This document shows, in pieces, positions 1-22,970 of a DNA stretch of 22,970 nucleotides; the first letter of the stretch is position 1, and the number at the start of each line of letters is the position of its first letter. The notes beneath the pieces are model-generated. The model saw nothing but the letters and a program-made list of their open reading frames with translations. It searched no databases and was not told the origin of the DNA. The translations under genes and the position numbers were made by a program. This stretch comes from a virus, in the IMG/VR virus record IMGVR_UViG_3300017971_000782, positions 1 through 22,970 of that record, one strand, 5' to 3'.

Positions 1-2
1 CC

Positions 3-455
3 CCCGACAAAAGCGGAGATGTAATTCAGCGCGGCGCCTTTTCAGACTGGCTCAAGGCCATTGGCTCTGATTTGGTCTTGCCTATCTACTGGACACACGA
101 TCACAGCAAGCAGGTTGGCGGCAAGCTCACTGCAATGCCGATCGGCGCAACCATGCTGATCGCTCAGCGTGATGCCGGCCTGTACTTCAAGGCCCAGCTT
201 GCCAGTTCCCCCAAGGCCGCCGCCGTTGCCGAGCTTGTGAGGCTTGGCGCAGCCACTGGATCCTCAATCGGATACAGTGTGCTTGACGGCGGTGAGAAGC
301 GTATCAAAGGCGGTGGCCGCGCGTTGGAGCGGTTGGCCGTTGGAGAAATATCGATCACACCAACCGGCCGAGCAATGCACCCGGCCGCATTTGTGAGGCC
401 AGCGGCGGCCGGTGAGGCGCCAGTGGCGGAAACTCAAGAAGGAGTAGCGGCATGA
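3..455 (+). CDS. HK97-type prohead protease, 5'-truncated by the window edge
   Basis: The last 150 codons of a capsid maturation protease, which cleaves scaffold and capsid precursor inside the prohead. The visible part carries the family landmarks in order: DKSGDVIQRGAF, a WTHDH segment whose first His (codon 96-98) is the likely catalytic His, PIG, a GLYFKAQL strand, GSSIGY with the likely nucleophile Ser (codon 264-266), and EISITP followed by a MHPAAF-like end. These fit the S78/U35 herpesvirus-fold protease family. The frame is open to the left edge, so the true start lies outside the window. The stop overlaps the capsid start by 4 bases (ATGA at 452-455), which suggests coupled translation. 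Protease directly before capsid is the usual order in HK97-like head modules. The start is missing; the family call is firm. Confidence 0.9.
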   Translation, partial: PDKSGDVIQRGAFSDWLKAIGSDLVLPIYWTHDHSKQVGGKLTAMPIGATMLIAQRDAGLYFKAQLASSPKAAAVAELVRLGAATGSSIGYSVLDGGEKRIKGGGRALERLAVGEISITPTGRAMHPAAFVRPAAAGEAPVAETQEGVAA

Positions 456-2068
456 GCACGAAAGTTGACGGTATCAAGAGCACTGGCACGGCCGAGGATG
501 AACTAGCCGATCGCCTTGGCGTGACTGATGCAGACTTCACACAACTCAAGAGCGTTGAGCAAGCGGTTGACGGCCTCAAGGGCAAGGTTGACGCACTTGA
601 GGAGAAGCTTGAGAAGCTCCCACAGGACAGTCCGATCCCCGCTGAGGTGACTCAGCTCAAAGGCTCAATCGAAAAGATTGAGGGAATCCTAGGGGAGACT
701 GACAACGCCAACTGGAGTGGCGCGCTCAAAGCGATGAACGATCGCCTTGAGGCTCTGGCCACTCAGCTGCATCCTGCAGCCACTGAGGCGGCTGAGGAGC
801 TCAAGGGCTTTGCCGAATGCTTCCTTGACAGTGACAACCTCAAGAGCCAGCTGATTGACGATCCTCAGCTAATCAAGAAGCTTGCGCGGCTGCCAGGCCT
901 CAACGCTGGCAAGTCGATTGAAGGCCTGCCGGCTGTCACCTTTGGCGAGCGGCTCAAGACGGTTGACACCACCGCCGTTGGCGCTGTGCGTCAGCCGACC
1001 TATCGGCCTGGCATCGTTTCCGATCCCGAGTTGCCGCGCGGCCTAGTCAACCGCATTCCTCGGATTGTGGCGCCTGGCGCGGCCAACTGGAACGTTCCGC
1101 GGGAAACGGATGACGGGATCGCGGCCTACATCACCACCAATGCCAGCGCGGCGGTTGATGGTGATCCGACTCCCAAAAGCGCTATTCCCGTTGATTCCGT
1201 GGCAGGGTTCACGGTGGGAAGCGTGGCCCGAGTGCAGACCACTGGCGGCACGTATGAGCGCACTGTCACTGAGATCGATGAGGCCAACTCTGAGCTTGAC
1301 TTCGCAACCGATGACATTGACTTTGACATCGCTGAGGATGATGTGGTGACGGCCACCTTCTTCGGCTCCACTGGAGAGTTGCAGACCAAGCCTGACAGCG
1401 GCGCAGAAATCGAGTTGATCACCTGGGCATTCCAGACAATGGCTCTGATCATGCCGATGAGTCAGCAGGTGATCAACACTGTGGCAGGGATCGAGAACTG
1501 GGCGCAGAACAAGCTGCGCATGCGCACCATGCGCAACTATTCCCAGCACCTGCTTTATGGTGATCCCACCACCGGGAACCAGCTGCAGGGATTCAGCACC
1601 TATGCCAACGCTCAGACGTTCACCTGGAGCACTGATGGCACGGTGGGAGACAATCGCGCTGATGCCATCGTGCGAGCCTCCAACCTGATCACCTGGAGCG
1701 GACCTCAGATCGTGGTTCTTAGTCGTGGCGACATCACGAACATGAACCTCGAGAAGACCACCACCGAGGCCTACGTTCACAGTCAACTCTTTGGGCGCTT
1801 GCCGTTGATGAACCTCAACGGATCTTGGTTCCTTGGACCGTGGGAGCTATATGAGGATGATGCTGTCACGCCTGGTGATTTCTTTGTCATCAACCTGGCC
1901 GCGGCAAGTGAGATGGTTGACCAGGATCGCACCTCAATGACACCTGGCATGATTAACGATGACTTCGCAAAGAACATCATCCGCTGGCGGTATGAGGAAG
2001 TGGTTTTGCATGCCATCCTCTCGACCAAGGCCTACGTGGTAGGTGAGTGGGATTCCGCGCCCACCTGA
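452..2068 (+). CDS. Major capsid protein (HK97 fold) with N-terminal scaffold-like region and an inserted domain
   Basis: 538 residues, longer than the bare HK97 fold of roughly 300. Residues 1-130 are acidic and helical with Leu heptads (for example around VDGLKGKVDALEEKLEKL), as expected for a delta/scaffold domain removed by the upstream protease. The mature-like part includes NWNVPRETDD, KPDSGAEIELITWA, MPMSQQVIN and LLYGDPTTGNQLQGF, a typical HK97 progression. An extra domain (residues 247-303) sits just before KPDSG, which by comparison with the family is about where the E-loop lies; that placement is inference. A related domain occurs in the protein at 3865-4617. The start is set by GAAGGAG upstream and ATGA coupling to the protease. 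It is followed by a hairpin, with no overlapping gene. The protein forms the capsid shell. Confidence 0.9.
   Translation: MSTKVDGIKSTGTAEDELADRLGVTDADFTQLKSVEQAVDGLKGKVDALEEKLEKLPQDSPIPAEVTQLKGSIEKIEGILGETDNANWSGALKAMNDRLEALATQLHPAATEAAEELKGFAECFLDSDNLKSQLIDDPQLIKKLARLPGLNAGKSIEGLPAVTFGERLKTVDTTAVGAVRQPTYRPGIVSDPELPRGLVNRIPRIVAPGAANWNVPRETDDGIAAYITTNASAAVDGDPTPKSAIPVDSVAGFTVGSVARVQTTGGTYERTVTEIDEANSELDFATDDIDFDIAEDDVVTATFFGSTGELQTKPDSGAEIELITWAFQTMALIMPMSQQVINTVAGIENWAQNKLRMRTMRNYSQHLLYGDPTTGNQLQGFSTYANAQTFTWSTDGTVGDNRADAIVRASNLITWSGPQIVVLSRGDITNMNLEKTTTEAYVHSQLFGRLPLMNLNGSWFLGPWELYEDDAVTPGDFFVINLAAASEMVDQDRTSMTPGMINDDFAKNIIRWRYEEVVLHAILSTKAYVVGEWDSAPT
1190..1360 (+). other. Inserted domain in the capsid protein, paralogous to the copy at 4132-4302
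   Basis: Encodes capsid residues 247-303. A gap-free hand alignment with residues 90-146 of the protein at 3865-4617 gives 29 identities in 57, including AR..T.GG.YER.V, an N..L.FATD motif and DFDIA. At DNA level the longest exact match I see is 17 bases (1317-1333 against 4259-4275). The pattern of short beta strands with GG turns suggests a small beta-rich fold; the fold is inference. Confidence 0.8.
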
Positions 2069-2103
2069 TAGGTGAGCGCGGCTGAGCGAATCACAACCTT
2101 GAA

Positions 2104-2127
2104 CCCTGCCGGCTGATACCGGCAGGG
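2104..2127 (+). other. Strong RNA hairpin downstream of the capsid gene
   Basis: CCCTGCCGG (2104-2112) pairs perfectly with CCGGCAGGG (2119-2127) around the 6-base loop CTGATA. No T-run follows, so this is not a standard intrinsic terminator. It lies in the 77-base gap between the capsid stop and the next start. It more likely acts as an mRNA 3'-stability or processing hairpin, or as partial attenuation, so that capsid is made in excess over the neck proteins. The stem is seen in the sequence; the role is inferred. Confidence 0.6.
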
Positions 2128-2145
2128 AGAACGGAGTCTGAGAAA

Positions 2146-2394
2146 ATGGCAGTGTACGTTGAACTGATGAAAGAACGGAAAGCCAACGGCAAGGTATGGC
2201 CGGCTCGCGCTGTGTGTCATGTACCCAACGCGGTTGGGCGAGCCATGCAGCGCAACGGCCTTGGCCGCATGCTCTCCAACAAGGAAGCCAAGGCGCACCT
2301 TGAGAAGGCCGCCAAGGCGAAAGCCGCCAAGGAGGCCAAGGCTCAGGCCGAGCTTGAGAAGGCCGCCAAAGAGGCAGCCAAGCCCAAGAAGTAA
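2146..2394 (+). CDS. Small Lys/Ala-rich protein, function unknown
   Basis: 82 residues. The first half (MAVYVELMKERKANGKVW to about residue 50) looks folded. The second half is almost only Lys, Ala and Glu in EKAAK-type repeats and should be a highly charged helix. The DNA of this tail contains a 17-base direct repeat (2299-2315 and 2353-2369), consistent with growth by duplication. A GGAG sits about 11 bases before the ATG, which is a rather long spacing. The gene lies between capsid and head-tail connector, where small accessory head genes are common, so a minor head or decoration role is possible. No family was recognised. The clean placement, lack of overlap and start/stop context support a real gene. 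Confidence 0.7.
   Translation: MAVYVELMKERKANGKVWPARAVCHVPNAVGRAMQRNGLGRMLSNKEAKAHLEKAAKAKAAKEAKAQAELEKAAKEAAKPKK
2299..2369 (+). repeat. 17-base direct repeat within the Lys/Ala-rich tail
   Basis: CTTGAGAAGGCCGCCAA occurs at 2299-2315 and again at 2353-2369. Both copies are in the same reading frame and encode Leu-Glu-Lys-Ala-Ala-Lys. The intervening 37 bases are also rich in AAGGCC/GCCAAG words. It is a coding microduplication, not a mobile element. Confidence 0.7.
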
Positions 2395-2406
2395 GCGCAA
2401 GCCCAC

Positions 2407-2814
2407 GTGAGCACTCTTGCCGCATATCTTGACAGGACAGACCTCAGCGCACTCAAGGATTACTTGGGGATCACCACAGGTGATGAGGATGTTCAGCTCA
2501 GGCAGTGGTATGGCACTGCGATCGATTGGTGCGACAAGAAGCTCAGCCGCCGTGACTTCCTAGCGGCTGATGGGTTTGTAGATAACGCCCCACCCGATCA
2601 AGTCATCACCGCTGTCTATGAATTTGTTGCCACCATGCGCGGAACGGTTGCGCAAGTAAGGAACGCGCAAAGAAAGAACAAAACAGGCGCTAGGGAGGAT
2701 GAATATTTCGGGCAAGAAGCTGGCCGTGTATTCATGGCTGGCCTTGTTGCCTGGCCAAACCTTGAGCCATGGGTTGAGCAAGGCCTAGGATTCTCAAGCG
2801 CTGGGGGCTGGTAA
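2407..2814 (+). CDS. Head-tail connector protein (gp6-like)
   Basis: 135 residues, mostly helical. The opening (STLAAYLDRTDLSALKDYLGI) followed by DEDVQLRQWYGTAIDWCDKKL and a helix around PPDQVITAVYEFVATMR fits the HK97 gp6 / phage connector family. Those proteins form a ring under the portal through which DNA passes. The first start in frame is the GTG at 2407, 12 bases after the previous stop in the same frame, with no clear Shine-Dalgarno, so translation may depend on coupling to the small gene upstream. The stop overlaps the next ATG as TAATG. The C-terminal half (YFGQEAGRVFMAGLVAWPNLEPW) is less typical. The family call rests on pattern and position. Confidence 0.7.
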   Translation: MSTLAAYLDRTDLSALKDYLGITTGDEDVQLRQWYGTAIDWCDKKLSRRDFLAADGFVDNAPPDQVITAVYEFVATMRGTVAQVRNAQRKNKTGAREDEYFGQEAGRVFMAGLVAWPNLEPWVEQGLGFSSAGGW

Positions 2815-3497
2815 TGGCCTCCCGATTTGTCACCATAGACCGCCGCCGCCTGGATGCGTTCCTGTCATCAGCTGATAAGCTCAGCCGCCTTGTTCTCAGG
2901 GTGGGCATCCTGTCAGGCCGCGATCGGTATCCACGCAAGCGCAGGCACGATCCAGCTGACACCAAGCGCCTGGAGCGTCTCAGTGAGCGCGGCGGCGCTC
3001 AGACGCGGCTGGGGGCAATCCGCATGCTCAACAAGCAACTCAAGGAGCTTGGCCGCCTCCAGGGAGCACGCAAGCAACGCCAGGCAGAGAGAGAAATCAG
3101 ACGCGCTCTGAAGGCTCAAGGCCTCTCAAGCAAAGGCTTGGTGAGGCGCGGCAAGCGCGGTACTGCGGTTGCTCGCGTTGCTGGAGTGCATCAGGCTGGC
3201 ACCTCCTATCATACCGTAGCCATCGATCGGCGGCGGCCGTCATTCCGGAGAGAGCTTGATCAGGTTCAGAAGGCAATGCTTGCCGGCAAGAATGTGGCGC
3301 CGCTGATCATCTCCATGGGAGAGCGGTTTACTAAGGCAGTCAAGGCTCAAGTCAAAACAGAGGATCTCTGGGAGACCGGCCGGCTCTTTGCAACGATTGA
3401 CTTTGAGATTGTTGATCGCGTTGCCACTGAGTTCAGGAGGCGTGTTTCTCGCCAGCGCCGCGCCGCTCGGAGAGGCCGACGCAGGAGGCGCCGCTAA
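2814..3497 (+). CDS. gp10-like neck / tail-completion protein with a poly-Arg C-terminus
   Basis: 227 residues. The VGILSG segment near residue 30, the central VAGVHQAGTSYH stretch and the following RRPSFRRELD recall the VAxVHExGT...RPFLR signature of HK97 gp10 and related virion-morphogenesis proteins at the head-tail junction. The protein is strikingly basic: the last 20 residues are nearly all Arg (RRGRRRRRR at the end), and a Lys/Arg-rich helical stretch (about residues 60-105) is inserted before the gp10-like part. The basic regions could contact DNA leaving the portal, which is inference. The start overlaps the preceding stop (TAATG), and the stop overlaps the next start in the same way. 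It sits between the connector and the head-closure-like gene, as expected. Confidence 0.6.
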   Translation: MASRFVTIDRRRLDAFLSSADKLSRLVLRVGILSGRDRYPRKRRHDPADTKRLERLSERGGAQTRLGAIRMLNKQLKELGRLQGARKQRQAEREIRRALKAQGLSSKGLVRRGKRGTAVARVAGVHQAGTSYHTVAIDRRRPSFRRELDQVQKAMLAGKNVAPLIISMGERFTKAVKAQVKTEDLWETGRLFATIDFEIVDRVATEFRRRVSRQRRAARRGRRRRRR

Positions 3498-3868
3498 TGG
3501 GTCGCCCAAACGATGAGATCCCCATGGTTGCCTACCGCAGGCCAGGACAGTGGGTGAATGGTGACTGGAACACTCTTCCTGGTGTAACAGTGATCAACTT
3601 TGTCGGCGGCCGGCCTCAGCCGGCTGGGCCTGAGCTTGTGGAGATGCTCCCAGAAGGAGCGCGATCAACCGCTCGCTTTGTCTTTTGGGTGCAGGATGAT
3701 CAGCCAACGCTCCAGACGATCGATGATGATGGCACTGAGGCCGCTGACTACATTGAATGGCGCGGCTCTTATCATGTCCTGGTCTCGCTGGAGGACTGGA
3801 GCAATTTACCGCTTGGCCATCATGCCTATGCAATGATCGCGGTTGCACCTGATGAGGAGCTCCCATGA
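3497..3868 (+). CDS. Probable head-closure / neck protein
   Basis: 123 residues, predicted beta-rich. It has a YRRPGQWVNGDWN opening, a QPAGPELVEMLPEGAR segment, and an EAADYIEWRGSYHVLVSLEDW end. That arrangement (G-x-W, QP, L-P-E-G, D-x-x-x-W-x-G-x-x-Y-x-V) resembles small stopper/head-closure proteins that seal the connector in siphoviruses and myoviruses. The gene lies between the gp10-like and terminator-like genes, the usual slot. Start and stop both overlap neighbours (TAATG at 3495, ATGA at 3865). The functional call is by pattern and synteny only; it could be another neck component. Confidence 0.55.
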   Translation: MGRPNDEIPMVAYRRPGQWVNGDWNTLPGVTVINFVGGRPQPAGPELVEMLPEGARSTARFVFWVQDDQPTLQTIDDDGTEAADYIEWRGSYHVLVSLEDWSNLPLGHHAYAMIAVAPDEELP

Positions 3869-4617
3869 GCCTCAGCGCAACCAGTCCACAAGAGACGATC
3901 CGGGCCTGGATTGAGTTTGTCCTAGGCATCCCCGTGATCAATGCCGAGCAAGACGATCCCACCGCGCCGCGCCGCCTCAAGGAGGCTGAGGTTGACACCT
4001 ATGCCGCGCTTGAGATTGCCTCTGATGACTCCACAAGCTCAACCAACTATGAGCACACTGGAGCAGATGAGATCAACACAGTGGCTGAGGAGGAAATCCT
4101 CGGCAGTGTGACACCTGCCAGTGAGATTGAGGTGGCCAGCGTCTTTGGCTTTGACCTAGACACGATCGCACGGTTTGAGACAGCTGGAGGCAACTATGAG
4201 CGCGCGGTGGTGAGCGTTGATGCCGTCAACAAGCTCCTGCAGTTTGCGACCGATGCGCTTGACTTTGACATCGCTCTACTTGATACGGTCTTTGCCCAAG
4301 ATACCGTTGAATACACAGATTCTCTGATCAGGCGTGGTGACATGCCTATTGAGTTTTATGGTCAGAACGCCTGGGGATATGCCCGCGCTTTGCAGCTGGC
4401 CATTGGCGGGCCAAGCTATTTGAACACTTTCTCAAACCTCAATATCGCCTTGGCGGTAAGAGGAGAAATCACCGATGAGCCAGTGCTGCGCTCTGCCACT
4501 CGTGAGACTGGCGCCAGCATGATGCTTGGCTTTGAATGGACTGACAGCGCAGCTGGCGCTATTGGAGCGGCCGCAGAAGTCGAAATTGACGCAACGGCTA
4601 TGGAGGAATCACCATGA
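3865..4617 (+). CDS. Tail-terminator-like neck protein (LIC_12616 type) with an inserted domain
   Basis: 250 residues. Residues 1-50 (TIRAWIEFVLGIPVINAEQDDPTAPR) and the C-terminal part from about 155 (IEFYGQNAWGYARALQLAI, NIALAVRGEITD, ETGASMMLGFEWTDS) fit the LIC_12616/gp12-like neck family, whose members cap the tail tube. The family core seems split by an extra segment of roughly 100 residues. Within it, residues 90-146 are paralogous to the insert in the capsid protein. Position directly before the sheath gene supports a tail-terminator role. The start is fixed by the ATGA overlap with the upstream stop, and the stop overlaps the sheath start in the same way. The family call is moderate; the insert similarity is seen directly. 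Confidence 0.6.
   Translation: MSLSATSPQETIRAWIEFVLGIPVINAEQDDPTAPRRLKEAEVDTYAALEIASDDSTSSTNYEHTGADEINTVAEEEILGSVTPASEIEVASVFGFDLDTIARFETAGGNYERAVVSVDAVNKLLQFATDALDFDIALLDTVFAQDTVEYTDSLIRRGDMPIEFYGQNAWGYARALQLAIGGPSYLNTFSNLNIALAVRGEITDEPVLRSATRETGASMMLGFEWTDSAAGAIGAAAEVEIDATAMEESP
4132..4302 (+). other. Inserted domain in the terminator-like protein, paralogous to the capsid insert at 1190-1360
   Basis: Encodes residues 90-146 of the terminator-like protein. It shares ARxxTxGGxYERxV and FATDxxDFDIA with capsid residues 247-303. DNA identity is concentrated at the 3' end (17 exact bases), while third positions elsewhere differ. This implies an old duplication or independent capture of one domain family rather than a recent copy. 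Confidence 0.8.
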
Positions 4618-5993
4618 CTTGGAACAACAACGTGATCGTGGTCATCATTGATGATGCCCTTCCGGTTGAGGCGCTGAGCTTTGGCGTTCCTCTTCACCTC
4701 ACTGAGGATGTCACCTTTACAGAGCGTACCAGAGTATACGACTCGGCCACCGCCGCTGAGCAAGACTCAACGGTTGGAGCCACCGCGCTTGCTGCAGTGC
4801 AAGCACACTTTGATCAGCGGCTGCACTCTCCCACGATCAAGCTCGGCCGCCGTGAGGCTGATGTGGCTCAGGTTGGCACTTGGACGATCACAGGAACGCC
4901 AGCCGAGAATGATCAATTTGAGATCACCATCAACGGCATTGACGGAAACTACACTGCAGGAGCCGCAGAAGATGCCACCGCCGTTGCTGGCGCGCTGAGA
5001 ACTGCACTGACCACCGCCGTTGCCGGTGAGGATGTCACAGTGGGTGGCACTGGTACTGACATCACTGTCACCGCTGACAACGCTGGCGAGCCGTTCACCT
5101 ACTCCAGCACCTACACTCCCATCAGTCCCCCTGGCGCCTCTGGCATCACTGAGGTGCTCACCACCGCCAACGTCAATGCGGCCACTGAACTGGCTGAAAT
5201 TGTGGCTAAGGACAATGCCTTCTACGGCATCACTATGGCCGCGCGAGATGACACTGACATCCTGTATGTTGCGGCCTGGGTTGAGTCTCAGACCAAGATC
5301 TTTATGGCCCAAAGCTCAACGGCGGCCGTGCTCACTGCCACCGCTGGCAACGTGCTTGAAACGCTCATGGCCAACAACTATGGCCGCACTGCCTATTGTT
5401 GGCACCACGATGACAGCGAGTACCTTGACGTTGCATGGATGGGCTTCGCGCTCCAGTGTCCGCTTGACACAAAGAGCACGATTTGGGCTTACAAGCAGCT
5501 TGTTGGCGTGACTCTCAAGGATCCTGCCATCACGCCAACCGAGCAACAGAACGTGGCCGATGATGATAACTCGGCATACGGGAACCTGTACCTTGATTTC
5601 GGCGGCAATGGCGCAACCGGAATGGGGCGCACTGTTGATGGCCAGCCGATCGATCGGCGCACAACCAAGGACTGGTGGGAGGCTCGCTTGCGTGAGGAGA
5701 TGATCCAGATCCTCCTGGATGCCTCCAACCGCAATGAGAAGATCCGAGACACTGACAAAGGCCTTGACGTTTTCCGCGTTGGAGCTGATGCAGTGAACGG
5801 CCGCGGTGTCTCTGCTGAGCACTTCGCTGAGGTGCCTGCCCCCACTGCCACAGTCACGCCAGTTGCCAACGTGCCGACTGACGATCGCAACAAGCGCAAG
5901 GTGCTTCTGAGCCTGGCGGCCTACTGGGCCGACGGCGCTGAGCGAGTCGAAATCCAAGCGAGCATCACAAGCCGTCAGATCGTCTCGGCCTGA
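4614..5993 (+). CDS. Contractile tail sheath protein (DUF3383 type)
   Basis: 459 residues. The N-terminus (VIVVIIDDALPVEALSFGVPL, then RTRVYDSA and a HFDQRLHSPTIKLGRR strand) and the C-terminal half (KSTIWAYKQLVGVT, LYLDFGGNGATGMGR, DWWEARLREEMIQILL) fit the DUF3383 sheath family of small myoviruses. Residues 86-182 form an extra beta-rich module (GTWTITGTPAENDQFEITING through a Thr/Val/Gly-rich stretch), placed between the conserved N-terminal part and ATELAEIVAKDNAFYGI. It probably decorates the outside of the sheath. The protein surrounds the tube and contracts to drive DNA injection. The start overlaps the previous stop (ATGA). A 60-base gap with two hairpins separates it from the tube gene. 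The presence of this gene defines the phage as a myovirus. Confidence 0.85.
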   Translation: MTWNNNVIVVIIDDALPVEALSFGVPLHLTEDVTFTERTRVYDSATAAEQDSTVGATALAAVQAHFDQRLHSPTIKLGRREADVAQVGTWTITGTPAENDQFEITINGIDGNYTAGAAEDATAVAGALRTALTTAVAGEDVTVGGTGTDITVTADNAGEPFTYSSTYTPISPPGASGITEVLTTANVNAATELAEIVAKDNAFYGITMAARDDTDILYVAAWVESQTKIFMAQSSTAAVLTATAGNVLETLMANNYGRTAYCWHHDDSEYLDVAWMGFALQCPLDTKSTIWAYKQLVGVTLKDPAITPTEQQNVADDDNSAYGNLYLDFGGNGATGMGRTVDGQPIDRRTTKDWWEARLREEMIQILLDASNRNEKIRDTDKGLDVFRVGADAVNGRGVSAEHFAEVPAPTATVTPVANVPTDDRNKRKVLLSLAAYWADGAERVEIQASITSRQIVSA

Positions 5994-6005
5994 TCCGCTG
6001 AATTG

Positions 6006-6039
6006 GCGGCATGAGCCGCTTGAGCCGGCCGCGGCCGGC
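6006..6039 (+). other. Two tandem hairpins between sheath and tube genes
   Basis: GCGGC-ATGA-GCCGC (6006-6019) is followed five bases later by the perfect 16-base palindrome GCCGGCCGCGGCCGGC (6024-6039), which can fold with a 6-bp GC-only stem. The AGGAGG ribosome-binding site of the tube gene comes straight after the second stem. No T-run follows, so it is not a standard terminator. These stems may adjust or protect the mRNA of the tube, one of the most abundant virion proteins. Confidence 0.55.
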
Positions 6040-6053
6040 AGGAGGTTAGAAAA

Positions 6054-6494
6054 ATGAGTCAGGTTTTCATGCGGCCTTTTGACCTGCAGTTCTGCGCCAT
6101 CACGCTCTCAAGCCTGAGCCTCAAGGGGTTTGCGGCTGGGGATGCAATGGTAGCTGAGTTCCCTGGCGATGACTTCGAATTTGAGCAAGGATCTGACGGT
6201 GAGATCCTCTGGATTCGCAAGCACAACGCGGTTTGCAACATCACGATCAGGCTGGCTCAGGGCAACCCTCAGATTTCTCAGGTTGCCGCTCTCCATGAGA
6301 CCAGCCTGGCTGGCGGAGGTATCCCGTATCCGTTTGGCGCCTTCTACATCAAAGGGGATGAGATCATCTCTGGCTCGGCCATGATTCTCAACCGCATGCC
6401 GATCCGCTGGTCTGACTCGGCACAGCCGAAAGAGATTAAGCTTGGTGTTGGCGTTACCAGCTGGCAGGGTGGAACCGTTCTGCAGGCCCAATAA
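6054..6494 (+). CDS. Tail tube protein (DUF3277 type)
   Basis: 146 residues. MRPFDLQFCAITLSSLSLKGFAAGDAM, then FEFEQGSDGEILWIRKHN, the beta hairpin NITIRLAQGNPQISQVAAL and ending IKLGVGVTSWQGG match the DUF3277 tube family that partners DUF3383 sheaths. It polymerises into the inner tube of the contractile tail. A very strong Shine-Dalgarno (AGGAGG, 8 bases before the ATG region) fits high expression. The gene stands alone between the sheath (60-base gap with hairpins) and the chaperone gene (8-base gap). Length is normal for the family, and nothing appears broken. Confidence 0.85.
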   Translation: MSQVFMRPFDLQFCAITLSSLSLKGFAAGDAMVAEFPGDDFEFEQGSDGEILWIRKHNAVCNITIRLAQGNPQISQVAALHETSLAGGGIPYPFGAFYIKGDEIISGSAMILNRMPIRWSDSAQPKEIKLGVGVTSWQGGTVLQAQ

Positions 6495-6502
6495 GGATCA
6501 CC

Positions 6503-7177
6503 ATGTGCGAAATCCGATTCACTCTCTCTGATGCTTGGGGGCAGGAGCACGAATACATCACAGAGGAGTTTTCCGTTGATGAAACGGCAGACTTGCATCC
6601 CGAGGTGATGCCGATCCTTGCTGGGCCAGTGGTTGAAATCTTTGGAGCAATGATGAGCGGCGCCAAGCCAGAGGAAAAAGAAGGTGAGAGCGCCGCGGCT
6701 GGCGGCGGCCTGGCGGCCGCGCTCAACGCTCCAGGGGGGCTCTTGGCCGCGCTGGCGCGCGTGGACTGGTCTCAGGTGTCAGGCGCTGTGTTGCTCCTGC
6801 CAAAGCTCATCAAGGAGGCTGCACCCCATGGCAAGGCCTCATTGCTCTATGCTCGCATCCTGGCCAAGACAAGCCGTGTTACCTCTCAGCCAACTGCCGA
6901 AGGTGAAAGCGGCGGTGAGGTTGACGTTCCGTTCTCGCTGGCCATTGCTCCAAACCGCGATCACGTGTATGGCGGCGGCAACATCATTGAGCTTTACAAG
7001 GCTGTTTTGTGCGTGCTCTTTGCTCACTTTGGCCCTTTTGGCCGGAGCGGATTGCCGCTCTCGAAGGAGCTATCAGGAGCGCTGATGAGCTTGCTTCCGA
7101 TTCAGCCGAACAATCAGAGCGAGACAGCGGCGCAGAGTGGCGCTGGGAGCTCAGGCAGCGCAAAGCCGCCGAGTTGA
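6503..7177 (+). CDS. Tail assembly chaperone, short form (G-like)
   Basis: 224 residues. It lies between tail tube and tape measure, the universal slot for the chaperone that coats the tape measure during tail assembly. The N-terminal part is a soluble domain with FTLSDAWGQEHEYITEEFSV. A flexible Gly/Ala/Glu stretch follows near residues 53-80, then a helical domain (GAVLLLPKLIKEAA, IIELYKAVLCVLFAHFG). After the slippery site at codons 178-179 the zero frame continues into a low-complexity Ser/Gln/Gly tail with no look of a folded domain. That fits a frame that mostly serves as the unshifted end. RBS AAGGA lies upstream. No sequence family was recognised with certainty; position and the frameshift architecture support the call. 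Confidence 0.75.
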   Translation: MCEIRFTLSDAWGQEHEYITEEFSVDETADLHPEVMPILAGPVVEIFGAMMSGAKPEEKEGESAAAGGGLAAALNAPGGLLAALARVDWSQVSGAVLLLPKLIKEAAPHGKASLLYARILAKTSRVTSQPTAEGESGGEVDVPFSLAIAPNRDHVYGGGNIIELYKAVLCVLFAHFGPFGRSGLPLSKELSGALMSLLPIQPNNQSETAAQSGAGSSGSAKPPS

Positions 7178-7344
7178 TCACCAGCCTTGGTGACCACTGG
7201 CGCGGTGAGGAGTTTGCTCACGTGGTCACAACCTACCATCTCAATCCGGGCGAAGTAGCCCGCACCTGGTCATACTCTGAGGTGTTCGAGGCCTACTATC
7301 TTCTGCGCCTCAGAGACCTCAGGAACCCAAAGGGGCTTGTCTGA
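7009..7344 (+). CDS. Tail assembly chaperone frameshift extension (T-like)
   Basis: This frame is open from 6991 to the stop at 7342-7344 and overlaps the short chaperone in the -1 frame. It has no convincing start of its own (only a GTG at 7009 without a Shine-Dalgarno). I infer it is made as a C-terminal extension. Ribosomes reading CCT TTT at 7034-7039 slip back one base and continue with TGG CCG GAG, giving a fusion of about 280 residues (178 from the first frame, Phe, then 101). The extension has a charged helix (WRWELRQRKAAELI) and a YLLRLRDLRN end that looks like chaperone T domains. Its TGA overlaps the tape measure ATG (TGATG), coupling both. The G/GT arrangement is well known from lambda. 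Confidence 0.75.
   Translation: MRALCSLWPFWPERIAALEGAIRSADELASDSAEQSERDSGAEWRWELRQRKAAELITSLGDHWRGEEFAHVVTTYHLNPGEVARTWSYSEVFEAYYLLRLRDLRNPKGLV
7033..7061 (+). promoter_or_regulatory. Programmed -1 frameshift site: slippery heptamer plus hairpin
   Basis: C CCT TTT (7033-7039) is in the correct register of the upstream frame and matches the X XXY YYZ rule exactly. Four to five bases later GGAGCGG (7044-7050) pairs with CCGCTCT (7055-7061) around the loop ATTG, a 7-bp stem with one G-U pair. That spacing is typical for stimulatory structures. The -1 frame is open from 6991 and runs through the rest of the chaperone region. Slippery site, register and hairpin are seen; frameshifting itself is inferred. 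Confidence 0.75.
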
Positions 7345-9563
7345 TGGCATTCCAAGAAGTGCTCACCGCGTTTGGTTTCGAAATCGACAAGGCCAAGCTT
7401 GCGGCTATTGAGAAGGGAGCGCGCCGCACTGTTCAAAACTTCTCAACGGCCGCCGCCAGTGTGCAGCGCATCAACATGGGAATGGAGAGCGCGCTTGGTT
7501 GGGCCAAGCGCATCTTCCTTGGATATGCCGGCATTCAATCGATCAGGTTCCTCACCACCGATTTTGCCGCGCTGGCTGACTCTCAGATGAAGTTCAGCCG
7601 AGCAACTGGAGTCAGTCTCGAGGTGCTCGGTGGTCTCACTCATGGGATGGAACTGAGCGGGGGCAAGGCTGAGGATGTCAACAACGCAATCCAGAAGGTG
7701 AGCAAGACAGCCCTTGAGGCCTCCCAGGGAATCAAGACATATACCCGGCTCTATGACACACTTGGCGTTGCAATCACTGGCGCAGACGGCAAGCTGAGAG
7801 GTCAAGACGCAATCCTGATGGACGTTGCCGACCGCTTTGCCGAGATGGAAGACGGTTCAAAGAAGGTTGGCCTTGCAATGCAGCTCTTTGGCCGCAAAGG
7901 CCGCACCATGATCCCACTGCTCAAAAAAGGCTCCAAGGGGATCAAGGAGATGATCGCTGAGGCCAAGAAACTGGGCCTGATCATCACGCCAGAGCAAGCC
8001 AAGACGGCCGAGCGGTTCCAAGACGGTTTGTTGAGGCTGCGCCGCGTGCTCACTGGAGTGCGCAACTCAATAGCGGTGAGAGTGCTCCCACCGCTCACCA
8101 AGATGATTGAGCGCATGGTGGCGTGGTGGAAAGAGGGCAACAACGCTGAGCGCGCAATGGTCAACCTCAAGCGCGCTGGCGCGGCTGTGACTGCCATCAT
8201 GATCAGGCTTGGTGCAGTGTGGGCATTTGGCAAGATTCGGGCGTTTGCCTCAGCGCTCATCGCTGCCACCGTAGCAATGCGCCAGTTTGGAGCCTCAGCG
8301 CTCTTTGCTCAGATCAAGACAGCGCTGATCGTTGGAGCAATGACGGCGCTTGTAGTGGCAGTCATTGACCTCTATGAGACCACCCAGGGCAAGGAGACGA
8401 TCACCACGCGGCTCGTGGGAGATCCAGACAAGATTGAGCAGATCAAGCAAGCTGTGCGGCGTTTCATTAGGTTCTTCACTGAGCTTTGGGAGCAAGCAAA
8501 GCCAGTTGTCTTTGAGTTCCTCAAGCAGTTTGGCCTGGCGGCCTTTGCGCTCATCAAGTCCCTTGGGCCATTGTTCAAGGAGATAGGCCTTGCAATCCTC
8601 CAGATTGCCGCCGCTCTTGGGCCTGCCTATGGCATCTTGCTCAAGGCGATCGTGCAGGTGCTTGCGGCCTTGTTCAAGGCCATCAAGCCGCTGATGCCGT
8701 TTTTGAGATCCTTCCTTGTGATGTGGGTCAAGCTCATCACAGGCCCGCTCAGGATCTTTGTTTTCATGCTGCGCATTGCCGGCCGCCTCCTTGAGATTGT
8801 GGTCAAGCTCATCACTGCCATTGCCAGAGCAACAGAGTTCCTCTGGGGACCTGGCCTCAGGTTCATCATGCGCATGCTCACTGGCATCACTAACGCGCTG
8901 GGAGCCATCGGCTCATTGATTGAGCTGGCGCTTGTTGATCCTGTCGAGGCCGCGCGCCAGGCCTGGGAGGCTCTGGCTGACTTTTTCACTGGGTTCTGGG
9001 ATTCACTGAAAACAGCCGCCAAGGTTGTTGGCGCTGTGCTGGCCACTGTCTTTGGCGGCGCGGCGGCGGCTGTCAAAAAGGCCTGGGATGCTGCGCTGGG
9101 AGGCATCAAGCGCGTTGTGATGGGCCTGGTAAACACTGTGATGTTTGCAGTCAACGCGCTCAGAGCGCTGGCAGGCCAGAAGGCTGGCGGCGCTCTCAAG
9201 AAGGGTGCCAAGGCCGCAGCCAAGCGCGGCCGCGCGGCAACGTCTGATGAGGCTGTTTTGTTTCGCGCTCTTGGTGCTCCAGTGCCGGCCGCTGGCCCAA
9301 CAACGCCAATCGGAGCCAGAGATCCAGCGCTCAGCGGTTCCATTGCTCCAGTACCAGCATTGGCGGCGCGCGGCGGCGCTCCGGTTGATCGGAGCCTCAA
9401 TGTGCGCAATGATGTTGGAGGCATCAAGGTTGAGGTGATTTCGAATGCTGCTGATCCTGAGGCCGTTGGCAGTGCGGTTGACCGCGCGCTCACACAGAAG
9501 ATTGAGCGCATATTCACCGATACCAGCCGAGACCTCAGAAAGCCCACTGGAGGCCAGACATGA
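7344..9563 (+). CDS. Tape measure protein
   Basis: 739 residues, the longest gene in the window. It sets tail length, fills the tube before ejection and probably helps DNA cross the membrane. Residues 1-75 are helical. Residues 80-235 carry the conserved early region of phage tape measures (RATGVSLEVLGGLTHGMEL, DVADRFAEMEDGSKKVGLAMQLFGRKG, PLLKKGSKGIKEM). Residues about 275-345 and 385-530 are long hydrophobic helices typical of the membrane-active part. After an Ala/Lys/Arg-rich linker (605-635) and a Pro/Ala stretch, a C-terminal beta-alpha motif appears (GGIKVEVISNAADPEAVGSAVDRAL), common at tape measure ends. The start overlaps the chaperone stop (TGATG) and the stop overlaps the next start (ATGA). 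Size predicts a medium-length tail near 100 nm by the usual 0.15 nm per residue rule. Confidence 0.9.
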   Translation: MAFQEVLTAFGFEIDKAKLAAIEKGARRTVQNFSTAAASVQRINMGMESALGWAKRIFLGYAGIQSIRFLTTDFAALADSQMKFSRATGVSLEVLGGLTHGMELSGGKAEDVNNAIQKVSKTALEASQGIKTYTRLYDTLGVAITGADGKLRGQDAILMDVADRFAEMEDGSKKVGLAMQLFGRKGRTMIPLLKKGSKGIKEMIAEAKKLGLIITPEQAKTAERFQDGLLRLRRVLTGVRNSIAVRVLPPLTKMIERMVAWWKEGNNAERAMVNLKRAGAAVTAIMIRLGAVWAFGKIRAFASALIAATVAMRQFGASALFAQIKTALIVGAMTALVVAVIDLYETTQGKETITTRLVGDPDKIEQIKQAVRRFIRFFTELWEQAKPVVFEFLKQFGLAAFALIKSLGPLFKEIGLAILQIAAALGPAYGILLKAIVQVLAALFKAIKPLMPFLRSFLVMWVKLITGPLRIFVFMLRIAGRLLEIVVKLITAIARATEFLWGPGLRFIMRMLTGITNALGAIGSLIELALVDPVEAARQAWEALADFFTGFWDSLKTAAKVVGAVLATVFGGAAAAVKKAWDAALGGIKRVVMGLVNTVMFAVNALRALAGQKAGGALKKGAKAAAKRGRAATSDEAVLFRALGAPVPAAGPTTPIGARDPALSGSIAPVPALAARGGAPVDRSLNVRNDVGGIKVEVISNAADPEAVGSAVDRALTQKIERIFTDTSRDLRKPTGGQT

Positions 9564-10129
9564 GCACTGAGATTTATGAGGCTCCCTTTGACTTGTTTGC
9601 TCCGTCATACTCCTTTGATGCACTCTTGGAGCGCGGCGGCAATTTCCGCGTGACTCCCACCTCAAGGAAGATCGAAGGTGAGGGCAACATCTCAGATCAC
9701 CTGGCCTCAGAGCCGTCTGGATGGACCTTGCGCGGCAAGGTGAGCGCCAATCAGCTTGACCCTAACACTCTGCAGGTTCAGCCGCTCTCGGCTCCATTCG
9801 ATAAGCTTGAGGAGCTGGTCAAGAAAAAGGCGATCGTGCTTGTGCTCTCTGGTGATGCCATTGCCAGATACCTTGCGATTGTCCAGGGCAATGTCACTCA
9901 ATCCAATGAGGATGGCAACGCAGTCAATGCTGACATCCAACTCCAGGAGATGCGCACAACCGCACCCAAGACGGTACAGATTCCACCTTCCCGCATGCGC
10001 CGCAAGGCCAGGCGCAAGGCCACAAAGCCAGCCAAGGGAGGCGCAGCCAAACCGCGGCCGGCATCAACCGACAACCGCGGCAATATGCTCAAGACAGGTG
10101 AGGGCCTTGCCGGCAGGAGGATCGGATAA
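9560..10129 (+). CDS. Dit-like baseplate protein
   Basis: 189 residues. The segment RVTPTSRKIEGEGNISDHLA followed by WTLRGKVS, a DKLEELVKKKAIVLVLSG strand and YLAIVQGNVTQSNEDGNAVNADIQLQEMR matches the N-terminal domain of Dit-like tail proteins that follow the tape measure in DUF3277/DUF3383 myoviruses. They form the hexameric hub ring at the tube tip. The last 45 residues are a basic, probably disordered tail (RRKARRKATKPAKGG). The start overlaps the tape measure stop (ATGA) and the stop overlaps the next ATG (TAATG). Family recognition is by motif pattern. Confidence 0.7.
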   Translation: MSTEIYEAPFDLFAPSYSFDALLERGGNFRVTPTSRKIEGEGNISDHLASEPSGWTLRGKVSANQLDPNTLQVQPLSAPFDKLEELVKKKAIVLVLSGDAIARYLAIVQGNVTQSNEDGNAVNADIQLQEMRTTAPKTVQIPPSRMRRKARRKATKPAKGGAAKPRPASTDNRGNMLKTGEGLAGRRIG

Positions 10130-10518
10130 TGGCAGTCCTGGAGCTCCAGCCAATCGAGCCAGCCGAACCATATTCTAAGCTGAGATATGAAGGGGTTGAG
10201 CTTGCCGGTATTGCCTATGACTATCAGCTCAAGTGGAACGATCGCACAGAAGCATGGTATCTCTACATCCAACGCTCAGACGGTAGCACCCCACCTGTCA
10301 ACGGAGTCAAGGTGGTGGTCAATTTCGCGCTTGGCCAACGCTACACAGGCCGCGGGCCAGTTGATGGCACGCTCTTGTTGATTGACCAAGGAGGCGGCAA
10401 CGCAGCTGACAGGCCAACCTTTGAGGGTCTCGGCCACCGCTGGCGGCTCGGTTGGGTTGATGACTCTGAACTGACGCCCATTGACCTCACTCCTGATTAT
10501 ACGATCGTGATGGACTGA
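10129..10518 (+). CDS. Baseplate plug protein (DUF6983 type)
   Basis: 129 residues, all-beta. The sequence LAGIAYDYQLKWNDRTEAWYL, with the LxWNxRxxxWYL signature, then NGVKVVVNFALGQRY, GTLLLIDQGG and LGHRWRLGWVDD, fits the small baseplate plug family found right after the Dit-like gene in small myoviruses. The presumed role is to close or organise the centre of the baseplate. It is coupled to both neighbours (TAATG at its start; TGATGA around 10516-10521 at its end). Length is typical. Confidence 0.7.
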   Translation: MAVLELQPIEPAEPYSKLRYEGVELAGIAYDYQLKWNDRTEAWYLYIQRSDGSTPPVNGVKVVVNFALGQRYTGRGPVDGTLLLIDQGGGNAADRPTFEGLGHRWRLGWVDDSELTPIDLTPDYTIVMD

Positions 10519-11366
10519 TGATCACTGTCACCACCGCCGCAACACAGCTGGAGGAACGCAAGGTCAGGGTTGAGGTGGGTCCAGCTGGAGGCACTGGCCT
10601 GGCGTTTGAGGATGAGGATCTCATTTTCAAGGTTAAAGCAACGCGCGGCCAGAAACCCAATGAGGCTGAGGTGGCAATCTCCAACCTGTCACAAGCCACC
10701 ATTGAGACATACCTGGAGGCCAACGGCATACAGGCCGCAGACCTTGTGCTCCAAGTCTATGCAGGCTCTCCAGTGCTCGGCCTGTTGTTTCGCGGCTCAG
10801 TGGCCAGACGCGGCATTGAGACTGCCTATGACATACCTGAGCGCACCACCACGATCAGAGCCGCAGACGGCCGCCGCGTCTGGCGTGACACGAGATTCTC
10901 AGCCAGCTGGCCGCCTGGCTCGGCAGTGGCCGCCGCTTTTCAGGAACTGATCAAGGCCTCCAACCTGCCGATCGGATACTCCAGCGCGTTGCCAGGTGAC
11001 ACCTTTGCCGGCACTTGGTCTTTTGCTGGGAGGTGGGAGCGCGCGTTGACTCAGCTGTGCGTTGCCTATGGCCTCACTTGGTGGATCGATCAGGGAGCGC
11101 TTTATCTGGTCAATTCAACCGACGATCCAAGCCGCGGCAACGCTGTTTTTGTGTCTCCAGGCACTGGCCTGATAGGGAGCCCAAAGCGCACTGACAAAGG
11201 CTGTGACTTTGAGATGCTCCTTGAGCCAAAGCTTAGGCCAGGCTGGCCAGTGGTGATCGCCAGTGACTACTTTGACGGCCTGTACCGTCCGATCAACATT
11301 GAGCACAGTGGAGCCACAGAGGCGCGCTCTTGGGTGTCTCGCGTCCAAACAGAGCTCGTGAAATGA
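10518..11366 (+). CDS. Baseplate hub protein (gp27/gp44/gpD-like)
   Basis: 282 residues. Order of features: two beta-barrel-like segments with DEDLIFKVKATRGQKPNEAEVAISNLS (residues about 33-60), a GLLFRGSVARRGIETAYDIPERTTTIRAADG stretch typical of hub domain junctions, a helical domain (AVAAAFQELIKASNLPIGY), GTWSFAGRWERALTQLCVAYGLTWW, then a C-terminal barrel ending in YRPINIEHSGATEARSW. This layout matches phage hub proteins such as T4 gp27, Mu gp44 and P2 gpD, which connect tube and spike. The gene is followed by a spike gene with an ATGA overlap, as expected. The family call is strong from layout, although overall identity to any one member cannot be assessed here. Confidence 0.75.
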   Translation: MITVTTAATQLEERKVRVEVGPAGGTGLAFEDEDLIFKVKATRGQKPNEAEVAISNLSQATIETYLEANGIQAADLVLQVYAGSPVLGLLFRGSVARRGIETAYDIPERTTTIRAADGRRVWRDTRFSASWPPGSAVAAAFQELIKASNLPIGYSSALPGDTFAGTWSFAGRWERALTQLCVAYGLTWWIDQGALYLVNSTDDPSRGNAVFVSPGTGLIGSPKRTDKGCDFEMLLEPKLRPGWPVVIASDYFDGLYRPINIEHSGATEARSWVSRVQTELVK

Positions 11367-12025
11367 TTTCACAGAATCTCACTCAACTATTCCTGCAGGC
11401 CTTTGAGCGCCTCCTTGAGGATGTCAACGGGCCAATGGTTGGACTGGTCAAGCAGTATGAGGCAACCCCGCACCCTTGGGTGAATGTGCAGCCGCTGATC
11501 CAGCTTGACTTTGATGGAGAGCCCACAGAGGCCTCACAGCTGCAGAAGGTGCCAGTGAGCTGGCCAGGTGATGCCACCTACCGGATCACGTGGCCGCTCA
11601 CTGCAAACGCTTCATACGTCAAGCTCTTGCCGCTTGGTGGTGATCATTCGGCATGGCTCGCCAGTGGCGTTGAGGGTCAGGCGGCGCCAAGCGCCAGGCG
11701 CTTTGACCTCTCAGACATTGTGGCCGAGCCGATCCCACCTTGGAGCCGCGCTCATCCAGTGCCTGCCAACTCAGTGGCCGCCGATGGCATGGTGGTCTTT
11801 GCCCCCAAGATTTACCTCGGTGGGGCTGATGCCAGCAAGGCCGTTGGCCTGCATGGTGATGGAGTCAACAAAGACGCCAGCGCGCCAGCCGCTGACTTTG
11901 CCAGCTGGATGACAAGTGTTGAGGCTGTTGCTCAAGCTGGCGGTGGTGTGGTGGCGCCAGCCGCCTCAACAATCACCCAAATCGGTACACTCAACGCGCC
12001 AAGCACGGTGCTTAAAGGCAAGTGA
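11363..12025 (+). CDS. Baseplate spike / membrane-puncturing protein (Gp138-like)
   Basis: 220 residues. An N-terminal OB-fold segment is visible: GLVKQYEATPHPWVNVQPLIQL, VPVSWPGD, GDHSAWLASG, RFDLSDIVAEPIPPW. These are the hallmarks of Gp138-type spikes, with VNVQP and the Rxx(D)LSDI..P pattern. After about residue 140 comes a short beta-rich part and a low-complexity Ala/Gly tail (residues about 175-220). The ATG at 11363 is chosen over a TTG at 11330 because it overlaps the hub stop as ATGA, like most junctions here, and because the family starts near this residue. No His-rich iron-binding tip is visible. The protein is thought to pierce the outer membrane. Confidence 0.7.
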   Translation: MISQNLTQLFLQAFERLLEDVNGPMVGLVKQYEATPHPWVNVQPLIQLDFDGEPTEASQLQKVPVSWPGDATYRITWPLTANASYVKLLPLGGDHSAWLASGVEGQAAPSARRFDLSDIVAEPIPPWSRAHPVPANSVAADGMVVFAPKIYLGGADASKAVGLHGDGVNKDASAPAADFASWMTSVEAVAQAGGGVVAPAASTITQIGTLNAPSTVLKGK

Positions 12026-12026
12026 T

Positions 12027-12401
12027 ATGGTTGATTTTGCAATCGATCCTGAGACTGGAGACCATTACATTGAAGGAGGCCAGATCGCTGAGGTCTCCGA
12101 TCCCATTGAGGAGAGCAAGCAGAGGATCTCAACCGCTTGCCAGACTCACCGCGGTGAGTGGCTCTATGACAATGAACATGGCTTGCCATTCCGTGAGGAG
12201 ATTCTTGTCAAGAATCCGAACCTTTCGGCTATTTCCAGCCGCGTCAGAGCGTTCATCCTCAGCCTTGAAGGTGTGATCGGTGTCACTGAGTGTACTGTCA
12301 CCTTCAATGCTCCTGCCAGGAAGCTCACAATCCGTGTCAATGCTGAGGTGCCTGAAGGCATCACAGGCCCATTCCTGATCACTGTAGGCCTGGCACCCTA
12401 A
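12027..12401 (+). CDS. Baseplate wedge protein (gpW/gp25-like)
   Basis: 124 residues. The start is ATG 12027, one base after the previous stop, giving VDFAIDPETGDHYIEGG. The body carries the family landmarks: QRISTACQTHRGEWLYDNEHGLPFREEIL, with the GEW..D...G.P...IL core, then a helix NLSAISSRVRAFILSLEGVIGVTECTV and a closing beta strand KLTIRVNAEV. These are features of gpW/gp25 wedge proteins, which also have a lysozyme-like-size fold without catalytic activity. A frame extension back to 11916 lies inside the spike gene and is not used. The next gene, gpJ-like, follows after a 31-base gap. Confidence 0.75.
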   Translation: MVDFAIDPETGDHYIEGGQIAEVSDPIEESKQRISTACQTHRGEWLYDNEHGLPFREEILVKNPNLSAISSRVRAFILSLEGVIGVTECTVTFNAPARKLTIRVNAEVPEGITGPFLITVGLAP

Positions 12402-12421
12402 CTTTTAATCGTGCTCAAGCT

Positions 12422-12434
12422 ATGCTCTGAGCAT
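12422..12434 (+). promoter_or_regulatory. Palindrome covering the start codon of the gpJ-like gene
   Basis: ATGCTC-T-GAGCAT is a perfect 13-base interrupted palindrome whose right arm contains the first two bases of the ATG at 12433-12435. No Shine-Dalgarno is visible before this start. The stem could hide the start and make translation depend on ribosomes arriving from the wedge gene just upstream. Confidence 0.45.
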
Positions 12435-13632
12435 GCCTTTGACTCTCCCAGTGTTTGATGGTGATGGGCTAACCATCCTCACCGCTGATGAAATCCGCGA
12501 GAATCTACGCTACAGAACCACAAACGCATCAGACCTTGGCCCGGACGTTTCAACCGGCCTTGACAGTGCCTATGGCATCCTTCTTGATGTCACCGCAACC
12601 GAGTTGGCCGAGTTGTATGAACTGGCTCAGGCCGTCTATGATGCGTTTGACTATGACAACGCAGAAGGGGTTGAGCTTGACAACCTTGGCGCCTTGCGCG
12701 GCGCGGTGAGAAATCCGGCTCAGTTCTCGGTTGCTCCAGCCCAACTGTCAGGCACTCCCACCACTCCGATCCCAGCTGGCAAAAAGGTGGCCATTCCCAA
12801 TGGTGGTGAGCAGTGGGAGACAGTTGAGGCGGTGGTCATTGGCGGCGGCGGCACTGTGGATACTTCAGTTAGAGCCATCAACTCAGGACCCATCACCGCT
12901 GAGACTGGAGCAATCAGCGAGATCATTGATGGTGTCAGCGGTTGGACTGGCGTTGTTAGCACAGCTCCTGCCGAGCCTGGCGATGATGTGGAGAGCGATC
13001 CTGACTACAAATTGAGAGCTGACAGCGTTGTCACTGGATCCACAACAGAGCAAGCGATTTTTACCAGGCTCAGTGAGCTTGACTACATTGACGCGGCGGT
13101 TGTGGTCTCCAACCGCACTGACAGCGTTGACTCATATGGCACCGACCCTCACACGCTCTGGATCATCCTGTCACCTGTCATCACCGATCCTGATCAGCTG
13201 CAGGAGATTGCTGAGACCATATGGGGCTCGGCCGGCACTCCCCCAGGGATCGGCATGCGCGGCGCTGTCACTGGCACTGTCACCGATATCAATGATTATG
13301 AGCAAACAGTGGCATGGGATTGGCGCGCCGTCTTGGATGTCTACAGCCGAGTTGACTACAAGAAGGATTCGAGCTTCCCAGCTGATGGTGAGACGCTGAT
13401 CCGGACTGCGCTCCTTGCTTGGGGTAGCACGCTGCAGGTTGCTCAAGACCTCAATCCGGCATCATCTGACGCGGCCATTTTTGCGGCTGTGCCTGGTATC
13501 ACCTGGGTTGCATGCTCATTTAGGGAAGGTGCTACGCCGACATATCCAACATACAACACGCCTTTGGTTGTTGAGATCAATGAGCTTGGCGTGTTGAATG
13601 ACGGCCAGATCACGATCAATGAGGTCACCTGA
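12433..13632 (+). CDS. Baseplate assembly protein, gpJ-like
   Basis: 399 residues, a typical length for the family. Landmarks: TGLDSAYGILLDVTATELAELYELAQAVYDAFDYDNAEGVELDNLGALRG near residues 35-95; SGTPTTPIPAGKKVAI; DPDYKLRADSVVTGSTTEQAI with the D.e.R.R-like motif near residue 190; and LWIILSPVITDPDQLQEIAETIWGSAGTPPGIG, where the PGIG is a gpJ signature. It forms the wedge that links hub and fibres. It lies between gpW-like and DUF2612-like genes as in P2/Mu-type baseplates. The start has no Shine-Dalgarno and sits in a palindrome (12422-12434). The stop overlaps the next ATG (TGATG). Confidence 0.85.
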   Translation: MPLTLPVFDGDGLTILTADEIRENLRYRTTNASDLGPDVSTGLDSAYGILLDVTATELAELYELAQAVYDAFDYDNAEGVELDNLGALRGAVRNPAQFSVAPAQLSGTPTTPIPAGKKVAIPNGGEQWETVEAVVIGGGGTVDTSVRAINSGPITAETGAISEIIDGVSGWTGVVSTAPAEPGDDVESDPDYKLRADSVVTGSTTEQAIFTRLSELDYIDAAVVVSNRTDSVDSYGTDPHTLWIILSPVITDPDQLQEIAETIWGSAGTPPGIGMRGAVTGTVTDINDYEQTVAWDWRAVLDVYSRVDYKKDSSFPADGETLIRTALLAWGSTLQVAQDLNPASSDAAIFAAVPGITWVACSFREGATPTYPTYNTPLVVEINELGVLNDGQITINEVT

Positions 13633-14207
13633 TGCCCGTTGACTCCCTTGATCATACCGTTGAGATGGACACCTACGATCGCGCTCAGTGGAAAAAAAAG
13701 CCAGTCCGGGCGGCAATGCGCAAGGTGATTGGTGATGAGTTGAACCTGGCAGAAGGCTTGCTCCAGGACGTTCTCAACAACAGTTCTCTTGATGCTGCAG
13801 AAGGAGACCTCCTCAACAAGTATGGCCGCCTGGCGCGCGTTGACAGGCTCGGCCGCACTGATGATGAATACCGCCGCGTGATTCGGATCGCCATGCGAGC
13901 CAATGACTCTGAAGGTGGGATCGACGATGTGCTATTTGTGGCCAGCGGCTTAGTTGGCGAGCCATGCCGCTATCAGTGGCTGAGTCCTGGGAACTATCAG
14001 CTGACCTATGAGACCAGCACCTCACTTGATCAAGTGTTCCTTGATGAGGCGCTGGAGTTGATCACAAGGGCCAACCCCCCTGGCGTCAGCTGGATTCTCA
14101 TTGAGGTCAGTGACATCGGAGAGGGCAAAGACTTTGACGGTGGGCCTGATGGCCAAGGCTTTGAGGATTACCGCTTTGCAAGGATCATAGGTGGCAGCAA
14201 TGTCTGA
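13632..14207 (+). CDS. Baseplate protein, DUF2612-like (gpI position)
   Basis: 191 residues. The core LDAAEGDLLNKYGRLARVDRLGRTDDEYRRVIRIAMRANDSEGGIDDVL fits the pattern LD.aeG..Ld..G......R...dd.YR.li......n.s.Gt shared by DUF2612 and related gpI-like wedge proteins. The C-terminal part is beta-rich with a short Gly/Asp tail (GKDFDGGPDGQGFEDY). Such proteins join gpJ to the fibre and usually sit right before the fibre genes, as here. The start overlaps the gpJ-like stop (TGATG), and its end overlaps the next gene by 8 bases. Confidence 0.75.
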   Translation: MPVDSLDHTVEMDTYDRAQWKKKPVRAAMRKVIGDELNLAEGLLQDVLNNSSLDAAEGDLLNKYGRLARVDRLGRTDDEYRRVIRIAMRANDSEGGIDDVLFVASGLVGEPCRYQWLSPGNYQLTYETSTSLDQVFLDEALELITRANPPGVSWILIEVSDIGEGKDFDGGPDGQGFEDYRFARIIGGSNV

Positions 14208-15537
14208 GCAACCCAGCGAGCGGCCGAGCACTGATCTGAATTGGTGTGAAGGAGGAACGCCAAACCAAGTAACAGAGCCGAGCGCCAAACGCGCGGCTGG
14301 CTGGTATGAAGGCTCAGCGCCTGGCGCTGGAGACGCTGATAAGCATCCGGCAGGCTTTGAGAATTGGCTCAACAGAGAGCATGGCCGGCACTTTGATCAC
14401 CTGGAGGCCATTAGCCCGCGTCAGTTTGAGGATCTTGTTGATCTCTGGGATGTCACTGAGGTGCCAGCGGTTGGCGATCTTGTGCGCATTGTGCCGCCGT
14501 CAGGCACGTTGCGCGGCCGAGTTGCGCCATATTGGTCTCAGACCACAACGGCAACAGGCGGTGGAATCATTGGCACACCATGCACAGACAATGAGCGGAT
14601 TTACTATCGCTCAGGCACTCTCACTCAGAGTGTTGTTGCTGCCAGTCTTGCTGATGGCTCTGAGCTTTGGGAGCAAACGCCAGGCAACACAATCAGAGGC
14701 CTTTGCTGTGATGGGGCATACATTTATTGGTCACGTCAATCAGTGTCTGGCCTTGAGCAAAGAGTGAAATCAACAGGAGCCTCAAGCGCCAGCGGCGGCA
14801 CGACTGCAGGAGCTGACGCGCTGGCATCAAATGGTGCCTATGTTGTTGGAGTTGAGGGATCAGGCGGCGGCGGCGCTGGCGTTGTCACCTTCTGGCAAGT
14901 CAGCGCAGCCTCAGTGACTCAAACCGGTACCGTTTCAACTGGCTCGGCTGCGCTGGCTGCCTCAGCGATCGATGATGTGCAGTGCTACGTTGGAGGCACT
15001 CGCTCAGGAACCACAGATCTCTGGGCATACACTCTCAGCACAAGAGCCAGCGCTTGGACTGCTCAATTGAGCACTGCGGCGGCCCCCACCGTCAACTCAA
15101 TCTGCACTGATGGTGATGTGGTCTACGTTGGCACTGACCGCGTTGCCACCGCCTCAGGCTTTGCCAATGTCTTTGCGGTTGAGCGGCTCACAGGCCGCGT
15201 GATGTGGGAGCTTGACGTAGGAGCAACCGTTAACGTTGACCACGTTGAGGTTGATGATCGGTATCTCTATGTGGTCACTGATGCCTTTGGCCTGTTTGTC
15301 TTCAAGCTGCGCCATGCGGCACCTATCCCACCGCTGATCCTCACCGGGCCTGGCACCTGGAATGACATTTGCGTTGATGGGATCAGCGTGATTGGCGGTG
15401 ATGGATCGTCACCCAATGAAGACTTGCGCCGCGCTTGGATCGGCGGCGCCTCACGTCTTTTCCAAAGGGTTGCCGGCAATGATGTTGAGCGGCGGCCGTT
15501 TTTTACTCAAAACATCCCAATTGATGGGAGGGTCTGA
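14200..15537 (+). CDS. Tail fibre-like protein with a PQQ-type beta-propeller
   Basis: 445 residues from ATG 14200; an in-frame ATG at 14191 inside the previous gene is less likely. Residues 1-90 form a tail-attachment-like region with P/W/G-rich spacing (STDLNWCEGGTPNQVTEPSAKRAAGWYEGSAPG, then HPAGFENWLN), a layout common in baseplate-linked fibres. Residues about 125-430 contain repeated blades of the kind GLCCDGAYIYW, SICTDGDVVYVGTD, VEVDDRYLYVVTDAFG, and DICVDGISVIGGDG, each followed by A/S-x-DGxxLWE-like strands. This fits a PQQ/WD-like beta-propeller. It is the first gene after the wedge and probably builds or tips a short fibre. The propeller fold is inferred from the repeats. Confidence 0.65.
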   Translation: MSEQPSERPSTDLNWCEGGTPNQVTEPSAKRAAGWYEGSAPGAGDADKHPAGFENWLNREHGRHFDHLEAISPRQFEDLVDLWDVTEVPAVGDLVRIVPPSGTLRGRVAPYWSQTTTATGGGIIGTPCTDNERIYYRSGTLTQSVVAASLADGSELWEQTPGNTIRGLCCDGAYIYWSRQSVSGLEQRVKSTGASSASGGTTAGADALASNGAYVVGVEGSGGGGAGVVTFWQVSAASVTQTGTVSTGSAALAASAIDDVQCYVGGTRSGTTDLWAYTLSTRASAWTAQLSTAAAPTVNSICTDGDVVYVGTDRVATASGFANVFAVERLTGRVMWELDVGATVNVDHVEVDDRYLYVVTDAFGLFVFKLRHAAPIPPLILTGPGTWNDICVDGISVIGGDGSSPNEDLRRAWIGGASRLFQRVAGNDVERRPFFTQNIPIDGRV

Positions 15538-15539
15538 TC

Positions 15540-16229
15540 ATGTCCATTGCAACACCAATCACCATTCTGGCCACTCCCACCGCCATTCTGAGCGGCAGTT
15601 CTCAGGCAACCGGCCGGCCGCCGCTTTTGCTCAATCTCTCCGATGAGACGATCACGCTGACTTGGCAGCCGTCCGGAGATACGTTTGACCTTGGGCCAGG
15701 CGAGTTGATTGAGGTGCCATCTCAAGCCCAAGTCACTGGCACCTCATCCAGTGGCACCGCTCAACTCCAGGTACTCAGGAGCCTCAGGCCGCTTGCCGCT
15801 GGAGGTGCTCTCAAGGCAAGCTTTGATGAGTCAACTGGCTCTCTCCAGGTTACCAGGCTCAATCCTGAATGGGGGCATACTGGCCCGTTGCAGTATTCTG
15901 ACTCAGCCTTGGGTGATGGCACCTACTATGAATACTTTGACCTTGAGGGATACGACCGGTTTTCGGTTGGCGTTGAGGATACGCCAGGCGTTGCCGGCAC
16001 AAACACGTATACCGTTGAGGCCGCCGCCAAGAATGATGGCACCCAGCAAGAGTCAAGCACGTATTTTGACGTGACTCAGACGCTCTTTGGTGTTGCCAAC
16101 CTGACAACCTCTGGTCTTTTTCCCTGTACTGTCTCGGTTGCCTTCAAGCACGTGAGAGTCAAGGTTGTGCGCTCTGCTGATGGAGGCAACACTGACGGCG
16201 CATACCTCCTTGACATCCAAAGGAGCTGA
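15540..16229 (+). CDS. Probable virion protein, two beta domains, function unknown
   Basis: 229 residues. Residues 1-90 are Ser/Thr/Pro-rich with short strands (PITILATPTAILSGSSQ, LIEVPSQAQVTGTSSSGTAQLQV). Residues 125-229 look like one compact beta-sandwich (YYEYFDLEGYDRFSVGVEDT, TNTYTVEAAAKNDG, SSTYFDVTQTLFG, FKHVRVKVVRS, ending LLDIQRS). I do not recognise a family with confidence. It starts 2 bases after the propeller gene stop (TGATCATG). It stands among fibre genes, so a surface or fibre-associated role is likely. It could also be a decoration protein. Confidence 0.6.
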   Translation: MSIATPITILATPTAILSGSSQATGRPPLLLNLSDETITLTWQPSGDTFDLGPGELIEVPSQAQVTGTSSSGTAQLQVLRSLRPLAAGGALKASFDESTGSLQVTRLNPEWGHTGPLQYSDSALGDGTYYEYFDLEGYDRFSVGVEDTPGVAGTNTYTVEAAAKNDGTQQESSTYFDVTQTLFGVANLTTSGLFPCTVSVAFKHVRVKVVRSADGGNTDGAYLLDIQRS

Positions 16230-16234
16230 GCACC

Positions 16235-16807
16235 ATGAGCCGCAAGCCAAGGCCAGCACACTGGCCCACCATCATAGACAGCCTCACCGGGGCAAACGTG
16301 ATGGTTAGCTATGCTCACTATGAGATACATAGTGGGTGTAGCTTTGTTCTAGGCGCCACATCAACGCCAGCTTCTGGCGCAGCATTGGTGCTTGCCTTCA
16401 AGGTTGGCATCGAGCCTGCTCATATGTTTGCCCGTTGGGCATCAGAGGCACAAGCAACATTTGAGGTGCTTGAGGGTGTATTGTGGACAACCAACACCGG
16501 ATCTCTAGTGCCGATCTATTGCCGCAATCGACAGAACCAAGGAACGCCAGGACTAGAAGAAGACAAGACGGCAACGCCAGCATTCACTGCAACAGGCAAC
16601 GCACTTAAAGATCCATCTGGATTGAGTGGTGGTATTGTGCTCAACACTCAGACAACTTGGGCCAACAAGTTGACTGAAGGAGGCGGCGAGAGAGGGATCC
16701 ACGAATTTATACTGAACCCAGGCGAGGCCTACGCATATAGAGTGACAAACAATGACACTTCATCAAGAGGTGTTGAGCTTGAGCTTGATTTTTATGAGGC
16801 ATCATGA
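16235..16807 (+). CDS. Conserved-looking phage structural protein of unknown function, unusual composition
   Basis: 190 residues. The N-terminal half has HYEIHSGCSFVLGATSTP, AHMFARWASEAQATFEVLEGVLW and PIYCRNRQNQGTPG; the C-terminal half has an EDKTATPAFTATGNAL stretch, GGIVLNTQTTWANKL, and ends in NPGEAYAYRVTNND...LELDFYEAS. I believe similar proteins of unknown role occur in many environmental phages, but I cannot verify this here. Base use stands out: three 60-base lines counted by hand give 90/180 = 50% G+C, while a line of the upstream neighbour counts 60%. Arg AGA is used here but is rare nearby. RBS is weak (GGAGC 12-13 bases before the ATG). The gene overlaps the next by 4 bases. Confidence 0.65.
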   Translation: MSRKPRPAHWPTIIDSLTGANVMVSYAHYEIHSGCSFVLGATSTPASGAALVLAFKVGIEPAHMFARWASEAQATFEVLEGVLWTTNTGSLVPIYCRNRQNQGTPGLEEDKTATPAFTATGNALKDPSGLSGGIVLNTQTTWANKLTEGGGERGIHEFILNPGEAYAYRVTNNDTSSRGVELELDFYEAS

Positions 16808-17088
16808 GCAAATATGAGGACATTGCCCCGAACGTATCCAAGGTGATTGATCAGGCCTCTTTCACGGCCGATTTCCCACCGCCGCCTGAGCCAGAGCCTG
16901 AGCCTCCAGCGCCAGCGGCCGCGCTAGCACTGCAGCTGTATCAGCGCATCAGGGATGGCATCAAAGAACGCTCTGTGCCTCACTTTGAGATTGCCAGAGA
17001 TCTTGGCATTCCTGTCAGGTGGGTGCGTGTTTTCCACAGGGAGATTCAGCGCGCGTTGGCTCTCTTGGAGGCCAGTCGTGAGCAGTGA
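16804..17088 (+). CDS. Small protein with Pro-rich linker and HTH-like C-terminus
   Basis: 94 residues. After a short acidic start (MSKYEDIAPNVSK) comes a linker of Pro/Glu/Ala (residues 25-42, PPPPEPEPEPPAPA). The last 50 residues are helical and contain HFEIARDLGIPVRWVRVFHREIQ. The helix-turn-helix spacing (a helix, DLGIP turn, then a second helix with VRWVRVF) is suggestive of a DNA- or protein-binding unit, though it may just be a helical pair. It is coupled to the previous gene (ATGA) and overlaps the start of the fibre gene at 17078. Such small genes next to fibres can be assembly chaperones. No family was recognised. Confidence 0.5.
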   Translation: MSKYEDIAPNVSKVIDQASFTADFPPPPEPEPEPPAPAAALALQLYQRIRDGIKERSVPHFEIARDLGIPVRWVRVFHREIQRALALLEASREQ

Positions 17089-18808
17089 TCTCCCCATCAC
17101 TGCTCAGCCAGTGCTTGACCTGCGTTTCTTCCTGCGAACTTTGCGTGACTATTCTGGCAATGGGAATCACGCCAGTGTTGCCGGCTCTCGGCCATACTGG
17201 CAAAGCATTGGCCAAGTGGATGCGCTCGGGTTCCTGGCAACTGGCCGGCTGACCGTTGCCGACTCGCCTGAGCTTCAAGGGACATCAGGCACGGTGCTTC
17301 TTGCTGGCCAGTGGCTCAAGAATGCCGTTGATGCAATCATGTTTTCAAAGCGTGATGCTGGCGGCACTCAGTTTGAACTGGGCACTAGTTCCATTGCCGG
17401 ATCGCTCAGCCTCTATGATGGCTCAGCCGTCAGAACAGCCGCGATTGACTACCCAGGCGCCAGGACACTGGCAATCACCTGGAACAGTGGGGAGGCTGCC
17501 AAGGCCTACAAAGACGGATCCTTTGTGGCTGACTTCTCTGGAGTCTCAACAATCACTGTCAATGATGCGCCGCTCATCGTCGGTAATTTCTATGACGGTT
17601 CGCTCCCCCATCCTAATCAGGTTTCATGGGTTTGCTTTTTTCCAGAGGTGCTGAGCGCTGATGAGTTGGCGGCGCTCCATGCGTGGTGGCTCAACAAGCA
17701 CACAGCCGATCTGAGATGGCCAGGGATGGGTTATCGCTATCCGCGCGGCCGGATCAATATCGTTGCTGATGGAGACATGGAGGCAGAAGGTGTTTCTTCG
17801 TGGGCTGCACTTGGCGGCGCGCTTCTGACAAAGAGCACTTCCAATCCATATCAGGGAGCTCAGTCGTTACAGGTAGAAAAAACCACCGCATCAAATCCGT
17901 ATGCACGTCAAACATGCCTCACCCTGGGGAAGCGTTATGACATCACGGGGAGAGCATGGAGCGATGGCAATGCCACCCCATATCTATATTGCGGAGGTGC
18001 AAGCGCTGATTGGATCGGCACCACCGATCCAGGATGGCAAGTGATTTCCATTGAAAACGTCAAGGCCGATGGCGCGTTCCTTGCTCTACAAGCTGTTGGC
18101 GGCGCGGTCGGATCATACTGCCGATTTGATGACATCATCATCTCAGAGATCAACGCACCATATGAGCCAGAGGCTCCAGAGCCACTCTTTGTTGACAACC
18201 TCCAGACAGCGCGGCCTAGCATTGCCAATGAAGGTGGCTCGCGCGGCCAGGCACTGGCAGCAACAGACTACTTGACCAGCGATTCAACAGGCCGCTGGAG
18301 TCTTGATGAGGAGAGCAACGGCCGCCGCGTCTTGCGCTCTACACTAACCAGCAACATTCACCGCCGCTCTCTTGTGGCGCTTGATGCAACTTGGATCGCT
18401 CAACTCAAAAAATCCGGAGACAGTAGCACTGTCTACTGGATGCCCATCGCGACGATCCCAGGCTCATACATTGAGAGCGGCCAAGATGGCTATCTTGTCA
18501 TTCTGAATAGTTCTGAACAGATTGTGCTTTACCGCGTGACCAATGGCGGCCTTGCTACTCTCTATACCTCTCCAACGGCATACATTGATCCGACCGGTGA
18601 ATATGAAATCAAGCTACAGCGCAGTGCTGCCGGTGTTTTCTCTTTGTGGATTCGCGGCGGTTCGTTTGCCGCCTGGACACTTGCAGAGGTGCTCACTGGA
18701 GCAAACCCAGTGACTGATGCTGTTCATCAGACCTCAAAATACTCAACATTCACGATCCAGACCTCAGGCCATCTGGCCGCCGATCGTGTGTTCGAAGGCC
18801 TTGTGTAG
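17078..18808 (+). CDS. Fibre-like host-recognition protein with a LamG-type lectin domain
   Basis: 576 residues. The GTG at 17078 is chosen because TTGGAGG lies 6 bases before it and it overlaps the previous stop; an earlier ATG at 16955 falls inside that gene and adds a poorly credible leader. Residues about 10-210 form a concanavalin/LamG-like domain: VLDLRFFL, DYSGNGNHAS, TLAITWNSGEAAKAYKDGSFV, IVGNFYDGS, FFPEVLSADELAALHAWW. Residues 227-358 resemble a carbohydrate-binding beta-sandwich (NIVADGDMEAEGVSSW, QGAQSLQVEK, CRFDDIIISEI). Residues 370-576 form a third, Ser/Thr-rich beta part. The protein probably binds a host surface glycan. There is no visible N-terminal tail-attachment segment, which is odd for a true fibre. 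Confidence 0.7.
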   Translation: MSSDLPITAQPVLDLRFFLRTLRDYSGNGNHASVAGSRPYWQSIGQVDALGFLATGRLTVADSPELQGTSGTVLLAGQWLKNAVDAIMFSKRDAGGTQFELGTSSIAGSLSLYDGSAVRTAAIDYPGARTLAITWNSGEAAKAYKDGSFVADFSGVSTITVNDAPLIVGNFYDGSLPHPNQVSWVCFFPEVLSADELAALHAWWLNKHTADLRWPGMGYRYPRGRINIVADGDMEAEGVSSWAALGGALLTKSTSNPYQGAQSLQVEKTTASNPYARQTCLTLGKRYDITGRAWSDGNATPYLYCGGASADWIGTTDPGWQVISIENVKADGAFLALQAVGGAVGSYCRFDDIIISEINAPYEPEAPEPLFVDNLQTARPSIANEGGSRGQALAATDYLTSDSTGRWSLDEESNGRRVLRSTLTSNIHRRSLVALDATWIAQLKKSGDSSTVYWMPIATIPGSYIESGQDGYLVILNSSEQIVLYRVTNGGLATLYTSPTAYIDPTGEYEIKLQRSAAGVFSLWIRGGSFAAWTLAEVLTGANPVTDAVHQTSKYSTFTIQTSGHLAADRVFEGLV

Positions 18809-18822
18809 GAGAAAGGATTCTC

Positions 18823-19725
18823 ATGCCTGGATTACCCAAGACTCGTGATGGTTGTGCCGCTCTCGTGGTGGCCATGGCGCTGGCTGGCCTTGGCGCATGG
18901 CAGGCCACTGGCGGCAATTGGACTGCAACAGTTATTGCAGTGCTTGGAGTGCTCGGCACTTCGCTTGGAGTGGCCGTCAAGCTTGGCCCACGTGGGCCAG
19001 CTGCCTTGCTCGCGCTCATGATGCTCTCCAGCCTGGCGGCTTGCGGCTCTCCATATGCCACCGCCAAGCGCTCAACCTTTGCAGTCATGCAGGCCACTCA
19101 GACGGCCGGAGATGGCCTGGGGGGCCTGGCCAAGGTGGGCCATGAGAAGTGCTTGGCCAAGCACGGCCGGCTGAATGAGGCTTACAAGTCATGCGTTAGC
19201 CCGTGGCTCGGCCGCCTGAGCGCCTGGCAGACCTATGGCAGGCCAACGGCAAGAACAAAGGTTGCGGCTCTCTATGGCGCGGTGAGGCTCGCTGATGCTG
19301 CAGGAGGCAAAGGCAAAAAGCTTGACTGGATGGCTCTGTTCAAGGCTGCAGGCTGCGTAGTGGTGCGCAGTCTCAAAGAGTGGGGGCACCTCCTGCCGGA
19401 TCAGGCCGCTGGCGTGCTCCAGTTGCTCACAGGCGTTGAGCCTATGGCATGCGCTCCAGCTCCAGCAAAGGCGCTCACCGCCAAGCCTGGCGCTGGCGGC
19501 CTCACCAAATCAGCAGGAGTTGTGCCAGCGGTTGCCGCTGGTCTCGGCATTGCCCTTGAGGTGCTGGCCTGGATTCGCAAGACGCTGGCCGATCCAGCTG
19601 ATGAACTATTCAAGGCCGTTGATGAGTGGCTCAAGAAGACTCCCAAAGACACAACGGATGAGGCACTCAAGCTCATCAATGACAACCTCCCACGGCCGCC
19701 GCGTGATGTGCCAGCGCGGCCGTGA
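18823..19725 (+). CDS. Membrane protein with an internal lipobox, lysis region
   Basis: 300 residues. Residues 11-28 and 32-52 are hydrophobic membrane-like segments. A third hydrophobic run (58-73) ends in LSSLAACGS, a textbook lipobox with Cys74. After it comes a soluble part (residues about 80-200, with KCLAKHGRLNEAYKSCV and WQTYGRPTARTKVAALYGAVRLADAA) and an amphipathic C-terminal stretch with a hydrophobic segment near 231-250. A lipobox normally sits at the very N-terminus, so either the protein is multi-spanning, or a shorter lipoprotein is made from an internal start (GTG at 18970, giving a basic-hydrophobic signal; its Shine-Dalgarno is poor). The gene has a 14-base gap and an AAAGGA before the ATG. 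It opens the lysis region, so a holin/outer-membrane lysis role is possible. Confidence 0.6.
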   Translation: MPGLPKTRDGCAALVVAMALAGLGAWQATGGNWTATVIAVLGVLGTSLGVAVKLGPRGPAALLALMMLSSLAACGSPYATAKRSTFAVMQATQTAGDGLGGLAKVGHEKCLAKHGRLNEAYKSCVSPWLGRLSAWQTYGRPTARTKVAALYGAVRLADAAGGKGKKLDWMALFKAAGCVVVRSLKEWGHLLPDQAAGVLQLLTGVEPMACAPAPAKALTAKPGAGGLTKSAGVVPAVAAGLGIALEVLAWIRKTLADPADELFKAVDEWLKKTPKDTTDEALKLINDNLPRPPRDVPARP

Positions 19726-19837
19726 AATCTGCAGCCGGATCGCCTTGACGGCGGCGGCGCTTGGGATCGTGGTGGTGATCGGTCTGACTTACTGGCTCCC
19801 AGGAGCCCCCAGCTTAGAAGGAGAGCTCCATGAGTGA
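19706..19837 (+). CDS. 43-residue single-TM protein, candidate lysis accessory
   Basis: A short frame overlapping the end of the lipobox gene. It begins with basic residues (MCQRGREICSR), then a membrane segment (IALTAAALGIVVVIGLTYW), then a short acidic tail. The positive N-terminus followed by one TM suggests an N-in, C-out membrane protein. The stop overlaps the next ATG by 8 bases. It has no clear Shine-Dalgarno and could be translated by coupling. It may be a small holin-like or spanin-like protein, but it is too short to be sure. A GTG at 19703 is an alternative start. Confidence 0.5.
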   Translation: MCQRGREICSRIALTAAALGIVVVIGLTYWLPGAPSLEGELHE

Positions 19838-20036
19838 TGCCATGATCCTTGGATTGATGACCCTTGGCTTTTCCGTGATCTCTGTCACTGTGGCCGCAAC
19901 GTGGTATCTTGGCCGAGCCATCGGCAAGGCCTACGGTCATGCTGAGTTGCAGGTCAAAGAGCACACAAAGCGTTGTCGCCACTATGCTCCAGGCCCGGAT
20001 TACGGCCATGGGTTGGCCAAGAAGGAGACACCATGA
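19830..20036 (+). CDS. 68-residue single-TM protein, candidate holin/lysis protein
   Basis: The start has a good Shine-Dalgarno (AAGGAGAG about 7 bases before the ATG). Residues 5-30 are one hydrophobic segment (LGLMTLGFSVISVTVAATWYLG). Residues 31-68 form a charged, His/Lys-rich tail (KEHTKRCRHYAPGPDYGHG). It lies directly before the lysin and shares an ATGA with its start. One-TM holins and inner-membrane spanin subunits have this size and position. Topology is uncertain: there is no basic residue before the TM, but several after it. Confidence 0.55.
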   Translation: MSDAMILGLMTLGFSVISVTVAATWYLGRAIGKAYGHAELQVKEHTKRCRHYAPGPDYGHGLAKKETP

Positions 20037-20842
20037 GCAACGAAGACAAAACAGAGCCGGCAGAGCCGGCCGCCAGCGAAGCACCAAAGGCGCCAGCCAC
20101 AAAGACGCGCAAGCGAAAGAAGACCAAAGGGCCAGCGCTGCAGGTTGTGCCAATGCGCCGCGGCCTTGCTTGCGATTCTGCCACCGCTCCAACGCGAAAA
20201 CAGGCTGAGGCCGTCTATGATGCAGGGTTCCGCACCTGGTTTCGGTACGTTGATCGCGTGCTCGCGGATCCGGACAAAGACAAGCGATGGCCTATCAACC
20301 TGACGCGGCCAGAGCTGGCGATGCTTCTTGATGTCGGCTTTGATGTTGGGTTGGTTCAATACTACTCAACCGGATACGAGTCTCAGGAGCGCGGCGCGCG
20401 GCTCTGTGGCGCCTATGGTGAGCAACTCGGCTCCATTGCCTCAGCCAACGCCAGGCGGCTTGGAGTGCCTCAAGGCGTGACGATCTTCTGTGATGCTGAG
20501 GACTGGATCAGGCTGCCAAGCAAGCTGCATGGTTTCCAGTATCTCAACCGCTGGAGCGCGGCAAACGTTGCCGCTGGCGATGAGCCAGGCCTGTACTACG
20601 GTGCGAACATGGGCAATGAGCGCGCTGAATTCTTCACAGGCGCTGACCTCTATGGGTTGCCTCGGTTCCGGGCCTACTGGAAGTCAATGGGGTATTGCCC
20701 ACACATGCCGCGCCGCGGGCCAACCATGGTTCAAGCGCCGCCAGTCAAGGTTGCTGGTCTGGAGCTTGACCCGAACGTCATCACGCTTGACGGCAAGTGG
20801 CTTAGCAGTCGTTATCGGTTCAAGGTCATTCGGGCCGCTTGA
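20033..20842 (+). CDS. Putative lysin, DUF1906/Rv2525c-like glycoside hydrolase-type domain
   Basis: 269 residues from ATG 20033, which has GAAGGAG upstream and an ATGA overlap with the previous stop. Residues 1-40 are a charged, Pro/Lys-rich linker (TKTRKRKKTKGP), not a signal peptide. Residues 43-255 match the DUF1906 pattern: RRGLACDSATAPTRKQAEAVYDAGFRTWFRY, GFDVGLVQYYSTGY, GARLCGAYGEQLGSIASANA, VTIFCDAEDW (Asp154, Glu156 and Asp157 near the putative active site), GLYYGANMG, and FRAYWKSMG. The domain relates to GH25-like hydrolases thought to cut peptidoglycan. It sits between small membrane proteins and a second wall enzyme. Without a signal it would need a holin to leave the cytoplasm. 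Activity is not proven for this family in phages. Confidence 0.65.
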   Translation: MSNEDKTEPAEPAASEAPKAPATKTRKRKKTKGPALQVVPMRRGLACDSATAPTRKQAEAVYDAGFRTWFRYVDRVLADPDKDKRWPINLTRPELAMLLDVGFDVGLVQYYSTGYESQERGARLCGAYGEQLGSIASANARRLGVPQGVTIFCDAEDWIRLPSKLHGFQYLNRWSAANVAAGDEPGLYYGANMGNERAEFFTGADLYGLPRFRAYWKSMGYCPHMPRRGPTMVQAPPVKVAGLELDPNVITLDGKWLSSRYRFKVIRAA

Positions 20843-20867
20843 CATCCTCTCCAGTTTTCCTGATACT
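20839..20867 (+). promoter_or_regulatory. Near-consensus sigma70 promoter overlapping the lysin stop
   Basis: TTGACA at 20839-20844 (a perfect -35, overlapping the TGA stop), a 17-base spacer, and GATACT at 20862-20867 (4 of 6 -10 positions). This is the best promoter match I found in the window. Predicted +1 is near 20874. Read on the + strand it drives a transcript into the terminator at 20918-20949. Confidence 0.6.
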
Positions 20868-20873
20868 CAACCT

Positions 20874-20949
20874 CACCTGCTTTCTCTTGCCGCCTGGTCA
20901 GCGGCGCCCCAGTGCCTGCCCCCCAGGTTGATACCTGGGGGGCTTTTTT
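20874..20949 (+). ncRNA. Predicted small RNA, about 75 nt, between the two wall-enzyme genes
   Basis: Bounded by the promoter at 20839-20867 and the terminator at 20918-20949. There is no credible ORF inside. A 5-bp stem (GCCGC 20889-20893 with GCGGC 20901-20905, loop CTGGTCA) precedes the terminator stem. A promoter and terminator so close together is the layout of an sRNA, or of a terminated leader like the lambda pR' 6S RNA. Start and end sites are predictions; the exact +1 is unknown. Confidence 0.45.
20918..20949 (+). terminator. Strong intrinsic terminator upstream of the transglycosylase gene
   Basis: GCCCCCCAGGT (20918-20928) pairs fully with ACCTGGGGGGC (20933-20943) around a 4-base loop TGAT, followed by six T's (20944-20949). 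This 11-bp GC-rich stem plus T-run is a near-ideal rho-independent terminator. It is oriented for + strand transcription, ends the late transcript or the predicted sRNA, and leaves 18 bases before the next ATG. Confidence 0.85.
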
Positions 20950-20967
20950 ACATCAAGGAGCCCAACC

Positions 20968-21600
20968 ATGATCCCACTGATAATCACCACGCTGAGCGTG
21001 CTCTCTGGAGCAACGCAGGCCGATCGGCTGGCGGCCTATATATCCAAGCGCCAACCGCTGGCGCGCTCCTACGCGCGCCTCCTTGCCTCTCAGACGATCG
21101 CGGCCGGCAAGCGGCACAGTATCAAGCCTGCAACCTTGCTGGCTGTGGCCTGGGTTGAGAGTCGTTTCAAGCGTTGCGCAAAAGGCAAGGCTGGAGAGTA
21201 TGGCCTTTGGCAACTAAGGCCGCGTGATGCTCGCATGGCGCGCGGCTGGGCATGGCTGCAGCGCTCAGGCCTTGTGCCTGGGTTCCCAGTGTCTCCCTGG
21301 CGCCAGCTCTCCCTGAGGGTCAAGCGGCGCGCGCTCCATGACATCAAGGTCTCAGCCGAGTTGGCCGCAACCGAGTTGGCGGCCGTCAGAGCATGGTGCC
21401 GCCGCGCTGGCCATCGCATTGGCCGCGGCGCGCGGCGGTGGGTCAAAGGCGCTGATGGAGTCAACAGGCTCACAGCGCGGCGCCATGGCCATTGGATCGA
21501 TCGGTTTGGCCATCACCAAACAGGCGGCCGCTGGCCACGCGGATACTATGTAAGAGGATTGCGGCGCGAGTATAGCCGCATCAGACGCGCTATACAGTGA
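20968..21600 (+). CDS. Lytic transglycosylase-like wall enzyme (SLT domain) with a probable signal or SAR segment
   Basis: 210 residues. Residues 1-18 (MIPLIITTLSVLSGATQA) look like a Sec signal with an AxA-type cleavage site, or a signal-arrest helix, but lack the usual N-terminal Lys/Arg. Residues 40-90 hold the SLT core: KRHSIKPATLLAVAWVESRF with the catalytic Glu (residue 64 in VES), then GEYGLWQLRP (GLWQ motif, residues 79-82). The C-terminal half is very Arg-rich (RRWVKGADGVNRLTARRHGH). It should cut the glycan strand between MurNAc and GlcNAc. AAGGAG lies 8 bases before the ATG but after the terminator, so expression needs read-through or antitermination. Its 3' end overlaps the convergent gene by 11 bases. 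Confidence 0.75.
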   Translation: MIPLIITTLSVLSGATQADRLAAYISKRQPLARSYARLLASQTIAAGKRHSIKPATLLAVAWVESRFKRCAKGKAGEYGLWQLRPRDARMARGWAWLQRSGLVPGFPVSPWRQLSLRVKRRALHDIKVSAELAATELAAVRAWCRRAGHRIGRGARRWVKGADGVNRLTARRHGHWIDRFGHHQTGGRWPRGYYVRGLRREYSRIRRAIQ

Positions 21601-21895
21601 CAAGCCGACTCGGCTCGGCCGGACCGTCAGCTATTTCAGATTCACCCAGCATCTTGACAGCCACTCGCGCCTCAGCGATTGCGTCAGCCAGCTGCCTTGA
21701 TGCCTCAGCGCTGTCATCTCCATCAGTGATGGCTTCTGATGCCTTCACGAGCCGCTTGTGCAGGTCAAATACCTTGGCATGCAGAGCTTGGAGCATCTGA
21801 TCGTGAGCGTTCACAGCGTTCACAAGCTGCTGAATAGTTCCCATCATCTCCTGCATCACCTGCACTGATACCAGTTGATCCTTGTCAATCATCAT
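21590..21895 (-). CDS. Small helical/coiled-coil protein, function unknown
   Basis: 101 residues from the ATG at 21895, which has GGGAG 6 bases upstream and an ATGA overlap with the preceding gene's stop. An earlier in-frame ATG at 21916 lies inside that gene. Residues 10-60 are helical with heptads (QVMQEMMGTIQQLVNAVNAHDQMLQALHAKVFDLHKRL). The rest is Ala/Asp/Glu-rich (SRQLADAIAEARVAVKMLGE). It is the last gene of a - strand set and ends 11 bases inside the convergent transglycosylase gene. No family was recognised. Confidence 0.6.
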   Translation of the reverse strand: MMIDKDQLVSVQVMQEMMGTIQQLVNAVNAHDQMLQALHAKVFDLHKRLVKASEAITDGDDSAEASRQLADAIAEARVAVKMLGESEIADGPAEPSRLVTV

Positions 21896-22515
21896 GCCTG
21901 ACTCCCTTTTGCCCACGATCCAACGATCGTGCTGATGGTGTCCTGGAGGCGGTTTTCAGCGCGCTCCAACTGATGCCTTGCCTCCCTGCCGAGTTGCTCA
22001 TAGTTCTGCCTCTCTGTCTGAATGCCGCGCCTCAGTTCTGCTATCTCCTCATCCTTCTCAGCGAGCAATGAGAGCAACCCTTCAGTGGTCACGCTCCAGC
22101 GCTCACCTTGACTGGCATCAGACAGCGTGTTACCTTGCTCTGCATCGGGTTCTGGATCGGCTTGGCCTTCTTTGTCTCTTGTCACCGCAGCGGCCGCTTT
22201 GGCGGCCGTTGCGGTTTTTGGGCTCCAGTCATCGGCATCAAGAAGCGCCAAGCCATACCCAATGGCCAGCGGCTCAAGCGTCAGAAATGCCACTCCATGC
22301 AGCGTGACAAGCCCCTTCTGCGCCAGCGTTCCGCAGACATCGGTTCTGAGCGTTCTGTCTCCGTCTTGCTCGCCAAACGTCAGGCCGGTCTTTGAGCTTC
22401 GCTCAAACAGATCATCCAGGCTGGCCACTCTCCTCAAATACCTGGTCACTCTCACCACGAGCCGCTTGGTGAGCTTCTTGATTGCAGCTTGCTCACCTTT
22501 GCTGAGCTTGATCAT
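21892..22515 (-). CDS. Unknown protein with a C-terminal coiled coil
   Basis: 207 residues. Strong start: AAGGAGG 6-7 bases before the ATG at 22515. Residues 1-90 look folded (AIKKLTKRLVVRVTRYLRRV, LTFGEQDGDRTLRTDVCGTLAQKGLVTLHG). Residues 95-140 are an Ala/Asp/Gln-rich linker. Residues 150-200 form a charged coiled coil (LLAEKDEEIAELRRGIQTERQNY). The N-terminal half could be a small winged or DNA-binding unit by its basic helices and a TLAQKGLV turn, but I cannot assign it. It overlaps the zinc-ribbon gene by 23 bases and the next gene by 4. Confidence 0.65.
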   Translation of the reverse strand: MIKLSKGEQAAIKKLTKRLVVRVTRYLRRVASLDDLFERSSKTGLTFGEQDGDRTLRTDVCGTLAQKGLVTLHGVAFLTLEPLAIGYGLALLDADDWSPKTATAAKAAAAVTRDKEGQADPEPDAEQGNTLSDASQGERWSVTTEGLLSLLAEKDEEIAELRRGIQTERQNYEQLGREARHQLERAENRLQDTISTIVGSWAKGSQA

Positions 22516-22690
22516 TCTCTGCCTCCTTTTGTTTCGGTCTTGCCTCCATATGGCAGCCAGCGCAAACCCACCGCCGCCGCCAAAGCGAGCCGCGGCGCCT
22601 CATCATGATCCCGCACTTTGGGCATTTGGGTGGATGCGCTGCAACGGCCGCCGCTTTGCGCCGCCGCAATCGTCTTGATGTCCTGCTCAC
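22493..22690 (-). CDS. Small zinc-ribbon protein
   Basis: 65 residues from the GTG at 22690, chosen because a perfect AAGGAGG lies 7 bases upstream; a longer frame starts with GTG at 22753 but has no such site. Residues 1-15 are basic (SRTSRRLRRRKAAA). The sequence CPKCGIMM, then WVCAGCH, supplies Cys23, Cys26, Cys43 and Cys46, a CxxC-16-CxxC zinc ribbon. The C-terminus is charged (KQKEAENDQAQQR). It is the first gene of the - strand set. Such small ribbons often bind nucleic acid or act as regulators; the role here is unknown. Confidence 0.65.
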   Translation of the reverse strand: MSRTSRRLRRRKAAAVAAHPPKCPKCGIMMRRRGSLWRRRWVCAGCHMEARPKQKEAENDQAQQR

Positions 22691-22970
22691 TGCGTTGCCT
22701 CCTTGGCTGCACACTGCAGCAAAAGTGACGGCGCAGCCGTTGGTTGAACACACTCAGAAATCATTCAGTTGATCGCGCCGTCAATCCAAAGCTACCATAG
22801 ACCGCGCTAGCATCAAAATAAAAACACTAGACAGCGGTTCTTTTTCTTGCAATCCGTCCTGGCTGCTGATAGCGTTCTCTCTCGGGACGGTGCGACCCAC
22901 TACAACATCAGAAACCGGCATGAGCCGGATCAACTGTCGCCCACCCACCTCAGGCCGCAAGGTGCGTCAG
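22691..22970. other. Noncoding leader of the - strand genes, no clear gene
   Basis: These 280 bases are the only sizeable noncoding stretch. An A+T-rich block at about 22790-22850 is the likely promoter zone for the - strand set. The best - strand -35-like TTGACG (22779-22784) lacks a good -10 at the right distance, so I call no promoter. A CCGTCC/GGACGG inverted repeat (22854-22859, 22885-22890) and a hairpin at 22915-22928 are present. No tRNA was seen. Confidence 0.5.
22915..22928. repeat. Inverted repeat CCGGC-ATGA-GCCGG
   Basis: A perfect 5-bp stem with the loop ATGA, the same loop as the stem at 6006-6019 but in different arms. It lies near the right window edge in noncoding DNA. It could be an operator or an RNA stem for a gene beyond the window. 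It is too short to assign. Confidence 0.35.

Follow-up and report, generated by a model that had tools for sequence, protein, structure and literature searches.

Extra domains are common in the capsid and tail proteins of phages, and there are precedents both for an insert in the E-loop of a capsid protein and for an extended tail terminator. Near the three-fold axes, the capsid E-loop extends across the adjacent subunit (PMC10276861), and in T4 this loop carries an insertion domain, the I-domain, which was proposed to contact a neighbouring subunit (PMC5701804). The terminator gp99 of phage 812 has an outer beta-sandwich domain that holds the sheath clamped to the tail tube (PMC12886913). The loop between strands beta2 and beta3 of lambda gpU (the 'E-loop', or extended loop) attaches the tail tube (PMC10721106), and the tip of the terminator hairpin of R4C enters a groove of the tail tube (PMC10276861). 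Ig-like domains (Big_2, I-set and FN3) attach to several classes of virion protein, among them those of the capsid and of the tail tube (PMC9022992). In Milano LP1 and the R4C adaptor, small Ig-like beta domains are located at the capsid surface or around the neck, and are thought to stabilise the particle or to bind cell surfaces (PMC10491603, PMC10276861).

The window examined here, that is, the whole 22,970-base stretch, is a fragment of the genome of a tailed bacterial virus that is known here from its genes alone. It encodes one homologous domain in both the major capsid protein and the tail terminator (Table 1), an arrangement within one virus that was not found in the literature searched. 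Like the T4 I-domain, the first copy is an extra domain at the E-loop of a capsid protein, here one assigned to the HK97 fold by homology; however, none of the solved chains is matched in sequence by the profile built from the two copies. The T4 terminator gp15 is not known to carry the I-domain. The second copy resembles the outer domain of phage 812 gp99 in that a terminator bears an extra domain outside the common core; the two systems differ in that the available text on phage 812 does not report the beta-sandwich domain in the 812 capsid protein (PMC12886913). Ig-like domains likewise provide one domain type on several virion proteins, but the five virion classes listed in the review exclude the tail terminator (PMC9022992), and the copies described here match no Pfam family. 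The domains of Milano LP1 and R4C differ as well, being parts of separate linking or adaptor proteins and not of both the capsid protein and the terminator.

Table 1. The two insert-bearing proteins and the adjoining sheath, with positions in the window.
Feature	Position	Strand	Basis or remark
Major capsid protein, HK97 gp5 type, 538 aa	452..2068	+	PF05065, phmmer to HK97 gp5, S78 protease 5'
Inserted domain, copy 1	capsid residues 226-303, 1127..1360	+	E-loop tip directly before KPDS; ungapped homology to copy 2
Tail terminator (neck) protein, 250 aa	3865..4617	+	Profiles, gene order, predicted core fold
Inserted domain, copy 2	terminator residues 69-146, 4069..4302	+	beta2-beta3 loop (entire loop about 56-154); ungapped homology to copy 1
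Tail sheath	4614..5993	+	PHROG 205, E 8e-60

Several other genes of the window were also noted. A small basic protein of 82 aa (2146-2394; net charge +12), with a tail rich in K, A and E and with no PHROG match, is encoded just 3' of the capsid gene. A tail-region protein encoded after the baseplate genes (14191-15537) has a match to the profile of PQQ_2/BamB beta-propellers (PF13360, E 3e-7), and a putative tail protein (16955-18808) shows a weak match, below the cut-off, to the carbohydrate-binding family CBM_4_9 (E 2e-4). The lysis candidates are an Rv2525c-like glycoside-hydrolase-like protein (19973-20842) and an SLT transglycosylase (20968-21600).

The sequence-only reading had aligned capsid residues 247-303 with residues 90-146 of the neck protein, without gaps and with 29 identities in 57. 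This alignment was reproduced together with its placement on the DNA, where capsid residue 247 begins at base 1190 and terminator residue 146 finishes at base 4302, and was found to lengthen to 76 ungapped residues, 37 of them identical (49%), between capsid residues 226-301 and terminator residues 69-144. The local alignment score was 166, compared with a maximum of 76 among 500 shuffles, and phmmer gave E-values of 2e-14 and 6e-15. With the neck protein as query, a genome search recovered the capsid copy at E about 1e-16 (9.7e-17). The identity of the DNA flanking the shared stretch drops to background, and the insert boundaries in Table 1 are uncertain by about 10 residues. The motifs ARxxTxGGxYER and FATDxxDFDIA are kept in both copies, and both copies are strongly acidic, with net charges of -13 and -12. 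Among the frames of at least 60 aa in the window, the two-sequence profile matched only the capsid and terminator copies, and no third copy was detected.

The assignment of the capsid protein is supported by its match to PF05065 (Phage_capsid, Pfam; 44.3 bits against a cut-off of 24.2, E 1.9e-11), by its phmmer matches in the PDB to the HK97 gp5 structures 1ohg and 2gp1 (E about 1e-6), and by a prohead protease gene located immediately 5' of the capsid gene (Peptidase_S78, E 7e-11; bases 3-452). The structure model of the capsid protein reached a pLDDT of 35, and the HK97 fold was assigned by homology alone. The E-loop stretch, taken from the conserved R of an RDL-like motif to KPxS, comprises 121 residues here versus 38-39 in 81 relatives, this being the number in which the same motif was located. 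The flanks of the insert were observed to align with both strands of the E-loop hairpin. The flank alignment and the difference in length thus confirm the earlier placement of the insert before KPDSG, at the E-loop, and the short stretch of the 81 relatives rules out that the segment is an ordinary part of the capsid family.

The 250-aa neck protein is a tail terminator, as judged from profiles, gene order and the predicted core fold. It scored 29.4 bits against PF23961 (Pfam, cut-off 27) and 28.5 bits against NF047498 (NCBIfam, cut-off 28), and its gene lies directly 5' of the sheath gene, an order that matches those of DIBBI, phiEt88, M7 and Meifeng. The core of the structure model, mostly with pLDDT of 70-94, shows the order helix, beta1, beta2, extended loop, beta3, helix, beta4, beta5. 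The model was found to be similar to XM1 gp5 (Z 13.3, rmsd 3.6, 134 residues), to the E217 gateway protein gp29 (Z 12.7, rmsd 3.7, 130 residues) and to lambda gpU (Z 9.1, rmsd 3.4, 122 residues), with which the strand order agrees. In the model, residue 55 is the last of strand beta2 and residue 155 the first of beta3; residues 56-117 and 143-150 have a pLDDT below 50. The stretch from Y46 to G166 comprises 119 residues here versus 40-46 in 11 aligned relatives, and most of the relatives' genes located directly 5' of the sheath gene encode 159-202 aa. The terminator of one relative (L023) aligns only to residues 15-55 and 156-243, passing over the insert. The proposal that the insert splits a LIC_12616-like core is therefore upheld by the family profiles, the L023 alignment and the loop lengths, and the 40-46-residue loop of the 11 terminators excludes an ordinary part of this family. 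Four frames of 227-262 aa located directly 5' of sheath genes (L054:5707, L063:5685, L065:1186 and L066:635) were considered as larger terminators; by motif they read as GIY-YIG-like homing endonucleases, and are therefore not insert-bearing relatives.

As far as sequence comparison reaches, both segments are inserts and not core parts of either family, a status judged against proteins at roughly 14-30% identity because the phage has no detected close relative. Together with the homology, the sites of the two segments and their absence from both families bear out the claim that a single homologous domain is present in two virion proteins that are otherwise unrelated. Each insert is located at the tip of a beta-hairpin that extends to a neighbouring subunit or ring. 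The terminator loop, which was equated with the R4C hairpin by strand order and without superposition, corresponds to the one that docks the tube in lambda gpU, and the capsid E-loop reaches its neighbour; the module has therefore been placed twice at the tip of a contact hairpin. The absence of the domain from the known relatives of either protein suggests one add-on part used twice.

How widely is the domain distributed? No third copy was detected in 50,697 phage records, 2.9 million viral contigs, the records of 48 relatives or 767 bacterial genomes, and no close relatives of the capsid protein, the terminator or the domain were found in IMG/VR. All tblastn matches of each copy to the phage records had E > 1, a DNA pattern for FATDxxDFDIA gave zero matches, and the full capsid protein had no match among plasmids. 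Run without a positive control, the domain profile matched nothing in the whole records of the 48 relatives and gave one match (E 6e-4) in the bacterial genomes, searched as sets of 369 and 398. The frame of this bacterial match overlaps a long gene on the opposite strand, and the match was taken as chance. A regular expression for a GFxxGD-type beta module, applied to the fetched loci, found the capsid copy only. A short match in another locus (L003), inside a 326-aa frame with no demonstrated virion role, was rejected. The domain has no credible family match in Pfam, PHROGs or NCBIfam, and neither copy matches Big_2, I-set or FN3 in Pfam at E-values up to 10. The best E-value of the two-copy profile against PDB sequences was 0.8.

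The tail sheath served as the family anchor for finding relatives and matched 483 phage records. A gp5-type capsid was present in none of the 89 loci carrying a related sheath, and one of the 86 loci with a related capsid showed a sheath match, which was weak (E 0.001). The capsid module and the DUF3383-type sheath/terminator module are therefore from different lineages. On this sampling of sequences, the interval 452-5993 of the window appears to unite two modules otherwise seen separately, with the insert missing from the sampled relatives on both sides. Synonymous sites are saturated between the copies (pS 0.65, dS about 1.5, dN 0.58), and the codon is shared at 17 of the 37 identical residues, versus 14.1 expected by chance (P 0.20). 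Since synonymous sites have been randomised while nearly half of the protein residues remain identical, the event is old and the protein sequence has been constrained since. An identical 17-base run, TTGACTTTGACATCGCT, is found at 1317-1333 and 4259-4275, within both copies; its length exceeds that given by random codon choice (P 0.004, noticed post hoc), and it may be left from a later exchange or be due to chance. One copy probably gave rise to the other, or a single donor supplied the two, once the capsid and tail modules had come together in this lineage, and the copying would have occurred long enough ago for the synonymous sites to become randomised.

What could be the function of a domain carried at both places? 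The reading favoured here, to which we give slightly less than an even chance, is that the window encodes the same strongly acidic domain twice, as a unit of about 75 residues that folds independently and is used as a built-in clamp at two hairpin tips. Its established basis consists of the homology, the insertion, the two sites, the absence in relatives, the age and the constraint on the protein sequence; independent folding, exposure and the clamp function, as well as the direction of copying, are what we infer. The domain would have been inserted at the tips of two outreaching loops: in the capsid protein this is the E-loop, and in the terminator the extended loop that joins beta2 to beta3. 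Copy 1 would most likely hold adjoining capsid subunits together around the local three-fold axes; the most likely role of copy 2 would be to secure the terminator ring to the tail tube or to the sheath. By analogy, a clamp is the most likely role, given the position of the copies and the precedents of the T4 I-domain and the phage 812 terminator. Because this loop of the terminator is where the tail tube docks in lambda gpU and in R4C (PMC10721106, PMC10276861), the insert should point tailward, and a direct head-to-neck link is therefore unlikely.

The main rival to the clamp, considered unlikely, is binding of both copies to the same ligand, either a phage decoration protein or a glycan of the host or environment, which would give head and neck the same decoration. 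The 37 of 76 residues kept despite randomised synonymous sites include the polar motifs ARxxTxGGxYER and FATDxxDFDIA, as a common partner would suggest, although the conserved residues may instead be structural. Weak binding to glycans has been proposed for the Ig-like domains carried by several virion proteins of phages (PMC9022992, PMC10491603), and the basic protein encoded just 3' of the capsid gene is a candidate partner for the acidic domains on charge and position. However, since the terminator loop contributes to docking of the tail tube in both lambda and R4C (PMC10721106, PMC10276861), the sheath may cover or flank the insert. That a single ligand, whether the basic 82-aa protein or a glycan, coats head and neck through one domain serving as a virion-wide docking site is doubtful. 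Contact between the copies themselves, with the capsid copy binding the terminator copy and tying the head to the neck, is very improbable: homologous domains can pair and the same virus encodes both, but the net charges should repel, the loop bearing copy 2 touches the tail tube in lambda (PMC10721106), and adaptor and stopper rings separate the capsid from the terminator in known necks (PMC12886913, PMC10491603).

The copies might also share no task, a promiscuous accessory domain having entered each gene independently through neutral or loosely selected traffic. Ig-like domains are widely exchanged among virion protein classes (PMC9022992, PMC10276861), and the saturated synonymous divergence is compatible with two separate acquisitions. 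However, the lack of a third copy in all of the phage, viral, relatives' and bacterial collections searched is unlike a promiscuous domain, and the 17-base run is more than random codon choice would give; independent entry is considered unlikely. Virtually no weight is left for chance similarity, or for an ordinary part of both families, which are already refuted by the alignment score relative to the shuffles and by the absence of the segment from the relatives of both proteins.

This virus offers an internal experiment, in which one module is placed in two mechanical settings. The hairpin tips of two unrelated folds appear to be tolerated entry points for whole domains, which may be useful for capsid and tail display.
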